DNA of 64,000 nucleotides from the NCBI RefSeq assembly GCF_023544465.1, contig NZ_JALPVL010000008.1:310001-374000 (forward strand), in the 5' to 3' direction. Positions 1-64,000 of the stretch are shown here, in pieces. How positions within the stretch are numbered: the first letter of the stretch is position 1; each line of letters begins with the position of its first letter. This DNA comes from Paractinoplanes maris. Lineage in GTDB: Bacteria > Actinomycetota > Actinomycetes > Mycobacteriales > Micromonosporaceae. Position numbers and translations under genes: made by a program. Under the pieces are notes generated by a model. It was not told the origin of the DNA. It was given only the letters and a program-made list of their open reading frames with translations, and did not search any database.

Positions 1-1
1 G

Positions 2-1060
2 GACGCCAAGGGGCAGGTGCTCAGCCACCTCTGGGGTATCCGCACCCACCTGGCGGTCACCGGTCGCGAAGCTCCGGCGGTCAACATCAAGATCCTGGTC
101 GAGGGTGAGGAGGAGACCGGCTCGGCCCACCTCGCGGACGCTCTCGACCAGCACCGCCACCTGCTCGACTGCGACCTCGTGGTGGTCAGCGACACGCTGA
201 CCTGGCGGGCCGACCACCCCGCGGTGTGCACGAGCGTGCGCGGCATGATCAGCGCGGAGTTGCGGGTCCTGGGGCCGCTGCGCGACGTGCACAGCGGGGC
301 CGTGTCGGGTCCGGCGGTCAACCCGGCGATCGAGCTGTCCGCGCTGATCGCCGCGCTGCACGACGACCAGGGGCGGATCACGTTCCCCGGGTTCTACGAC
401 GACGTCGAGGAGCTGACCGAGGCGCGGCGGGCCGAGCTGGCGGCGCTGCCCTACAGCGACGAGGACTGGCTGGAGCGGTCGGAGACGCGCAGCATCGGCG
501 GGGAGCACGGCTACACAGTGCTGGAGCGGCTGTGGGAGCGGCCCTCGGTCGAGGTGATCGGGCTGCTGTCGGGGGACCCGGCCGGTCTGCCCCGGGCGGC
601 GGTGCCGGCGGTGGCCACGGCGCGGCTCAGCATCCGTACGGCGACCGGGCAGCGCGCCGCCACGGTCGAGAAACAGCTGCGGCAGTGGGTGGCCGCTCGG
701 CTGGACGACAAGGTCGACTACGACTTGACCATCTCGGAGCAGATCTCCCAGGAGCCCTACCGCACGCCGGGCGACCTTCCCGCGCTGGCCGTGCTGGCGG
801 CCGCGATGGAGGAGGGCTTCGGCCGGCGCCCGGGCCGCATGGGCAACGCCGGCGGCGGTCCGGCTGAGCTGCTGGCCCGCAAGCTCGCCGCCCCGGTCCT
901 CTTCTTCGGCGTCGGCCTCCCCGAGGACCGCTGGCACGACGACGACGAACGAGTCTCCATCCAGATGCTCCTCAACGGCGCCGCCACCCTGGCCGCTTTC
1001 TGGTCCCGCTTGGGCGCCGACGCCGATCCCCAGGCCGGAAAGGCACGAAGCGCGGACTGA
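2..1060 (+). CDS. M20-family metallopeptidase (partial, 5' end outside window)
   Basis: Carboxy-terminal 352 residues of a dinuclear-zinc dipeptidase or deacylase of the M20/M28 group; the reading frame is open from the first bases, so the true start lies upstream. The first residues (DAKGQVL) match the family's D-x-K-G-Q segment after the first metal ligand. EGEEETGS carries the catalytic Glu and adjacent ligand Glu, HSGAVSGPAVNP is the usual dimerisation-domain loop, and GNAGGGPAELL with RWHDDDERV near the end supplies the last metal-binding His. The length fits a 450-470 residue cytosolic enzyme. Substrate specificity cannot be told from the sequence. No partner gene is visible; a transposase remnant follows. 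Confidence 0.88.
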   Translation, partial: DAKGQVLSHLWGIRTHLAVTGREAPAVNIKILVEGEEETGSAHLADALDQHRHLLDCDLVVVSDTLTWRADHPAVCTSVRGMISAELRVLGPLRDVHSGAVSGPAVNPAIELSALIAALHDDQGRITFPGFYDDVEELTEARRAELAALPYSDEDWLERSETRSIGGEHGYTVLERLWERPSVEVIGLLSGDPAGLPRAAVPAVATARLSIRTATGQRAATVEKQLRQWVAARLDDKVDYDLTISEQISQEPYRTPGDLPALAVLAAAMEEGFGRRPGRMGNAGGGPAELLARKLAAPVLFFGVGLPEDRWHDDDERVSIQMLLNGAATLAAFWSRLGADADPQAGKARSAD

Positions 1061-1118
1061 GATACGCCGGCTGGTGCTGCCGCTCGAACAGTTCCTCGAG
1101 GCCGACCGGATGCCGTAG

Positions 1119-1344
1119 CAGCTTCCCTGCCTGCTCGAAGGCGTCATCGGCCCGCTGGTCGGGGTCTCGCACTCCGCCGCCCACCGGGCCATCGACACCC
1201 TCGGCCCGCTACTCGCACTCGCGCCAGTACGCCGCCGGCCCGAAGACTTACACGATCCTGCGGGACTACCGCCGCGCCGGGCGCATACCCGCGGTCACTG
1301 CTTCAGGCATCGCTCATCTGCACGACATCGCTCTGGCCGACTGA
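1119..1344 (+). pseudogene. Decayed DDE transposase remnant
   Basis: Two short stretches in different frames look like the ends of an IS5-like actinobacterial DDE transposase. The first (about 1140-1230) reads GVSHSAAHRAIDTLGPLLAL, typical of the N-terminal HTH part. The second (1243-1344) reads TILRDYRRAG then GIAHLHDIAL and a stop, typical of the C-terminus. The catalytic DDE core between them is missing, the frames differ, and a TAG stop lies at 1116-1118. So this is a deletion relic, not a working element. Family assignment rests on recalled similarity; no terminal inverted repeats were found. Confidence 0.5.
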
Positions 1345-1598
1345 CGCCGCCCACCCGTTTGCCCGGCGCCCGCACCGAGTTACGAGACATCACTCAGGAC
1401 ACCGTGTCAGGGCTTCTTAACGTTCGTCTCAGATTCGCTTGGTACGAATTCGGCATCGGATGAACGAGGCAATCCGCGTGCAGGAGGCAATGATGTCACA
1501 CCCGGGCGCGCCTGGTGACGACGAAGGGTCGAACTGAAGCATCTCGCAGACGTTTGCCGTGCGGATACCACACCACAAGCAGCTGGAAAGAGACTGAC
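1345..1598. other. Intergenic region with possible leader peptide
   Basis: This 254-bp stretch is less GC-rich than its surroundings and precedes the amidohydrolase. It holds a perfect AGGAGG (1482-1487) followed by two in-frame ATGs (1490 and 1493) and a stop at 1535-1537. That would encode a 14-15 residue peptide ending about 60 bp before the amidohydrolase start. Whether it is translated is unknown. No clear terminator hairpin or promoter could be assigned. Confidence 0.25.
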
Positions 1599-2735
1599 AT
1601 GAAGTCCATGGGACGCCGCGGCTTTCTGGCCGCCGCCACGGCACTTGGCGCTGGTGCCGGCTTGTCCACGTATGCCGCTGCTTCGGCAGCCGACGGGAAA
1701 GACGCTCCGGGCAAGACTCCGGACATTGCATTGCGAGACCGGGACCTGCCCTTCATCGGCGTGGAGGAGACCTTTTCGACTCCCACGTTGTTGAAGCTGA
1801 ACTCCATCAATGAGGAGCACATAGCGTTCCTCGAGGAAATTGGTCTTTCGGATCTGGGCCAACGACGCATCGGCGATATGGACGCGGGGGGACTCAACGT
1901 TCAAATCCTCTCTGCTCATACACCGTCCGTACAAAACGTCCCCGGGCAAAGGGGCATCGACCTTGCCTATCGTCTCAACCGGCAACTTGTCGACGGGCCG
2001 ATCGCCAAATATCCGGGCCGCTTCAAGGCTTTCGCCACCTTGCCCTTGCAGAGCCCGGAGGCGGCGGCGGACGAACTGGAACGCTCGGTCAAGGAGGATG
2101 GCTTCCTGGGCGCACTGACCAACGGGCACATCACGAAGAAGTATCTCGATCATCCCGATTTCGAGCCTGTTCTGGCGCGTGCCGTCGCTCTCGATGTGCC
2201 GATCTACCTGCATCCCGGCTATCCAGCGGACGAAATCTTCAAGATTTACTACAGCACCACACGGTCGGAATACACGGAAGAGTTCCAGGACTACATTTTC
2301 AGTGGGTCTGGATATGGCTGGCACCAGGAGGTGCTGACCCAATGCATTCGGATGATCACGTACGGGGTTTTCGACAGATTCCCTGAACTGAAAATCATCA
2401 TCGGACACATGGGCGAAGGTCTTCCCTTCTACTACAAGCGGATCATCGAAGACATGGGCGAGCCGACCGAAAACTCGCTCGAGAAGCCCATCGGGCAATA
2501 CTTCCAGGACAACTTCTGGATCACGACCAGCGCATTCCCCCAGACCGAACTGCTCGATCTTCTGCTGAAGTTCATCAGCGTGGATCGAGTGATGTTCGCA
2601 ACCGACTACCCGTTCGCGGACATCAAGGCGCAGACCGACTGGTTCCGCGGAGTCGATCTGCCACGCGAAGACAAGGAAAAGATTGCGTTCCGAAATGCAG
2701 AGAAACTGTTCGGAATGAAAGTGCTCGTGAAGTGA
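1599..2735 (+). CDS. Tat-exported amidohydrolase_2-family hydrolase/decarboxylase
   Basis: A 378-residue TIM-barrel protein of the amidohydrolase-2 (ACMSD / hydroxybenzoate decarboxylase) family. The chosen ATG has a GGAAAG site upstream and gives a twin-arginine signal peptide (GRRGFL at residues 5-10, then an Ala/Gly-rich core to about residue 31), so it should act outside the membrane. The usual first-strand HxH is replaced by GVEETF (residues 54-59). Hydroxybenzoate decarboxylases use an E-x-H or E-x-A version there. Later ligands are visible: YLHPGY (about 203), GHMGEGLPF (about 270) and FATDYPF (about 335). Codon use is visibly less GC-biased than its neighbours and a transposase relic lies just upstream, which suggests acquisition by transfer. 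Substrate unknown. Confidence 0.82.
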   Translation: MKSMGRRGFLAAATALGAGAGLSTYAAASAADGKDAPGKTPDIALRDRDLPFIGVEETFSTPTLLKLNSINEEHIAFLEEIGLSDLGQRRIGDMDAGGLNVQILSAHTPSVQNVPGQRGIDLAYRLNRQLVDGPIAKYPGRFKAFATLPLQSPEAAADELERSVKEDGFLGALTNGHITKKYLDHPDFEPVLARAVALDVPIYLHPGYPADEIFKIYYSTTRSEYTEEFQDYIFSGSGYGWHQEVLTQCIRMITYGVFDRFPELKIIIGHMGEGLPFYYKRIIEDMGEPTENSLEKPIGQYFQDNFWITTSAFPQTELLDLLLKFISVDRVMFATDYPFADIKAQTDWFRGVDLPREDKEKIAFRNAEKLFGMKVLVK

Positions 2736-2756
2736 TACGCCGGCGTCGGGCAGCCT

Positions 2757-3836
2757 TCACCCGGCGACGGTCGCGTCGCCCGCCAGCGCCAGCGCACCGG
2801 TTACACCGTGTGCTTCGAGCAGGCGCCGCTGGCGGGCGGCGCCGGTGCCGTCGCGGCGCAGGCGGTCGAGGCCGGCCGTCACCACCTCCAGGTCGCCGTG
2901 CCGGTCGAGGGACGGCGCGACCAGCTCGAGCAGCTCGGCGATCAGCTCCCAGGCCGGCCGGGGCCGGGCCGAGCGCGGGTCGAGCAACGTGCCCGCTGTG
3001 CCCTGGCGGGCGGCATTCCAGTGGGCCGCTTCGAGCACCACGTCCGGGATCGCCACCGGCTCGGCCGGCGGTGACGCCATGGTGTCGACCAGGCCGCGCA
3101 CCAGGGCGGCGATCAGCACGGTGTCGGCCGCCTCCAGGCAGACGTCGCCCACGCGCACCTCGACCGTCGGGAAGTTGGCCGACGGGCGGGAGAACCAGAA
3201 CAGCATGCTGTGGTCCATCATCTCGCCCGAGGCGATCAGCGCCTCGACCGTACGCTCGTAGTCCGCCACCGACGCCAGGTGCGGCCACGGTCCCAGGCTG
3301 GGCCACCGGTCGAGCTGGATCGAGCGCCAGCTGGCGTATCCGGTGTCCGCCCCGAGATGCAGCGGCGAGTTGGCGGCCAGCGCCTGGATCACCGGCAGCC
3401 AGGGGCGCAACCGGGTGCAGATCCGCACGGCCAGGGCCGGGTCGGGGACGCCGACATGGACGTGGCAGCCGCAGACCGCCGGGTCGCGCGCGATCGGGCC
3501 GTAGTGGGCCACGATCTTGCGGAAGCGGGTGTCGTCCATCGGCTCGCGGACCGGCTCGGCGACCGGGGTGGCTCCGATCGCCACCAGGCGGGCGCCGGTG
3601 GCGGTGGCCGCCGCGGCCGTGGCCCGGCGGGCAGTCAGCAACTGGTCGCGCAGCTCGTCCAGGGTGGTGCAGACGTCGGTGACCATCTCGACCATGCTGG
3701 GGCGGAACTCGCGGCGGCTGCGGTGGCGGAACTCGTCGGGCAGCTCGGCGTAGACCTTCTCGGCCATCGGCGCGTTCTCGCCGGTGTCCGGGTCGAGAAG
3801 CAGGAACTCCTCCTCCACGCCCAGGGTGAGGCTCAC
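2757..3836 (-). CDS. YbdK-type carboxylate-amine ligase (glutamate-cysteine ligase 2 family)
   Basis: A 359-residue ATP-grasp-like ligase related to E. coli YbdK, which has weak gamma-glutamylcysteine ligase activity. The N-terminus LTLGVEEEFLLLDPDTGE is diagnostic; the H-x-H segment (CGCHVHVGVPD) and the HSMLFWFSRPS region also fit the family. The GTG start at 3836 overlaps the stop of the upstream methyltransferase in a GTGA arrangement, implying translational coupling. An upstream in-frame extension exists but has no family match, so it was rejected. The physiological product is not known for most actinobacterial members. It converges on the amidohydrolase with a 21-bp gap. Confidence 0.87.
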   Translation of the reverse strand: MSLTLGVEEEFLLLDPDTGENAPMAEKVYAELPDEFRHRSRREFRPSMVEMVTDVCTTLDELRDQLLTARRATAAAATATGARLVAIGATPVAEPVREPMDDTRFRKIVAHYGPIARDPAVCGCHVHVGVPDPALAVRICTRLRPWLPVIQALAANSPLHLGADTGYASWRSIQLDRWPSLGPWPHLASVADYERTVEALIASGEMMDHSMLFWFSRPSANFPTVEVRVGDVCLEAADTVLIAALVRGLVDTMASPPAEPVAIPDVVLEAAHWNAARQGTAGTLLDPRSARPRPAWELIAELLELVAPSLDRHGDLEVVTAGLDRLRRDGTGAARQRRLLEAHGVTGALALAGDATVAG

Positions 3837-4801
3837 CGGGGACGGGTGGCGGTCAGCAGGACCACCGCGATCCGCTCGGCCCGGGCGTAGGCCGAGCCGT
3901 CCAGCTCCTCGTCGTAGACGTCCGGGTCGACCTCGCGATAGGTCCAGGTCAGACCGGTGCCTTCGAGCCGCCGGGCGGCCGCCTCGCGCAGCCGGTCGTG
4001 GCCGTCGACGATGCCGCAACCGCTGAACAGCACGAGCGAGCCGCCGGGGCTCAGCCGCTGCGCCGCGACGTCGATGATCGTCAGCGACAGCTCGTGACCG
4101 CCCGGACCGCCGCCGTCGCGGTAGGTCCGGCCGGCCGGGTCGACCATGAACGGCGGATTCGAGACGATCAGGTCGAAGGAGCCGTCGACGTCGTCGAGCA
4201 GGTTGCTGCGGCGGGGGAGCACCCGGTGGTCGACGCCGGCCAGGGCGGCGTTGACCCGGGCGTACCGGAGGGCTTTGTCGTTGATGTCGACCGCGAGCAC
4301 CTGCGCGCCGGGGGCCCGCTTGGCGACGGTGATCGCGCCGGCTCCGGTGCCGCAGCCGATGTCGACCGCTCGCGCGATGTCGAGGCCGCTGACGTGGGCC
4401 GCGGCGGCATCGGCCATCCGGTAGGTGTCCGGGCCGAAGAACACCGAGTCGGGCGCCTCGGTCGGGAACGCCGAGTGGACGTAGAGCTCCCCGTCGTACG
4501 AGGAGAAACGCACCCGGCTGCGCCAGAGGTCGCCACTCGTGTCGACCGCGCCGGCCGCCCGGAGCAGGTCGACGATCGGGGCGGGCAGCAGGTCGGGGGC
4601 GAACGGCCGGCTCCAGCCGAAGACATCGCGCAGGCTGCGCGCGACGGCGTTGCCGGGACGGCGGTTGACCCGCTCGTGGGTGGCCGGTGTGACAGTCGTG
4701 AAGCAGTAGCCACGTTCCTTGAGCGTCGCACCGAGCCGCAGCAGGGCGGTGTCGGCGTCGGTCAGTCGAACCATGGCGGCAGCCGTCTGGGTCGTCGTCA
4801 T
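3833..4801 (-). CDS. Class I SAM-dependent methyltransferase with NPPF motif
   Basis: A 322-residue protein with an N-terminal domain of about 140 residues and a C-terminal Rossmann methyltransferase domain. Motif I (VDIGCGTGAGAI), the acidic ribose-binding strand (LAVDIND) and motif IV (LIVSNPPFMVDP) are clear. NPPF/NPPY motifs are typical of enzymes that methylate amide or exocyclic amino nitrogens (HemK, RsmC/RlmG, adenine N6 types), so an RNA or protein target is likely. It is first in a two-gene operon with the YbdK-type ligase, overlapping by 4 bp, and divergent from the protease gene across about 100 bp that must hold both promoters. Confidence 0.83.
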   Translation of the reverse strand: MTTTQTAAAMVRLTDADTALLRLGATLKERGYCFTTVTPATHERVNRRPGNAVARSLRDVFGWSRPFAPDLLPAPIVDLLRAAGAVDTSGDLWRSRVRFSSYDGELYVHSAFPTEAPDSVFFGPDTYRMADAAAAHVSGLDIARAVDIGCGTGAGAITVAKRAPGAQVLAVDINDKALRYARVNAALAGVDHRVLPRRSNLLDDVDGSFDLIVSNPPFMVDPAGRTYRDGGGPGGHELSLTIIDVAAQRLSPGGSLVLFSGCGIVDGHDRLREAAARRLEGTGLTWTYREVDPDVYDEELDGSAYARAERIAVVLLTATRPR

Positions 4802-4902
4802 GGGCCGCGCATTCCCCCGAACTTTTCGCTTAATCGTTCATCCGCGACGGGTGATGCCCGGCCCGGCGGCATGCGGGACGGTCGGCGGGACACCAGGGCC
4901 GG

Positions 4903-5982
4903 ATGGGGCAGGCGATGCGGACAGACACGAGAACGTTGATCGGCGGGGCGGTGGCGCTGTGTGTGGCCTCCGGTGTGGTCGGCGGCGTCCTCGGCGCCTG
5001 GTGGGCTCCCGGCCCGGAGCCGCAAGCGGTGCAGGCGGTCGCCGCCGCCTCGACCGGGTGCGACGTCACCGGCGTGGCCGAACGGGTCTTCCCCTCGCTG
5101 GTGACCATCCAGGTGCAGGGGGCCGAGGGCTCCGGTCTCGGGTCGGGCTCGGTCCTCGACCGTGAGGGCAACATTCTGACCAACGACCACGTCATCTCCT
5201 CGGCCGCCGCCGGGGGCCGGATCACCGTCGACTTCGCCCGGGGCGCCGCGGACGTGCCGGCGACCGTCGTCGGGCGGGATCCGAGCACCGACCTGGCCGT
5301 GCTGCGGGTGCCGCCGGATCGCGCGGCGCTGACCCCGATCGAGGCGGGTGACTCGTCGGCGCTGGTCATCGGGCAGCCGGTGGTCGCCGCCGGCTCGCCG
5401 CTCGGCCTCAACAGCACCATTACCGCCGGGGTGGTGAGCGCCCTCAACCGATACGTCGACGTCGGGCAGGGCGGCCGGCCGAGCGCGCTGGTCAACGCCG
5501 TGCAGACCGACGCCGCGATCAATCCCGGCAACAGCGGCGGACCGCTGGTCGACTGCTCCGGGCGGCAGGTCGGCGTCAACTCGGCCGGCGCCCAGGTGCC
5601 CGGCGGCGGGGGCGGCAGCATCGGGCTCAACTTCGCCATCCCGATGGACTTCGCCCGCTCGGTGGCCGACCAGATCATCGACACCGGCCGGGTCACCCAT
5701 CCCAGCATCGGGGTGCTCGCGGTGACCGTCACCGACGAGATGGCCCAGGCCACCGGGCTGCCCCGGGGAGCCCTGATCGACCAGGTGCTGCCGGGCCTGG
5801 GCGGGGCCCGGGCCGGTCTGCGCGAGGGTGACGTCCTGACCAGCGTCGGCGGGAGCGCCGTGGACAGCGTCGACCAGATGCTGGTCGCCGTCCGCAAGCA
5901 GAGCCCCGGGAAGCCGGTCGAGGTGACGTACGTCCGGGACGGCAAGACGTTGCTGGCGCCGGTCCCGGTGTCGGCCATCTGA
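4903..5982 (+). CDS. Membrane-anchored HtrA/DegP-type trypsin-like protease with PDZ domain
   Basis: A 359-residue protein. One N-terminal membrane segment (about residues 11-34) is followed by a trypsin-like domain with the triad His96 (TNDHVIS), Asp130 (STDLAVL) and Ser211 (GNSGGPL), and a C-terminal PDZ domain (from about 265; GALIDQVLPG, GLREGDVLTSVGG). This is the usual actinobacterial PepD/HtrA layout for envelope protein quality control. ATG 4915 is an equally good start, because GGGG at 4905-4908 is well spaced for it. It is the first gene of an apparent operon with the arginine antiporter 20 bp downstream, which suggests an acid or envelope stress role for the unit (inference). Confidence 0.88.
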   Translation: MGQAMRTDTRTLIGGAVALCVASGVVGGVLGAWWAPGPEPQAVQAVAAASTGCDVTGVAERVFPSLVTIQVQGAEGSGLGSGSVLDREGNILTNDHVISSAAAGGRITVDFARGAADVPATVVGRDPSTDLAVLRVPPDRAALTPIEAGDSSALVIGQPVVAAGSPLGLNSTITAGVVSALNRYVDVGQGGRPSALVNAVQTDAAINPGNSGGPLVDCSGRQVGVNSAGAQVPGGGGGSIGLNFAIPMDFARSVADQIIDTGRVTHPSIGVLAVTVTDEMAQATGLPRGALIDQVLPGLGGARAGLREGDVLTSVGGSAVDSVDQMLVAVRKQSPGKPVEVTYVRDGKTLLAPVPVSAI

Positions 5983-6002
5983 GCTCGACGGAGGACGTGA
6001 CC

Positions 6003-7412
6003 ATGGGCACGACCGACACCGCTCAGGCGGTGAGCACACCGCAGAAGCTGACCCTGATCACCATGACGGCGATGGTCGTCGGCTCGATGGTCGGCGCTGG
6101 GGTGTTCTCGCTGCCCCGGCGCTTCGCCCAGGAGACCGCGGTGCTCGGCTCGCTGATCGCCTGGGTGATCGCCGGGGCCGGCATGTTGATGCTCGCGTTC
6201 GTGTTCCAGACTCTCGCCGTCCGTAAGCCCGAGCTCGACGCGGGCGTCTACGCGTACGCCAAAGCGGGTTTCGGCGAGTATCTGGGCTTCTTCGCCGCCT
6301 TCGGCTACTGGGCCAGCTCGTGCGTCGGCAACGTCACCTACTGGGTGCTGATCATGTCGACGATCGGGACCATCGCCCCGGCTCTGGGTGAGGGCGACAC
6401 GGTGCTGGCCGTCGTGTTGTCGACGATCGGCGTCTGGGCGTTCTTCTATCTCGTGCAGCGCGGGGTCAAGGACGCGGCCGTCATCAACCGGGTCGTCACG
6501 ATCGCCAAGCTCGTCCCGATCATCGCCTTCGTGCTGCTGGCGTTGTTCGCCCTCGACCCCCAGGTGTTCGCCGACAACCTGCGCGGTGGCAGCGATCTCG
6601 GGTCGCTCTTCGAGCAGGTGCGCGGCACGATGCTCGTCACGGTCTTCGTCTTCCTGGGGGTCGAGGGGGCCAGCGTCTACTCCCGGCACGCGGCCCGCCG
6701 CTCGGACGTGGGGCGCGCGACGATCCTCGGGTTCCTCAGCGTCTTCGCCGTCTTCGCCTCGGTCACCGTCGTGTCGTACGGGATCCTGCCCTATCAGGAG
6801 ATCGCCCAGCTGCGCCAGCCGTCGATGGGCGGGGTGCTCGAAGCCGCCTTCGGCCAGTGGGGCAAGGTGCTGGTCAGCGTCGGCCTCATCGTGTCGGTGC
6901 TGGGCGCCTATCTGGCCTGGACGCTGATGGCGGCCGAGGTGCTCTTCGTGGCCGCGCGCGACGACGACATGCCGCGCTTCCTGGGCCGCACCCGCGGCGC
7001 CGACGTGCCGTTCAACTCGTTGCTGCTGACCACGATCCTGATCCAGGTCGTTCTGATCATCACGTACTTCTCCGAGGACGCCTTCAACTTCGCGCTCGAC
7101 CTGACCAGCGCGCTCAGCCTGATCCCGTTCCTGCTGGCGGCGGCCTACGCGGTCAAGCTGGGCCGCGGACGCGCGCTGACGGTCCCGCTGATCGCCACCG
7201 CGTACACGGTGTTCCTGCTGTTCGCCGCGGGTCTGAAGTTCCTGCTGGTCTCGTTCATCCTCTATGCCCCGGCCACGATCCTGTTCGTCATGGCCCGGCG
7301 CGAGCAGGGGCGCCGGCTGTTCTCGCCGCGCGAACTGGTCATCCTGGCCGTCTCGGTCATCGGGGCGGTCGTCGGCATCGTGGCGCTCGCCGCGGGCTGG
7401 ATCTCCATCTGA
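6003..7412 (+). CDS. arcD: APC-family arginine/ornithine antiporter
   Basis: A 469-residue polytopic protein with about 12-13 membrane segments of the basic amino acid/polyamine antiporter branch. The first helix has the substrate-binding GSMVGAGVFSLP signature, and DAGVYAYAKAGFGEYLGF and FGYWASSCVGN are typical of ArcD-like arginine:ornithine exchangers. ATG 6003 has GGAGG at 5990-5994 with an 8-nt spacer; GTG 5997 is too close to that site. Arginine deiminase follows 15 bp later, so it should import arginine for deimination. With no ornithine carbamoyltransferase nearby, the counter-substrate could be citrulline rather than ornithine (inference). Confidence 0.88.
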   Translation: MGTTDTAQAVSTPQKLTLITMTAMVVGSMVGAGVFSLPRRFAQETAVLGSLIAWVIAGAGMLMLAFVFQTLAVRKPELDAGVYAYAKAGFGEYLGFFAAFGYWASSCVGNVTYWVLIMSTIGTIAPALGEGDTVLAVVLSTIGVWAFFYLVQRGVKDAAVINRVVTIAKLVPIIAFVLLALFALDPQVFADNLRGGSDLGSLFEQVRGTMLVTVFVFLGVEGASVYSRHAARRSDVGRATILGFLSVFAVFASVTVVSYGILPYQEIAQLRQPSMGGVLEAAFGQWGKVLVSVGLIVSVLGAYLAWTLMAAEVLFVAARDDDMPRFLGRTRGADVPFNSLLLTTILIQVVLIITYFSEDAFNFALDLTSALSLIPFLLAAAYAVKLGRGRALTVPLIATAYTVFLLFAAGLKFLLVSFILYAPATILFVMARREQGRRLFSPRELVILAVSVIGAVVGIVALAAGWISI

Positions 7413-7427
7413 ACCGAGGAGTCGATC

Positions 7428-8675
7428 ATGACTGAATCCACCCCCTACGGCGTCCACTCCGAGGTCGGCCGGCTGCGCAAGGTGCTCGTCTGCTCGCCCG
7501 GCCTGGCCCACCGCCGGCTCACCCCCAGCAACGCCGACGACCTGCTCTTCGACGACGTCATGTGGGTCGAGAACGCGCAGCGCGACCACGCCGACTTCGT
7601 CAACAAGCTGCGCGGGCACGACGTCGAGGTGGTCGAGCTGCACGAGCTGCTGGAGCAGACCATGGCTCTCCCGGACGCCCGGGCCTGGCTGCTCGACCGC
7701 AAGATCGTGCCCAACGAGGTCGGCATCGGGCTGGTCGACGACACCCGCGCCTTCCTGGAGTCGCTGACGCCGCGTGAGCTCGCCGTCTTCCTGATCGGCG
7801 GCCTGGCCACGTCCGACCTGCCGGACGACTTCCGGTCCGGGTACGTCGCTCTGGCGCGCGAGTCGACCGGCGTACGGGAGTATCTGATGCCGCCGTTGCC
7901 GAACACGCTCTACACCCGGGACACGACGTGCTGGCTCTACGGCGGGGTCACGCTCAACCCGCTCTACTGGCCCGCCCGCCACGACGAGACCCTGCTGATG
8001 AAGGCGATCTACCAGTTCCACCCGGACTTCGCGGGCGCGACCGTCTGGTGGGGTGACCCCGAGAAGGACTGGGGGCTGGCCACCTTCGAGGGCGGCGACG
8101 TGATGCCGGTGGGCAACGGCGTGGTGCTGGTCGGCATGAGCGAGCGCACCTCCCGCCAGGCCATCACCCAGGTGGCCAAGGCCCTCTTCGACCAGGGGGC
8201 GGCCGAGCGGGTGGTGGTGGCCGGCATGCCCAAGCTGCGCGCCGCCATGCACCTGGACACGGTGTTCACCTTCGCCGACCGGGACATCGCGACGCTCTAT
8301 CCGGCCATCGTCGACGGCATCCACACCTTCTCGTTGCGCCCCAGCGACAACCGGCACGGGGTCGAGATCACCGACGAGGGCTCGCGGACGTTCGTCGACG
8401 TGGTCGCCGAATCGCTCGGCCTCAAGGAGCTCCGGGTCATCGAGACCGGCGGGGACGTCTATCAGTCCGAGCGCCAGCAGTGGGACAGCGGCAACAACGC
8501 GGTCGCGCTCGAGCCGGGCAAGGTCTTCACGTACGACCGGAACACGCTCACCAACACGCTGCTGCGCAAGGCCGGGGTCGAGGTCATCACGATCGTCGGC
8601 GCCGAGCTGGGCCGGGGCCGCGGCGGCGGGCACTGCATGACCTGCCCGCTCATCCGCGACGCCGTGGATTTCTGA
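7428..8675 (+). CDS. arcA: Arginine deiminase
   Basis: A 415-residue guanidino-modifying enzyme that hydrolyses arginine to citrulline and ammonia. The family start ([15 protein letters not shown]), the [10 protein letters not shown] segment and the C-terminal [10 protein letters not shown] with catalytic Cys403 and adjacent His402 are all present. Length is as expected (about 410). The ATG has GAGGAG 6 nt upstream. It follows the antiporter and precedes a MarC gene. Neither arcB nor arcC is in this cluster, so the pathway here would stop at citrulline and yield ammonia, a pattern seen where deimination serves acid tolerance rather than ATP production. Cytosolic. Confidence 0.95.
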
Positions 8676-8681
8676 GATCCC

Positions 8682-9311
8682 ATGTACGAGCACAGCGCGC
8701 TGGTGCTGTTCCTGGCCCTGTTCGCGCTCTACAGCCCGGTCGCGGCCCTGGCGTCGTACCTGCCGATCGTCCGCCCCTACGCCCACGGCGAGCAACTGCG
8801 GCTGGCCTCCGCGCTGACGGTCAACGTCGTGGTCTTCGTGCTGACCGCCATCTGGGTCGGCGAGCCGCTGCTCGTGCTGCTCGGCATCAGCACCGCGGCG
8901 CTGACCGCGACCGGCGGCATCGCGCTGTTGCTGGCCGCGGTGCCGATGATGCGGGGAACTGTGGCCACACCGTCGCCGGACGACGACGGCCCGGGGCCGG
9001 ACGTGCCGTGGCGCTCGGTGCTGTTCACCCCGCTGACGTTTCCGCTGACCGTGGGGGGCACGACGTTCGCCTTCGGGGTGGCCGCCTCGGCCGACGCCGC
9101 GGACAACGGCGAGCGGCTCCTGCTCTCCGTCGCCGCCCTGGCCTATGCCGTCGTGACCGGTGTGACGCTGTATATCTCAGGGCACGTCGAACGGCGCGTG
9201 TCGCCCCGGATCAGCATGATCCTCGACCGGGTGGCCGGCATCCTGCTGACCGCGATCGCGGTGATCCTGCTGGCCAACGGTTTCACCGATCTGGTCCAGG
9301 CCGCGATATGA
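8682..9311 (+). CDS. MarC/SnatA-family integral membrane protein
   Basis: A 209-residue protein with six predicted membrane segments arranged as two groups of three. LFALYSPVAALASYLP at the start, PLTFPLTVGGTTFAFG in the middle and ILDRVAGILLTAIAVILLANGF at the end are typical of the MarC (UPF0056) family, whose best-studied archaeal member SnatA transports small neutral amino acids. Only 6 bp separate it from arcA, so it is the last gene of the protease-arcD-arcA operon. A link to amino acid efflux in arginine catabolism is an inference. A strong terminator hairpin follows immediately. Confidence 0.82.
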   Translation: MYEHSALVLFLALFALYSPVAALASYLPIVRPYAHGEQLRLASALTVNVVVFVLTAIWVGEPLLVLLGISTAALTATGGIALLLAAVPMMRGTVATPSPDDDGPGPDVPWRSVLFTPLTFPLTVGGTTFAFGVAASADAADNGERLLLSVAALAYAVVTGVTLYISGHVERRVSPRISMILDRVAGILLTAIAVILLANGFTDLVQAAI

Positions 9312-9315
9312 GAAA

Positions 9316-9340
9316 GGGCGCCGGCACTCGGCCGGCGCCC
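9316..9340. terminator. Bidirectional terminator hairpin
   Basis: A perfect 10-bp stem (GGGCGCCGGC / GCCGGCGCCC) with a 5-nt loop starts four bases after the MarC stop. It lies between that gene and the convergent glycosyltransferase ending at 9355. There is no long T-tract, as is common in actinomycetes. Confidence 0.8.
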
Positions 9341-9354
9341 TCCTCCGCCGTACG

Positions 9355-10869
9355 TCAGACCGCGAACCCGCGGTGGCGGCGCACCAGCTTGCGGAGCATG
9401 AAGACGGTCTGCGCGATGGTGGCGATGTAGAGCAACGGCCAGCCGAGCGAGAGGATCGCCGACTGCACGCCCACGCTCTGCTGGGTCCAGGCGAAGATGG
9501 CCCCGCCCATGACGGCGATCAGCACGACCAGCGGCATGACGTAGGCCGAGCCCTTGCCCTTCTCCGCGTTGGCCTGGGCGGCCCAGTTGTCCTGATCGGT
9601 CTTGGCCAGGAACTGCGCCCAGGCCGAGACGAAGTGCCCCATCCGGACGAACATGTAGAGCTCGGCCGGGACGAAAAGCGCCGCATAGAGGATGTCGGAG
9701 GCGCTCTTGTCCTTCATGGACAGAGCTAGGCGCAGGTTGAGCAGCATGGCGATGGCCGGCGGGATGAGCCAGATCGGGTTGAACACGAAGGCGTCGATCG
9801 ACAGCGCGGCCACCAGCAGCAGCAGGAAGCCCAGTCGCGACACGATGTTGAACGCCATCGAGATGTTCTCGAACCACCGCAGCCGCAGGTTGGGGTGCAG
9901 CGGCTGGCCCTTGCTGTCACCGCGCTGGCCGGGCCAGAACAGGTCGATGGCGCCGAAGTTCCACTTCACCTGCTGACCGTGCAGCGCGCGGAGGTTGGTC
10001 ATCGGGCCGACGTACGCGCGGGCGCTGGCGCTGATCTTCGTGCTGAAGCCGGCGTCCTTGATCTGGAGCGACAGCTTGCTGTCCTCGACCTCGCTGTCGC
10101 GCACCCACGGCGCCTGCTGATAGTGCCGGACCATGACCGTCTCGAGCGCCCGCATGTTGAACAGGCTGCACTGACCGCCCAGCACGGCCATGTTGCGGCC
10201 GCGGAGCAGGTTGTCCATGTTGAACGCGGCGAACTGCGCGCGCTGCCCGGCCACCAGGAACCGCGCCATCAGGCCCTTGCGGTTCTTGTCGATGCTGTAG
10301 ATCGCGCTGAGCCCGCCGATGCGCGGGTCGTCGGTCATCTCCAGCTCGAGCCGCTCCACGGCGTCGCGGGCCAGCGTGGTGTCGCCGTCGACACCGAGGA
10401 TGTAGTCGAAGCCGCGCGACAGGAAGTAGCCGTAGTTGAGCGCGCCGACCTTCTTGTCGGGGTTCACGCCCATGTCGTGGACGTGCACCGTGGTGACGAA
10501 TTCTTCGCCCTTGACCGTACGGGTGTGCCGGCCCTCGAAGCCGCGGGCGATCTCCGGGGTGTCGTCGTCGGTGTTGTTGATGATGACGTGGATGACGTCC
10601 GGCAGGCGGGTCTGGGCGAGCAGGCTCTTCAGCACCTCGGCGATCGTGTCCTGCTCGTTGTAGCAGGGGATGATGCAGCTGATGGTCGCGTTGCGGGGGG
10701 TCGCGCTGGTGGCGGCGGCCGCGATCTCCCCGGCCACCGTCTCGACCGCCTCCAGCTCGTGCAGCTGCGGGGTGGCCGGCGGGAGCGCCAGCGGGCCGGC
10801 CTTGGAGCTGCGGGGCAGCAGGATCTGGCGGTCGGTGGCCCGGCGCAGGCCGGGGCTGGACTCGGTCAT
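9355..10869 (-). CDS. Family 2 membrane glycosyltransferase
   Basis: A 504-residue processive-type glycosyltransferase. After a Pro-rich N-terminus of about 60 residues, the GT-A domain shows SCIIPCYNEQDTI (nucleotide-binding strand), VDGDTTL (metal-binding DxD-like), DSEVEDSKLSLQI (catalytic-base ED) and QQVKWNFGAIDLF (a Q-x-x-K-W variant of the QxxRW motif). At least four membrane helices follow to the C-terminus. It probably makes or exports a surface polysaccharide; the sugar is unknown. ATG 10869 overlaps the stop of the upstream lipoprotein gene in an ATGA junction, so the two are translationally coupled. Confidence 0.87.
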   Translation of the reverse strand: MTESSPGLRRATDRQILLPRSSKAGPLALPPATPQLHELEAVETVAGEIAAAATSATPRNATISCIIPCYNEQDTIAEVLKSLLAQTRLPDVIHVIINNTDDDTPEIARGFEGRHTRTVKGEEFVTTVHVHDMGVNPDKKVGALNYGYFLSRGFDYILGVDGDTTLARDAVERLELEMTDDPRIGGLSAIYSIDKNRKGLMARFLVAGQRAQFAAFNMDNLLRGRNMAVLGGQCSLFNMRALETVMVRHYQQAPWVRDSEVEDSKLSLQIKDAGFSTKISASARAYVGPMTNLRALHGQQVKWNFGAIDLFWPGQRGDSKGQPLHPNLRLRWFENISMAFNIVSRLGFLLLLVAALSIDAFVFNPIWLIPPAIAMLLNLRLALSMKDKSASDILYAALFVPAELYMFVRMGHFVSAWAQFLAKTDQDNWAAQANAEKGKGSAYVMPLVVLIAVMGGAIFAWTQQSVGVQSAILSLGWPLLYIATIAQTVFMLRKLVRRHRGFAV

Positions 10870-11489
10870 CGGGGGGCACCATTCGTGAGCAGCGGCAGGG
10901 TCAGGGTGTCGAGGGCGGTCGAGCGGTAGTAGCTGTTCGACTTCGGCGCCGTCTCGACCAGCAGGTCCAGCCGGATCGTGAGCGCGAGCGTCGTTGCTCC
11001 CGCCGTGGCCGCCGGCAGCGTGACCACGGTGTTGTAGGGGAAGGGCGGGGTGACGTCGAACTTGCCGTTGTCGGTGGCGGCGGTGACCCGCTTGGTGCCG
11101 TCGTCCTGGATCACCTGGAAGGTGCTGATGGTGATCCGGTGGGTGTCGTCGGCGTCCTCGACATGGGCCGCGACGTTGATCGTCTTGAGCGTCTCGGCGC
11201 TGTAGAGCTTGGCGTTGTCCGAGGTCCAATAGGTCAGCTTCACCGAGAAGGCGCCCTGTTTGAGGCTGTGGGTGACCGTGCCGGTGTCCAGCGGGCCGCT
11301 GGCCCGGACCGGGAGCTTGACCGCGACGGCGGTGGGGGACGCCGACGGGGTGGAGGCGGCGCCGGGGGTGCTCGCGCCGGCCAGCGGCTTGCTGCTGCTG
11401 GTGAAGTCCTTGAGGGTGGTGCAGCCGCTCAGGCTGCCGCCGAGCATGGCGGCTGCCGTGCCGACAGCCACGATTCGGGGGAGGCGCAC
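10866..11489 (-). CDS. Secreted lipoprotein coupled to glycosyltransferase
   Basis: A 207-residue protein from GTG 11489, chosen because AAGGA lies 6 nt upstream and it places a signal peptide directly at the start. A lipobox LSGC follows the hydrophobic core, then a Thr/Ser/Pro/Ala-rich linker (about residues 30-60) and a beta-rich domain of about 140 residues with no family I recognise. It overlaps the glycosyltransferase by 4 bp. A role as an extracytoplasmic partner of polysaccharide synthesis or export is likely from this context but not shown by sequence. It should be anchored in the outer leaflet by its diacylglyceryl-Cys. Confidence 0.72.
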   Translation of the reverse strand: MRLPRIVAVGTAAAMLGGSLSGCTTLKDFTSSSKPLAGASTPGAASTPSASPTAVAVKLPVRASGPLDTGTVTHSLKQGAFSVKLTYWTSDNAKLYSAETLKTINVAAHVEDADDTHRITISTFQVIQDDGTKRVTAATDNGKFDVTPPFPYNTVVTLPAATAGATTLALTIRLDLLVETAPKSNSYYRSTALDTLTLPLLTNGAPR

Positions 11490-11593
11490 GGGGGATCCTT
11501 CGCTTCGACCGGCGCGGATCGCCCGCGCTCTGCTCGACACCTCATCGGCGACGGCGGGTCCCGGCTTGAAGGTTTCCCTCAGGGTTCTTTTCG

Positions 11594-11623
11594 GTAGCCC
11601 GCCCGTGGGGGATATCGGGCTAC
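11594..11623 (-). terminator. Probable terminator after LGFP-repeat gene
   Basis: An 8-bp perfect stem (GTAGCCCG / CGGGCTAC) with a 14-nt loop sits just beyond the LGFP gene's stop on the minus strand. It separates that gene from the lipoprotein-glycosyltransferase operon. Confidence 0.45.
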
Positions 11624-11628
11624 GGCTG

Positions 11629-13089
11629 CTACTGGTGCCAGCGGGCGATACCCGCCGAACGACGGGTCACCAGGCCCGCCTCGAAGAACTGGACGGTGTC
11701 GGGACCGTCGCCGATCGTCTGCTCCGGGTGGGTGGGAAAGCCGATGTCGGGGCCGAGGATGGCCAGGACGTCCTCGCGGACCGCGATGGAGTCGTGTTCG
11801 GGGCTCCAATAGATGGCGCCGCCCTCGAAGGGCTGGATCCGGCGGCGGGCGTCGGCCTTCCGCGGGGCGTCGGTGGGGAAACCCAGCCAGGAAGCGGTGC
11901 CGCCCAGGCGCTCGTAGAGGATCCCGATACCGGCATCGACGGTGTGGGTTCCGTGTGTCGAGGTGTAGACGGTGGCGCCACCGGGATGGTCGAAGCCGAT
12001 GCAGGCGGCCACCAGGTCGTCGGGGTAGTCCCAGGCGCCCTCGAAACGCTGGAACCGGCCGTCGGTACCTTGCGGCGACCGGCCGGCGGCGTGCGATTTT
12101 CCCCGCGGGAAGCCGAGACGGCCGTTCACCCCGCCGAGGACGTCGTAAAGTTCCCGCACCGGTGACATGATCTCGATCGCCCCGACCGACTCGGTGAAGG
12201 CGATGCTGCCCCGCTCGAACGGTTGGATCCAGCCGTGGTCGCCGGTGCCGTTCTTGCGCGTCGGGCCCGCTTCTTGCTCCGGGCCGGTGGGAAAACCGAA
12301 CCGTTCGACGCTTCGGTGGCTCTCGTAGTGCTCGCCGATGCCACCCCACGTGGCGAAGGTCCCGTGCTTCTCGCTCCGGTAGACGGTTGCCCCACAGACC
12401 ACACCGAGCCGCGAGCATGTCTCGGCGCTGTAGTTGCCCAGGAATTCGAAGTGCTGACGAGTCCCCGCTTCCGCGCCGACCTCGAAATCGGTGGGTGGCG
12501 TGAGCGGAAAGCCCAGCGGTCCTTCACTTCCCCCCGACTCGAGATAAAGATCGGCGATGGGGTCCGTGGTCGGGTGGGCGCCCCCTCGTGCGGACCAGAA
12601 GACCGCACCATCTCGATACATAATGTAGAAACCGTCGGTTCCTTGGGGTGACAGCTGCGTTCGGCGAAGAAAATCAGGCTTGGCGCCGAGAACTTCGCCC
12701 CACTTGTCGTGAACTCTCGACATCGCTTCCGCCGCCGCCGGCACATCCGCCAAGCCCTGCAGATCCGGCCCGCCGCGACTGATCAGCGCTCGGGCTCGAG
12801 CTGGGTGCATCACCGCGACGAGTGCGACGGCGTACTCCTCGTCGACCGAGTACAGGAGACGCAGAACTTCATCCGCGTCCTTCTCCGGCGCGGCTTTCAT
12901 GATCTGGTCAGCGTCGTCGACGTCCAGCTGCCGAAGTTCCCGAACGACTTTCCATGGGGCGGCCCGGCCGATCAACCCGAGATCGAGCGTCTTGCGCGAC
13001 TCATTGTTGATCTGAATGTTGTTGTTGCCGGCCTGGACACCGCTGCTGCCGTGGACCGAGGTCTCGATATGCCGAGGTTCAGGGTCCAC
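11629..13089 (-). CDS. Cytosolic LGFP-repeat protein with RHIM-like amyloid motif
   Basis: A 486-residue protein from GTG 13089, which has AGGAG 5 nt upstream; longer starts lack a ribosome site. It has no signal peptide or membrane segment. Residues 16-29 read SGVQAGNNNIQINN, matching the RHIM/pseudo-palindromic amyloid core (V-Q-x-G-x-x-N). Residues about 30-150 form a helical region resembling the adaptor part of bacterial conflict proteins. The rest carries five LGFP-type repeats (PLGFPL, FGFPTG, LGFPRG, LGFPTD, IGFPTH), a fold usually found in secreted wall-associated proteins. The combination suggests a signalling adaptor or sensor inside the cell rather than a wall protein. Function unproven. 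Confidence 0.75.
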   Translation of the reverse strand: MDPEPRHIETSVHGSSGVQAGNNNIQINNESRKTLDLGLIGRAAPWKVVRELRQLDVDDADQIMKAAPEKDADEVLRLLYSVDEEYAVALVAVMHPARARALISRGGPDLQGLADVPAAAEAMSRVHDKWGEVLGAKPDFLRRTQLSPQGTDGFYIMYRDGAVFWSARGGAHPTTDPIADLYLESGGSEGPLGFPLTPPTDFEVGAEAGTRQHFEFLGNYSAETCSRLGVVCGATVYRSEKHGTFATWGGIGEHYESHRSVERFGFPTGPEQEAGPTRKNGTGDHGWIQPFERGSIAFTESVGAIEIMSPVRELYDVLGGVNGRLGFPRGKSHAAGRSPQGTDGRFQRFEGAWDYPDDLVAACIGFDHPGGATVYTSTHGTHTVDAGIGILYERLGGTASWLGFPTDAPRKADARRRIQPFEGGAIYWSPEHDSIAVREDVLAILGPDIGFPTHPEQTIGDGPDTVQFFEAGLVTRRSAGIARWHQ

Positions 13090-13225
13090 CAGTGCTCCTG
13101 CCGGCTGAGGGGTATAAGCGGCAGTCAGTATCACCCCGGAGCGGGCGGTCGGAAACCGGACAAACGGCCGGGTTCACGGGCCAGGGGTATGATGGCCGCT
13201 GCGGTGAACGAGGAGTGCTTCATAG

Positions 13226-13243
13226 GTTAACGGCAGGTTAACG
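13226..13243 (+). promoter_or_regulatory. Direct-repeat operator candidate (PHO-box-like)
   Basis: The heptamer GTTAACG occurs twice with 11-bp spacing (13226-13232 and 13237-13243) in the gap between the divergent LGFP and CYTH genes. Response regulators of the OmpR/PhoP type bind such 11-bp direct repeats, and the actinomycete PHO box has the form GTTCACC repeated at the same spacing. The match is partial, so the cognate regulator is only a suggestion. Confidence 0.4.
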
Positions 13244-13318
13244 AGCAGCGTTCCTCAGGAAAACGGTTGAGGGTTGTCGATCTAGGGAAGAGGACGTTTT
13301 GTTTCGCCGATTCGGGCA

Positions 13319-14101
13319 ATGCGGGTCGGCATGTCGGACCACCAGATACGCGGGCGTGCAGTGAGTAAAACAGCAATGACCAGGTGTTTCTGGCAACCTC
13401 CGATCAGCAAACAGGCACCCAAGGTCGAGCTCAAGGTGGCCGTCTCCTCCGACGATCTGCGGGCCCTGGAGGCGAATCTCGACGGTGGCCTCACCCGCGA
13501 GATCTACTTCCTCGACACGGCCGGCCTCGCCCTGCAGCAGCACGGCCTGATCGTGCGCGTGCGCAGCACCAAGGGTCGCGCCGGCGACGCTGTGGTCAAG
13601 CTGCGGCCGGTGCTGCCCAAGGCGCTGCCGCGATGGCTGCGTAACGACAACGGGTTCGCGGTCGAGATCGACGCGCTACCCGACAACTACGCCTGCTCGG
13701 GCACGCTCAAGCGCACCCTCGGGCGGCACGAGGTGGAGCGCACGGTCGCGTCCGGGAAACCGCTCACCCGGCTGCTCTCCGGCCGTCAGCGGCGCCTGCT
13801 CACGGCGTACGCGAATGTGCCTTTGACCGCGCTGATGACCTTCGGTCCGGTGCGGGTGCGCAAGTGCCGCATCACGCCCATCGCCCTGGACCATCCGCTG
13901 ATGGCCGAGGAGTGGACCTTCCCGGACGGCACGTCGATCGCCGAACTCTCCACGCGCTGCCCCTCGGGCAAGGCGGCCGCGGTGGCCGCCGAGACGTCGA
14001 GCGCTCTCCGGGCGTATGGGATCGTCCCCGACGACGAGCCCCAGGTCACCAAGACGGAGGCGACGCTCCGGTATTTCAGACCTCTATTCGCGACCCCATG
14101 A
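13319..14101 (+). CDS. CYTH-domain protein
   Basis: Up to 260 residues; the conserved part begins near residue 30, so ATG 13331, GTG 13361 or ATG 13376 may be the real start (none has a clear ribosome site). The region PKVELKVAV is a relaxed form of the CYTH ExExK strand. The following RALEANLDG, REIYFLDTAGLAL, VRVRS and AVVKLRP segments fit the eight-stranded tunnel fold that binds triphosphates (thiamine triphosphatase, class IV adenylyl cyclase, polyphosphatase). Ligand and reaction are unknown. Its last 26 bp overlap the 3' end of kup on the other strand. Confidence 0.66.
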   Translation: MRVGMSDHQIRGRAVSKTAMTRCFWQPPISKQAPKVELKVAVSSDDLRALEANLDGGLTREIYFLDTAGLALQQHGLIVRVRSTKGRAGDAVVKLRPVLPKALPRWLRNDNGFAVEIDALPDNYACSGTLKRTLGRHEVERTVASGKPLTRLLSGRQRRLLTAYANVPLTALMTFGPVRVRKCRITPIALDHPLMAEEWTFPDGTSIAELSTRCPSGKAAAVAAETSSALRAYGIVPDDEPQVTKTEATLRYFRPLFATP

Positions 14102-16016
14102 TCACCGTGCGGTCGCGGGGTAGGCTGAAATACTCCGCCGCGTCGGCCGTGATGTAGGAGGTGGCGATGAAGAGGCGTTTGCGCCACGGCGCCATCGTGT
14201 GGGACGGACCGCGGACGAGCTCGATCTTCGACAGGAAGTAGGACGCCTCGTCGACCGAGATCTGCCCCTCGGTCAGCTCCTCGTCGAGCATGCGCAGCAG
14301 GGCGGGCACGTCCGGCGTCTCCATGTAGCCGTATCGCGCGGTCACGTGGGTGACACCGTCGCCCGGCGACCCGAGATGGTCGACCTCGATGCGCCGATCC
14401 TCGGTCAGGCGGGGCACGGGCAGCGTGTCGATGGCCAGGATGATCACGTGGTCGTGGCGTACATGGTTGTGCTCGACGTTCGCCCGGAGCGCGAGCGGGG
14501 CGGTCTGCTTGCCGCGGTTGAGGAAGATGGCGGTGCCGGGCACCCGGCTCAGCGGTGGCTGGCGGGTCTCCATCTGCTCGACGAATTCGCGCAGCGGGCC
14601 CTCCTCGAGGTCGCGCTGCTCGGTGACGATCTGGCGGCCGCGCTGCCAGGTGGCCATCACGGTGAAGGCGACCACGCCGATCAGCAGGGGCAGCCAGGCG
14701 CCGTGCACGATCTTGGTGAGGTTGGCCGCCAGGAACAGCACGTCGATCGCGAGCAGGATCCCGCCGCCGGTCAGCACCAGCCAGAGCGGGGTGTGCCAGC
14801 GGACCCGGGCGAAATAGAAGAACAGCAGCGTGGTGATGGTGATCGTGCCGATCACGGCCATGCCGTACGCGTAGGCCAGCGCGGCCGAGCTGCGGAAGGC
14901 GAACACCAGCACCAGCACCGAGATCATGAGCAGCCAGTTGATCCACGGGACGTAGATCTGGCCGATGGTCGACTCGGAGGTGTGCGCGATGCGTAGCCGC
15001 GGCAGGTAGCCGAGCTGACCGGCCTGGGAGGCCACCGAGTAGGCCCCGGTGATCACCGCCTGCGCCGCGATGACGGTGGCCGCGGTGGCCAGGATCACCA
15101 GCGGCAGCCGGCCCCACTCCGGCACGAGCAGGAAGAACGGCCCGGTCAATGCGCTCCGGTCACCGAGCAGCAGGGCGCCCTGGCCGAGGTAGCTCAGCGT
15201 GAGCGCGGGCAGCACCAGCCCCAGCCAGCCGCGGATGATGGCCTTACGCCCGAAGTGCCCCATGTCGGCGTAGAGCGCCTCGGCCCCGGTGACGGCCAGC
15301 ACGACGGCCGCCAGCGCGAAGAAGGCGATGGGGAAGTGGCCGGTCAGAAACCCGATGGCGTACGTCGGGGACAGCGCCTTGAGGATCTCGGGGTTGCCGG
15401 CGATGCCGCCGACCCCGGCCGCCGCGATCACCAGGAACCAGGCGATCATCACCGGCCCGAACAGGCGCCCGACCGCGGCGGTGCCCCGCCGCTGAAAGCT
15501 GAACAGCACCACGATGATCAGGGCGGTCAGCGGGACGACGATGCCGGCCAACCCCGGCTCGACCGTCTTGATGCCCTCGACCGCCGACAGCACCGAGATG
15601 GCTGGAGTGATCATGCTGTCGCCGAAGAACAGGGCGGCGCCGAAGATGCCCAGCAGGGCCAGGGCGACCGCGCTGCGCCGGCCGGTCGAGGTGCCCCAGC
15701 GGCGCAACAGCGTGATCAGGGCCATGATGCCGCCCTCACCGTCGTTGTTCACCCGCATCACCAGCGTGACGTAGGTGAGGGTCACGATGATCATGACGGA
15801 CCAGAAGATCGTCGACACGACCCCGAGGATGTTGACGTCGGTGAGCGGCACGGGGTGCGGGTCATCCGGGTTGAACAGCGTCTGGATGGTGTAGATGGGG
15901 CTGGTGCCGATGTCCCCGAACACCACCCCCAGGGCGCCGACCACCACGGCGGCCCGGGCCGTCTGGTTGCCGTGCTGGGTCTGCGGACGGGTGGTCTCGG
16001 TCGCCTCTGGGCTCAC
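14076..16016 (-). CDS. kup: Kup-type potassium uptake protein
   Basis: A 646-residue HAK/KUP/KT potassium:proton symporter. The first membrane helix carries GVVFGDIGTSPIYT, the family signature, and DSMITPAISVLSAVEG is the conserved fourth-helix region. About twelve membrane segments occupy residues 25-455, followed by a cytosolic tail of about 190 residues ending at the stop. Length is normal (about 630-660). The gene converges on the CYTH gene with a 26-bp overlap of coding sequence, so the two mRNAs are antisense at their ends. Confidence 0.95.
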   Translation of the reverse strand: MSPEATETTRPQTQHGNQTARAAVVVGALGVVFGDIGTSPIYTIQTLFNPDDPHPVPLTDVNILGVVSTIFWSVMIIVTLTYVTLVMRVNNDGEGGIMALITLLRRWGTSTGRRSAVALALLGIFGAALFFGDSMITPAISVLSAVEGIKTVEPGLAGIVVPLTALIIVVLFSFQRRGTAAVGRLFGPVMIAWFLVIAAAGVGGIAGNPEILKALSPTYAIGFLTGHFPIAFFALAAVVLAVTGAEALYADMGHFGRKAIIRGWLGLVLPALTLSYLGQGALLLGDRSALTGPFFLLVPEWGRLPLVILATAATVIAAQAVITGAYSVASQAGQLGYLPRLRIAHTSESTIGQIYVPWINWLLMISVLVLVFAFRSSAALAYAYGMAVIGTITITTLLFFYFARVRWHTPLWLVLTGGGILLAIDVLFLAANLTKIVHGAWLPLLIGVVAFTVMATWQRGRQIVTEQRDLEEGPLREFVEQMETRQPPLSRVPGTAIFLNRGKQTAPLALRANVEHNHVRHDHVIILAIDTLPVPRLTEDRRIEVDHLGSPGDGVTHVTARYGYMETPDVPALLRMLDEELTEGQISVDEASYFLSKIELVRGPSHTMAPWRKRLFIATSYITADAAEYFSLPRDRTVIMGSRIEV

Positions 16017-16073
16017 ATGGTCATTCTGCGCGCCGGTGAGTGCTTCGGGTGGCGTGTCGGACGGTGTCTCGTA

Positions 16074-16760
16074 TTACGAAGCCGGGGAGTTCAGCCGGGC
16101 CCGGGTCACGGCCTGGCCCCGCTCGGAGGCGGGGAAGCGGTCGAGCATGGCGCGCAGCTCGGGCGCGGAGACGTTGGCGCCGAACGCCTCGGTGCCGGGC
16201 TCCAGCCGTACGCCCTCGGACAGCGGCCCGGCGATCACCGGATCGAAGCCCAGGTCGTCGACGATCGCCGCGACCGCGGCGACGTCGGCCTCGTCGTCCC
16301 CGGCCACCGCGATCGCCTTGCGGCCGGGCGCCCCGGCCGGGCGCGCGTCCTCCTCGAGGTCGTGGTAACCCATGTGGTTGAAGGCCTTGACCACCCGGGA
16401 ATCGGCCAGGAAGGCCTGCACGATCTCGCTCGAGGAGGTGCGCGGGTCGGTGAGGTCGTCGCGGATGCCGTCGACCTCCCACCAGTAGTTCATGGCGTCG
16501 ACGACGAGCTTGCCGTGCAACTGGCCGACCGGCAGGGTCTGGTGCTTGCCCAGCGGGAGCGCGAGCACCACGACGTCGGACCGGGCGGCCACCTCGGCCG
16601 CCGTGGTGGGCTCGGCGCCGGGCACCAGGACGCCGACGATCAGCCTGATCTTCGAGACGTCACCGGACCCGGCGATGAGGACCCGGTGCCCGGCCGCCAC
16701 CGCCAGCCGGGCCAGGACGGTGCCGACCTTGCCGGCGCCGAGGATGCCGATCGTCGTCAT
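16074..16760 (-). CDS. NADPH-binding F420 reductase-like protein
   Basis: A 228-residue Rossmann protein of the NADPH:F420 oxidoreductase/NAD-binding-2 type. [16 protein letters not shown] is the dinucleotide-binding loop. [11 protein letters not shown] and [13 protein letters not shown] are characteristic of the YadP/F420-reductase branch, and [10 protein letters not shown] is the conserved central loop. It lies 3 bp after the LLM-class oxidoreductase and is surely co-transcribed with it. A shared redox reaction (F420 or flavin dependent) is likely; the substrate is not evident. The upstream MarR-type operator probably controls both. Confidence 0.8.
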
Positions 16761-16763
16761 GGC

Positions 16764-17795
16764 TCAGGCCGCCAGCAGGTCGCGGGTCATCGGGATGACC
16801 TTGCTGCCGAACAGCTCGACGGCGCGCAGGCGGGCGCTCGCGGGGGTCGACCCGGCCACATAGATCAGGTCGAACCGGCCGACGCCGAGCGAGGTGATCG
16901 CCTTGGCCATCTTGCGGGCCACGGTCTCGGGCGAGCCGATGTAGAGCGAGCCGTGCTCGACCTCGTGGTCGAACTCCTCCTTGCGCAGCGGGGGCCAGCC
17001 GCGCAGCTTGCCGATGCGGTCACGCATGACCTTGTAACGCGGGTAGAACACCTCTTTGGCCTCCTCGTCGGTGTCCGCGATGAAACCGGGGGAGTGCATC
17101 CCGACCGGGTGCGCCACGGTGCCGAGCTGGTCGGCGGCGCGCCGATACAGATCGACATAGGGCGCGAAGCGGTCGGGGGCTCCACCGATGATCGCCAGCA
17201 TCAGGGGCAGACCGTACCGCGCCGTGCGGACGACCGACTGCGGGGAGCCGCCGACGCCGACCCAGGTGTCGAGGTGGCCCGAGTCGGTCTTGGGGAAGAC
17301 GTCGGCGTCGGTCAGGGCCGCGCGGGTGGTGCCGCTCCAAGTGACCGGCTTCTCCTTGAGCAGCTCGGCGAAGAGCTCGATCTTCTCCTCGAACAGGGTG
17401 TCGTAGTCGCTCAGGTCATAGCCGAACAGCGGGAACGACTCGGTGAAGGAGCCGCGGCCGAGGATGACCTGGGCGCGCCCGCCGGACAGGCCGTCGAGGG
17501 TGGCGAAGCGCTGGAACACCCGGACGGGATCGTCGGAGCTCAGGACGGTCACGCCGGAAGCGAGCCGGATGTTCTTCGTCTTGCCGGCGATGCCGGCCAG
17601 CACGGTCTCGGGGGACGAGATCGCATACTCCGGGCGGTGGTGCTCGCCGAGCGCGATGACGTCCACGCCCAGCTCGTCGGCGAGGACGGCCTCGTCGACG
17701 ACCTGGCGGATGGCCGCACCGTACGACAGCAGGTTGCCGTTGTCGTCCTCCGGCACGTCGCCGAACGTGTCGAGACCGAAAGTGATGTCGGTCAT
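16764..17795 (-). CDS. LLM-class flavin-dependent oxidoreductase
   Basis: A 343-residue bacterial luciferase-like monooxygenase of the TIM-barrel type that uses FMNH2 or F420H2. Conserved segments include GLDTFGDVPED at the start, VIALGEHHRPEYAISSPE, IRLASGVTVLSSDDPVRVFQ and GRAQVILGRGSFTES, all typical of the atu2307-like branch. It is the first gene of a minus-strand operon with an NADP-binding protein. It diverges from a MarR regulator across a 75-bp gap fully occupied by a symmetric operator. Cytosolic; substrate unknown. Confidence 0.88.
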   Translation of the reverse strand: MTDITFGLDTFGDVPEDDNGNLLSYGAAIRQVVDEAVLADELGVDVIALGEHHRPEYAISSPETVLAGIAGKTKNIRLASGVTVLSSDDPVRVFQRFATLDGLSGGRAQVILGRGSFTESFPLFGYDLSDYDTLFEEKIELFAELLKEKPVTWSGTTRAALTDADVFPKTDSGHLDTWVGVGGSPQSVVRTARYGLPLMLAIIGGAPDRFAPYVDLYRRAADQLGTVAHPVGMHSPGFIADTDEEAKEVFYPRYKVMRDRIGKLRGWPPLRKEEFDHEVEHGSLYIGSPETVARKMAKAITSLGVGRFDLIYVAGSTPASARLRAVELFGSKVIPMTRDLLAA

Positions 17796-17813
17796 GATGA
17801 CCCCTCCAAGCTG

Positions 17814-17854
17814 GTTGACGTGTCAATTATGCTCGCTACGATTGACACGTCAAC
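17814..17854. promoter_or_regulatory. Symmetric divergent promoter and MarR-type operator pair
   Basis: Two 13-bp arms, GTTGACGTGTCAA (17814-17826) and TTGACACGTCAAC (17842-17854), are exact reverse complements, and each is itself nearly palindromic (TTGAC-N2-GTCAA). Each contains a -35 box: TTGACG-16-TACGAT (17815-17842) for the plus-strand regulator and TTGACG-16-CATAAT (17853 down to 17826) for the minus-strand oxidoreductase. Repressor bound at both arms would cover both -35 elements. The adjacent MarR protein is the obvious ligand (inference). Confidence 0.78.
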
Positions 17855-17870
17855 TACAGGAGGTGTGTCC

Positions 17871-18323
17871 GTGACCACTCGGTTCCCGACCAGAGACGAG
17901 CTCCGCGTCTGGCGTGACTTCATCGAGACCGGCGAGGCCGTCCGCACGGAGATGGCCGCCCGGTTGCAGCGGCAGGGCCTGTCGACCGGCGACTACACGG
18001 TGCTGCTGGCCCTGAGCGAGGCGACCGGGCAGCGGATGCGGTCGTCCGAGCTGGCCACGGCCGTCGGCTGGGAGCGCAGCCGGCTCTCCCACCACCTCGG
18101 GCGGATGGAGAAGCGCGGCCTGATCCGCCGCGAGGAGTGCCTCACCGACAACCGGGGCGCCGAGGCGGTGCTGGCCCCGGCCGGCGCCGAGATCTTCCAG
18201 GCGGTGACCCGGCCGCACCTGCGCGACATCCGCGAGATCTTCGTCGACGCGCTGACCCCCGACCAGCTGGCCGCGACCGGCGAGATCATGGCCGCGCTGC
18301 GGGAGCACCTGGCCCAGGAGTAA
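17871..18323 (+). CDS. MarR-family transcriptional regulator
   Basis: A 150-residue winged-helix regulator. GTG 17871 is preceded by AGGAGG (17858-17863) with a 7-nt spacer. The recognition region MRSSELATAVGWERSRLSHH and the wing EKRGLIRREE, flanked by dimerisation helices at both ends, are typical of MarR proteins. It is transcribed divergently from the flavin oxidoreductase operon. The palindromic operator lies directly over its own promoter, so autorepression together with control of the redox genes is likely. An SDR gene follows 10 bp downstream and may be co-transcribed. Inducer unknown. Confidence 0.9.
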   Translation: MTTRFPTRDELRVWRDFIETGEAVRTEMAARLQRQGLSTGDYTVLLALSEATGQRMRSSELATAVGWERSRLSHHLGRMEKRGLIRREECLTDNRGAEAVLAPAGAEIFQAVTRPHLRDIREIFVDALTPDQLAATGEIMAALREHLAQE

Positions 18324-18333
18324 AAAGGGGGTC

Positions 18334-19182
18334 ATGGCTCGTATAGCGGTGACCGGAGGCAGCGGCAAACTCGGCCGCGCCGTGGTGCAGGACCTGCTGG
18401 CGCACGACCACCAGGTCGTCAACCTGGACGCCGCCCCCGGCGACGGCTCGTTCATCAAGATCGACCTCACCGACTTCGGTCAGGTGGTGGGGGCGCTGAC
18501 CGCGGTCGACGAGCGCTACGACGGCATCGACGCCGTCGTGCACCTGGCGGCGATCCCCGCCCCCGGACTGCGGCCCAACGCGGCGATCTTCCACAACAAC
18601 GTTCCGGCCACCTACAACGTCTTCGAGGCGGCCCGGGTGGCCGGCATCAAGAAGGTGGTCTGGGCGTCCAGCGAGACGGTGCTCGGGCTGCCCTTCGGGA
18701 GCACCCCACCGCCGTACCTGCCGGCCGACGAGGACTACCCGGCCCGCCCCAACTCGGCGTACTCGCTGGGCAAGCACCTCGAGGAGCAGATGGCCGCCCA
18801 GTTCTGCCGCTGGGACCCGGCACTGTCGATGACCGGTCTGCGCTTCTCCAACGTGATGGATCCGGCCGACTACGCGGCCTTCCCCTCCTACGACGCCGAC
18901 CCCCACCTGCGCAGCTGGAACGCCTGGGGCTACATCGACGCCCGCGACGGCGCCCAGGCCGTCCGCAAGGCCCTGGCCCACACCACACCGGGCGCCGACG
19001 TCTTCGTGATCGCCAACGCCGACACGGTGATGACCCGTTCCAGCGCCGAGCTGGCGGCCGAGGTCTTCCCCGACCTGCCGATCACCAAGGAGCTGGGCGA
19101 GCACGAGACCCTGCTCTCCATCGACAAGGCCCGGCGCGTGCTCGGCTACGAGCCCGAGTTCAGCTGGCGGACCCAAGTCTGA
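18334..19182 (+). CDS. NAD-dependent epimerase/dehydratase (extended SDR)
   Basis: A 282-residue Rossmann enzyme. VTGGSGKLGRAVV is the NAD-binding loop, VVHLAAIPAPG the cofactor-ring strand, and YSLGK the YxxxK catalytic pair, with the Ser in WASSETV. It resembles the nucleoside-sugar epimerase/UDP-glucose 4-epimerase-like group, but no product can be named. The ATG follows an AAAAAGGGGG ribosome-binding stretch and is only 10 bp from the marR stop, suggesting a marR-SDR transcript. Its 3' end overlaps a truncated FAD-enzyme stub on the other strand, a probable deletion junction. Confidence 0.85.
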   Translation: MARIAVTGGSGKLGRAVVQDLLAHDHQVVNLDAAPGDGSFIKIDLTDFGQVVGALTAVDERYDGIDAVVHLAAIPAPGLRPNAAIFHNNVPATYNVFEAARVAGIKKVVWASSETVLGLPFGSTPPPYLPADEDYPARPNSAYSLGKHLEEQMAAQFCRWDPALSMTGLRFSNVMDPADYAAFPSYDADPHLRSWNAWGYIDARDGAQAVRKALAHTTPGADVFVIANADTVMTRSSAELAAEVFPDLPITKELGEHETLLSIDKARRVLGYEPEFSWRTQV

Positions 19183-19249
19183 AGCGTGGCAGCGGCGGGC
19201 CACCGGCGGAGCCCATGGCTCCAGCGCCGACCACGACGACGTCGAGCAT
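19160..19249 (-). pseudogene. Stub of an FAD-dependent oxidoreductase
   Basis: The first 15 residues (MLDVVVVGAGAMGSA) are the beta-alpha-beta FAD-binding start of a DAO/sarcosine-oxidase-like enzyme. The frame then loses similarity and stops after 29 residues, inside the 3' end of the SDR gene. The ATG overlaps the preceding stop in a TAATG junction, a relic of operon coupling. The remainder of the enzyme is absent, so this looks like the left edge of a deletion. Confidence 0.55.
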
Positions 19250-19655
19250 TAGGGCGGCTCCAGATGGTTGTGCTGCGGGGTCACCTTGATCACGGTCTCC
19301 CGGATCGACAGGCCCAGTGCGCGCCAGGCGGTGATGGGTCGAGTGGCGGCCGTCACGAACGAAGCGGCCCGCTCGTAGCGGCGTTCGCGGACGGGGTGTC
19401 GACCGCGCCGACGACCCAGCCGGCCCGGCCGAGGGAGGCATGATCGAGCGACGCCAACTGTGTGGCCAGGTGGAACGGCTCGGTGACGGTGACGTGCAGT
19501 TGCGGGGCGAGACCGATCCGCCGGGTGCGCCGCGAGAGGTACGCGGCTCGCACGCCGGCCTTGACCGGACCGGAGTTCCCGATCGTCACGAAGGCGAACC
19601 CGGCCGCCTCGACCTCGTCGATCGGGGCGTCACCCAGCTCCAGCGCGAGGTGCAT
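19249..19655 (-). pseudogene. Broken LLM-class flavin monooxygenase
   Basis: ATG 19655 overlaps the DUF1684 stop (TGATG), and the first 85 residues are clearly the N-terminus of a luciferase-like monooxygenase: LALELGDAP, RRIGLAPQLHVTVTEPFHLA and QLASLDHASLGRAGWVVGA. The frame then ends at 19353. A different frame carries RRYERAASFVTAATRPITAW onward to a TAA at 19249-19251. A full enzyme needs about 350 residues, so a large internal deletion plus a frame change has destroyed it. The identity of the trailing fragment is uncertain. Confidence 0.6.
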
Positions 19656-20443
19656 CACGGCTGCCGCTCGTACGGGATCTTCTCGCCCGCCTCGACCGCG
19701 ACCGGCAGCCGGTTCTCGGTGGGGGGCAGGGGGCAGGTCGCGAAGTCGGTGTAGGCGCAGACGAGGTTGGTGGCCTTGTTGAAGTCGAGGGTGACCGTGC
19801 CGTCGGCGGCCGGTGCGTCGATGGCCAGGCTGCGGTTGGCCGCATACGTCGTGATGCCCGACGTCTCGTCGGTGAACAGGGCGAAGAGCGAGCCCGGCGT
19901 TCGTCCATTGAAGACAGTCAAGGCCAGCGGGATGCCCAGCGCCTCGAACTCGACGCGGCCCGGCGACTCGTACACGTGCTCCAGGCCCTCGACGGCCGCG
20001 CCCACGGTGACGGCGCGCGGCTCCTTGAACGGCACGTAGCGGCCGGTCAACTTCCATTTCCCGGTCGGCTCGTAGGCCGGGACGCCGTGGAACCGCTGCC
20101 GCAACTCGTTTCCGGGGTGGCGTGGCCGGACGATGTCGAACCCGCCGCGCTTGGCCACCTCGATGACGGCGTCGCCGGAGCCGGGAAAGACGCCGCCGCG
20201 CTCGGGCAGCACGCCGAACCGGTGGCGCCCGGTGGCCTCCTTGCCGTCGACCGTCAGCGACTCACCCTCGGCCAGGTCGACGACGACGCCGTCGGGGCCG
20301 GTGCTCCACTCGCCGGGCGCGTCGGAGAAGCGCCGCGGGGTCGCGTCCAGGAAGTTGAGGCTGGTGATGGCCAGGAATCCGTGCGGGTCGGCGAGGGCGC
20401 GCTCGTGCTCGGCGTGCCACTCGAGCCAGGTCTGGGTGCTCAT
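19655..20443 (-). CDS. DUF1684-domain protein
   Basis: About 262 residues, recognised by the DUF1684 segments HPGNELRQRF, WKLTGRYVPF and the C-terminal FATCPLPPTENRLPVAVEAGE. Structures of the family show a beta-barrel; function is unknown. ATG 20443 was preferred over ATG 20455 because a -10 box (TATGGT, 20456-20451) lies exactly 7 nt upstream, predicting a leaderless mRNA. A -35 (TTGCCT) in the 14-bp palindrome stands 16 nt further. It heads an operon whose next two members, a flavin monooxygenase and an FAD enzyme, are now wrecked, which hints at an oxidative pathway in decay. Confidence 0.8.
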   Translation of the reverse strand: MSTQTWLEWHAEHERALADPHGFLAITSLNFLDATPRRFSDAPGEWSTGPDGVVVDLAEGESLTVDGKEATGRHRFGVLPERGGVFPGSGDAVIEVAKRGGFDIVRPRHPGNELRQRFHGVPAYEPTGKWKLTGRYVPFKEPRAVTVGAAVEGLEHVYESPGRVEFEALGIPLALTVFNGRTPGSLFALFTDETSGITTYAANRSLAIDAPAADGTVTLDFNKATNLVCAYTDFATCPLPPTENRLPVAVEAGEKIPYERQP

Positions 20444-20464
20444 GCGATCGACCATATCCCTACT

Positions 20465-20478
20465 TTGCCTATAGGCAA
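20465..20478. promoter_or_regulatory. 14-bp palindromic operator
   Basis: TTGCCTATAGGCAA is perfectly palindromic and sits between the divergent DUF1684 and class-V aminotransferase genes. Its arms provide a TTGCCT -35 element in each direction (with TATGGT to the left and TAGGCT at 20488 to the right). A bound regulator would therefore block both promoters. The regulator is not encoded next to it and is unknown. Confidence 0.6.
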
Positions 20479-20504
20479 TAGGGGGTGCTAGGCTTCGCCC
20501 TGAA

Positions 20505-20619
20505 GGTCATGAGTGCCAGCGACAAGCCCCGGCTCGCTGGCCGGCAACCCTTGCGATCGCGATGGGGTGCCCCGGGTGACGACCTGGCCCGCGCCGACCG
20601 GCGTGGGCAAGCGCGAGTC
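20505..20619 (+). ncRNA. SAM-IV riboswitch
   Basis: The sequence follows the actinobacterial SAM-IV aptamer almost base for base. It starts GGTCATGAGTGCCAGCG, continues with the AAGCCCCGGC core and CTGGCCGGCAACCC, then GGGGTGCCCCGGGTGACGACC closes the main stem. A terminal hairpin and GGGCAAGCGCG complete the pseudoknot region. It lies 16 bp before the start codon of a PLP enzyme, so S-adenosylmethionine would be expected to repress that gene, probably by blocking translation since the ribosome site is so near. Family known from mycobacteria and streptomycetes; recognised by pattern, not by a covariance search. Confidence 0.92.
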
Positions 20620-20635
20620 TGCCGGAGGTTTCTCC

Positions 20636-21811
20636 ATGTCCGATCATCTCGACATCGTCGGCGCCGACCTCACCACCACGCTGCCCGGTGGGGCCACCGT
20701 CCGCTTCGCCCATCTCGACTACGCGGCCTCGGCCCCGGCCGTGCGGGCCGCCGTCGAGGCCGTCCGCGATCTGCTGCCCTACTACGGCAGCGTGCACCGC
20801 GGGGCCGGGCTGCGGTCGCAACGCTCGACCTTCGCCTACGAGCGGGCCCGCGACATCGTGGCCGAGTTCGTGGGCGCCCGCCCCGGCGACGAGGTCGTCT
20901 TCACCCGCAACACCACCGACGCGCTGAACCTGCTGGCCCGCGCGCTGCCCGAGGGCACCACGACGATCGTCTTCGACGGTGAGCACCACGCCAACCTGCT
21001 GCCCTGGCCGTCGCCCGTGCGCCTGCCGGCGCCGGCCGATGCCGACGAGGCGGTCGCAGCGGTGCGGGACGCGCTTTCTTCCGTACGCGGCCCGGCGCTG
21101 CTCGCGGTCACCGGGGCCAGCAACGTCACGGGGGAGATCTGGCCGGTCCGCCGCCTGGCCGACGTCGCCCACGCGTACGGGGCCCGGGTGCTCGTCGACG
21201 CCGCGCAGCTCGCCCCGCACGTGCCGGTCAACCTCGACGACCTGGGCGCCGACTATCTGGCCTTCTCGGGTCACAAGCTGTACGCCCCGTTCGGTGCCGG
21301 TGTGCTGGCCGGCCGCGGTGACTGGCTGGACGCGGCCCCGCCCTACCTGCGGGGCGGCGGCGCCAGTGTCTCGGTCGGCGACGACGCCGGTGACGTGGTC
21401 TGGGCCACCGGCCCGGCCCGCCACGAGGGCGGCACCCCCAACCTGATCGGTGCCATCGCGGTGGCCGCCGTCTGTGAGGCGTTGCTGCGGACCGACCGCG
21501 CGGCCTTGCTGGAACACGAGCAGAGCCTGCTGTCCGGCCTCGACGGCGGCGTCTCGCTCTTCGGCGGCCGGCAGCCCCGCGTCGGCATCGTCTCGTTCGC
21601 CGTGGCCGGCCCGGCCGCCGTGGCCGACCGGCTGGCCCGCGAGCACGGCATCGGGGTGCGCGCCGGCCTGTTCTGCGCCCATCCCCTGGTCCGCAGGCTG
21701 GGCGGCGCCGGCTCCTGCGACACCGGCGGCCTGCTCCGCGCCAGCTGGGGCCTCGGCACCACCCACGAGGACATCGACCGTCTGGCCACCGCGCTGTCCG
21801 ATCTCGCTTAG
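20636..21811 (+). CDS. Class-V aminotransferase-fold PLP enzyme (cysteine desulfurase-like)
   Basis: A 391-residue PLP enzyme. LDYAASAPA at the N-terminus, RNTTDALNLLARAL, FDGEHHANLLPW, VDAAQLAPHVPV and the PLP lysine in FSGHKLYAPFG place it in the NifS/SufS/CsdA-like fold. The ATG has GGAGG 7 nt upstream. A SAM-IV riboswitch immediately precedes it, so its product should belong to sulfur or methionine metabolism; sulfur release from cysteine or a related beta/gamma-elimination is plausible. No Fe-S assembly genes are adjacent, arguing against a housekeeping SufS. An active-site Cys loop is not obvious. Confidence 0.87.
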   Translation: MSDHLDIVGADLTTTLPGGATVRFAHLDYAASAPAVRAAVEAVRDLLPYYGSVHRGAGLRSQRSTFAYERARDIVAEFVGARPGDEVVFTRNTTDALNLLARALPEGTTTIVFDGEHHANLLPWPSPVRLPAPADADEAVAAVRDALSSVRGPALLAVTGASNVTGEIWPVRRLADVAHAYGARVLVDAAQLAPHVPVNLDDLGADYLAFSGHKLYAPFGAGVLAGRGDWLDAAPPYLRGGGASVSVGDDAGDVVWATGPARHEGGTPNLIGAIAVAAVCEALLRTDRAALLEHEQSLLSGLDGGVSLFGGRQPRVGIVSFAVAGPAAVADRLAREHGIGVRAGLFCAHPLVRRLGGAGSCDTGGLLRASWGLGTTHEDIDRLATALSDLA

Positions 21812-21819
21812 ATGGGGAC

Positions 21820-22734
21820 ATGCCCGTTCCCCGCGCCGTCGCCGTCGTCCTCTCCGATCACCGCGTTCTGGTCATCAAGCGCTACCTGCGTCGACCGCAC
21901 CCGTGTGTCATGTGCCCGCCCGGCGCCACGTCGTGCGCCGGCCATCATTACGCGGTCCTGCCCGGTGGCGGTGTCGAACCGGGGGAGACCGTGGAGGCGG
22001 CCGCGGTGCGCGAGCTCGTCGAGGAGACCACCCTGCGCGCGGTGATCGGCCGTCGATTGTGGACCGGCCGGCACAACGGCCGTCCGGCCACGTATTTCCT
22101 GATGACCGACGTGGTGGGCACCCCGGTCCTGTCGGGTCCGGAGGCCGAGGAGAACGGCCCGGACAACAGTTTCGAGCTCCGCTGGGCCACCGCCGGGGAG
22201 TTCGAGGCGCTGAACCTGCACCCGGCCGAGATCCGTCCGCCCCTGGCCGATCTGCTGCCCGGGGTGACGCTGCGGCCGGCCACTGCCGATGACGCGTACG
22301 TCCTGGCCGACATCGTCATGGCGGCCACCAAGGCCCAGGGGCGGTGGACCGCTCGCAGCCCCGGGGACGAAGCGGACTGGCGCGAGGGTTTCGCCGAGTG
22401 GAGCCGGGACACCGTCCGGGAGGCGAGCCCCGGCAACGCCCTGTCCGTGATCATGCTGGGCGACGAGGTGATCGGGCGGTTGCGCGTGGTGCGGCGGGAC
22501 GGGGTCGTTCAGCTGGCCGGTCTGCAGCTCGTTCCGTCGGCGCAGGGCCGGGGCATCGGCTCGTCGATCGTCCGCGATCTGCAGACCGCCGCCGCGGGGG
22601 AGGGACTCACGCTGCTGATCGGGGTGGAGAAGGACAACCCGCGGGCCCGGCGCCTCTACGAGCGTCTGGGCTGTGTGCTCGAGTCCGAGACCGGCGACGA
22701 GCATCTCCTGCGCCGGCCTAATCTGGGTCGATGA
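21820..22734 (+). CDS. NUDIX hydrolase-GNAT acetyltransferase fusion
   Basis: A 304-residue two-domain protein. Residues 1-145 form a NUDIX domain: the box GGGVEPGETVEAAAVREL runs into VEETTL, keeping the catalytic R-E-x-x-E-E (the usual Gly is Thr). Just before it is an unusual Cys/His-rich insert, CVMCPPGATSCAGHHY, that could bind metal. Residues about 148-304 form a GNAT domain with QGRGIGSSIVRDL as the acetyl-CoA loop and ARRLYERLGC near the end. It overlaps the next gene by 4 bp (ATGA) and lies 8 bp after the PLP enzyme. The pairing suggests clean-up of a nucleotide derivative; substrates unknown. Confidence 0.85.
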   Translation: MPVPRAVAVVLSDHRVLVIKRYLRRPHPCVMCPPGATSCAGHHYAVLPGGGVEPGETVEAAAVRELVEETTLRAVIGRRLWTGRHNGRPATYFLMTDVVGTPVLSGPEAEENGPDNSFELRWATAGEFEALNLHPAEIRPPLADLLPGVTLRPATADDAYVLADIVMAATKAQGRWTARSPGDEADWREGFAEWSRDTVREASPGNALSVIMLGDEVIGRLRVVRRDGVVQLAGLQLVPSAQGRGIGSSIVRDLQTAAAGEGLTLLIGVEKDNPRARRLYERLGCVLESETGDEHLLRRPNLGR

Positions 22735-23690
22735 AGACGGTGGTCATCGGCGGCAGTGGGCACATCGGCACGTTCCTCGTTCCGCGGCTGGTGCGGGGCG
22801 GGCACGAGGTGATCAACGTCAGCCGGGGGCAGCGGGCCGCCTACGTCGACGATCCCGCGTGGCAGCACGTGCGCCACGAGAGTGCCGATCGCGACGCCGA
22901 CGACTTCCCGGAGCGGATCGCCGGGCTGGGGGCGGACGTCGTCGTCGACCTCATCTGCTTCACGCTCGACTCGGCCACCGCGCTGGTCGAGCGGCTGCGC
23001 GGCGAGACCGGGCATCTTTTGCACTGCGGGTCGATCTGGCGGGCCGGGCCGAGCCTCAAGCTGCCGGTCACCGAGGACAACGGCGCACCCCCGATCGGTG
23101 AGTACGGCATCGCCAAGGACGCCATCGCGCGGATGCTGAAGCAGGAGACCCGATCCGGCGGCCTGGTCACCACCTCGTTGCACCCGGGCCACATCGTCGG
23201 GCCGGGCTGGCACCCGATCGGCCCGCTCGGCAACACCGATCCGGGAGTGTGGCGCACCCTCTCGGCCGGCGAGCCGCTCGACATCCCCGGCATCGGCACG
23301 GAGCTCATGCATCACGTCCACGCCGACGACGTGGCCCAGGCCTTCGAGGCCGCCATCACCCGGCGCGAGGCGGCGGCGGGCGAGGACTTCAGCGTCGTCG
23401 CCCCCTCCGCCCTCACCGTGCGCGGTTACGCCCGGATCGCCGCGTCGTGGTTCGGCCAGACCGCCGAGCTGCGCCCGGTGAGCTGGCCCGATTTCCGTCG
23501 CACGGCCGGCGACGAGGCTGCCGGGGCCAGCTGGGAACACCTCGTCCGCAACCACTACTTCAGCATCGAGAAGGCCCGCACCCTGCTCGGCTACGCCCCC
23601 CGGTACGAGCCGGAGGCGGCCGTGCTCGAGTCGGTGCGCCACCTCATCGAGCACGACCAGCTCGAGGTGGTCAACCCGCTGACTGTTTAG
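22731..23690 (+). CDS. NAD-dependent epimerase/dehydratase (atypical SDR)
   Basis: A 319-residue SDR with the NAD loop VIGGSGHIGTFLV, a central VVVDLICFT strand and YGIAK as the YxxxK pair. HHVHADDVAQAFEAAI is the conserved C-terminal helix region seen in isoflavone-reductase/nucleoside-sugar epimerase-like members. It overlaps the NUDIX-GNAT gene by 4 bp. An independent leaderless promoter is also possible, because TAATCT lies 6 nt before the ATG. Its last 20 bp overlap the convergent GNAT gene. Substrate not predictable. Confidence 0.85.
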   Translation: MKTVVIGGSGHIGTFLVPRLVRGGHEVINVSRGQRAAYVDDPAWQHVRHESADRDADDFPERIAGLGADVVVDLICFTLDSATALVERLRGETGHLLHCGSIWRAGPSLKLPVTEDNGAPPIGEYGIAKDAIARMLKQETRSGGLVTTSLHPGHIVGPGWHPIGPLGNTDPGVWRTLSAGEPLDIPGIGTELMHHVHADDVAQAFEAAITRREAAAGEDFSVVAPSALTVRGYARIAASWFGQTAELRPVSWPDFRRTAGDEAAGASWEHLVRNHYFSIEKARTLLGYAPRYEPEAAVLESVRHLIEHDQLEVVNPLTV

Positions 23691-24201
23691 TCCGCGCGTG
23701 GACGGCCACCGGCTGCCCGGCCCCGGGCACCACGGTGTCGAACTCGTGGACCAGCCCCAGTTTCGCCATGACCCGGGCTGACCGCTGGTTGTCCACATGC
23801 CGGATGCTGATGACCCGGTCCAGGCCGGCCTCGTCGAAGCCGAACCGCAGCGCCGCCGCGGCCGCCTCGGTGGCGTAGCCGTGTCCCCAGGCGGCCCGGC
23901 TCAGCCGCCACCCGATCTCCACCGCCGGCATCACCTCGGGCAGGAACGCCGGCACCGCGAGCCCGGCCCAGCCGATCAGCTCACCGGTCTCGCGCACCTC
24001 CACCGCGTACAGCCCGAAGCCGTGCTCGTCCCACTCCCGCCGCATCCTTCGCAGGCCCTCGGCGCTCTCCTCCCGATCACGCACCCTCCCGTCGAGGATG
24101 TAGCGCATCACCTCCGGGTCGGCGTTGATCGCCGCCAGCACATCCAGGTCGGCATCCTGCCACCCGCGCAACAACAGCCGGTCCGTCCGCAAGCTCTCCA
24201 T
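23671..24201 (-). CDS. GNAT acetyltransferase, RimJ/RimL type
   Basis: A 176-residue acetyltransferase. LRTDRLLLRGWQDADLDVL at the start is the RimJ/RimL signature, IGWRLSRAAWGHGYATEAAA is the acetyl-CoA binding loop and IRHVDNQRSARVMAKLGL the conserved end. ATG 24201 is chosen because it opens the domain exactly and a CAGAAT -10-like box lies 6 nt upstream. It diverges from the gamma-glutamyltransferase gene with 31 bp between them. Likely N-acetylates a small molecule or a protein N-terminus; the target is unknown. Confidence 0.88.
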   Translation of the reverse strand: MESLRTDRLLLRGWQDADLDVLAAINADPEVMRYILDGRVRDREESAEGLRRMRREWDEHGFGLYAVEVRETGELIGWAGLAVPAFLPEVMPAVEIGWRLSRAAWGHGYATEAAAAALRFGFDEAGLDRVISIRHVDNQRSARVMAKLGLVHEFDTVVPGAGQPVAVHARTKQSAG

Positions 24202-24232
24202 CGCGCCATTCTGACCCCGTAGGGTCGCCGGT

Positions 24233-25699
24233 ATGTCAGTCGCCGTGGCCGCTCCCCACCCCGATGCCGTGGAGGCCGCGCGCACGGCCGTGACGGCCGG
24301 GGGCAACGCCTTCGACGCCGCCCTGGCCGCGGCCGGGGCGCTGGCCGTCGTCTATCCGCACCAGTGCTCGGTCGGCGGCGATCTCGTCGCCATGGTCCGG
24401 CGGGCGGGCTCCCCCGTACGCGCGGTCGTCTCGGTCGGTGCCGCGGCGCTCGCCGCCCGTCCGGGGCCGGTGCCGTTGCGCGGCCCGCATTCCGTGACAG
24501 TTCCCGGGGTGGTGGCCGGGTGGGCCGCGGTGCACGAGCTCGGCGCCCGGCTGCCGCTGGCAGAGCTGCTGGCGCCGGCCGTCCGGCTCGCGGCCGACGG
24601 GGTGGAGAAGAGCCCGGGTCTGCGGGCGGCCATCGCGAACGGCCTCGACGTCATCCGCGCCGACCCCGGGCTGGCCGCGGTGATGCTGCCGCCGACGCTG
24701 GTGCAGCCGGCGCTCGCGCGGACGCTGACCGGGATCGCGCGGGATTGGCGGTCGTTCTACGCCGGCCCGCTGATTCCCGGCCTCCGGGCGCTCGGCAGCC
24801 CGTTGGCCGGGGCCGATTTCGCCGCGCACACCGCCGAGGTGGTCGAACCCCTACGCCGTACGGTCGGCGGGGTGACCTGGCATGCCGCGCCACCGCCCGT
24901 GCAGGGAGCCACGTTCCTGGCCGTCGTCGGTTCGACCTCGCTCCTCGCCGACTGCCGTCGCGCCCAGGCCGCCCGCAACGCGCTGCTCGGCGATCCCTGT
25001 GGTGGCCCGATCGACCTGGACGGGCTTCTCCACCCGAGCGGCGCCGGTGCCGGTGCCGAGCCCCCGAAACCCACCGGTGACACGGTTGCCGTCACCGCGG
25101 TCGACGACGAGGGCAACGCCGTGACCCTCATCCAGAGCGTCTTCGAGAGCTTCGGCTCCGGCCTGCTGGAACCGTCGACCGGTGTGGTGCTGCACAACCG
25201 TGGCTCCTCGTTCAGCCCCGACCCGTCGCACCCGGCCCGGACAGCGCCCGGCCTCCGCCCACCGCACACCCTCTGCCCGACGATCGCCCTGACGCCGGAC
25301 GCGCCGGACGCGCCGGACGCGCCGGACGCGCCGGACGCGCCGGACGCGCCGGACGCGGTGGCCGCGCCGGACGCGGTGGCCGCGCCGGACGCGGTGGTCG
25401 CGCTCGGTTGCCAGGGCGGCCGGGCCCAGCCGTGGATCCTCGCCCAGCTGGCCCCCGACGTGCTGACCGCCGACCCGTCGGCGCTGATCACCCGACCGCG
25501 CTGGATCCTGCGCGGCACCGAGCTGATCGTCGAGCCCGGTGTCCCGGCGCCGGCCGGCGCGGACGGCCTGACCGTGACGACGACCAGCGGCCCGCATGAC
25601 GGTGCCGGTCACGGGCAGCTCTCCCGGTTCAGCGGCGGCCGTCTGGAGGCCGGCAGCGACCCGCGCGCCGACGGTCTCGCCGCCGTGCTGTCTCCCTAG
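24233..25699 (+). CDS. Gamma-glutamyltransferase family protein
   Basis: A 488-residue Ntn-hydrolase related to gamma-glutamyltranspeptidase. The large-subunit part has AAPHPDAVEAARTAVTAGGN and QCSVGGDLVAMV. The probable nucleophile is the Thr in GDTVAVTAVDDEGNAV, which begins the small subunit, followed by SFGSGLLEPSTGVVLHNRG. It lacks a signal peptide and the canonical T-T-H triplet reads T-V-A, so activity may be altered. A run of PDA repeats (about residues 355-390) forms an unusual loop. TAGGGT stands 7 nt before the ATG, predicting a leaderless transcript. Confidence 0.84.
   Translation: MSVAVAAPHPDAVEAARTAVTAGGNAFDAALAAAGALAVVYPHQCSVGGDLVAMVRRAGSPVRAVVSVGAAALAARPGPVPLRGPHSVTVPGVVAGWAAVHELGARLPLAELLAPAVRLAADGVEKSPGLRAAIANGLDVIRADPGLAAVMLPPTLVQPALARTLTGIARDWRSFYAGPLIPGLRALGSPLAGADFAAHTAEVVEPLRRTVGGVTWHAAPPPVQGATFLAVVGSTSLLADCRRAQAARNALLGDPCGGPIDLDGLLHPSGAGAGAEPPKPTGDTVAVTAVDDEGNAVTLIQSVFESFGSGLLEPSTGVVLHNRGSSFSPDPSHPARTAPGLRPPHTLCPTIALTPDAPDAPDAPDAPDAPDAPDAVAAPDAVAAPDAVVALGCQGGRAQPWILAQLAPDVLTADPSALITRPRWILRGTELIVEPGVPAPAGADGLTVTTTSGPHDGAGHGQLSRFSGGRLEAGSDPRADGLAAVLSP
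25295..25400 (+). repeat. In-frame 9-bp and 18-bp tandem repeats
   Basis: About seven CCGGACGCG units (coding Pro-Asp-Ala) are followed by two longer units adding Val-Ala-Ala. The repeat keeps the reading frame of the gamma-glutamyltransferase and would lengthen a surface loop. Copy number of such repeats usually varies among strains. Confidence 0.9.
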
Positions 25700-25709
25700 G
25701 ATCGGGCCC

Positions 25710-26672
25710 ATGACCCGCACCACGCCGCCGCGGCCGATCGACGTCACGGCGCTGTTCCCGTCGTTGTCCGGGTTGTCGACAACCGCCACCCGGCTGCATC
25801 CCCGGCCGGGCGCGCCCTCAGCCTCGGACAGCTCGGTCGCCGGCCCGCTGCGATGGCCCGCCGACGAGGCGTGGCCGGTCTGCCACGACGGCCGTAACCA
25901 CTACATCCACCGGCTGCTGACACCGGCGACGGTCCGCCGGCAGCGGGCCGTCCACGCGGCCAGGGGCACCCGTCACACACTGACCAACCAGGAGAGGGCG
26001 CAGCTGCCGAGTCCGGATTTCTCGGAGCCGCACCGGCTGGCCGACCAGCCGATCCCGCTGATCCCGGTGGCCCAGCTGCACCGGCGCGACATCCCCGACT
26101 TCGCCGGGCCGGACGACTGCGACCTGATGCAGGTGCTGTGGTGCCCGCTCGACCATCCCGAGGAGGGTTACAACCCGCGGGTCCGCGTCTTCTGGCGGCG
26201 CGGTGCCGACCTCGGTCCACTCCTGGCCGAGCCCCCGGAGCCGCCGGTGGTCAACGACTCGTATCTGCCCGTGCCGTGTGTCGTGCACCCGGAGCAGGTG
26301 CGCGAGTTCCCGTACGGCGGTCTGCTGCCCGGCGATCTCGGGGCCCGGATCGACGCGTGGGAGGAGGAGCTGGGAACCAGCTACCAGTCCGACTTGTCGC
26401 TGGCGCCCGGCTGGAAGATCGGCGGCTTCGCGAACTGGTCGCTGACCGATCCGCACCCGATGGACTGCGCCGAGTGCGGCACCGCGATGACGTTGCTGCT
26501 GACCGCCGACTCCGGCGAGTGGGAGGGGCGGGTCAGCAGCTGGCGGCCGGTCGAGGAGCCGGAGGGGGCGAGCGCCGATCCCGTCGGCGTCACCATCGGC
26601 CGGGGTTACTCGCTGTACGTGTTCCGGTGCCCCGTCTCGTTCGACCACCCGACAGCCACCACCATGCAGTGA
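25710..26672 (+). CDS. YwqG-like (DUF1963-related) protein
   Basis: A 320-residue protein. WPADEAWPVC near residue 50, LMQVLWCPLDHPEEG in the middle and PGWKIGGFANW followed by DCAECGTAMTLLLTADSGEW resemble the YwqG/DUF1963 family common in actinobacteria, whose role is unknown. Paired cysteines (CAEC) may bind a metal. It starts 10 bp after the gamma-glutamyltransferase stop. A -10 box TAGGAT (25697-25702) that contains that stop codon lies 7 nt before the ATG, so it probably has its own leaderless promoter. Confidence 0.68.
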   Translation: MTRTTPPRPIDVTALFPSLSGLSTTATRLHPRPGAPSASDSSVAGPLRWPADEAWPVCHDGRNHYIHRLLTPATVRRQRAVHAARGTRHTLTNQERAQLPSPDFSEPHRLADQPIPLIPVAQLHRRDIPDFAGPDDCDLMQVLWCPLDHPEEGYNPRVRVFWRRGADLGPLLAEPPEPPVVNDSYLPVPCVVHPEQVREFPYGGLLPGDLGARIDAWEEELGTSYQSDLSLAPGWKIGGFANWSLTDPHPMDCAECGTAMTLLLTADSGEWEGRVSSWRPVEEPEGASADPVGVTIGRGYSLYVFRCPVSFDHPTATTMQ

Positions 26673-26678
26673 CCCGGC

Positions 26679-27239
26679 TCAGCTGAGGGTGAAGGTCACG
26701 TCGTCCACGTCGAAGGCGGTGACCCCGTCGCCGGCGACCTCGCTGGCGAAGAAGATGACGGTCGCGGTGCGGTCGGTGGCCGCCGTCCCGGTCGAGCCGG
26801 TGTATTGGTGCCACTGCGGCGAGCCGTCGCCGGACAGTGCGAAGTAGGTCTTCGGCGGCACCCCGGTGACGTTGAGGCTGACATTCAGGTAGTCGCGGCG
26901 GGTGGTCTCGGTGGTCGTCGTGCGTACCCACAGCCGGAGCGTGAGCTTGCAGCCGGCCGGGAGCGTGACGTCGGTGCGCAGGACCTCGGTCCGGGTGATG
27001 TCGAGGCCGGCCAGCGAGGCGTACGCGCGGCCGGTGTGCGCGGGCCGGGCCTGGTCACCGAGGACAACCATGCGGGGCCCGGCCGTCCAGCCGGTGGTGC
27101 CGCGCTCGAAGCTGGGGTTGGTGATGAGCTGCCCGGCGCAGGGCGGCGCGTCGGCGCGCTGCTGGTGGCCGTAGGACGCGCTGCCGGTGGCCAGAACGAG
27201 CACGGCAGCCGCCGAGGCGGCGGTGACAAGAGCCCTCAT
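26679..27239 (-). CDS. Secreted jelly-roll (CBM-like) protein
   Basis: A 186-residue exported protein from ATG 27239, which has GGAGG 5 nt upstream. A hydrophobic signal peptide covers about residues 1-22. The mature part begins with ITNPSFERGTTGW, the usual opening of carbohydrate-binding-like jelly-roll domains, and ends with FDVDDVTFTLS. No catalytic domain is attached. It may bind a polysaccharide or be a stand-alone surface module. It converges on the YwqG-like gene with only 6 bp between stops. Confidence 0.72.
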   Translation of the reverse strand: MRALVTAASAAAVLVLATGSASYGHQQRADAPPCAGQLITNPSFERGTTGWTAGPRMVVLGDQARPAHTGRAYASLAGLDITRTEVLRTDVTLPAGCKLTLRLWVRTTTTETTRRDYLNVSLNVTGVPPKTYFALSGDGSPQWHQYTGSTGTAATDRTATVIFFASEVAGDGVTAFDVDDVTFTLS

Positions 27240-27259
27240 GATTCCTCCCCGTATCGGAA

Positions 27260-28015
27260 TCATTCAACTGTATCGATGCGTGCCGCCGGTCGCTGTCCCT
27301 TCCGAGCGGTGACCAGCCACGCTCGCGAACCGAGCCAGACGCCGTCATCGGTCGTATGGGCCAGCATCGTCTCGCGCAGTTCCGCGGTCCCGGCCGCCGC
27401 GGGCGCGAAATTCCGGACCCAGTCGAGCGCCGCCGCCACATCGGGCCCGTAATAGAGCGGCTCGTCCACATCGGCGAAAGCGACGCCCTCGAACCCGGCG
27501 CCGCTCAGCATCGCGGTCACGCCCGCCCGGTCACCGAGCGAGAAGGCCCCCCGGCCCGCGACCGGTGGCTCGCCCAGGGCCCGCCGGATGACGACATGCC
27601 ACTCGTTGAGCGCACCGTCCTGCCAGACCAGCATCACCAGCCGCCCACCCGGCCGAAGCGCCCGCCCGACACCGGCGAACGCCGCCGCCGGATCACCGAA
27701 GAACATCGTGCCGAACCGGCTGATCGCCACATCGAACCGCCCCGCCCCGAAGTCGTGCTCCTGCACGTCGGCGCACGCGAAGCTGACGTTGGGCACGCCC
27801 TCGGCCCGGGCCAGCTCCCGAGCGCGCTCGATGGCCGGCGCGGAGATGTCGACCCCGAGCGCGCTACCCGCCGACGCCGCCCGCGCGGCCTCACGGGTGG
27901 TCAGCCCAGCCCCACACCCAAGATCAAGCACATGATCCCGGGCCCCGATGCCCCACGCCCGCCGCAACACCTCCTGATGCCGCCGCAGCTCAGCGTCATA
28001 CCCGGCACTGATCAT
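27260..28015 (-). CDS. Class I SAM-dependent methyltransferase (UbiE-like)
   Basis: A 251-residue small-molecule methyltransferase. LDLGCGAGLTTREAA is motif I, ALGVDISAPAIERARELA motif II, and FDVAISRFGTMFFGDP motif IV, followed by the usual LRPGGRLVMLVW strand. A GGAGGG ribosome site stands 9 nt before the ATG. It is followed on the same strand by the secreted jelly-roll gene 20 bp on, probably by chance proximity. Substrate unknown. Confidence 0.88.
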   Translation of the reverse strand: MISAGYDAELRRHQEVLRRAWGIGARDHVLDLGCGAGLTTREAARAASAGSALGVDISAPAIERARELARAEGVPNVSFACADVQEHDFGAGRFDVAISRFGTMFFGDPAAAFAGVGRALRPGGRLVMLVWQDGALNEWHVVIRRALGEPPVAGRGAFSLGDRAGVTAMLSGAGFEGVAFADVDEPLYYGPDVAAALDWVRNFAPAAAGTAELRETMLAHTTDDGVWLGSRAWLVTARKGQRPAARIDTVE

Positions 28016-28286
28016 CAGGTCCGCCCTCCGTCCCCGCCGAGCCTAATCGCCCATCCGGCAAAGCCGAGCCGAGCGTGGCCAACCACTGTGGACGAGAGTT
28101 CGGGCCGCCTTGTTCGCCGCCGACGGCAGACGGGTCGCTGACTTTCCCGTACGCCGGAGCGGGCCGCGCCTGACTCGGCGCCCGTGCCGAATCGCGGCCG
28201 GCCGGCTCCGGCGACTGAACCGACCGGCGTGCCGGCGCCGTGTAGGTTTCGCCGGGCGAGGACCTCTACGGGCGGGTGGTTGATCG

Positions 28287-28601
28287 ATGGACGACATGAC
28301 CAGCATCGATGCGCCGGCGGTGCGCGCGATGGGTGCGGCGGTGACCGGGACGGGCGATCAGCTCGCGGGCGCGGCCGCCGTGATACCCGGCTGGGAGTAT
28401 GCGGGCCGGGGTGCCGTCGAGGGCGCCGTGGTGTGTGCGGACGAGATGGCCCACGCGGCCCGGTTCTGGCAGATCACCGTGGAGGGGCTGGCCGGCCTGG
28501 TCCGCGGTTACGGCGACGACCTGCGCGCGGCGGCCGGTGACTTCGTCGCCACCGACAACAACGCGGCCGACCGGATCCAGACCGCCGGAAAGCCCGGGTG
28601 A
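28287..28601 (+). CDS. ESX/type VII secretion-associated small helical protein
   Basis: A 104-residue, Cys-poor helical protein with an Ala/Gly-rich sequence of alternating amphipathic helices (AVRAMGAAVTGTGDQLAGAA, then EMAHAARFWQITVEGLAGLV). This is typical of actinobacterial type VII secretion targets and WXG100-superfamily relatives that pair with a larger neighbour. It ends 4 bp before the next gene, whose N-terminal half has the same helical style. A heterodimer of the two products is therefore likely (inference). No ESX machinery genes lie within the window. Confidence 0.62.
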   Translation: MDDMTSIDAPAVRAMGAAVTGTGDQLAGAAAVIPGWEYAGRGAVEGAVVCADEMAHAARFWQITVEGLAGLVRGYGDDLRAAAGDFVATDNNAADRIQTAGKPG

Positions 28602-28605
28602 CGGC

Positions 28606-29493
28606 ATGACGATCACGCTCCCCGGGCTGCTGGCCGCCGACACCGGCCGCCTCGAGACCGTGGCCCGGCACTGGGACAAGCTGGCCCGGGCCCTCGATGC
28701 CGCCGTCGAGGACCTCGGCCGCGACACCCGCGAACTGCCCAACCACTGGCCGGCCGGGCCCAGCTCGCAGGCCGCCCAGGACAAGGCGGCCGAGCTGCGC
28801 GTCCAGGTCGGCAACGGGCAGACCCACTGCGCCGCCGTGGCCTGGATCATCCGCGATTTCGCCCTCGACCTGGAACAGGGCCGGCGCCGGCTCAACGAGC
28901 TGGTGGCCGAGGCGCAGGCGGCGGGTCTACGGGTCGACCTGGAGGCGGGCCTGATCACCGCCACGATCGCGGCCGCCGCGTCACCGGGCGCGGTCGACGC
29001 CTACGCCCAGCAGATCGGCGAGGTCCTGACCGTGGTCAACGAGGCCGACCGCAAGGCCGCCGACGACATCGGCCGGCACGTCTACCGCGAGGAGACCCTG
29101 CCCGACGCCGAGCAGTCGCGGTTCGACGACGTCGCCATCCTCGCCCTGGCCAACTGGGTCGACACGAGCCAGACCGACTACTGGAAGGGCCTGCACTCGG
29201 TGCACCAGGAGCGGGCCATCGCCGAATTCCCCACGATCATCGGGGCCGCGCCGGGCATCCCGCCGAAGGACCGCGACGCCGCCAACCGCATCCTGCTCGG
29301 CCGGGCCAAGGACGAGCTGCTGGCCGCCCGGGCCCGTCAGGAGCAGGCCCACGACGGTGCCATGAACCAGGCCCAGCTCGACCTCGACCGGCGCCTGGCC
29401 GCCATCACCGACCTGGAGCACCGGTCCGAGGGCAAAAACCTTCTCTCGTACGAGGCCGGTTCCGAGCAGGAGGCCGAGCTCACCAAACGGTGA
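28606..29493 (+). CDS. Type VII secretion-type protein lacking its usual hydrolase domain
   Basis: A 295-residue protein. Residues 1-130 form a WXG100-like helical hairpin (ARALDAAVEDLGRDTRELPN). Residues about 185-235 carry the segment YWKGLHSVHQ and IGAAPGIPPKDRDAANRILL, closely resembling the linker that in many actinobacterial proteins precedes a DUF1023 alpha/beta-hydrolase. Here the protein ends about 60 residues later with no hydrolase. It may be a truncated effector or a stand-alone chaperone-like partner of the upstream small protein. It precedes thrS but shows no functional tie. Confidence 0.6.
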   Translation: MTITLPGLLAADTGRLETVARHWDKLARALDAAVEDLGRDTRELPNHWPAGPSSQAAQDKAAELRVQVGNGQTHCAAVAWIIRDFALDLEQGRRRLNELVAEAQAAGLRVDLEAGLITATIAAAASPGAVDAYAQQIGEVLTVVNEADRKAADDIGRHVYREETLPDAEQSRFDDVAILALANWVDTSQTDYWKGLHSVHQERAIAEFPTIIGAAPGIPPKDRDAANRILLGRAKDELLAARARQEQAHDGAMNQAQLDLDRRLAAITDLEHRSEGKNLLSYEAGSEQEAELTKR

Positions 29494-29580
29494 CGTGCGG
29501 GCGCGGGCGACCCCGGGAATTTCCGGGCGGATAGCATCGTCAAGGTTCTGATGGGCTTTTCGCAGCTGAAGGAGATCACC

Positions 29581-31593
29581 GTGTCCGCATCCCGTACCCC
29601 CGCTGTGGCCGACCCTCTCGTCGTCCCGGCCGGGACTACGGCCGCCGATGCGGTGGCCGCAGCCGGCCTGCCGACGACCGGCCCCAAGGCGATCGTGGTC
29701 GTCCGCGACGCCGCCGGCCGCCTGCGCGACCTCGACTGGCGCCCCGAGCTCGACACCGACGCCACCCCCGTCTCGATCGACGAGCCCGACGGGCTGAACG
29801 TGCTGCGCCACTCGGCCGCGCACGTGCTGGCCCAGGCCGTGCAGGACACGTTCCCCGAGGCCAAGCTGGGCATCGGCCCGCCGATCGAGAACGGCTTCTA
29901 CTACGACTTCGACGTATCCAAGCCGTTCCAGCCGGAAGACCTGCAGAAGCTCGAGAAGCGGATGCAGGAGATCGTGAAGGCCGGGCAGACGTTCCGCCGC
30001 CGCGAATACAAGTCGCTGGCCGAGGCCAAGGTGGAGCTGGCCGACGAGCCGTACAAGCTCGAGCTGGTCGACCTCAAGGGTGACGTGGACGCCGACGAGG
30101 TGATGGAGGTCGGCCACGGCGAGCTGACCCACTACGACAACCTCGACAAGGAGGGCAAGCGCGTCTGGGGCGACCTGTGCCGCGGCCCGCACCTGCCGAC
30201 GACCCGGCTGATCCCGGCGTTCAAGCTGATGCGCTCGGCCGCCGCCTACTGGCGCGGATCGGAGAAGAACCCGCAGCTCCAGCGCATCTACGGCACCGCG
30301 TGGCCGTCCCGGGACGACCTGAAGGCGTACCTGAACCGACTGGCCGAGGCCGAGCGCCGCGACCACCGCAAGCTCGGCACCGAGCTCGACCTCTTCTCGT
30401 TCCCCGACGAGATCGGCTCCGGCCTGGTCGTGTTCCACCCCAAGGGTGGTGTGATCAAGCGCGAGATGGAGGACTACGTCCGCGCCCGCCACATCGAGGA
30501 GGGCTTCCAGTACGTCAGCTCGCCGCACATCACCAAGGAGGGGCTGTTCCAGACCTCCGGGCACCTGCCGTACTACAAGGACACGATGTTCCCCCCGATG
30601 CAGCTGGAGGGGGCCGACTACTACCTCAAGGCCATGAACTGCCCGATGCACAACTTGATCTTCAAGTCGCGCGGGCGGTCCTACCGTGAGCTGCCGCTGC
30701 GGTTCTTCGAGTTCGGCACGGTCTACCGTTACGAGAAGTCGGGCGTGGTGCACGGGCTCACCCGGGTCCGCGGGCTGACCCAGGACGACTCCCACTCGTA
30801 CGTGACCGCTGACCAGGCCCCGGGCGAGATCAAGCACCTGCTCGAGTTCGTCCGATCGCTGCTCGACGACTTCGGTCTCGACGACTACTACCTCGAGCTG
30901 TCGACCCGCGACCCCAAGAGCGACAAGTTCATCGGTACGGACGAGCAGTGGGCCGTGGCGACCAAGGTCCTGGAAGACGTGGCCACCGAGTCCGGGCTCG
31001 ACCTGGTGCTCGACCCGGGCGGGGCGGCCTTCTACGGCCCGAAGATCAGCGTCCAGGCCAAGGACGCGATCGGCCGCACCTGGCAGATGTCGACCATTCA
31101 GTACGACTTCAACCAGCCGGCCCGCTTCGGCCTCGAATACCAGGCGGCCGACGGCACCCGCCAGGAGCCGGTGATGATCCACTCGGCCAAGTTCGGTTCG
31201 ATCGAGCGCTTCTTCGGCGTCCTGGTCGAGCACTACGCCGGGGCGTTCCCGGCCTGGCTGGCTCCGGTCCAGGTGGTGGGCATCCCGATCCGCGACGACC
31301 ACGCCGATTACCTGACCGGCTTCGTCGACGCGTTGCGCAAGGCCGGGATCCGGGCCGAGGTCGACTACTCCGACGACCGTATGCAAAAGAAGATCCGCAC
31401 CGCCCAGCAGCAGAAGATCCCCTTCATGGCCATTGCCGGTGACGACGACGTGGCCGCGGGGACCGTCTCCTTCCGCTACCGCGACGGCTCTCAGCGTAAT
31501 GGTGTTCCGCTGGACGAGGCTGTGGCGCACGTGGCCGAGGTCGTCCGGTCCCGGACCAATGTGGGGCCGTCGGCTCCGGTTGTCGCGGAGTAG
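29581..31593 (+). CDS. thrS: Threonyl-tRNA synthetase
   Basis: A 670-residue class II synthetase. GTG 29581 has AAGGAG 6 nt upstream; ATG 29551 in the same frame has no such site. An N-terminal TGS domain (about 10-65), the editing domain ([11 protein letters not shown] near 75 and [10 protein letters not shown] near 197) and the catalytic core follow. Core motifs are motif 1 around [11 protein letters not shown], motif 2 ([20 protein letters not shown]), the zinc ligands in MNCPMHN with later His, and motif 3. A normal C-terminal anticodon-binding domain ends the protein. Essential housekeeping enzyme; no T-box was recognised upstream. Confidence 0.97.
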
Positions 31594-32000
31594 GTCGCTC
31601 GCTCTCTGGCCCGGGTGCGGCGTGCTGTGCCCGGGTTTCGGCTTTGTGGGTTGGGCTTTCTTGCGCTGGACGGGCGGAGGCGGGGGGGTGCACCCCCGGC
31701 CGGGAAGAGACGCGACGGCCATGCGATCTCACCCCCGCCTCCGCCCTTGCGGGCGAGCTCGCCGGCGGCTGAAGACCTTGGTCACCGGCTGCTGGATGCT
31801 TGGTCGCGGTGGCGGTCACCTGACGGGTGAGGGGATCTGGCTGCCGCGCTGGGGACGAAACCAGGCGGTCAGCTTCAGCAGGCCGGGCTGGGTGGTGGGG
31901 TGCGGGAACTTAACAATGCCGGTCGCTTCCGCCTTCGGCATACGTGGTTAGGCGCGCTTCAGGCGGATGCGTCCTGGTCGCTCCGCACTCACGCCGGAAC
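31594..32000. other. Gene-poor gap after thrS
   Basis: This stretch has no convincing gene. At 31613-31638 a hairpin with CCCGGG arms and a short loop could end thrS transcription. At 31684-31697 is the loop-less palindrome GGGGGTGCACCCCC. On the minus strand a 41-codon frame (31816-31941) begins MPKAEATGIVKFPHP and shows plausible codon use, but has no recognised relative or ribosome site. Confidence 0.4.
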
Positions 32001-32555
32001 CTAGATCTCCAGTCGTAGTCCGGGCCACCGGTTGAGCCAGCCCTTGGTTGTCATGCGGTGCCGTATTTTGGCCCGGCCTGCTTCGTTGTCGAAGGTGGGG
32101 GACGGGCGGACCACCATTGTCACCAGGTCGTCCAGGCCGTGACAGGCTACGAGATGGACAGCGTCGCGTTGGAGAGTCACTCCCACGCACGTTGCTGTCT
32201 CGGGCCACCGCGCCATCGCGGCCAGGGTGGACGGGTAGGGAGCCTCGCCATTGCGCAGGTGCATGCGAGCTTGATTACGGATCTCCCACGGCGTTCCCGG
32301 CAAGGCCAGCCGGGCGCGCGCTTCGGCGCTTGTGTCCTGGTGAGGGTCTGGTTTGTCCGGGTTGAAGTAGGCGACATCCACGTCGCGGTCCGGTCGGGGC
32401 GGCAGATCGCTGATCGCATCCCAGACGCGGTTGCGGATGAAGCCGGCACCGATCCACCAGTCCGGTAGGTCCAGGCCGGCCGTGACCCGGAGGACTCTCA
32501 TGGCTCCGGGGTCCGACTCGATCAGGTCCACGACGTCCTGCGTGCTCATGACCAT
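32001..32555 (-). CDS. Nucleotidyltransferase family protein (COG3575-like)
   Basis: A 184-residue protein of the nucleotidyltransferase-like group typified by WWIGAGFIRNRVWD and RDVDVAYFN, where the paired acidic residues would bind metal. AYPSTLAAMARWPETATCVG-like sequence in the second half (PYPSTLAAMARWPE) is also typical. Function is unknown; some relatives behave like minimal polymerase-beta nucleotidyltransferases. ATG 32549 is an alternative start; neither has a clear ribosome site. GC content is lower than in thrS. It lies next to a repeat copy and an SCO0854-like gene. Confidence 0.72.
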   Translation of the reverse strand: MVMSTQDVVDLIESDPGAMRVLRVTAGLDLPDWWIGAGFIRNRVWDAISDLPPRPDRDVDVAYFNPDKPDPHQDTSAEARARLALPGTPWEIRNQARMHLRNGEAPYPSTLAAMARWPETATCVGVTLQRDAVHLVACHGLDDLVTMVVRPSPTFDNEAGRAKIRHRMTTKGWLNRWPGLRLEI

Positions 32556-32658
32556 CTTGAGGAAGCTAGACCAAACCGGCGTTGGTTGGTGGTGGGGCCG
32601 AGGAGAGCGCGGGCGCTGATTACCGATCCCCCGCTTGCGCGGAGGTTCCCGAGTTGAA

Positions 32659-32687
32659 CGGAAACAGGAGGAAGCGCTCGCATGGCC
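32659..32687 (+). repeat. 29-nt repeat, copy A
   Basis: Matches copy B (34962-34990) at 25 of 29 positions, in the same orientation. The core is CGGAAA-S-AG-R-AGGAAGCGC followed by CATGGCC. It lies between the nucleotidyltransferase and the SCO0854-like gene; copy B lies inside the interrupted tRNA on the other side of that gene. Confidence 0.6.
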
Positions 32688-32712
32688 TCGGCCCCGGTCC
32701 GGGGGCCGGCGG

Positions 32713-34872
32713 TCAGGCCGGGATCAGCTCGTGAAGACGGTCCACAGTGTAGATCTCTGATCCTTCCGGCAGGGTGTCGGGAGCGTGGATGCCGATGTAG
32801 GTGACCGGTGACTCCGGGGGGCGGCCATCCCAGGCGCGCACCTCGGTGTGCGGGCGCCACAGGTTGATCAGGTAGGAGACGGTCAGGTAGCGGCGTTCCA
32901 TCAGGGCCCGTACCCGGTCGGCGGTGGTGGCCTTGTGGTCCTCCACCCGGTTGAAGGTGGGGTGGCCCTGCTGGTAGAGGTGCAGCCAGACGGCCTGCCA
33001 GCCGTCGTCGTTCTGGACGAAGACCAGGGGCAGGGCGACCCGGCCGGCGCCGCGCAGGGCTGAGCGGGCTCGGACGGTGCGGGCGTCGAACGGGGCGCCG
33101 CGCTGGTCGGGGTCACGCGTCTGGTAGCCGAACATCGACTCGGTCACCTCGTCGAACGACTCGCCGGTGAAGATGTGGACCTGCGGCACCACGTACTTTC
33201 CCGGCAGGGCCAGGGGCACGTCGATGAACTCGGTCGCGCCGTCGGGGGCCTCGGTGAGGTCGCCCGAGTGGACCACACCGCCGTGGTGGTAGTTGGTCCA
33301 GGAGACCTGACCGGCGGGGGCGAAGTCGTCGTCGAGCAGGAGAACCGACAGGTCGTAGTCGGTGCGCCGGACCGTCTGCCGCCAATACATGAAGAAGCGC
33401 AGCAGGCTGCCGGTCACCGAGGCCCGCGAGCCCCGGGGCAGCACCGTGAAGCCGTCCTCGGCCGCCTTGCCGGACAGTGGCAGGGCGACGTCGAGTACCG
33501 CGGGATCCACCAGCAGCGGGAACTCCCATCGCGGCCGGCGGGCGCTGATCTCAGTGTCCAGGCGGGCGGACAGCTCGGCGATCAGCTCGGCCGGCAGCGG
33601 AGGACGGGTGTCGCGGCCGACCCACGAGCGGCGGGAGCGGTTCGCGTAAAGACGGGCGGATGCGGGCGTCGCGCGGTTGCCGACGTGTTCCCGCAGCGAG
33701 CACAGCACCCGGCCCGACGCGGAGCCGAGCGCGTCGGTGACGGCGTCGATGACGGTGCCGCGTTCCGGCCCGGTCGCGGTGCGCAGCAGCCGGTCGGCTG
33801 AGCGCAGCAGCAGGCCGGGCGCGGCCGACAGCATCGACGCGGCGGCACCGATCTGCCCGGCGCCGACCGCCGCCTCGGCCCGGCCGGCCAGGCTGCGCAC
33901 GCGGAGCTCGCCCCGGGCGACGGCGAAGACCTTCTGGGCGTACGGCCACTGGTCGTACTCGTGGGGGTGCAGCCGCTCGCCGAGCCGCTTGAACGGCTCG
34001 GCGTGACGGCTGATGTCGCCGAGCTTGGCCGGGTTGGACCGGGCGACCTCGTTCAGCGCGGCCAGCAGGACGCGGCGCTCGGGCCGGCGGAAGGCCCGGA
34101 ACCGGGTCGGCGTACGCAGGGCGACGTCGCCGCCGGAGACCTGACAGGCCAGGCGGAGCACGTCGATGGTGGTGTCGACGGCGATCAGCGGCCGGCCCAG
34201 GACGAGCCGGATGCCGTTGAGGACGGCACGGTTCTCCCGCACCGGAATCTCCGTCGGCTGTGGACCGTCGGCGCAGGCGACGGCGAGTTCACCCAGGATC
34301 GCCAGGTTCGCCTCGCCGTGCGGCGTCGTGCTGCCGGCCAGGGCCAGATAGAGCCGGGACGCCTCCACCTCGCCCGGGTCGCCGAGATGCAGGACGGTCA
34401 CCCGGTCACCGGCCGCGGCGATCAGCTCGTCGTGGGCGGCCAGCAGTTCGGCGTACGTGTGCTGATAGGTGCCGTAACCGGGCAGGCCGAGCAGATCGAT
34501 GTGCCCCGAGGCGACCGCGTCGCGCAGTTGCTCGCTGGTCGCCGTGCCACCGCCGAGGAGCACGGCCGCCCGGAGCCGTTCGGCCCAGAACTCGACGGTG
34601 TCGGGCACGTCGTGCGGGAAGCCGATGAAGTACGCGTTGTGCCGCACGTGATCGCCGACCAGCTCGCGGACCGCGGCGACGACCGTGGCGGCGAGATCCA
34701 TGGCCGGGCCGTGCGCCAGCGCGCCCACGTGATCGAGCAGGGCTCGCGACGCCGAGAAACCGACATCGAGCAGAGCCGCGTCGAACTGCCGGGCGACGGG
34801 TGTGCTGTCTCCGGCCGCGCCGGTGCTCGCCGGGACGCGCAGCGTCTTCTGAATGATCAGGTTCTCCAGCAT
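32713..34872 (-). CDS. SCO0854/MXAN_6230-like protein with TerD-type C-terminal region
   Basis: A 719-residue protein. The N-terminal region (ALLDVGFSASRALLDHVGAL, VGDHVRHNAYFIGFPHDVPD, TVEFWAERL) closely resembles the MXAN_6230/SCO0854 family described as RING-domain proteins associated with tellurite-resistance-type genes. Here no Cys/His RING cluster is seen at the N-terminus. Residues about 480-620 look like a TerD domain (YDLSVLLLDDDF, GQVSWTNYHHGGVVHSGDLT, YVVPQVHIFTGESF), a calcium-binding stress fold. The GGAGG site 5 nt before the ATG supports the start. Ter-linked proteins take part in phage and stress defence, but no terB/terC/terZ partners are nearby. Confidence 0.72.
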   Translation of the reverse strand: MLENLIIQKTLRVPASTGAAGDSTPVARQFDAALLDVGFSASRALLDHVGALAHGPAMDLAATVVAAVRELVGDHVRHNAYFIGFPHDVPDTVEFWAERLRAAVLLGGGTATSEQLRDAVASGHIDLLGLPGYGTYQHTYAELLAAHDELIAAAGDRVTVLHLGDPGEVEASRLYLALAGSTTPHGEANLAILGELAVACADGPQPTEIPVRENRAVLNGIRLVLGRPLIAVDTTIDVLRLACQVSGGDVALRTPTRFRAFRRPERRVLLAALNEVARSNPAKLGDISRHAEPFKRLGERLHPHEYDQWPYAQKVFAVARGELRVRSLAGRAEAAVGAGQIGAAASMLSAAPGLLLRSADRLLRTATGPERGTVIDAVTDALGSASGRVLCSLREHVGNRATPASARLYANRSRRSWVGRDTRPPLPAELIAELSARLDTEISARRPRWEFPLLVDPAVLDVALPLSGKAAEDGFTVLPRGSRASVTGSLLRFFMYWRQTVRRTDYDLSVLLLDDDFAPAGQVSWTNYHHGGVVHSGDLTEAPDGATEFIDVPLALPGKYVVPQVHIFTGESFDEVTESMFGYQTRDPDQRGAPFDARTVRARSALRGAGRVALPLVFVQNDDGWQAVWLHLYQQGHPTFNRVEDHKATTADRVRALMERRYLTVSYLINLWRPHTEVRAWDGRPPESPVTYIGIHAPDTLPEGSEIYTVDRLHELIPA

Positions 34873-34923
34873 GCGGTCCTCCGTTCGGGTGGGTGTGGCT
34901 CACCGGGGGAAGGCGAGCAGGAG

Positions 34924-35051
34924 TGGGCCGCCGGGGACTCGAACCCCGAACCCTTCGATCCCGGAAAGAGAAGGAAGCGCCCCCATGGCCGCGCGGGCGG
35001 AGGGCGGACGCGCTACTTAGCCGAATGCTCTGCCAATTGAGCTAGCGACCC
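34924..35051 (-). tRNA. tRNA-Lys-like gene interrupted in the anticodon loop
   Basis: Reading the minus strand, the 5' part is complete: acceptor GGGTCGC, TA, D-arm GCTCAATTGGCAGAGC, and TTCGG opening the anticodon stem. The 3' part is complete from CGAAGGGTT through the T-arm CGGGGTTCGAGTCCCCG to acceptor GCGGCCC plus A. These halves fit a lysine tRNA whose loop would be CT-CTT-AA. Instead, 61 nt (34958-35018) stand where about 6 are expected, and they contain repeat copy B. The gap is too short for a group I intron, so the gene is probably inactivated or carries an unusual insertion. No CCA is encoded. Confidence 0.68.
34962..34990 (+). repeat. 29-nt repeat, copy B (inside tRNA gene)
   Basis: Second copy of the repeat at 32659-32687, differing at 4 of 29 positions. 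It accounts for almost half of the extra sequence in the tRNA anticodon loop. The two copies flank the SCO0854-like gene as direct repeats 2.3 kb apart. Confidence 0.6.
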
Positions 35052-35112
35052 GGGATCGATCTTCGCACGGGCTCTTCCACCAGGCGATCGAGTTTCCGCT
35101 GCCGGCGGCCGG

Positions 35113-37929
35113 TCAGCCGGCGGTGACGCGGTCGTTGGTGGTCATCCAGGCGGCTATCTGGGCGCGGCGGGAGACGCCGAGCTTGGTGCGGATGTGTTCG
35201 ACGTGGGCGGCGGCGGTCTTGGGGGCGATGGTCAGCGCGGCGGCTATCTGCGGGTTGGTCAGGCCCTCGGCGACCAGGCGGGCTACCTCGATTTCGCGCG
35301 CCGACAGCAAGGGGCCGGCTTGTGCCGGTCCGGCCGCGGCGATCTCCCGGGGCGGTGGGGCGCCTGCTTTCGCGTACGCGTGGAGGGCGGCCGATCGGTA
35401 GGCGGCGGCCTCGGCCGGGCGGCGGGAGCGGTGGGCGCAGCGGGCCTGGTCGAGCAGCGCCGCGGTGCCTTCCCAGAAACGGCGCCGGGCCGCCCAGAAC
35501 GTGGCCGCGGCGGCCAGCGCGTCGCGGGCCTTGCCGGTGTGGCCCTCGTGCAGGTGGATCAGGCCCTCGGCGTGGTCGAGGGCGCCCAGGGTGCCCGGGA
35601 TGGCCCGGGAGCGCAGCAGCGCGGAGGTGCGGTCGAGCCAGTCGCGGGCCGCGGTCGGGCCGGAGCCGGTCAGGTGGGCGCGAACGCCGGTGACCACGTA
35701 CGGGAAGAGGTAGGCCGCGTCGCGCACGGCGGCCGACGCGGCGTAGCCCTGCTCGCAGCGGGCGATCGCCGTGGTGGCGTCGCCGCGGGCCAGGGCCACC
35801 TCGGCCTGGCCCCACCAGGCGGGGGAGAGGCGTTGGAGCTCGCGCATGCCCGACGCCAGACTCTCGGCCCGGCTCAAGTGGTCCGAGGCTTCCTCGTACG
35901 AGCCGCGGCCCAGAGCCAGATAGCCGAGCACATGCCGAGCGGTGATGTCGGTGGTGATCCCGCCGCCGTCGGCCAGGGCCTGCTGGGCGGTCGTGGTGGC
36001 GGCGGTCCAGTCGCCGGTGGCCCACTGCACGTGGGCCAGGTGGGCGGCCATGTAGTGGCGGTCGTTGAACTGCTCGACCCGATCGGCGTAGGCGATGCCC
36101 TCGTGCAGGGTGTCCTCGGCGCCGGCGTAGTCGACCAGCACCGACATCGACGTGCCGAGCATCCGGTAGGAGCGGGCCGCCTGCGTCTCGAAGCGCAGGG
36201 ACGACGCGCGGGTGATCGCGTCGCGCAGCAGCCGGGTGCCCTCAGCCGTGCGGCCGGCGAAGAGCAGCACCGAGCCGACGGTGGCGTCGACGTGGCAGCG
36301 GGCCTGATTGTCGACGCCCAGCGCGCGGGCCCGCTCGCCGCTGGCCAGGGCCTCGTCGAGGCGGCGGTCGAGCATGTAGGCGGCGGCCAGCTCGGCGTGG
36401 AGCTCGGCGCACGTCCGGGGGTGGCCGGCGGCGAGCGGCAGGGCGGCCCGCAGCGCCTCGGTCCGCGTCTCGAGGTCGGCGCCGAGCAGGTGGCGCACGG
36501 CCACCCAGTCGCCGACCAGCGCGGCCGCGCCGACCTGGTCGCCCAGTTCGAGCCGGACGGCGTAGGCCTCGGCGTAGCAGGCGGCGGACTCCTCGATCTC
36601 GTCGATCGAGGCCAGCTCGCGGGCCAGGGCGGCCAGCAGCCCGGCCCACTCCGACCGGGGCAGCCGGGCCGGCCGGGTGCGCCGCGCCCGCCGGTAGAGC
36701 TCGGCCGCCTCGCGGTGGGCGGACAGGGCGGCCGCCTCGCGGGCGGCGGCCCGGGCGTGCCGGAACGCCGCATCGGCCCGGCCCGCTCGCTCGTAGTGGT
36801 CGCTGGCGAGCGCGTCGGGCAAGCCGGCGGCCGCCGCCTGGGCGTGCAGCGAGCGACGGCGCAGCGGCGAGATGTCGGCGTAGAGAGCGTCGCGGATCAG
36901 GGCGTGGCGGAAGTCGTAGCCGGTCCGATCGGGCTGGGCGCGGATGAAGAACTGCTCGGAGAGCTCGCGCAACTGCTCGTCCACGGCGTCGGCCCCGGCA
37001 CCGGTCATGGTGGTCAGCAGGTCGAGGTCGAACGAGCGGCCGAGCACCGAAGCCACCTCGGCCAGGCGGCGGGACGCCGGGCGCAGGTGGGCGGCGCGGG
37101 CGAGCACGGCGTCGGCCAGGGTGTCGGGCACCGGGTCGGCCGCGGCGCCGGCCAAGGAACCGGTCGGGGGAGCGACGGGCGGGCCGGCGGCGAGGAACTC
37201 CTCGACGTGCAGCGGGATGCCGTCGCTGCGCGCGTGCAACGCCGTGGCGGCCGCGGTGGGCAGGCTCGACCCGGTGATGGCGGCGGCCATGGTCGCGGTC
37301 TGGGCGATGACGAGGCGGGGAAGCCGCACCTCCTCGGCCAGCCGCTGGGTGAGCAGGCGGGCGCGCCACTGACGCATCGGGACGCGGGGGTAGAGCTCGT
37401 CGCTGCGGTAGGTGCCGACGACCAGCAGGCGGGCCGACCGGGCGTGCCGGGCGAGACGGGCCAGCACGTCGAGCGTCAGGTCATCGGCCCAGTGCAGGTC
37501 TTCCAGCGTGATGAGCGTGCCGGGCCGGTGCCCGCTCTCCGGCGCGCCGGGCGCCCCGGATACGGCGATCAGGTCGGCCAGGTCGGCCACGAGCAGGCGT
37601 CGTCGCCGGGCCGCGTCGCCGTCGGTCAGCTCGCGCAGGCGCTGCCCGAGCCGTTCGCCCGCGGCGGCGGTGGAGGGGTGGCGGCGCAACTCGGCGCCGA
37701 GGTCGGCCAGCGGGCCCCCCGCGATCTCGGTGTCGCCGGGCGAGGCGCCGGCCGCGAAGACCTCGTACCCCAGCAAGCGGGCCCGGACGACGATCTCGGC
37801 CAGCAACCGGGTCTTGCCGATGCCGGCCTCGCCGGCGAGGAACAGCACCTCGCCGGTGGGCGCGGCGAGCCGACGGTCGGCGAGGGCGAGCAGGTCCTCC
37901 CGGCCGACGAGCACGGGGCTGGCCACCAC
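35113..37929 (-). CDS. LAL-type LuxR regulator with N-terminal ATPase
   Basis: A 938-residue large ATP-binding LuxR-family regulator. Walker A (FLAGEAGIGKTRLL, about residue 30) and a Walker B-like LITLEDLHWADDL (about 140) form the N-terminal AAA/STAND ATPase. A long alpha-helical TPR-like region follows, and the C-terminus carries the LuxR HTH (LSAREIEVARLVAEGLTNPQ, then IAPKTAAAHVEHI). TAAAGT lies 7 nt before the GTG start, so its mRNA is probably leaderless. Such regulators sense small ligands and often activate metabolite clusters; no obvious target operon is adjacent. Confidence 0.92.
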   Translation of the reverse strand: MVASPVLVGREDLLALADRRLAAPTGEVLFLAGEAGIGKTRLLAEIVVRARLLGYEVFAAGASPGDTEIAGGPLADLGAELRRHPSTAAAGERLGQRLRELTDGDAARRRRLLVADLADLIAVSGAPGAPESGHRPGTLITLEDLHWADDLTLDVLARLARHARSARLLVVGTYRSDELYPRVPMRQWRARLLTQRLAEEVRLPRLVIAQTATMAAAITGSSLPTAAATALHARSDGIPLHVEEFLAAGPPVAPPTGSLAGAAADPVPDTLADAVLARAAHLRPASRRLAEVASVLGRSFDLDLLTTMTGAGADAVDEQLRELSEQFFIRAQPDRTGYDFRHALIRDALYADISPLRRRSLHAQAAAAGLPDALASDHYERAGRADAAFRHARAAAREAAALSAHREAAELYRRARRTRPARLPRSEWAGLLAALARELASIDEIEESAACYAEAYAVRLELGDQVGAAALVGDWVAVRHLLGADLETRTEALRAALPLAAGHPRTCAELHAELAAAYMLDRRLDEALASGERARALGVDNQARCHVDATVGSVLLFAGRTAEGTRLLRDAITRASSLRFETQAARSYRMLGTSMSVLVDYAGAEDTLHEGIAYADRVEQFNDRHYMAAHLAHVQWATGDWTAATTTAQQALADGGGITTDITARHVLGYLALGRGSYEEASDHLSRAESLASGMRELQRLSPAWWGQAEVALARGDATTAIARCEQGYAASAAVRDAAYLFPYVVTGVRAHLTGSGPTAARDWLDRTSALLRSRAIPGTLGALDHAEGLIHLHEGHTGKARDALAAAATFWAARRRFWEGTAALLDQARCAHRSRRPAEAAAYRSAALHAYAKAGAPPPREIAAAGPAQAGPLLSAREIEVARLVAEGLTNPQIAAALTIAPKTAAAHVEHIRTKLGVSRRAQIAAWMTTNDRVTAG

Positions 37930-38013
37930 GCCCGCGACTTTAGGTCAGGACCCCGGGCCTTCGTAGGTGCTCTGACCGATGTCCGACGCTGCCGGGACGG
38001 CCACTCTGGGGCC

Positions 38014-38262
38014 ATGGCGAAGTTCATGGACGTACACAGCGGATTTCACGGGGTCACGCCGGAGCAACTGGCCGCGGCCCACGACGCCGACCTGAAGGTC
38101 GAGGGGGACGAGGGGGTCCATTTCGAGCGGGCCTGGCTCGACCCGGAGCAGGGCAAGGTGTTCTGCCTCAGCAGCGGGCCGAGCAAGGAGGCCGTGCTGC
38201 GCATCCACGAGCGGGCCGGTCACCCGGTGACCGAGATCTACGAGCTCACGTCGGAGGTCTGA
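38014..38262 (+). CDS. SCO4226-family nickel-binding protein
   Basis: An 82-residue ferredoxin-like protein nearly identical in pattern to Streptomyces SCO4226: MAKFMDVHSGFHGVTPEQL, GVHFERAWLDPEQGKVFCL and IHERAGHPVTEIYEL. Members dimerise and bind nickel through conserved His and Cys residues visible here (His7, His47-region, His72). Cellular role unknown. It is too short for most gene callers' default confidence but the conservation is clear. Its 3' end overlaps the convergent pnuC gene by 25 bp. Confidence 0.88.
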   Translation: MAKFMDVHSGFHGVTPEQLAAAHDADLKVEGDEGVHFERAWLDPEQGKVFCLSSGPSKEAVLRIHERAGHPVTEIYELTSEV

Positions 38263-38972
38263 GCGGACGGGGCCGCCTGCCCGGCGGGTGGCCCCTGCTC
38301 GGTCCGCGAGATGCGCAGCCACACCACGAAGCCCCAGATCACGAAGACGGCGTAGACGCCGTAGAGGATCGCCGAGGGGTAGTAGCGGAAGTGCAGCAGC
38401 TCGGGGACGCCGACCAGGTCGACGGCGATCCAGCAGAGCCAGAACTCGACCCAGCCGCGGGCCAGCGCGTACGTCGCCAGCATCGACCCGACGAAGATCC
38501 ACGAGTCGGCCAGGTAATACCACCACGGGACCTCGAAGCCGGCGCCGACCGCGCGGAACACGTAGAAGCAGAGAACCACCGCGAACAGGGCCAGGCTGCC
38601 GTAGACCAGGCGCTGCCGCGCCGTCGCCCAGTGCGGCCGCACCGCGGCGCCGTCGTGGTTGCGCCGCTTGTTCTGCTCCCACCGCCACCAGCCGTAGACG
38701 CTGGCGATCACGAAGAAGACCTGCCGGGCGGCCTGCCCGAACAACGGCGTGCCCTGGTCGTTGCCGATGGCCTGGCCCGCGAAGACGGTGAACAGCAGCA
38801 CGTTGCCGACGATGCCGACCGGCCAGGCCCAGACGCTGCGGCGCATGCCGAACAGCGCGGACCCCAGCCCGAAGGCGTTGCCGACGATCTCGCGGTAGTA
38901 GATCGCCTGGTCGGCGGTCACCTGCCACTTGGCGTCGTAGAACGCGGTAAGAATGTGATCGGCCCAGGACAC
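38238..38972 (-). CDS. pnuC: PnuC-type nicotinamide riboside/mononucleotide transporter
   Basis: A 244-residue protein with about seven membrane helices. Signature parts are the N-terminal EIVGNAFGLGSALFGM, VWAWPVGIVGNVLLF and the substrate-binding VYGWWRWEQNKR, the W-x-x-W type motif of PnuC. It would import nicotinamide riboside for NAD synthesis by facilitated diffusion, trapping it with a cytosolic kinase. GTG 38972 has a TACGAT box 5 nt upstream. No NAD-salvage genes or NAD riboswitch are visible nearby. The C-terminus overlaps the nickel-binding gene on the other strand. Confidence 0.9.
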   Translation of the reverse strand: MSWADHILTAFYDAKWQVTADQAIYYREIVGNAFGLGSALFGMRRSVWAWPVGIVGNVLLFTVFAGQAIGNDQGTPLFGQAARQVFFVIASVYGWWRWEQNKRRNHDGAAVRPHWATARQRLVYGSLALFAVVLCFYVFRAVGAGFEVPWWYYLADSWIFVGSMLATYALARGWVEFWLCWIAVDLVGVPELLHFRYYPSAILYGVYAVFVIWGFVVWLRISRTEQGPPAGQAAPSAQTSDVSS

Positions 38973-39012
38973 GGCTCATCGTAGGCACATGCGGGCGAGG
39001 CATAGTGGTGGC

Positions 39013-40014
39013 GTGACCGAACCCACCTGCCCGATCGAGACCCGGCTCTATGAGAACGGGAAGGCGATCGCCGAGGATTTCGCGTACGACCAGGTGGCCG
39101 GACTGCTCGAGAAGCATCCCGACGCGGTGCTGTGGCTCGACCTGTTCGACCCCGGCACCGACGACCTCGGCCTGGTGGCCAAGGATTTCCACCTGCACCC
39201 GCTGGCCGTCGAGGACGCCGTGGTCGACCACGAGCGCCCCAAGATCGACCGCTATCCCCAGCACGTGTTCCTCAACGTCTATGCGGTCGACATCGCCACC
39301 AAGGACTCGACGACCCAGTTCGGCAAGACCGAGATCAGTGTCTTCGTCACGCCACGAGCCCTGATCACGGTCCGCAAGTCGGCCAGCGACACCTCGAAGT
39401 TCGTCACCCGCTGGGACGCCGACGCCGAGCTCGGTGCCGACGGCGGCGGCGTCGGTTTCCTGCTCTACGGCCTGCTCGACGCGGTGGTCGACGGGCAGTA
39501 CGCGGCGACCCAGCGGCTCGACACGTCGATGGACGAGGTCGAGGACAGGCTGCTCGAGGAGGGCGGCGCCCCGCGGGCGGTCCGGCTGCAGGGGGTCGAG
39601 CAGCGGAAGCTGCTGGCCGCGCTGCGCCGGGCGGTCGCGCCCATGCCCGAGATGGTCGGCCAGCTGATGCGCGCCGACCTGGGCCTGGTCGACGCGAGCA
39701 TGAGGCCGTACTACCGCGACGTCGAGGATCACGCCCAGCACACCGTCGACGACGTCGACCACCTGCGCGACCGGATCGAGTCGCTGCTCCAGGCCGACCT
39801 GGCCGAGCAGGGCAACTCTCTCAACGACACCACCCGCAAGCTGGCCGCCTGGGCCGCCATCATCGCCGTGCCGACCGCGGTCACCGGCTACTTCGGTCAG
39901 AACCTGCCCTATCCCGGGTACGAGAAGCTCTCCGGTTTCCTCGTGAGCACGGCGGTCATCGTCTCCGTCTCGGTTCTTCTCTATCTCTATCTGAAACGGC
40001 GCGGCTGGCTCTGA
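39013..40014 (+). CDS. corA: CorA-family magnesium/divalent cation transporter
   Basis: About 333 residues. A cytosolic alpha/beta funnel domain (KHPDAVLWLDLFDP, FHLHPLAVEDAVVDHERPKIDRY) is followed by a long stalk helix and two membrane helices at the C-terminus. The pore signature reads YFGQN instead of the classic YGMN, a variant found in several actinobacterial members. A basic tail (LKRRGWL) ends it. GTG 39013 is preferred because CATAGT lies 6 nt upstream; ATG 38989 in frame is the alternative. It forms a homopentameric channel at the cytoplasmic membrane. Confidence 0.9.
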   Translation: MTEPTCPIETRLYENGKAIAEDFAYDQVAGLLEKHPDAVLWLDLFDPGTDDLGLVAKDFHLHPLAVEDAVVDHERPKIDRYPQHVFLNVYAVDIATKDSTTQFGKTEISVFVTPRALITVRKSASDTSKFVTRWDADAELGADGGGVGFLLYGLLDAVVDGQYAATQRLDTSMDEVEDRLLEEGGAPRAVRLQGVEQRKLLAALRRAVAPMPEMVGQLMRADLGLVDASMRPYYRDVEDHAQHTVDDVDHLRDRIESLLQADLAEQGNSLNDTTRKLAAWAAIIAVPTAVTGYFGQNLPYPGYEKLSGFLVSTAVIVSVSVLLYLYLKRRGWL

Positions 40015-40058
40015 TCGGCGGGACACCGCGGGTCCGGCGGGTGGCGTAGCCTCCCGGC

Positions 40059-43000
40059 ATGGTCGGGCTCATCTGGGGTGCGGTGCGGACCCGCACCGCC
40101 CAGGTGCTGACCGTGCTGGTGCTCACCGTGCTCGCCGCCGCGGTGGCCGCGGCCGGGCCCTGGTATGCCTACGCGAGCATCAACCGCGCGGCCGCCTCCG
40201 ACGTGGCCGCCGCCCCGGCCGAGCAGCGCAACGTGTCGGTGCAACAGGTCTCGGACACCGGCGGCGACCCGCAGTCGGCCATCAGCGAGCTCGAAAAGGT
40301 GGCGCGGGCCCAGCTGTCGCTGCCGCTGGCCGACCCGGTCACCGGACTCGCGTCGCCGCTCACCACCATCGCCGGCGGCGCCACCACCGGCATCAACGTC
40401 GCCTACCGGGACGGTTTCTGCGCCCACGTCCGCCTCGACGGGCCCTGCCCCGATCAGGACGGGCAGGCGGCGATCAGCGTCACCGCCGCGCAACAGCTCG
40501 GCCTCGGCCCCGGCGACACCCTCACCGTCCGGTCGTCGCCCGGCGCCGACCCGCTCGACCTGACCGTGGTCGCGCTGTTCACCTATGTCGATCCGGCCGG
40601 TCCTTATTGGAGCAACACGCTCTTCAAGGCCGACCAGGGGCTCGACCCGGCCTTCACATCGGTCCTGACCTTCCGCACCGGGGCACTGCGCCAGCCGACC
40701 GTCACCTTCGACCTCACCCTGCCCGACGAGCTGCTCCGCGGCGACGGCGGGTTCCGGCTGGGCCGGGTGCTGCGCAACGCCGAGGCCCGGCTGGCCACCT
40801 CGGGGCTGCGGCTGGTCAACCCGACCGCCCCACTGCTGGTGGCGATCGACCGCGACCGGACCGAGATCCGCCTCGGGGTGGTGATCGCGATGGTGCAGAC
40901 GCTCGTGCTCACCTGGTTCGCGATCGGGCTGGCCGGCCGCTACACCGGGCGCGACCGGCGCGGCGACATCGCCCTGCTCAAGCTGCGCGGCAGCACCCGA
41001 TCGTCGATGCTGCGGCTGGCCTGGGGCCAGCACCTGCTGCCCTTGGGGGCCGGCGCGCTGATCGGTCTGCCGCTCGGCTGGCTGCTGGCCCGGTGGATGG
41101 CCGGCCCGGTCACGGCGGCGGCCCAGCAACGCGAGGCGTTGCTGCTGTCGCTGGCCGCGGTCGGTGCGGTGCTGCTCGGTGGGCTGGTCGTGCTGGCCGC
41201 GGTCGAGGCCGTGGTGCTGCGCCGTCCGGTGGCCGACCTGCTGCGCCAGGTCGGGCTGGGGCGGGGCGACTGGCGGGCCGGTCTGACCGACCTGCTGCTG
41301 CTGGCGATCGCCGTGGCCGCCGTCTATCAGGCCCGGTCGAGCGCGCCCGACAGCGGGCTCGCGCTGGCCGCACCCGCGCTGGTCGCGCTGGCCGTGGCGC
41401 TGCTGCTCGCCCGGCTGCTGGGGCGGGTGGCCGATCGGGGTGGCGGGGTCGCGATGCGGGCCGGCCGTCTGCGGCTCGGCCTGACCTCGGTGCAGGTCTC
41501 CCGGCAGCCCGGCGGCGATCGCGTGTTCGCCCTCATCGTGGTGGCCGTCGCGCTGTTCGCCACCACCCTCGGCCTCACCATCGGTGACCACCGGGCCCGC
41601 GCCCAGCGCGCCGCGGCCGAGCTGGGCGCCGACCGCGTGCTCTCGGTGCAGGCGCCCAACCGCACCGCGCTGCTCAACGCCGTGCGCCGGGCCGATCCGG
41701 AGGGCCACCGGGCCATGGCCGTCGTCGTCGAACGCGAGGGTGACCTGCCGGTGCTCGCGGTGGACAGCTCGCGGCTGGCCGCGGTGGCGCGCTGGCAACC
41801 CGCCTACGGTCCGGCCGGTCTGCTGGCGGCGGCCACGGCCGGTGATCCCGGTCCGGCGCCGGTCCCGGCGATCACCGGCGACCGGCTCACCGTCCGGCTG
41901 CGCTACGAGGGCCGCGACCCGGCCGAGGTCGCTCTCTCGTTGCAGCACGAAGGCACCGGGTCGCCCACACAGGTGCGCTTCGGCCCGCTGCGCCCGGGTG
42001 AGCAGACGCTCACCGCGCCCGTCGACGGCTGCGCCGCGGCGCCCGGCTGCCGCATCCTGCGGTGGCAGCTGAGCAGCCCGCGCGAGCCGAACGGCAACGT
42101 CGGACCCGCCTCAGTCGGCAGTGCGGCGACCGTGCGCGGGCTGACCCAGACGGGTCCACCGGCCGAGATCCTCGGCGCCGGGCAGCTCGGCGACGTCGCC
42201 CGATGGCGGCCGGGCACAATCGGGGCGGCGCTCGACCTGGCCACTATGGACGGTGCGCTGCGCCTCTCGGTCGACCGCAACATCTCCGGCGTCCCGGACA
42301 TCGGCACCCAGGTGTACGCCGTCGACAGCCCGCTGCCTCCGCCGGTGGTGACGGCCGGGCCGCCACCGGAGGGCTGGCGCTTCGGCGAGCCCGCGCTCGA
42401 CCTCGACGGCCGGCCGGTTCCCGTCCGGGTCGGCGGTGTCGCCGGCGTGCTGCCGGTGGTCGGCCGCAGCGGGGTGCTCATCGACCTCGACACCACCCGC
42501 CGGATCGGGGGTGACGTCACCGCGCCCGGCGAGTTCCAGGTGTGGCTGGCGCCCGATGCGGGCGCCCCGGTGGTGGACGCGCTGCGCGCGGCGGGACTGA
42601 CCGTCAGCGGCGAGGACACGGTCGCCCGCCGCTCGGCCCGGCTGGCCGAGCAGGCGCCGACCGCGATCGCCCGCTTCGGCCTGGTCGGCGGGGTGGTCGG
42701 GCTGCTGCTGGCCGCGGCCACCATCGCGGTGGCGGGCGCGGTCGACCGGCGCAGCCGTCTCGAGCAACTGCGGGCGCTGCGATTGCAGGGGCTGCCGCTG
42801 CGGGCGGCGCTCGGAACGGCGTACGCGGGAACCTGGGTCCTGATTCTGATCGGCCTGGTGGCGGGGCTCGTGGCCGCGGCGATCGCCGATCCGCTGGCCC
42901 GGGTCGCCGTGCGCGGCTTCACCGACGGGTGGAATGTGCTGCCCCCGCCGGACGCCCTCGGCTGGGCCGCGCTGGGTCTGGCCGGCGGGATCGCGGGCGT

Positions 43001-43076
43001 GGTGCTGGGGCTGGTCGGGTGGCTGTCGGTGCTGCCGCTGGTGCGCGGCCTGCGCGGTGGGGTGGCCGGCCGATGA
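40059..43076 (+). CDS. FtsX-like ABC transporter permease, large
   Basis: A 1005-residue permease with a first membrane helix at residues 14-35, a large outside domain (about 40-270), a cluster of membrane helices (about 275-480), a second large outside domain (about 510-860) and a final set of helices. This duplicated FtsX/MacB-like layout is typical of actinomycete lipoprotein- or peptide-export permeases. TAGCCT stands 6 nt before the ATG, so it opens a leaderless transcript. Its stop overlaps the next permease start (ATGA). Substrate unknown. Confidence 0.85.
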   Translation: MVGLIWGAVRTRTAQVLTVLVLTVLAAAVAAAGPWYAYASINRAAASDVAAAPAEQRNVSVQQVSDTGGDPQSAISELEKVARAQLSLPLADPVTGLASPLTTIAGGATTGINVAYRDGFCAHVRLDGPCPDQDGQAAISVTAAQQLGLGPGDTLTVRSSPGADPLDLTVVALFTYVDPAGPYWSNTLFKADQGLDPAFTSVLTFRTGALRQPTVTFDLTLPDELLRGDGGFRLGRVLRNAEARLATSGLRLVNPTAPLLVAIDRDRTEIRLGVVIAMVQTLVLTWFAIGLAGRYTGRDRRGDIALLKLRGSTRSSMLRLAWGQHLLPLGAGALIGLPLGWLLARWMAGPVTAAAQQREALLLSLAAVGAVLLGGLVVLAAVEAVVLRRPVADLLRQVGLGRGDWRAGLTDLLLLAIAVAAVYQARSSAPDSGLALAAPALVALAVALLLARLLGRVADRGGGVAMRAGRLRLGLTSVQVSRQPGGDRVFALIVVAVALFATTLGLTIGDHRARAQRAAAELGADRVLSVQAPNRTALLNAVRRADPEGHRAMAVVVEREGDLPVLAVDSSRLAAVARWQPAYGPAGLLAAATAGDPGPAPVPAITGDRLTVRLRYEGRDPAEVALSLQHEGTGSPTQVRFGPLRPGEQTLTAPVDGCAAAPGCRILRWQLSSPREPNGNVGPASVGSAATVRGLTQTGPPAEILGAGQLGDVARWRPGTIGAALDLATMDGALRLSVDRNISGVPDIGTQVYAVDSPLPPPVVTAGPPPEGWRFGEPALDLDGRPVPVRVGGVAGVLPVVGRSGVLIDLDTTRRIGGDVTAPGEFQVWLAPDAGAPVVDALRAAGLTVSGEDTVARRSARLAEQAPTAIARFGLVGGVVGLLLAAATIAVAGAVDRRSRLEQLRALRLQGLPLRAALGTAYAGTWVLILIGLVAGLVAAAIADPLARVAVRGFTDGWNVLPPPDALGWAALGLAGGIAGVVLGLVGWLSVLPLVRGLRGGVAGR

Positions 43077-46000
43077 TGTCCCTGGTGCTGGCCATGATCT
43101 GGACCAGGCGCGGGCAGTCCGTCACGCTCGCGCTGCTGGCCCTGTTCGCGGTCGCGTCGGCGGTGGCGTCACCGGCCTACCTCACCGCGATCGACCGCGC
43201 GATCGCCGCCGGCCAGATCGAGACGTCCGCCCCCGGCGAGCGTAGCCTCGTCATCTCGACCACCCAGGACCTGCGGCAGGAAACCGGCGCCCCCGATTTC
43301 GCCAACGTCGGCGCCGCCCTGGTCGAACTGCCCGGCTTCACCTACGTCTACGGCTCGTCCTACCCGACCGTCGGGCTCACCAAGGACGACACCTACGCCG
43401 ACCGGTTCGTGTTCCGCCAGGATGTCTGCACCCGCGTGCGCATCGTCAGCGGCCGCTGCCTGGTCGGCGAGGACGACATCCTGGTCGGGGCGGCGACGGC
43501 CGAACGGGCCGGACTCACGGCCGGCGACGCGGTCACGCTGACTTTCGCGTCCTTTGTGGAGAGCGCGCAGGACCCGCACTGGGAACCGGACGGCGAGCCC
43601 AAGCGGCTGGTGATCGCCGGCACCTACGAGGTCGGCGACCCCACCGACGTCTACTGGGGCACGCACGGCTACTTCACCGCCATGCCCGGCATCGGTCCCG
43701 GCGAGCCGGTCTTCACCGGCGCGACCACGTTCGAGACGATGGACCACGGGATGACCGACCTGTCGATCGACGGTGTGGCCGGCCCGGAGGCGCTGAACGC
43801 CGACCGGCTCGACGACCTGCGGGCCGGCCTGCTCGCGCTGCGCGGCAAGGCCACCGAGATCGGTCCCAACTTCCAGGTCGACACGGCCATCCCGGCCCTG
43901 CTCGACCGCGTCGAGTCGGGCCGGTCGGCCGCCCATCTGCTGGTGCCGGTGCTCGCCGTGCCGCTGGTGCTGCTGGCCTGTTACAGCATCTTCCTGGCGG
44001 TCAGCTACGGCACCCAGGGCCGCCAGCCCGAGCTGGCCCTCGTCGCGCTGCGCGGCTCACGCTGGTGGACCCGCTGGTGGCTGGCCACCGGGGAAAATCT
44101 GGTGGCCATCCTGGCCGGCGCCGTGGCCGGCTGCGTCGCCGGGCAACTGCTGGTCAACGCGGTGGCCGCGGCCCGGTTCCCCGGCGTCGGCGTCGACCCG
44201 GGCTGGGCTTCCCTGCGGTACGCGCCCTTCGCCGCCCTGGCCGCCCTGGGCGCGGCGATGCTGGCCCAGCGACGGCACCTGCTCAGCCCGGTCGCCGGTC
44301 TGCTGCGCCGCAACCCGGCGGTCGCCGGTGGCCCGCGAGCGCTCGCCGTCGAGGCCGTCGTCGTCCTGCTGGCCGCCGTCTTCGCGGTGCAGCTGGTGAT
44401 CTCCGACGGGTCGCTCACCGGCGTCGGCCTGCTCGCCCCGGCCTTCGTCATGCTCGCGCTCGCCCTGCTCGCCGCCCGGGCCGTGCTGCCGCAGGTCACC
44501 CGATATGCCTCCCGTGCGCTCGCGGCCGGCGATCTCGGCCCCGCGCTGGCCGGTTTCCAGCTCTCCCGGCGCCCCGGCGCCCAGCGGCTCTTCGCGCTGA
44601 TGGTGGCGACCGTCGCCGTGGCGGGCTACGCGGCCTGCGCGATCGACGTGGCCGCCCGGGGCCGGGTGGTGCAGGCCGAGCTGGGTGTGGGGGCGAGCCG
44701 GGTGCTCGAGGTGGAGCCGGTCTTCCGCAGCCAGTTGCTGCACGCCGTCCGCCAGGTCGACCCCGAGGGCGCGTATGCGATGGCGACCGTCCGGCTGCGC
44801 AACAGCGACGGCCGTGAGCCGCTCGGCCTGGCCGCCGACACGTCCCGGCTGGCCGCCGTGGCGTCCTGGCCGGACGGCGCCGACGACGCCCGCGACGTCA
44901 TCGCCGAACTGCATCCGGAGGCCGCCGCCCCGCCGATCATCGGCGGCGAGAACCTGACGGTGCGGGCGAGCGCGTCCGGCGTCGTGAAGAACAAGGAGGT
45001 CCGGCTCAACGTCGCCCTGTCGTCGCTGACCGATCTGGGCGAGACCGTGGTGCGTCTGGGCGACCTCCGGCCCGGGCCCGGGGTGTACTCGCAGGAGGTG
45101 CCCGTCTGCGACGAGGGCTGCCGCATCAACGGGTTCCAGTTCGCGGTCAACGACAACGTGGTCGGCGTGACCGAGGCGGTGACGATCTCGGGCGTGACCA
45201 GTGGCAGCGAGGACGACACCGTCACCGCGGCCATGCTGGCCGACCCGAACCGCTGGCGCATGCCCCGGTCGGGCCGGCTCAGTCCGGCCCCCGACGGTCT
45301 GCGGGTCGACATCGACGTGGCCGGCAGCCTGCCCGACGGAGCCTGGGTGCGGCCGGCTGACACACCGTTCCCGCTGCCGGTCGCCTATGCCGGGGCCTCG
45401 CCGCCGGGCGACGTGCTCACCGGCCTCGACGGTTACCCGATGACCGTCGACGGCGGCACCGAGTTGCCCGCCGTTCCCCGACTCGGCCGGCACGCCAGCC
45501 TGGTCGACCTCGAATACGCCGACCGGATGGCCGTCGACGCGTCGCCCGCGTTGCTGCCCGAGGTGTGGCTCAACTCCCGGGCCCCGGCCGACGTGGTCGA
45601 CCGGCTCAAGGAGCAGGGCATCACGGTGCGCTCCGACACCCGCTCCGAGCAGGTGCGCCGCCAGCTCGACGAGCAGGGGCCGGCGCTGTCGCTCTGGTTC
45701 CACGTGCTGGCGGGCGGGCTGGCCGTGCTGCTCGGCGCGATCGCGCTGGTGCTGGCGGCCGCGGTCGACCGGGGCCGCCGGGTCGAGGACCTGTCGGCGC
45801 TGCGCGTGCAGGGGCTGAGCCGGGCCATGACCGGCCGGGCGACGCTGTGGACCTATCCGGCGCTGGTCGGCATCGCCGCGCTGGCCGGCATGCTGACCGC
45901 GCTGGCCGGGTGGGCGGTGACCGGGTGGGCGCTGCCGCTGGCCGGGGTCAACCCGGTGGACCTGCCGTTGCCGTCGTGGCCGCGGGTCCTGGCCGTGGCC

Positions 46001-46087
46001 GGCGTGACCGCTCTCGTACTTTTACTGCTGGCCGCCGTGGCCCTGGCCACCGGCCGCGACCTGCACCGCCGCATAACGCCATCCTGA
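43073..46087 (+). CDS. FtsX-like ABC transporter permease, large (second subunit)
   Basis: A 1004-residue paralogue of the preceding permease with the same order: N-terminal helix (about 13-33), outside domain, central helices (from about 290: LLVPVLAVPLVLLACYSIFL), second outside domain and three C-terminal helices. Two in-frame ATGs (43073, 43076) open it; the first overlaps the upstream stop by 4 bp. Two Cys pairs (VCTRVRIVSGRC, VCDEGC) probably form disulfides outside the cell. With the upstream subunit it likely forms a heterodimer energised by the ATPase that follows. Confidence 0.85.
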   Translation: MMSLVLAMIWTRRGQSVTLALLALFAVASAVASPAYLTAIDRAIAAGQIETSAPGERSLVISTTQDLRQETGAPDFANVGAALVELPGFTYVYGSSYPTVGLTKDDTYADRFVFRQDVCTRVRIVSGRCLVGEDDILVGAATAERAGLTAGDAVTLTFASFVESAQDPHWEPDGEPKRLVIAGTYEVGDPTDVYWGTHGYFTAMPGIGPGEPVFTGATTFETMDHGMTDLSIDGVAGPEALNADRLDDLRAGLLALRGKATEIGPNFQVDTAIPALLDRVESGRSAAHLLVPVLAVPLVLLACYSIFLAVSYGTQGRQPELALVALRGSRWWTRWWLATGENLVAILAGAVAGCVAGQLLVNAVAAARFPGVGVDPGWASLRYAPFAALAALGAAMLAQRRHLLSPVAGLLRRNPAVAGGPRALAVEAVVVLLAAVFAVQLVISDGSLTGVGLLAPAFVMLALALLAARAVLPQVTRYASRALAAGDLGPALAGFQLSRRPGAQRLFALMVATVAVAGYAACAIDVAARGRVVQAELGVGASRVLEVEPVFRSQLLHAVRQVDPEGAYAMATVRLRNSDGREPLGLAADTSRLAAVASWPDGADDARDVIAELHPEAAAPPIIGGENLTVRASASGVVKNKEVRLNVALSSLTDLGETVVRLGDLRPGPGVYSQEVPVCDEGCRINGFQFAVNDNVVGVTEAVTISGVTSGSEDDTVTAAMLADPNRWRMPRSGRLSPAPDGLRVDIDVAGSLPDGAWVRPADTPFPLPVAYAGASPPGDVLTGLDGYPMTVDGGTELPAVPRLGRHASLVDLEYADRMAVDASPALLPEVWLNSRAPADVVDRLKEQGITVRSDTRSEQVRRQLDEQGPALSLWFHVLAGGLAVLLGAIALVLAAAVDRGRRVEDLSALRVQGLSRAMTGRATLWTYPALVGIAALAGMLTALAGWAVTGWALPLAGVNPVDLPLPSWPRVLAVAGVTALVLLLLAAVALATGRDLHRRITPS

Positions 46088-46099
46088 GGGGACCACCAC

Positions 46100-46750
46100 A
46101 TGAAGACACTCAGCGTCGCCCGGGCCGACCTGGCCTGGGACAGCGACCGTACGGTCCTGCGGGGAGTGTCGGTGGAGGTCCGCCCGGGCCAGATCCTGGC
46201 CGTCACCGGCACGTCCGGCGCGGGCAAGACGACGCTGCTCAGCGCCATGGCCGGCCTGCTGACCCCGGTCGCGGGCGAGGTGACCGTCGACGGTGAGCGG
46301 CTGACCGGCCGCGACCAGGCGGTCAAGCTCGGCGTGGTGCTGATCCCGCAGGACAACGGCCTGGCCGCGATCCTGACGGCGGCCGAGAACATCTCGGTCG
46401 CGGTCATCGCCACCGGCGGCACCGCGGCCGAGGCGCGGCGGCGCACGGCCGAGGCGCTGGAGCCGCTCGGCCTCTCGGGACAGGCCAACCAGCTCATCGA
46501 GGAGCTCTCCGGCGGCCAGCAGCAGCGCACGGCGATCGCCCGCGGGCTCGCCTTGCGGGGCGACATCCTGCTGGCCGATGAGATCACCAGCGAGCTCGAC
46601 GCGGCGAACCGGCAGCGCGTCATGGAACTGCTGCGCGCCGAGGCCGACCGCGGCGCGGCCGTCGTCTTCGCCACCCACGACCCCGAGGCCGCCGCGGCCT
46701 GCGACCGCGAACTCCACCTGGGCGACGGGGAGGCGGTCTGGGCGGTCTGA
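46100..46750 (+). CDS. ABC transporter ATP-binding protein (LolD/MacB type)
   Basis: A 216-residue ATPase. Walker A GTSGAGKTTLL, Q-loop region VVLIPQDNGL, the signature LSGGQQQRTAIARGLA, Walker B ILLADEITSELD and the switch His in FATHDPEAA are all intact. It lies 12 bp after the second permease and is the energy subunit of the operon. The class (short, MacB/LolD-like) matches FtsX-type permeases that work by mechanotransmission. Confidence 0.93.
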   Translation: MKTLSVARADLAWDSDRTVLRGVSVEVRPGQILAVTGTSGAGKTTLLSAMAGLLTPVAGEVTVDGERLTGRDQAVKLGVVLIPQDNGLAAILTAAENISVAVIATGGTAAEARRRTAEALEPLGLSGQANQLIEELSGGQQQRTAIARGLALRGDILLADEITSELDAANRQRVMELLRAEADRGAAVVFATHDPEAAAACDRELHLGDGEAVWAV

Positions 46751-46763
46751 ACGGCCGCGGATG

Positions 46764-48623
46764 TCACTTGGGCGGCGGCGAGGTGGGCTGGGCCCGCTGA
46801 GGCTTGCCGCGCAGGAGGCGGACCGCCCGCGCCAGCAGGAGGGCGCCGGTCAGCGTGCAGAGGGCGGCCAGGGCCAAGCCCCAGCCGACGGGGAGGTACA
46901 TCGCCAGGAACCAGACCTTCGCGTCCACCCCGGCCAGCAGGAAGACGAGCGGCACCAGGCCCTGCGGGAACAGCAGAAGGGTGCCACCGACCAGGCTGGC
47001 GACGGTGGCTCCGGCGGGGCGTTCTCCTTGGCCCGGCGCAGGCGCAGGCGCAGGCCCCGGCGCCGGCTCAGTGGCAGCGGGCGCGTGTCCCGTACGCAGA
47101 TGGCTGAGCATTTCGGGGCCGCGGGCGGTCAGGCGGGTGACCGCCGCATGGCCCAGCCACCACGCGAGGGCGATGCCGGTGGCCAGTCCGACCGGCGCCC
47201 CGGCCCACCGCAGTGCGGTGCTGTCCAGCCATTCGCCCAGCAACACCACGGCGAACGCCGGGACGGCCGGCAGGAGGCCCAGCCAGAACAGCACCTGGGC
47301 CGGGCCGGTGGTGTCCGCCCGCTCCAGCGGATTGTCCGGGCGCTGGTGGGCGTCCGGGCCAGGCACCATCGCGGCCACCGACGCGTACGCGATCAGGCCC
47401 GCGCCGCCGCCCAGCAGTGCCGGCACGGTGGCCGCGATCCACGGCCACGTCCACAGGTGTCCGCTCCACAGCGTGAAACCGATGCCCAGCACGACCGCGA
47501 TCGGGCCGACCACGACCAGGTAGGCCCACTGCCGCCCGCGGACGTCGGCCCGCTGGCTGGCGGTCGTCAGGGTGAGCCACAGTGCGGTGCCGTCGCGGCC
47601 GTACAGATTGCCGAGCGAAGGGATGGCGAACAGCGCGATCGCCGGAGCGACCCAGGGCAGCTGGAGCCAGGCGTCGAAGGTCAGCGGAAGCAGGACGGTG
47701 AGCAGAGCCCACGACACCGGCAAGGCGACCGCCGTCCACTGCTGGGGGTCGCGGAACCAGGTGCGCAGCTCCTTGCGGAAGACTGCTCCGGTGGGACCGG
47801 CGAACACGCCGCGGGCCGGTGCGCCGCCGTGCGCCGAGCCGCGGATGGTCAGCCGTCGGCGTCGCGGCCTGCCGAGGGACGCCACAAAGGCGAGCCAGAG
47901 CAGCGCGATCAACCCGGCCAGCCCGGCGAGCGCCCCGGCCGCCCGTACGCTGTCGCCCTGGCCGGCGGCCTCGACGGCGACCACACCCCAGCCGGAAGGC
48001 ACAGCGCGCAGCACCGTGGAGAAGCCCGTGGGGAAGCCGTCGTCGAGCACGTCGGAGGAGACGAGGCCGACGACGACCATCCAGCCCGACTGGGTGGCGG
48101 TGAGCAGACCGCCGAGCAGGACGCCGGTGATCGCGGCGCCGGTCCGGGACCGGGCGACGGTACCGAGCAACGTGTGGGCGACGCGGGACAGGAGCACCAC
48201 GAAGATCAGCAACAGCGTGGCCGCGCTGACGGCGGTGAGCGCCGCCCGGGCTCCGAGTCGGAGGCCGTACGCGATCAAGCTGGTGAAAGCGACGGCCGTG
48301 ACCAAGGTCGTGACGCCGGCGAAGGCGGCGCCGAGCAGACCGGTGGCCAGCCGGCGGCGAGAGATCGGCACGAGCGCGAAATGATCGCCCCGCAGCACGG
48401 CGGAGCCGCCCAGCAGCGGCCCGGCCACCCAGCCGAGCGTCCAGATCGCGAGGGCGCAGGCCAGCAGGTCGCCCCGGACGCCGCGGCCGGTGAAGGTCAG
48501 CGCGATCGTCGCCGCCGCCGACAGCAGGCCGAGGACCCCGCCGGTGATCATCCACGCGGCCGCGCCGCCGGTCATCGAGTTGCGCAGGACGGCCAGCTTC
48601 ATCCGGATCAGGACGCCAGCCAC
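46764..48623 (-). CDS. ABC-2-type exporter permease, large
   Basis: A 619-residue protein with about twelve to fourteen membrane helices in two halves separated by a cytosolic loop (about residues 275-310). It starts LIRMKLAVLRNSMTGG, typical of ABC-2-type permeases that begin with an amphipathic helix. Its first 16 bp overlap the 3' end of the upstream ATPase gene, so the two are coupled. A Pro/Ala-rich segment (about 520-545) links the last helices. Substrate unknown; drug or lipid export is possible. Confidence 0.78.
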   Translation of the reverse strand: MAGVLIRMKLAVLRNSMTGGAAAWMITGGVLGLLSAAATIALTFTGRGVRGDLLACALAIWTLGWVAGPLLGGSAVLRGDHFALVPISRRRLATGLLGAAFAGVTTLVTAVAFTSLIAYGLRLGARAALTAVSAATLLLIFVVLLSRVAHTLLGTVARSRTGAAITGVLLGGLLTATQSGWMVVVGLVSSDVLDDGFPTGFSTVLRAVPSGWGVVAVEAAGQGDSVRAAGALAGLAGLIALLWLAFVASLGRPRRRRLTIRGSAHGGAPARGVFAGPTGAVFRKELRTWFRDPQQWTAVALPVSWALLTVLLPLTFDAWLQLPWVAPAIALFAIPSLGNLYGRDGTALWLTLTTASQRADVRGRQWAYLVVVGPIAVVLGIGFTLWSGHLWTWPWIAATVPALLGGGAGLIAYASVAAMVPGPDAHQRPDNPLERADTTGPAQVLFWLGLLPAVPAFAVVLLGEWLDSTALRWAGAPVGLATGIALAWWLGHAAVTRLTARGPEMLSHLRTGHAPAATEPAPGPAPAPAPGQGERPAGATVASLVGGTLLLFPQGLVPLVFLLAGVDAKVWFLAMYLPVGWGLALAALCTLTGALLLARAVRLLRGKPQRAQPTSPPPK

Positions 48624-49360
48624 GACAGCCCTTTCCAGCGGCGAACGTCACCACCGACCAACCGGACGAAGGCCTCCTCCAACGTGCCGTCGCCGCGCAC
48701 CTCGGCCAGCGGCCCGGCCGCCACGACGGCGCCCTCGGCCATCACCGCGACGGTGTCACAAAGCTGCTCGACCAGCGCCATGACATGGCTCGACAGCACC
48801 ACCGAGCCCCCCGCCGCGACGAAGCGGGTCAGGATCGTCTTGAGCGCCGCCGCCGACACCGGGTCGACCGCCTCGAACGGCTCGTCCAGCACCAGCAGCC
48901 GCGGCCCGTGCAGCAGCGCGGTGGCCAGGCCGATCTTCTTGCGCATGCCGGTCGAGTAGTCCGTGATGAGCGTGGTCTCGGCGCCGTCCAGCTGCATCAC
49001 GTCGAGCAGTTCCCGCACGCGGCCGGCCAGCACCGCCGGCTCGATACGTTGCAGCTGACCGAGGAACGTGAGCAGCTCACGCCCGGTCAGCCGCTCGGGC
49101 AGTGCCAGGCCGTCGGGCAGAACGCCGATCAGCGCCTTCGCCTCGACCGGCCGCGCCCAGACGTCGAGGCCGAACACCTGGGCCCGGCCGTCGTCGGGAC
49201 GCAGCAAGCCGGTCGCCATGGAGAGCGCGGTGGTCTTGCCGGCACCGTTCGGGCCGACCAGACCGAAGAACGAGCCGACCGGCACCGTGAGATCGACGCG
49301 GTCGGCCGCGACCTTGCCGCCGAAAGACTTGTGCAGGCCTTCGAGCCGCAAGGCGTCCAT
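48608..49360 (-). CDS. ABC transporter ATP-binding protein (CcmA/drug-export type)
   Basis: A 250-residue ATPase with Walker A GPNGAGKTTALSM, a signature reading YSTGMRKKIGLATAL, Walker B LLVLDEPFEAVDP and switch His in LSSHVMALVEQL. This YSTGM form is typical of ATPases paired with ABC-2 permeases, and the next gene is such a permease, overlapping by 16 bp. It starts 2 bp after the stop of the upstream ATPase gene, so the three minus-strand genes form one operon. Confidence 0.93.
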   Translation of the reverse strand: MDALRLEGLHKSFGGKVAADRVDLTVPVGSFFGLVGPNGAGKTTALSMATGLLRPDDGRAQVFGLDVWARPVEAKALIGVLPDGLALPERLTGRELLTFLGQLQRIEPAVLAGRVRELLDVMQLDGAETTLITDYSTGMRKKIGLATALLHGPRLLVLDEPFEAVDPVSAAALKTILTRFVAAGGSVVLSSHVMALVEQLCDTVAVMAEGAVVAAGPLAEVRGDGTLEEAFVRLVGGDVRRWKGLSWLAS

Positions 49361-49362
49361 GG

Positions 49363-50205
49363 CTACAGGACGTGCTCGGTGCCGCCCGGCACCAGGGTGA
49401 CCTCACCGTCGATGTGCTGGACGGTGAACAGCGTGCCCGGCGGGTAACTGCCGAGCACCTCGGGCGGCAGCTGCACCGTGCCGTCGCCCGCGACCACGGC
49501 GAAATCCTGCCCGTCGCGGCCCTCGGCGCCGACCCGGCCGTCGCGGATCGTCACCGCGCGGCCCAGGCGGGCACCCACCTCGTTGTCGTGGGTGACCACG
49601 ACGATGGTGGTCTGGCGCTCCGCGTTCACCGTCTCCATCGCGGCCAGCACCTCGTCGCGGCCGGCGGTGTCGAGGCGGCTGGTGGGCTCGTCGACGAGCA
49701 GCAGGCCGGGGCCGGTGGCGATGCCGACCGCGAGTGCGGCGCGCTGGCGGCCGCCCGGGGTCAGGTCGGCCAGGCGCTGACGGCCCTGACCGGGCAGGCC
49801 GACCAGGTCGAGGATGCGGTCGGGGTCGTCCAGCGTGATGCCGCGCGTGTGCGCCGCCCGGCGCTGGGCCAGCCAGATGTTGCGGTGCAGAGACGCGTAC
49901 GGCAAGAGATTGCGCGCCGCGCCCTGCAGGACCACACCGATCTCGGTGCCCCGCAGGCGGGAGATCTCGCCGTCGGAGAGCTTGCCCATGTCGTACGTCC
50001 CGATGTTGATCCGCCCGGCCGAGGGGCGCATCAGACCCGCGAGCAGCGCGATGAGCGTCGACTTGCCCGAGCCCGACGGGCCGACCAGCGCGAGTGTCTC
50101 ACCGGGCGCGATGGAGAGATCGACACCGGCCAGCGCGACCACGTCGCCCGCCTCGGCCCGATAGATGTGCACCACGCGGCGGCAGGCCACGGCGAGTCCG
50201 TTCAT
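49363..50205 (-). CDS. ABC transporter ATP-binding protein with degenerate signature
   Basis: A 280-residue MacB/LolD-like ATPase from ATG 50205. Walker A is GPSGSGKSTLIALLAG, Walker B LLLVDEPTSRLD and the switch His is in VVVTHDNEVG. The signature reads LTPGGRQRAALA instead of LSGGQQQR, and a 55-residue tail (GTVQLPPEVLGSYPPG region) follows. Such asymmetric signatures occur in heterodimeric ABC transporters. It heads the minus-strand operon but is of the class that serves FtsX-like permeases, which lie in the convergent operon, so it may work there (inference). Confidence 0.85.
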   Translation of the reverse strand: MNGLAVACRRVVHIYRAEAGDVVALAGVDLSIAPGETLALVGPSGSGKSTLIALLAGLMRPSAGRINIGTYDMGKLSDGEISRLRGTEIGVVLQGAARNLLPYASLHRNIWLAQRRAAHTRGITLDDPDRILDLVGLPGQGRQRLADLTPGGRQRAALAVGIATGPGLLLVDEPTSRLDTAGRDEVLAAMETVNAERQTTIVVVTHDNEVGARLGRAVTIRDGRVGAEGRDGQDFAVVAGDGTVQLPPEVLGSYPPGTLFTVQHIDGEVTLVPGGTEHVL

Positions 50206-50274
50206 GCCGGTCACGCTAGCGCTTTTCCGTGCCCGGTGAGGACCCGCGGACCGGTCGCATTCTAGGCTGGAAGC

Positions 50275-51213
50275 GTGCGCGACATCGCCGTTTTCTCCGG
50301 ATCCGCCCATCCTGACCTCGCCGCCGAGATCTGCGACCACCTCGGAGTCCCGCTGCTGCCGATCCGCACCTCCCGCTTCGCCAACGACTGCATCGAGGTG
50401 CAGCTGCAGGGCAACTGCCGGGAGCGTGACGTCTTCCTGATCCAGCCGCTCGTCCCGCCCGTCCAGGAAAACCTCGTCGAACTGCTGTTCATGCTCAACG
50501 CGGCCCGCGGTGCCTCGGCCGGGCGGATCACCGTGGTGCTGCCGCACTACGCGTACGCCCGGAGCGACAAGAAGGACGCGCCGCGCATCTCGATCGGCGG
50601 CCGCCTGGTGGCCGACCTGCTGACCACGGCCGGGGCCGACCGGGTGCTGGCCATGACCCTGCACTCGCCGCAGGTGCACGGCTTCTTCAACATCCCGGTC
50701 GACCACCTGCACGCGCTGCAGGAGCTGGCCAAGCACTTCCGGCGCTACAACCTGGAGAACGCCGTGGTCGTGTCGCCCGACCTGGGGAACGCGAAGGAGG
50801 CGGCGGCGTTCGCCCGGCTGCTGGGCATCGGGGTGGCGGCGGGCGCCAAGCAGCGCTACGCCGACGACAAGGTGGTGATCAGCACGGTGATCGGCGACGT
50901 GGCCGACAAGGACGTGATCGTGCTGGACGACGAGATCGCCAAGGGCAGCACGGTTTTCGAGCTGCTGGACCGGCTGCGCGAGCGCAACGTCCGCAGTGTC
51001 CGCGTGGCCTGCACGCACGGGTTGTTCGCGGCCGACGCGATCCGGCGGCTGTCGGCCGAGAAGGAGATCGAAGAGATCGTCAGCACCAACACGGTGCCGA
51101 TCCCGGCCCAGGACCACACCGAGAAGCTGACCGTGCTGTCGGTGGCGCCGGCCCTGGCCGAGGCCATGCGCCGGATCCACAACGGCGAGTCGGTCAGCGC
51201 TCTGTTCGCATGA
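50275..51213 (+). CDS. prs: Ribose-phosphate pyrophosphokinase-like protein (divergent)
   Basis: A 312-residue PRPP synthetase-family protein. FSGSAHPDLA, SRFANDCIEVQL, HYAYARSDKKDAPRISIGG and TLHSPQVHGFFNIPVDHL match the N-terminal ATP and effector regions. The PRPP loop reads VLDDEIAKGSTVFEL where housekeeping enzymes have D-D-x-x-D-T-G-G-T, and the ribose-5-phosphate loop is VVSPDLGNAKEA rather than PDxGG. So it may be a paralogue with altered activity. GTG 50275 lies 6 nt after TAGGCT, predicting a leaderless mRNA. It overlaps the GH105-like gene by 4 bp. Confidence 0.82.
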   Translation: MRDIAVFSGSAHPDLAAEICDHLGVPLLPIRTSRFANDCIEVQLQGNCRERDVFLIQPLVPPVQENLVELLFMLNAARGASAGRITVVLPHYAYARSDKKDAPRISIGGRLVADLLTTAGADRVLAMTLHSPQVHGFFNIPVDHLHALQELAKHFRRYNLENAVVVSPDLGNAKEAAAFARLLGIGVAAGAKQRYADDKVVISTVIGDVADKDVIVLDDEIAKGSTVFELLDRLRERNVRSVRVACTHGLFAADAIRRLSAEKEIEEIVSTNTVPIPAQDHTEKLTVLSVAPALAEAMRRIHNGESVSALFA

Positions 51214-52130
51214 ACGCCGACGGCTTCGCTGCAGGCGGTGCTCGGGTCGGGCGGGTTCTCGACGCGTTGCTGGCCATGCAGCGGCAGAGCTGGGAGCAGG
51301 GGGTCGCCTCGCAGGCGGCGCTCGATCTGGGCCGGGACGATCTGGCTTTTCTGATGGCCGAGTCGGCGGTCGCGCGACAGACGCCGGACGGCCGGCTCGG
51401 CGGCCCGGACGACAACGCGGTCAACGGTGCGGCGTGCGGGGAGGCGGCGCTGCGGGCCGGTTTCGCGGACGCCGCCCGGCGCCAACTCGAGTTCCTGCTG
51501 CGGGAGGCCCCGCGCCGGCCGGACGGGACGATCTGCCATGTGCTCGGCTCGTCGCAGGTCTGGGCGGACACCGTCTACATGGTGGTGCCCTTCCTCGCGC
51601 TGAGCGGTGAACTGGACGAGGCGGTGCGCCAGGTCCACGGGCATCGGGAGCAACTGTGCCGCGACGGCCTGTATTCGGCGATCGCACCGGACCGGCCGGC
51701 CCGCTGGGGTGGCGGCAACGGCTGGGTGGTCGCCGGGATCGCCCGCGCGATCCGGCTGGCTCCCGCGCTGGGCTCGACCGACCTGCCCGGGCACGCGCGC
51801 GAGGTGCTCGACGCATGCCTGGCCCTGCGCCGCGACGACGGTCTCTTCCACGACGTGCTGGACGACGCCACGACCTTCCGCGAGACCAACGCCGCGCAGA
51901 TGTTCGCCTACGCCGCCCTGACCGGCGTCGCCGACGGCTGGCTCCCGGATGCCTACGCGGACGCGGGGCGGGAGCTGCTGGCCGCGGCCACCGGAGAGGT
52001 CGACGGGCGAGGACTGGTCCAGAACGCTTGCGGCACCCCCTCTTTCGACCGCCCGGGCACGTCGCCCGAGGCTCAGGCTTTCCACTTGCTGGCGACGGTA
52101 GCGGCCGAGCGGTTGGGCGCGCATCCGTGA
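51210..52130 (+). CDS. GH105/GH88-like unsaturated glucuronyl hydrolase
   Basis: A 306-residue (alpha/alpha)6-barrel hydrolase. VWADTVYMVVPFLAL carries the catalytic Asp, and GGGNGWVVAGIARAI and DGLFHDVLDDATTFRETNAA match the YteR-type family that hydrates the double bond of unsaturated uronyl oligosaccharides made by polysaccharide lyases. It has no signal peptide, so it acts in the cytosol on imported fragments. Its start overlaps the PRPP synthetase-like gene (ATGA), an unusual partner. No lyase or sugar transporter is adjacent. Confidence 0.82.
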   Translation: MNADGFAAGGARVGRVLDALLAMQRQSWEQGVASQAALDLGRDDLAFLMAESAVARQTPDGRLGGPDDNAVNGAACGEAALRAGFADAARRQLEFLLREAPRRPDGTICHVLGSSQVWADTVYMVVPFLALSGELDEAVRQVHGHREQLCRDGLYSAIAPDRPARWGGGNGWVVAGIARAIRLAPALGSTDLPGHAREVLDACLALRRDDGLFHDVLDDATTFRETNAAQMFAYAALTGVADGWLPDAYADAGRELLAAATGEVDGRGLVQNACGTPSFDRPGTSPEAQAFHLLATVAAERLGAHP

Positions 52131-52141
52131 GGGGCGCAGCC

Positions 52142-52167
52142 TGTGGACAACTCCGCAGTGTGGATAA
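52142..52167 (+). promoter_or_regulatory. Two DnaA-box-like nonamers
   Basis: TGTGGACAA (52142-52150) and TGTGGATAA (52159-52167) are the reverse complements of the actinomycete (TTGTCCACA) and E. coli (TTATCCACA) DnaA boxes, 17 bp apart in the same orientation just after the GH105-like stop. No other boxes, AT-rich unwinding region or dnaA/dnaN genes are near, so this is not oriC. A DnaA-titration or regulatory site is possible. Confidence 0.4.
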
Positions 52168-52230
52168 CTCCGGCGACCTGCTGATCAAGTCATAGGCTCG
52201 GTTGAGGACGGGCGCTGATCCGGCTTTGGC

Positions 52231-52400
52231 TCAGCGGGCGAACCGGAATGTGGAGAACGGCCGTGCCGGCACGTCGTCCGCCGGCCGGTTGGCCAGATCG
52301 ATGTGGTGTTGCTGAAGTGCCAACTGCTGGGTGAAACCGGGGGACGGGGAGGGCAAAACACCGTCCCCCGCAGCTTCGGGTAAACCGCCGGGTCGAGCAG
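52231..52400 (-). pseudogene. Remnant of an unidentified gene below a CebR box
   Basis: On the minus strand a ribosome-site-like AAAGGAG (about 52407-52401) is followed by sequence with an open frame whose last part, TQQLALQQHHIDLANRPADD to FSTFRFAR and a stop at 52231, looks like a genuine protein C-terminus. No start codon or recognisable domain precedes it. This suggests a gene that lost most of its body but kept its promoter region and tail. The original function is unknown; control by a cellulose-type operator suggests a sugar enzyme (inference). Confidence 0.35.
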
Positions 52401-52421
52401 TGCTCCTTTCGCTGAGGGTGT

Positions 52422-52439
52422 TTTGGGAGCGCTCCCAAA
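52422..52439. promoter_or_regulatory. CebR-type operator (LacI-family box)
   Basis: TTTGGGAGCGCTCCCAAA is an 18-bp perfect palindrome whose central 14 bp (TGGGAGCGCTCCCA, 52424-52437) equals the binding site of the Streptomyces cellobiose-responsive repressor CebR. It lies between the GH105-like gene and the cellulose-type LPMO, upstream of a minus-strand gene remnant. A TGTAAT -10-like box (52444-52449) lies just right of it on the plus strand. Confidence 0.82.
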
Positions 52440-52540
52440 CGACTGTAATGGCTTGGGTCGCCGGGCGCCAGAGCGCAGTTGGCGGCAGTCGACGGTGCTT
52501 GGCGTGCCGACACGGTCTGCGGTGTGAGTGGTGCGGGGCG

Positions 52541-52779
52541 CGGGGGCGGGCCGAGCAGGGCGGTGAAGGGCGAGCGCTGCGGGACCAGTAGGGGCGGTGC
52601 GGGGCGAGCAGGGGCGGGCCCGAGCAGGGCGGGGCCGAGCAGGGCGGGGCCGAGCAGGGCGGGGCCGAGCAGGGCGGGGCCGAGCGGGGCGGGGCCAGCG
52701 CGGCGGGGCGAGCGGTGCGGGGCGAGCGGGGCGCGGCGAGCGGGGCGCGGCGAGCGGGGCGGGGCGAGCGGGGCGGGGC
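52541..52779. repeat. GC-rich minisatellite
   Basis: Almost pure G/C sequence built from imperfect units. Its core is five consecutive 15-bp units (GAGCAGGGCGGGGCC, 52622-52696), followed by degenerate GCGAGCGGGGCG units. Long open frames across it on both strands have the monotonous composition of the repeat and are not genes. It separates the gene remnant from the LPMO terminator. Confidence 0.9.
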
Positions 52780-52812
52780 GATGTGGCCGGCCGTGGAGGG
52801 GCCGGCCACATC
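52780..52812 (-). terminator. Strong terminator after LPMO gene
   Basis: A perfect 13-bp stem (GATGTGGCCGGCC / GGCCGGCCACATC) with a 7-nt loop, beginning 8 bp beyond the LPMO stop on the minus strand. Confidence 0.88.
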
Positions 52813-52820
52813 GCGACCGG

Positions 52821-53909
52821 TCAGGTGGTGGCGGTGCAGGTCACCGTGGGGGTAGTGGCTGTGCCGGAGCCTATGAAGCCGAAGCTGGTCGTGCCGCCCG
52901 ACGACAGGGCGCCGTTGTAGGCGGCGTTCTTGGCGACCAGCGAGCTGCCGCTGGCCGTGACCGTCGAGTTCCACGACTGCTGCACCGACGGCGCACTGCC
53001 GTAGCCCAGCGTCACTGTCCAGCTCTTGATGGCCGCCGAGCCCGCGGTCACCTTGACCTCACCCTGGAAGCCGCCCGACCACTGGCTGCTGGTCGAGTAG
53101 GCCGCTGAGCACGCACCCGAGGCCGGCGGCGTGGTGGGCGGCGTGGTCGGCGGGGTCGTGGGCGGCGTGGTCGGAGGAGTAGTCGGCGGCGTCGTAGGAG
53201 GCGTGGTCGGTGGGGTCGTGGGCGGCGTGGTCGTGCCACCGAAGTTCACGTCGCTGCAGAAGTAGTAGGACTGGTCGAGGTGGCTGGCCTGCCAGATCGT
53301 GTAGACCATGGCCCGTCCGCTGCGGCCCGACACCGACACCGGGACGTCGATCTCGACGCCGTCGCTGCGCTGTGTCCACTGCGCCGCCGGGGTGTTGCCG
53401 ATCTGGGACACCTGGTCGAGATCCGACCACTTCAGGGCCTGGGTGACCGGGTTGAAGCCGGGCTTCGACACGTACACCCGGATGTAGTCGGCGCCGTGCC
53501 GCGCGCCGTCGAACAACTTCACGTTGAAGTTGTTGCCGACGTTGGTGGCCTTCCAGTCGCCGATGGCGTCCATCGCGTTGTAGCGGCCGCTTTCGGTGCG
53601 CCCGCCGCTGCACAACTGGCCGTCGGGGATGGCGCCCTGGTGGTTGCCGGCCACGTTCTCCCGGAACAAGCCGTTCCAGTTCCACATGGCGCTCGGGTTG
53701 GCCTGCCAGGCCTGCCAGCACATCGGGTCCTCGGTGGCCATGGCCGGGTCCTGGAATTTGCTGCCCCAGCGCTCGAAGCAGCCGTAGTTGCGCGAAGCCG
53801 GGCCGGTGACGTTGCCGTGGGCGCTCGCGGGGGAGACCGGCGCGAACAGGACGGTGAGGCCGGCGAGCAGGAGGCCCGCCAGCGCGCTGAAGAGGATTCT
53901 GAGTTTCAT
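52821..53909 (-). CDS. AA10 lytic polysaccharide monooxygenase with CBM2
   Basis: A 362-residue secreted copper oxidase. The signal peptide (residues 1-30) ends in ASA, so the mature protein starts with His31 (HGNVTGPASR), the N-terminal ligand of the copper histidine brace. The AA10 domain (31 to about 225; NYGCFERWG, MCWQAWQANP, SGRAMVYTIWQASHLDQSYY) is followed by a Thr-Thr-Pro-Pro linker of about ten units and a C-terminal CBM2 (GACSAAYSTSSQWSGGFQ). It should cleave cellulose or chitin oxidatively outside the cell. ATG 53909 was chosen because it starts the signal peptide and GGAG lies 9 nt upstream. Confidence 0.95.
   Translation of the reverse strand: MKLRILFSALAGLLLAGLTVLFAPVSPASAHGNVTGPASRNYGCFERWGSKFQDPAMATEDPMCWQAWQANPSAMWNWNGLFRENVAGNHQGAIPDGQLCSGGRTESGRYNAMDAIGDWKATNVGNNFNVKLFDGARHGADYIRVYVSKPGFNPVTQALKWSDLDQVSQIGNTPAAQWTQRSDGVEIDVPVSVSGRSGRAMVYTIWQASHLDQSYYFCSDVNFGGTTTPPTTPPTTPPTTPPTTPPTTPPTTPPTTPPTTPPASGACSAAYSTSSQWSGGFQGEVKVTAGSAAIKSWTVTLGYGSAPSVQQSWNSTVTASGSSLVAKNAAYNGALSSGGTTSFGFIGSGTATTPTVTCTATT
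53123..53232 (-). repeat. Thr-Thr-Pro-Pro linker repeats
   Basis: Degenerate 12-bp units coding TTPP join the LPMO catalytic domain to its CBM2. Third-position variation between units shows the protein repeat is selected, unlike the nearby pure-DNA minisatellite. Confidence 0.88.
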
Positions 53910-54094
53910 GAGGGCATGAGCTCCGCATGGTCGGTGGCCCGGTGGACAGGCCAGGGGGATCCGGCCAGAGCTGCCCTCAGCTCTGCGAATCAGGACACCG
54001 GCGGGTGTCGTAACAACCTCGCACAAAATCGACGATTGTCAATAGCAAGAGAAGACCCGCGATTCCGGTACGCCGTGACGGGCACACTCGGGCG

Positions 54095-54931
54095 ATGGAC
54101 TCCCTGCCTACCGCGGCCGATCTGATCACTCGCGCCGAACGGCTCGTCGTGCTCACCGGGGCCGGCATGTCGGCCGAGAGCGGCGTGCCCACCTTCCGCG
54201 ACGCGTTGACCGGGTTGTGGGCCCGCTACGACGCCGAGGCGCTGGCCACCCCGGAGGCCTTCGAGCGGGACCCGGCCCTGGTGTGGGGATGGTACGAGTG
54301 GCGCCGCGAACTGGTCGAGCGCGTCCACCCCAACGCCGGTCACCGGGCCGTCGCCCGGCGCGACTGCACCTTGATCACGCAGAACGTCGACGACCTGCAC
54401 GAGCGGGCCGGCTCGAAGGACGTGATCCACCTGCACGGCAGCCTCTTCGCCCCACGGTGCTCCGCTTGCCACCAGCCCGCGGCAGACGTGCCGGGCGGCA
54501 CGGTGGAACAAGAGGCGGCCGACGGCGCGGCGATAGGCGTGGCGAATCGGGCGGCTGGAGGGGTGGCCGACGGCGCGGCGGATCGGAGGGCGGGAGAGGC
54601 GGCAGGCGGCGCGGTGGGGGAAGGTGGGCCTCGGACACCGCCGGCGTGTGTCTACTGCGCTTCGCCCGTACGGCCCGGGGTGGTCTGGTTCGGGGAGCAG
54701 TTGCCGGTGGCCGCGTTCGAGCGGGCGGTGGAGGTCGCGGCCCGCGCCGACGTGCTGATCACCGTGGGGACGTCGGGTCAGGTCTATCCCGCGGCCGAGA
54801 TCCCGCAGGTGACGGCCAAGAGGGGTGGCGCCGTCATCCAGGTCAACCCGCAGCCCACCCCGCTCGATCCGTTCTGTGCGATCAACCTGCGGGGCACCGC
54901 GGCGGAGGTGCTTCCCGAGATCATCAGATGA
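54095..54931 (+). CDS. Sir2-family NAD-dependent deacylase with enlarged zinc module
   Basis: A 278-residue sirtuin. VVLTGAGMSAESGVPTFRDA binds NAD, TQNVDDLHERAG is the second NAD segment, HLHG holds the catalytic His, and zinc is bound by CSAC (122-125) and CVYC (185-188). About 59 residues separate the two Cys pairs, where about 15-25 is usual; the insert is an Ala/Gly/Arg-rich low-complexity stretch. VWFGEQLP and VGTSGQVYPAA are normal. It removes acetyl or longer acyl groups from lysines. It overlaps the histidine kinase gene by 4 bp (ATGA). Confidence 0.92.
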   Translation: MDSLPTAADLITRAERLVVLTGAGMSAESGVPTFRDALTGLWARYDAEALATPEAFERDPALVWGWYEWRRELVERVHPNAGHRAVARRDCTLITQNVDDLHERAGSKDVIHLHGSLFAPRCSACHQPAADVPGGTVEQEAADGAAIGVANRAAGGVADGAADRRAGEAAGGAVGEGGPRTPPACVYCASPVRPGVVWFGEQLPVAAFERAVEVAARADVLITVGTSGQVYPAAEIPQVTAKRGGAVIQVNPQPTPLDPFCAINLRGTAAEVLPEIIR

Positions 54932-57027
54932 ATGGTTGCAAACCTGGCGAACCGGCACCACGCACCCCTCGAGACGCGGATCATGTCGTCATGGGTGTCA
55001 TGGCTTACCCCCTCCGGTACGCGCTCGCCGATCTTGCCCTGGCTCTCAGCCGGGTCTCCCACGAACCTGCCCTCGTCCAGTCCACGGCGGCCCGCGCCGC
55101 CGCCGACATGATCGGTGACGGCGCCGGCGTGCAGTTGCTGCGCGACGACGGCCGCTACGACTCGATCACGTACCACCACATCGACGACGGGCGGTCGGCC
55201 TCGCTGGCCCGGGTGCTCGACCACGTCGACCAGCTGCCCGACGACGACTTCTCGACCGCGCTCGCGGCCAGCCGCCGCCCGATCGTGCTGGCCGGCGACG
55301 GCGTGGAGCCGCTGGCCGGCGAGGAGCACGAGATCCACTCGGCGGTCCTGTGCCCGGTGATCGTCGACAACACGTACGCGGGGTATCTGGTCCTGACCCG
55401 CGAGACGCCGGGCTCGTTCTATTCGACGGCGGAGGTCGAGCTGGCCCGGGACATCGCCGGTGAGCTCGCCCTCGCCTGCTCCAGCGCGCGGGCCTTGGAG
55501 CGGCTGCGGGCCAGTGAGGAGCGCTACCGGCGGGTCCTCGAGACGATCCCCGAGGGTGTGCTCCAGATCGACCCGGATGCCGTGGTGACGTACGCGAACG
55601 AGCCGATCGGGGTGGTGCTCGGCATGCCCCGGTCGCAGCTGGTCGGGGTCTCGTTGCGGGGTTTCCTCAACGACCAGGGTCAGAAGGAGCTGAACCGGCG
55701 CATCACCGAGTGCCGGGAGGGCCGCTCGACGGTCGGCGGCACCCGGCTCATGCGGGCCGACGGCTCGCAGCGCAGCGTGCGCATCAGCATGATGCCGCTG
55801 ATGGACGATCACGGCGCGTTCAGCGGCGTGGTCTGCATGGTCACCGACACCACCGACCACATCGACGCCCGCGGTCTCAAGCGCCAGCTCGACCACCTGC
55901 GCCGGCTCGACAGCCTGGGCCAGCTCATCGGCGGCATCTCGCACGACTTCAACAACCTGCTGACCGTGGTCGGCGGCTCGGCCGAGATGATCACGGCGTC
56001 GGCCGAGCCCGGCAGCCAGCACCACAAGCTGGCCACCGACATCCTCGACGCCGTCGGCACCGGCCGCTCGCTGACCCACCAGCTGCTCGCGTTCGGTCGC
56101 AGCGACGGCAACCGGCCGGAGATCATCCCGATTCCCGACCTGCTCACCGACGTGCAGTCCCTTTTCAGCCGTACGCTCGGCGAGCACATCGGTCTCGACC
56201 TGGCGTTCGGCCCGGACGTGTGGGCCGTGCGGGCCGAGCGCGGCCCGCTCGAGCAGGCGCTGGTCAACCTGGCCGCGAACGCCCGCGACGCCATGCTGCA
56301 CGGCGGCATGTTGCGGGTGGCCGCGATGAACGAGCTGGTCGAGGCGGGCAAGGGCCCCGAGGGCGTACCGCCGGGCCGGCTCGTGCACATCGTGATCACC
56401 GACACCGGGGTGGGCATGACCGACGAGGTCCGTCAGCGGGCCCTCGAGCCGTTCTTCACCACCCGCCCCACCGCCGCCGGGCTCGGCCTGGCCACCACCG
56501 CCGGCATCGTGCAGGGGCTGGGCGGCCACATCGAGCTGGAGTCGGAGCCCCGGATGGGTACGACCGTCCACCTCTACCTGCCCGCCGCCGAGGAGAAGCC
56601 GCTCGCCGCCAGCGGCCGCCAGGGTGCGCCGGCGGTGATCGGCCGGGTCCTGATCGTCGAGGATCAGCCCGAGGTGGCCCAGCTGGTGCAGCGCCTGATC
56701 GAGCCGGCCGGCTACGCCATCACGGTCGCGACCGACGCGTTGCAGGCGGTGACCCAGGTGGCTACGGGGGCGCATCCCGATCTGCTGATCACCGACGTCG
56801 TGATGCCGACGATGACCGGGCCGGAGCTGGCGGCGGCACTGCGGACCCACCATCCGCACCTGCCGGTGCTCTTCATGTCCGGCTACACCGCGGCGTCGCT
56901 CGGCCCGCAGCTGCACCTCGACGACAACAGCATGCTGATCGAGAAGCCGTTCACCCGGTCGACGCTGCTCGGGGCGATTCGTACGCTGTCCGGTACGACT
57001 TCGAACGAGACCGCCACGTCCAAGTAA
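54928..57027 (+). CDS. Hybrid sensor histidine kinase (GAF-PAS-HisKA-HATPase-receiver)
   Basis: Up to 699 residues; ATG 54928 overlaps the sirtuin stop, while ATG 54991 is an alternative start closer to the domain edge. A GAF domain (about 45-185) and a PAS domain (about 195-310) precede the phosphoacceptor His in GGISHDFNNLL. Then follow the ATP-binding N box (QALVNLAANARDAM), G1 (ITDTGVGM) and G2 (AGLGLATTAGIVQGLGGH), and a C-terminal receiver with phospho-Asp in DLLITDVVMP and the conserved Lys in LIEKPF. No membrane helix is present, so it is a cytosolic sensor. Output partner unknown. Confidence 0.9.
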   Translation: MNGCKPGEPAPRTPRDADHVVMGVMAYPLRYALADLALALSRVSHEPALVQSTAARAAADMIGDGAGVQLLRDDGRYDSITYHHIDDGRSASLARVLDHVDQLPDDDFSTALAASRRPIVLAGDGVEPLAGEEHEIHSAVLCPVIVDNTYAGYLVLTRETPGSFYSTAEVELARDIAGELALACSSARALERLRASEERYRRVLETIPEGVLQIDPDAVVTYANEPIGVVLGMPRSQLVGVSLRGFLNDQGQKELNRRITECREGRSTVGGTRLMRADGSQRSVRISMMPLMDDHGAFSGVVCMVTDTTDHIDARGLKRQLDHLRRLDSLGQLIGGISHDFNNLLTVVGGSAEMITASAEPGSQHHKLATDILDAVGTGRSLTHQLLAFGRSDGNRPEIIPIPDLLTDVQSLFSRTLGEHIGLDLAFGPDVWAVRAERGPLEQALVNLAANARDAMLHGGMLRVAAMNELVEAGKGPEGVPPGRLVHIVITDTGVGMTDEVRQRALEPFFTTRPTAAGLGLATTAGIVQGLGGHIELESEPRMGTTVHLYLPAAEEKPLAASGRQGAPAVIGRVLIVEDQPEVAQLVQRLIEPAGYAITVATDALQAVTQVATGAHPDLLITDVVMPTMTGPELAAALRTHHPHLPVLFMSGYTAASLGPQLHLDDNSMLIEKPFTRSTLLGAIRTLSGTTSNETATSK

Positions 57028-57139
57028 CGGCGTTTCCACGACTCCGACCGAAGGTGCGAACTCGGGCGGAGGGGCTTGCCTTTCGAAGCGGACAAACAGC
57101 AATATTCCGGGGCATCGTCCGCTCCGGAAGGACCATCGA

Positions 57140-59098
<1,959 letters not shown>

Positions 59099-59392
59099 GC
59101 CGCCCGGCCCCGGCAAACCGTCGGCCGGCGGCCGGGGAATTCGGTGGAGGGGGCCGGCGTTCTGGCCTACCGTGATCCGCATGTTCGCGCTCGGTCTGCA
59201 GCTGCCCCCAGGGGCGGCTCCCGTGTGCGTGCTTTCGCTCAGCGGCGCCGATACCCGAATCTGACCCTTCCCCACCAGCAGCAGAACCGTAGGGGGAGGG
59301 TGGTCCCGCCGTGCGCGGTTCTGGCGCGCTCTGCCTGGCAACGGGCGCGCTCCCCCCATTGCCCTTACATCCAGTGAGGACTGAGAAAAACC
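59099..59392 (+). promoter_or_regulatory. Long leader region upstream of tuf paralogue
   Basis: This stretch of nearly 300 bp has no gene. A possible kinase-gene terminator pairs CCCCGGC (59108-59114) with GCCGGGG (59131-59137). Nearer the tuf gene, CCCTTCCCC (59265-59273) can pair with GGGGGAGGG (59292-59300) around an 18-nt loop. This suggests a structured 5' leader that could regulate the paralogue. No defined riboswitch class was recognised. Confidence 0.35.
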
Positions 59393-60583
59393 ATGGCCAA
59401 GAGCCAGTTCATCCGCAGCAAGCCGCACGTCAACATCGGCACGATGGGGCACGTCGACCACGGGAAGACGACCCTGACCGCCGCGATCACCAAGGTTCTC
59501 GCCGACCGCGACCCGGCCGCCAACCGGTACGTCGCGTTCGAGGGCATCGACAAGGCCCCGGAGGAGGCGGCCCGCGGCATCACCATCACCATCGCGCACG
59601 TCGAGTACGAGACGCCGAACCGGCACTACGCGCACGTCGACATGCCGGGCCACGCCGACTACGTGAAGAACATGATCACGGGCGCGGCTCAGGTCGACGG
59701 GGCGATCCTGGTCGTGTCGGCGCAGGACGGCTCGATGCCGCAGACCCGGGAGCACGTGCTGCTCGCCCAGCGGGTCGGCGTGCCCTACCTGGTGGTGGCG
59801 CTCAACAAGAGCGACGCGGTCGACGACCCGGAGCTGCTCGACCTGGTCGAGCTCGAGGTGCGGGAACTGCTGACCGAGTACGGGTTCCCCGGTGACGAGG
59901 TTCCCGTCGTACGGGTCAGCGCGCTCAAGGCACTGGAGGGTGACCCGAAGTGGGTCACGTCCATCGTGGACCTGCTCGACGCGGTCGACAGCTACGTGCC
60001 GGTGCCGCCGCGCGAGCTCGGTGAGCCGTTCCTGATGCCGATCGAGAACGTGCTGACGATCAGCGGTCGCGGCACGGTGGTGACCGGCAAGGTGGAGCGG
60101 GGCACGCTGCGCGTCGGTGAGCCGGTCGAGGTTGTCGGCCTCGGCCCGACCATCGCCACGGTGGCCACCGGTCTCGAGACGTTCGGCAAGTCGCTGGAGT
60201 CGGCCGAGGCCGGTGACAACGCGGCGATCCTGCTGCGCGGCATCAAGCGCGAGCAGGTCGAGCGTGGACAGGTGGTGGCGGTGCCGGGAACGGTGACGCC
60301 GCACCAGAAGTTCGAGGCGCGGATGTACGCGCTGACCAAGGAGGAGGGTGGCCGGCACACGCCGTTCGCGACGGACTACCGGCCGCAGTTCTTCTTCCAC
60401 ACCACGGACGTGTCCGGCGGGCTCGACCTGGGCGACGTCGACCTGGTCATGCCGGGCGACACGCTCGACAAGGTCACGGTCACGCTGGGCAAGCCGGTCG
60501 CGCTCGAGGTGGGCGCCGGCTTCGCGGTGCGCGAGGGCAACCGTACGGTCGCCGCGGGCACCGTGACGGGCCTGCTCGACTGA
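59393..60583 (+). CDS. tuf: Divergent elongation factor Tu paralogue
   Basis: A 396-residue translational GTPase. G1 GHVDHGKT, G2 RGITI, G4 NKSD and G5 SALKAL are intact, so it should still bind GTP and deliver aminoacyl-tRNA. It is not in the usual rpsL-rpsG-fusA-tuf cluster and differs from standard EF-Tu at conserved sites. DCPGH reads DMPGH, and LLxRQVGVPY reads [10 protein letters not shown], placing Arg at the position of E. coli Gln124, where the Q124K change confers kirromycin resistance. Solitary tuf paralogues (tuf3) are known in Streptomyces. A stress-specific or antibiotic-tolerant EF-Tu is likely (inference). Confidence 0.95.
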
Positions 60584-60596
60584 CAAGGTAGGTAGG

Positions 60597-60628
60597 GACG
60601 GGTGGCCGGTGCGAACCGGCCACCCGTC
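60597..60628. terminator. Bidirectional terminator hairpin
   Basis: A perfect 14-bp stem (GACGGGTGGCCGGT / ACCGGCCACCCGTC) with a GCGA tetraloop lies 13 bp after the tuf stop. It overlaps the first bases of the convergent MFS gene's stop codon. Confidence 0.9.
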
Positions 60629-61793
60629 ACTGTTCCGGCCGCGGCACCAGGATCACCAGCAGCAGCAGCGGGATCACGACGGTCATGGTGGCGGCCAGGC
60701 CGACGAGTCCGGCGACCCAGCCGATCAGGGCCGGGCCGAGCAGGATCCCGGTGTAGGTGAACGTGGTCAGCCGCGAGACCAGGGCCGCGGTGGACGCGCC
60801 GGGCAGCCGGCCGACGGCACTGAACGTCAGCGGCAGCAGCACCGACGAGCCGAGCCCGGCCACCGCGAACCCGGCCACCGCCACTCCGGGGTGCGGCGCC
60901 AGGACGGCCACCGAGAAACCGCCGGCTGCGACCACCGCGCCGATCCGGAACAGCCGGTTGCCGCCGCCGCGGCCGGTGAGCCGGTCGCCGGCCAGCCGGC
61001 CGAGGGTCTGCCCGCCGGTGTAGGCGGTGATCGCCACGGCGGCCAGGCTCAGCGAGGCGCCGCGCACCTCGTGCAGGAAGATGCCGCCCCAGCCGAGCGC
61101 CGCACCCTCGCAGATCATCAGCGCGGTGGCGGTCAGGCCGAGCAGGATCAGCGGACGGCTCCAGCCCGACCGTACCGACACCGGCGCGCCCGGCTCGGCT
61201 GCGGCGTGCCCGTTGTCCGGCAGCCGGCGGGCGACGACCGGGCCGGCCACCAGCAGCAGGGCGCCGGCCGTGACGAGGTGCGCGCCCAGCGGTACGCCGA
61301 AGTGGGCCAGGGCCGCCGTGGACAGCGACGCGACCACCGCGCTGACACTCCAGGCCGCGTGACAACCGTTGAGGATCGGGCGCCCGGCTGCGCGCTCGAC
61401 GGCGACCGCGCTCGCGTTCATCGCCGCGTCGGTCGCGCCGTGCGCCCCGCCGAGCACCGCCGCGCCGAGCAGGAACCAGGCCGGGCCGGGGGCGACGGCC
61501 AGGCCGGCCAGCAGGAGCGGCATCACGGTGAGAGCGCCGCGCAGGATCACGCGGGTGCCGATCCGCGCGGCCAGCGGACCGACGGCTTGCATGCAGGCCA
61601 GCGCGGCCGCCGCGAAGAGCAGCCCCGACAACCCGAACCAGGCGTCACTGAGGTCGTGGGCGGCCTTGAACGAGGGGGCCCGCACGATGTACGTGGACAG
61701 CGTCAAGCCGTTGAGCAGGAAGACGGCGGTGACTGCCCACCGGTCGTGCTCCGCCCGGACACGATGCTGCGGGTCGAGGTGGCTGAGGGTCAC
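60627..61793 (-). CDS. Major facilitator superfamily transporter
   Basis: A 388-residue protein with twelve membrane helices. GTG 61793 is chosen because GGGAGG lies 5 nt upstream; longer frames exist but lack a ribosome site. ALACMQAVGPLAARIGTRVIL carries the loop-2/3 arginine pattern of MFS proteins, and GHAAWSVSAV-like sequence (NGCHAAWSVSAVVAS) in helix 5 is typical of the fucose-permease/YbjJ-like group. The substrate cannot be told; sugar or drug export are both possible. It diverges from a HAD phosphatase gene across about 105 bp. Confidence 0.85.
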   Translation of the reverse strand: MTLSHLDPQHRVRAEHDRWAVTAVFLLNGLTLSTYIVRAPSFKAAHDLSDAWFGLSGLLFAAAALACMQAVGPLAARIGTRVILRGALTVMPLLLAGLAVAPGPAWFLLGAAVLGGAHGATDAAMNASAVAVERAAGRPILNGCHAAWSVSAVVASLSTAALAHFGVPLGAHLVTAGALLLVAGPVVARRLPDNGHAAAEPGAPVSVRSGWSRPLILLGLTATALMICEGAALGWGGIFLHEVRGASLSLAAVAITAYTGGQTLGRLAGDRLTGRGGGNRLFRIGAVVAAGGFSVAVLAPHPGVAVAGFAVAGLGSSVLLPLTFSAVGRLPGASTAALVSRLTTFTYTGILLGPALIGWVAGLVGLAATMTVVIPLLLLVILVPRPEQ

Positions 61794-61899
61794 GCGGGCC
61801 TCCCGGTCTCGGACACGGACCCCGTTTCGGTGGTCCATGTCTCCGACGAACGGCGCCGCCACGAATCGGACAGCGGCCGGGATTATCGTGACGGGCGTG

Positions 61900-62499
61900 A
61901 TGTTGCCGCTGCCTGAGGGCGAGTTCGACGCCTACCTGTTCGACTGTGACGGCACCATCGCCGACTCGATGCCGATCCACTTCCAGGCCTGGCAGCTGGC
62001 GCTGAAGGAGTGGGGCGCCGAGTTCGGCGAGGAGCTCTTCTATGCCTGGGGCGGTCGCACGCCGGTCTCGGTGATCGCCGATCTGAACGCCCGGCAGGGG
62101 CTCGCGATGCCGGTCGCGGTGGTGGACGAACGGCGCGAGCAGATCTTCCAGGAGCTGCTGCCCACCGTCGCGGCGGTGCCCGAGGTGCTCGAGCACATCG
62201 AGGACGCGTACGGGAAGCTGCCGTTCGCCGTCGTCTCGGGGAGCAGCCGGGAATCGGTGACCGCGTCGCTCACCACGTTGGGGCTGCTCGACCGGTTCGA
62301 GGTGATGGTCTGCGCGGGCGACTACCTGAACGGCAAGCCCGACCCGGAGTGCTTCCTGACCGCCGCCAAGCTGCTGGACGTGGCGCCGGAGCGCTGCCTG
62401 GTCTTCGAGGACACCGATTTCGGCATGCAGTCGGCGGCCGCGGCCGGCATGGCCGCCGTCCGGGTGCCGCCGCCGTGGCAGCGGCACCGGGACGGCTGA
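61900..62499 (+). CDS. HAD-superfamily phosphatase, beta-phosphoglucomutase-like
   Basis: A 199-residue HAD hydrolase of subfamily IA. Motif I is FDCDGTIADSMP with nucleophile and acid Asp residues, motif II VVSGSSRESV, motif III the Lys in LNGKPDPECF, and motif IV VFEDTDFGMQSA. The DGTxxDS form and the helical cap (about residues 20-80) resemble beta-phosphoglucomutase and sugar-phosphate phosphatases such as YqaB. GTG 61897 directly precedes ATG 61900 and could serve instead. The last 13 codons lie in a 44-bp repeat that continues beyond the stop. Confidence 0.88.
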   Translation: MLPLPEGEFDAYLFDCDGTIADSMPIHFQAWQLALKEWGAEFGEELFYAWGGRTPVSVIADLNARQGLAMPVAVVDERREQIFQELLPTVAAVPEVLEHIEDAYGKLPFAVVSGSSRESVTASLTTLGLLDRFEVMVCAGDYLNGKPDPECFLTAAKLLDVAPERCLVFEDTDFGMQSAAAAGMAAVRVPPPWQRHRDG

Positions 62500-62616
62500 G
62501 TTTTCGGGTGCCGCCGCCATCGCAGCGGCGCTCGACCGGCTGAGCTTCCGGGTGCCGCCGCCGTGGCAGCGGCTGAGTTTCCGGGTGCCGCCGCCGTGGC
62601 CGCAGCACCCGGTGCG
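62461..62616 (+). repeat. 44-bp tandem repeats spanning the HAD stop codon
   Basis: CGGGTGCCGCCGCCGTGGCA opens each unit. Two full 44-bp units (62461-62504 and 62505-62548) are followed by a 33-bp unit (62549-62581) and a partial fourth. The first unit encodes the protein's C-terminus and stop; later copies carry it into noncoding DNA between the HAD and GH30-like genes. Confidence 0.88.
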
Positions 62617-63999
62617 TCAGGTCAGCTGCAGGTAGTCGATGTTGAAGCCGCCGGTCTCGCAGAAGACGGTGACCAGCTGGTCGCCCGCCGCGAGGGTGAC
62701 CGGCACGTGGACCGACTGGTAGGACGCCCAGCCTCCGGTGTCGGGCACCGACACCGTGGCCAGCTTTTCGCCGGCCGCGTTGCGGAACGAGATGGCGTCC
62801 GCCGCCACCGCGCCCGTGCCGTTGGCGACGCGCAGCTCCAGGTCGTACGTCCCGGCCTGGGCGACGTCGGCGCGGTAGCTCAGCCAGTTGCCGGGGGCGG
62901 TCCAGCCGATGTTCTTGCCACCGCTGGCTCCGGCATTGCTCTCGACGAAGTTGGCCCCGCCCTCGGTCCAGCCGTTCTGCGCCGCATAGGACTCGGCTTC
63001 GACCCGGACGCCGATCGGAGCGCCCTTCGGCACGACGGTGACCGGGACCGTCACCTCATCGCGGGACGCGCCGTCGGTGACGAAGAAGGTCAGCTGCTGG
63101 GTGCCCGCGGTGGTCGGGCTGAGCGTGACCACACCGGTGGTCGCGTCCAGGGACACGCCGGCGGGCAGGTCGGTGGCATAGAACGAGAGCCGGTCCCGGT
63201 CGCGGTCGGTGGCCGACAGGCGGAACAAGGTCGTCGCGTACTGATCGACGGTCAGCGCGGGCACGGCGCGCAGGACCGGGGCGTGGTCGCGGCGGGGAGG
63301 ATCGGCCTTCCACCGGTACGTGGCGTAGGCGTCGGCCGGGACGCCGACCACAAAGGACTGGCGGCCGAGGGTGATCCGGACGTTTCGTGCGGTCGCCGCG
63401 GAGTTGGCCAGGATCGCCGTGAACCGGTTGCCGTCGCGGTAGACGACGTTGCTGACGCCGGCGGCCGGGGCGCTCGACTCGACGCGGACGTCGGCCGGCG
63501 ACAGGTAGCGGGCGAACTGCCCCAGGGGGTAGAGCTCATCGCGTACGGAGAAGGTCTTGGTCTCGGTGTTGACCTTGACCAGCCGATCGGGCCACTTGGT
63601 GGTGCGGCCGACCTCCTCCCAGTCGACGTTGTTGTCGCGCTGGTCGGTCCAGTGCAGCGTGCCGCCGGTCTGGTCGGTCGCCTGCGCCCAGAGCGTGTAA
63701 CTGCTCGCGTCGAGGCGGAAGTAGCTGAGCACGGTGGCCGGGTTGAGATCACTCGTCTCGGTCATGTGCACCGGCTTGCCGAACTCCTGATAGGCCTCGC
63801 GCATGACCGCGGGGTCACCCCAGTACGGGTGGAAGGCGATGGCGTCGGCGGCCCGGCGGGTGGCCGGGTCGTTCATGATCCGGTGGTAGTTCTTGGTCGC
63901 CGTGCTGTTGGGGTCGCGCCAGTCCCAGAAGTTGAAGTCGTGCACATACAGCTGCGTGCCCAGGCCGGCCCGGCGGAATTCACGCTTGATCGCGACCGC
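62617..63999 (-). CDS. GH30-like glycosidase with Ig-like domain and CBM6 (partial)
   Basis: The last 461 residues of a secreted glycosidase; the frame runs off the right edge, so signal peptide and acid/base Glu are missing. LYVHDFNFWDW and IAFHPYWGDP fit the GH30 barrel, and the nucleophile Glu is in KPVHMTETSD. The beta-side domain follows (FSVRDELYPLGQFARYLSPA). Next comes a cadherin/Ig-like domain (TVDQYATTLFRLSATDRDRD to VTVVPKG) and a C-terminal CBM6 (VRVEAESYAAQNG, TGGWASYQSVHVPV, GFNIDYLQLT). It likely acts on plant or fungal cell-wall polysaccharide outside the cell. Exact linkage unknown. Confidence 0.85.
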   Translation of the reverse strand, partial: AVAIKREFRRAGLGTQLYVHDFNFWDWRDPNSTATKNYHRIMNDPATRRAADAIAFHPYWGDPAVMREAYQEFGKPVHMTETSDLNPATVLSYFRLDASSYTLWAQATDQTGGTLHWTDQRDNNVDWEEVGRTTKWPDRLVKVNTETKTFSVRDELYPLGQFARYLSPADVRVESSAPAAGVSNVVYRDGNRFTAILANSAATARNVRITLGRQSFVVGVPADAYATYRWKADPPRRDHAPVLRAVPALTVDQYATTLFRLSATDRDRDRLSFYATDLPAGVSLDATTGVVTLSPTTAGTQQLTFFVTDGASRDEVTVPVTVVPKGAPIGVRVEAESYAAQNGWTEGGANFVESNAGASGGKNIGWTAPGNWLSYRADVAQAGTYDLELRVANGTGAVAADAISFRNAAGEKLATVSVPDTGGWASYQSVHVPVTLAAGDQLVTVFCETGGFNIDYLQLT

Positions 64000-64000
64000 G

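Follow-up and report, generated by a model that had tools for sequence, protein, structure and literature searches.

What does a protein do that joins a RHIM-like amyloid motif to repeats of a wall-binding type? We met this combination in a 64,000-nucleotide stretch of contig NZ_JALPVL010000008.1 (hereafter the window) from the 9.35 Mb genome of Paractinoplanes maris, where a preliminary description of the DNA had proposed a 486-aa protein without export signal, built from an N-terminal RHIM-like motif, a helical adaptor-like region and LGFP repeats, as a possible sensor in a prion-like conflict or cell-death pathway. Published BASS families are defined by adjacent gene pairs. BASS3 is the RHIM-like bacterial amyloid signalling motif (PMC7889193, PMC8086366, PMC12261475), and in published pairs the motif at the N-terminus belongs to the receptor side (PMC7889193). 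According to the same review, components of BASS systems have been made into prions artificially. The features discussed below are collected in Table 1.

Table 1. Features of the LGFP gene and its surroundings, in positions of the window
Feature	Position	Strand	Basis
Whole gene, 486 aa	11629..13089	-	GTG start 13089; open reading frame and two full-length orthologues (58-59% identity)
Ribosome-binding site AGGAG, five bases 5′ of GTG	13095..13099	-	Identical in 3/3 species
Residues 10-30, gapless alignment with 21-residue Frankia BASS3 peptide	13000..13062	-	Peptide from PMC8086366, Table 2
RHIM/BASS3-like motif core, residues 16-29, SGVQAGNNNIQINN	13003..13044	-	Profile, published-peptide and orthologue comparisons
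Helical domain, residues about 39-133	12691..12975	-	AlphaFold2; weak MgtE-N / FliG armadillo-like fold matches
LGFP repeats, residues 144-486	11632..12660	-	Pfam LGFP, PS1 structures 6swz/6sx4, signatures
Accessory segment, approximate	11596..13185	.	Absent from relative G055 (empty site); ends by eye from alignment

The frame is read on the minus strand (13089 to 11629), which the preliminary description had not specified. No signal-peptide-like stretch follows GTG 13089, as judged from the start and from hydrophobicity, the best 12-residue stretch of the N-terminus having a mean Kyte-Doolittle value of 0.7. A longer GTG start at 13134 is retained in P. polyasparticus and reads GCG in P. pyxinae, and the 15 residues that it would add in P. 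maris contain one short hydrophobic run and zero basic residues; on these two grounds, a cleavable signal peptide by way of this upstream GTG was ruled out. The claim that the protein lacks an export signal therefore appears sound for either start, and a signal peptide revealed by a different start, which had been named as a finding that would overturn the proposal, did not emerge. We infer that the protein is probably cytosolic. No NTPase domain was found in it with Pfam, PADLOC or NCBIfam, and no catalytic or effector domain with Pfam; the PADLOC defence library gave zero matches. The full-length structure model was poor (pLDDT 37.7) and was excluded from the fold searches.

The identification of the motif was examined with several references. 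Residues 16-29 read as the preliminary description had given them and are indeed RHIM-like, while Pfam RHIM (PF12721) scores the 486-aa protein at 10.1 bits (E=0.66), under the gathering score of 20; among six further motif proteins scanned from this genome, three also fall under the cut-off, at 15.5-18.5 bits, and the remaining three are unlisted at E<=0.5. The Frankia BASS3 peptide (ORT49035.1, residues 103-123), for which aggregation with amyloid properties has been reported (PMC8086366), scores 44 against the N-terminus. The runner-up among 912 frames of the window reaches 27 and the best of 10,000 shuffles 36, so that 0/10,000 attain the real value; the N-termini of the two orthologues score 41 and 46, again with 0/10,000 shuffles each. 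At the DNA level, the genome has 20 occurrences of a GxxNxQxN pattern versus 9 of its reverse. Read in frame by eye, 8 of the 20 (in 7 proteins, the present one included) fit an extended pattern that surrounds G-[VIF]-Q-[IV]-G or something very similar, and the other 12 looked like chance.

Profiles gave the same picture. With the gene under study left out of the seeds, a seven-motif profile run on the whole genome returned its own six members at E 1e-10 or better, then the 486-aa protein at E=0.0096, and nothing after it better than E 0.91; the orthologues of P. pyxinae (G042) and P. polyasparticus (G041) were matched at 4.4e-5 and 0.0114. A search with amyloid-motif profiles had been proposed earlier, and this profile does recover the protein. 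The seeds had been picked by a pattern derived from the protein's own motif, and one of them (L041) had been found with its N-terminal region; the profile was therefore rebuilt from the six others. On 60-residue N-termini the six-motif profile gave 16.5 bits for P. maris and 23.9 and 15.3 bits for the orthologues (12.6, 19.0 and 11.3 bits on whole frames), and when the first 40 residues were shuffled, 0/10,000 reached the real score in any of the three species (maximum for P. maris, 14.2 bits). Since these six seeds are still pattern-picked, the published Frankia peptide is the clean test. The motif departs from the usual form at A20 (usually I or V) and at N22 (usually D or S), and has no aromatic residue after the last N, and its capacity for templating is uncertain because of this divergence. 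Loss in orthologues had been named as a sign against the motif; 2/2 orthologues retain it, though the N-terminal region around it is the most diverged. By sequence comparison, we place it among the RHIM-like (BASS3) motifs of the genus, as a divergent one, sitting at the N-terminus, the end favoured by the NLR-type proteins of Paractinoplanes.

The P. maris genome contains two BASS3-type receptor/small-protein gene pairs, and a BASS3 network thus exists in it. On contig C2, the motif stands at the C-terminus of a 150-aa protein and again at the N-terminus of the product of the following gene, a TPR protein (368.6 bits for NCBIfam FxSxx_TPR against a cut-off of 300; 14.9 bits for Pfam NB-ARC, E 0.016, under the cut-off); the two genes overlap by one base. 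On contig C6, a 1699-aa STAND_TPR protein (PADLOC 1.7e-93) has a looser N-terminal motif, seen by eye (profile E 1.04), and is followed by a 125-aa protein whose C-terminus, VDLRDAKGVQIGDHNVQHNTF, closely resembles the Frankia peptide. Contig C31 carries a 273-aa protein with a C-terminal motif beside a weak nSTAND3 match (0.00065, under the cut-off), and this neighbour has zero motifs of at least 12 bits. Proteins joining the same motif to NLR domains had been suggested as something to look for, and both NLR-type proteins and small proteins with a C-terminal motif were found. Candidate partners with a C-terminal motif in the genome are L059:4473-4925, L060:6445-6822 and L062:5222-6043.

Across the genus, the seven-motif profile matched 25 of 67 genomes at E<=0.05. 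All three genomes with the LGFP gene have other motif proteins, as against 25/67 in the genus, a weak co-occurrence with a chance probability of about 0.048 (25x24x23 / 67x66x65, assuming independence, by hand). We scanned 47 loci, 42 of which had been fetched around profile matches and were hence chosen for the motif; at a threshold of 12 bits, 62 motif instances were counted, spread over 59 ORFs at 45 of these loci (L107 and L147 are one place, counted twice). At 8 of the 47 (L059, L134, L138, L139, L142, L143, L152 and L153, with a gap of about 560 bp in L139), a small protein with a C-terminal motif adjoins a large NTPase/TPR-type protein with an N-terminal motif. NB-ARC or NPHP3_N was detected at E<=0.01 in 11 of 20 longer motif proteins (under the Pfam cut-off in L134, L142 and L144), and all 11 are within the 15 that exceed 690 aa; the other four of these have TPR and DUF7779 among the matches listed (L143, L149), VWA (L150) or nothing (L132), and the five shorter proteins scanned have no NTPase. 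Ten further motif proteins, nine of them with a C-terminal motif, include three PNP_UDP phosphorylases and one alpha/beta hydrolase. The small proteins and enzymes of the genus thus carry the motif mostly at the C-terminus, and the range of protein types accords with a review's account of BASS motifs (PMC7889193). PNP_UDP proteins with a C-terminal motif occur in P. pyxinae (L131) and P. polyasparticus (L136), with no other motif ORF in the 6.5 and 7 kb examined around them. As a constant partner this type was ruled out, for 15/67 genus genomes match it at E<=1e-10 and P. maris is not among them; no single constant partner is therefore seen.

The repeats that follow the helical region were described correctly: Pfam LGFP (PF08310) gives 97.8 bits against a gathering score of 22, and five [LFI]GFP signatures (at residues 192, 264, 325, 402 and 449) are joined by a degenerate one (364). 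Corynebacterium glutamicum PS1 (6swz, 6sx4), whose LGFP repeats bind the cell wall, matches this part at E 5e-12 from the single sequence and 1e-17 from a profile, and lysins of two Rhodococcus phages (three records) align to it with 25% identity over 62% of the query. Within its genome this is the sole gene with LGFP matches at E<=0.001. With the most favourable start chosen for each, eight of the ten other genus LGFP loci examined have a hydrophobic stretch at the N-terminus (1.76 to 2.58), and L006 (0.29) and L008 (0.77) do not, so the missing hydrophobic N-terminus is not unique to the present gene. The BASS3-like motif, at 8 bits or more, was seen in none of the other LGFP proteins at 20 loci, four of which (L173, L176, L177 and L182) are cut at the 5′ end.

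Between motif and repeats, AlphaFold2 predicted seven helices for residues 29-143 from three sequences (pLDDT 84.7, pTM 0.72). The best Foldseek matches of this model were to FliG (middle domain) and MgtE (cytosolic N domain), at a best E of 0.12 and with zero matches at E<=0.001. In a second fold search, the FliG/MgtE matches in the top eight rows had Z 8.1 to 11.4 (FliG, Z 11.4, rmsd 7.1, 112 aligned; MgtE, Z 9.9, rmsd 4.0, 91 aligned), values which for helical repeats are in the range of common helical arrangements. Pfam MgtE_N scores 13.8 bits (E=0.084) on the 486-aa protein, under the gathering score of 25.9, and no death fold appears among the 50 rows listed by either fold search. The helices proposed earlier are seen in a confident model, and by these best but weak matches the region may be closer to the MgtE-N/FliG armadillo than to a death fold. 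When motif and helices were searched together in 354 family genomes, 12 gave a match at E<=0.01, three of these being the full orthologues (P. maris included). The other nine comprise five response-regulator frames (L036, L037, L038, L040, L043), one hydrolase-like frame (L042), the N-terminal motif of a large protein (L041), a match across a stop codon (L044) and L039. The last, also sampled as L204 (G077), is a P-loop-like protein by eye in which no BASS3-like motif was found and whose C-terminal helices weakly match the helical region (E 0.0025); it may perhaps be a true distant relative of that region.

Full-length copies of the gene exist in 3/67 genus genomes (P. maris included), always between a CYTH gene and downstream lipoprotein-like/glycosyltransferase genes. 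In the relative G055 the same neighbours lie about 270 bp apart and the LGFP gene is missing; the neighbours are 87% (CYTH), 90% (Kup) and 79% (lipoprotein gene) identical, so that the first two genes place G055 at the same distance as the orthologue species and the third places it further away. Arrival of the gene together with its neighbours was ruled out, as the neighbours are conserved and only the segment itself is absent from G055. Five relatives (L124-L128) keep the CYTH gene and have neither the LGFP gene nor the downstream genes in the stretches examined. No other frame in the window scores above 8.2 bits with the six-motif profile, and at the two orthologue loci no frame within about 8 kb to either side exceeds 3.6 bits. 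As judged from these loci, the gene is stand-alone and accessory. In this comparison the whole protein is 60% identical to that of P. pyxinae and 58% to that of P. polyasparticus (dN 0.30 and 0.34, dS 0.95 and 0.73, respectively), compared with 82-96% for eight neighbours (dN 0.03-0.13, dS 0.21-0.49), and the first 143 residues diverge most, at 48% and 40% identity to the two orthologues, respectively. Because dS is raised too, with dN/dS below 1, replacement of alleles may account for the divergence rather than positive selection; the rates suggest constraint with deep allelic divergence or replacement and do not prove positive selection. Between the gene and the CYTH gene, the divergent intergenic region (13135-13318) is conserved in blocks among the three species.

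Taking these lines together, our best explanation, which we hold with about even confidence for and against, is that the gene product is receptor-like, does without an NTPase and belongs to the Paractinoplanes BASS3 network, its LGFP part binding a glycan-type ligand and its N-terminal tag templating effectors encoded elsewhere. The parts, their order, the motif family and the BASS3-type network can be read from the sequences; ligand binding, clustering, templating in trans and a harmful outcome are what we would infer from them. The LGFP repeats would bind a glycan-type ligand to which the cytosol becomes exposed upon envelope damage or infection; it could be a precursor or a fragment of the wall, or else a component that is glycosylated or comes from a phage. 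Clustering driven by the ligand, perhaps aided by the helices, would gather the N-terminal motifs, which could then nucleate a short cross-beta seed; the seed would template the C-terminal motifs of separately encoded effectors, for which the three proteins named above are candidates, and the templated effectors would set off a response that harms or kills the cell. In favour of the receptor reading we count the real and conserved motif, the genomic pairs, the NTPase domains of long motif proteins, the N-terminal placement, the other motif proteins in all three genomes and the LGFP match to PS1, and further the conserved Shine-Dalgarno sequence, the non-hydrophobic N-terminus, the accessory and diverging gene and an adaptor-plus-lectin precedent. 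Against it we count the lack of an adjacent motif gene in three species, the divergent motif, the missing constant partner, the weakness of that co-occurrence, the poor full-length model, a raised dS with dN/dS below 1, and the two other LGFP loci of the genus that also lack a hydrophobic N-terminus. The broader proposition, that receptors free of an NLR ATPase exist in RHIM-like signalling and that a cytosolic, wall-glycan-binding LGFP protein nucleates BASS3 fibres directly and triggers effectors elsewhere, is one that we put forward tentatively and think somewhat unlikely.

Comparison with known systems shows what would be new in such a receptor. As in BASS3 systems, the motif aligns without gaps to the Frankia peptide, stands at the N-terminus on the receptor side and has such pairs in the same genome; here, however, it is fused to helices and LGFP repeats, and since neither an NTPase nor an adjacent partner was found, the gene is not of the published two-gene NLR kind. 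With PS1 and the Rhodococcus phage lysins it shares LGFP repeats detectable by Pfam and by the PS1 structure sequences, but no signal peptide or catalytic domain was found in it and it does have a signalling motif. With mammalian RHIM proteins (PMC9444067) it shares the core V-Q-x-G-x-x-N, according to the consensus given in the preliminary description, whereas the Pfam RHIM cut-off is unreached and the architecture is unrelated. The nearest precedent is provided by conflict proteins that combine an adaptor with a lectin (bDLD3-NPCBM, bDLD3-FGS) and occur with tandem PNPase proteins in multicellular bacteria, including actinobacteria (PMC8195603). These likewise join an adaptor to a carbohydrate-binding-type module and come with separately encoded proteins such as PNPase, although the present lone gene has a short amyloid-type motif in place of a death-like domain, and LGFP as its module.

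Several other readings of the same protein were weighed. As a dampener or decoy, it would use a motif lacking effector or NTPase to cap or sequester BASS3 fibres and so limit accidental activation, with the LGFP part tethering it near wall synthesis. That neither an effector domain nor an NTPase was found and that the motif is divergent would suit this role, and a viral decoy RHIM has been published (PMC7375649); several LGFP repeats nevertheless exceed what a decoy needs, and the N-terminal motif position matches most NLR-type proteins of the genus, which leaves the decoy unlikely, though the strongest of the alternatives. We think it improbable that the protein is instead exported by a non-classical route, or released by lysis, as a wall protein whose motif forms a surface amyloid unrelated to intracellular signalling. 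LGFP repeats are on record from proteins of the cell surface (PMC2447325), related repeats occur in phage lysins, and L006 and L008 likewise lack a hydrophobic N-terminus, but the conserved start, the non-hydrophobic N-terminus, the hydrophobic starts available to 8/10 other genus LGFP loci and a motif of the type found in the genome's receptor/small-protein pairs all point the other way.

Ranking just after that export reading is an executor, in which the LGFP part is itself the output and, once released or exposed as BASS3 pores open, binds the wall or its precursors and blocks wall synthesis. Wall binding by the LGFP repeats of PS1 and the several kinds of motif-bearing proteins in the network are in keeping with it, yet it is the C-terminus, rather than the N-terminus, that bears the motif in most small proteins and enzymes of the genus, and Pfam finds no enzymatic domain in the 486 residues. 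Least probable by far is a low-complexity motif that arose by chance in an unremarkable LGFP protein: the sub-threshold Pfam RHIM score would allow it, but we rejected it on the shuffles (two references, three species) and on the genome-wide rank directly after the profile's own members, and both orthologues keep the motif despite 39-47% identity over the first 147 alignment columns.

A 2021 review asks whether fungi or bacteria have NLR-independent signalling amyloids and points out that amyloid searches had so far been biased to NLR/executor architectures (PMC7889193). The gene described here is a concrete candidate for one, with two orthologues and candidate partners in the same genome, a natural control in the empty site of G055 and a motif that is a single short peptide. 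If the receptor reading is true, wall-type repeats would be used inside the cell, like the proposed lectin modules of conflict systems (PMC8195603), in a bacterial analogue of an NLR-independent RHIM receptor. Among the titles listed by a literature search, none linked LGFP repeats to amyloid signalling, and LGFP is absent from the main texts of PMC7159879, PMC8195603 and PMC12261475.

Some further motif proteins of the genus were observed along the way. The N-terminus of the 273-aa L062:5222-6043 resembles a nucleotide cyclase start by eye, with only weak RHIM from Pfam. Two P. maris proteins, L061:4329-5648 and L063:4843-6117 (the latter about 53 kb from the LGFP gene), form one family of 425-548 aa with proteins at L130, L133, L137 and L148, at 23-34% identity in 13 of 15 pairs and with a motif-only match or none in the other two. 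By profile, its members have one internal BASS3-like motif or two, and by eye L061 has three; the five scanned (L133 left out) have no Pfam domain save weak RHIM in L130; at L130, L137 and L148 a small protein with a near-C-terminal motif lies nearby, as if the family had replaced the NLR. The enzymes with a C-terminal BASS3-like motif at L131, L132, L136 and L129 are three PNP_UDP proteins and one alpha/beta hydrolase, and PNP_UDP proteins with other amyloid motifs have been published in fungi. Finally, L150:2159-4546 of P. polyasparticus is a VWA-domain protein with an internal BASS3-like motif, next to an apparent trypsin-type gene (by eye) and a small gene, an arrangement that recalls the VWA ternary conflict systems.
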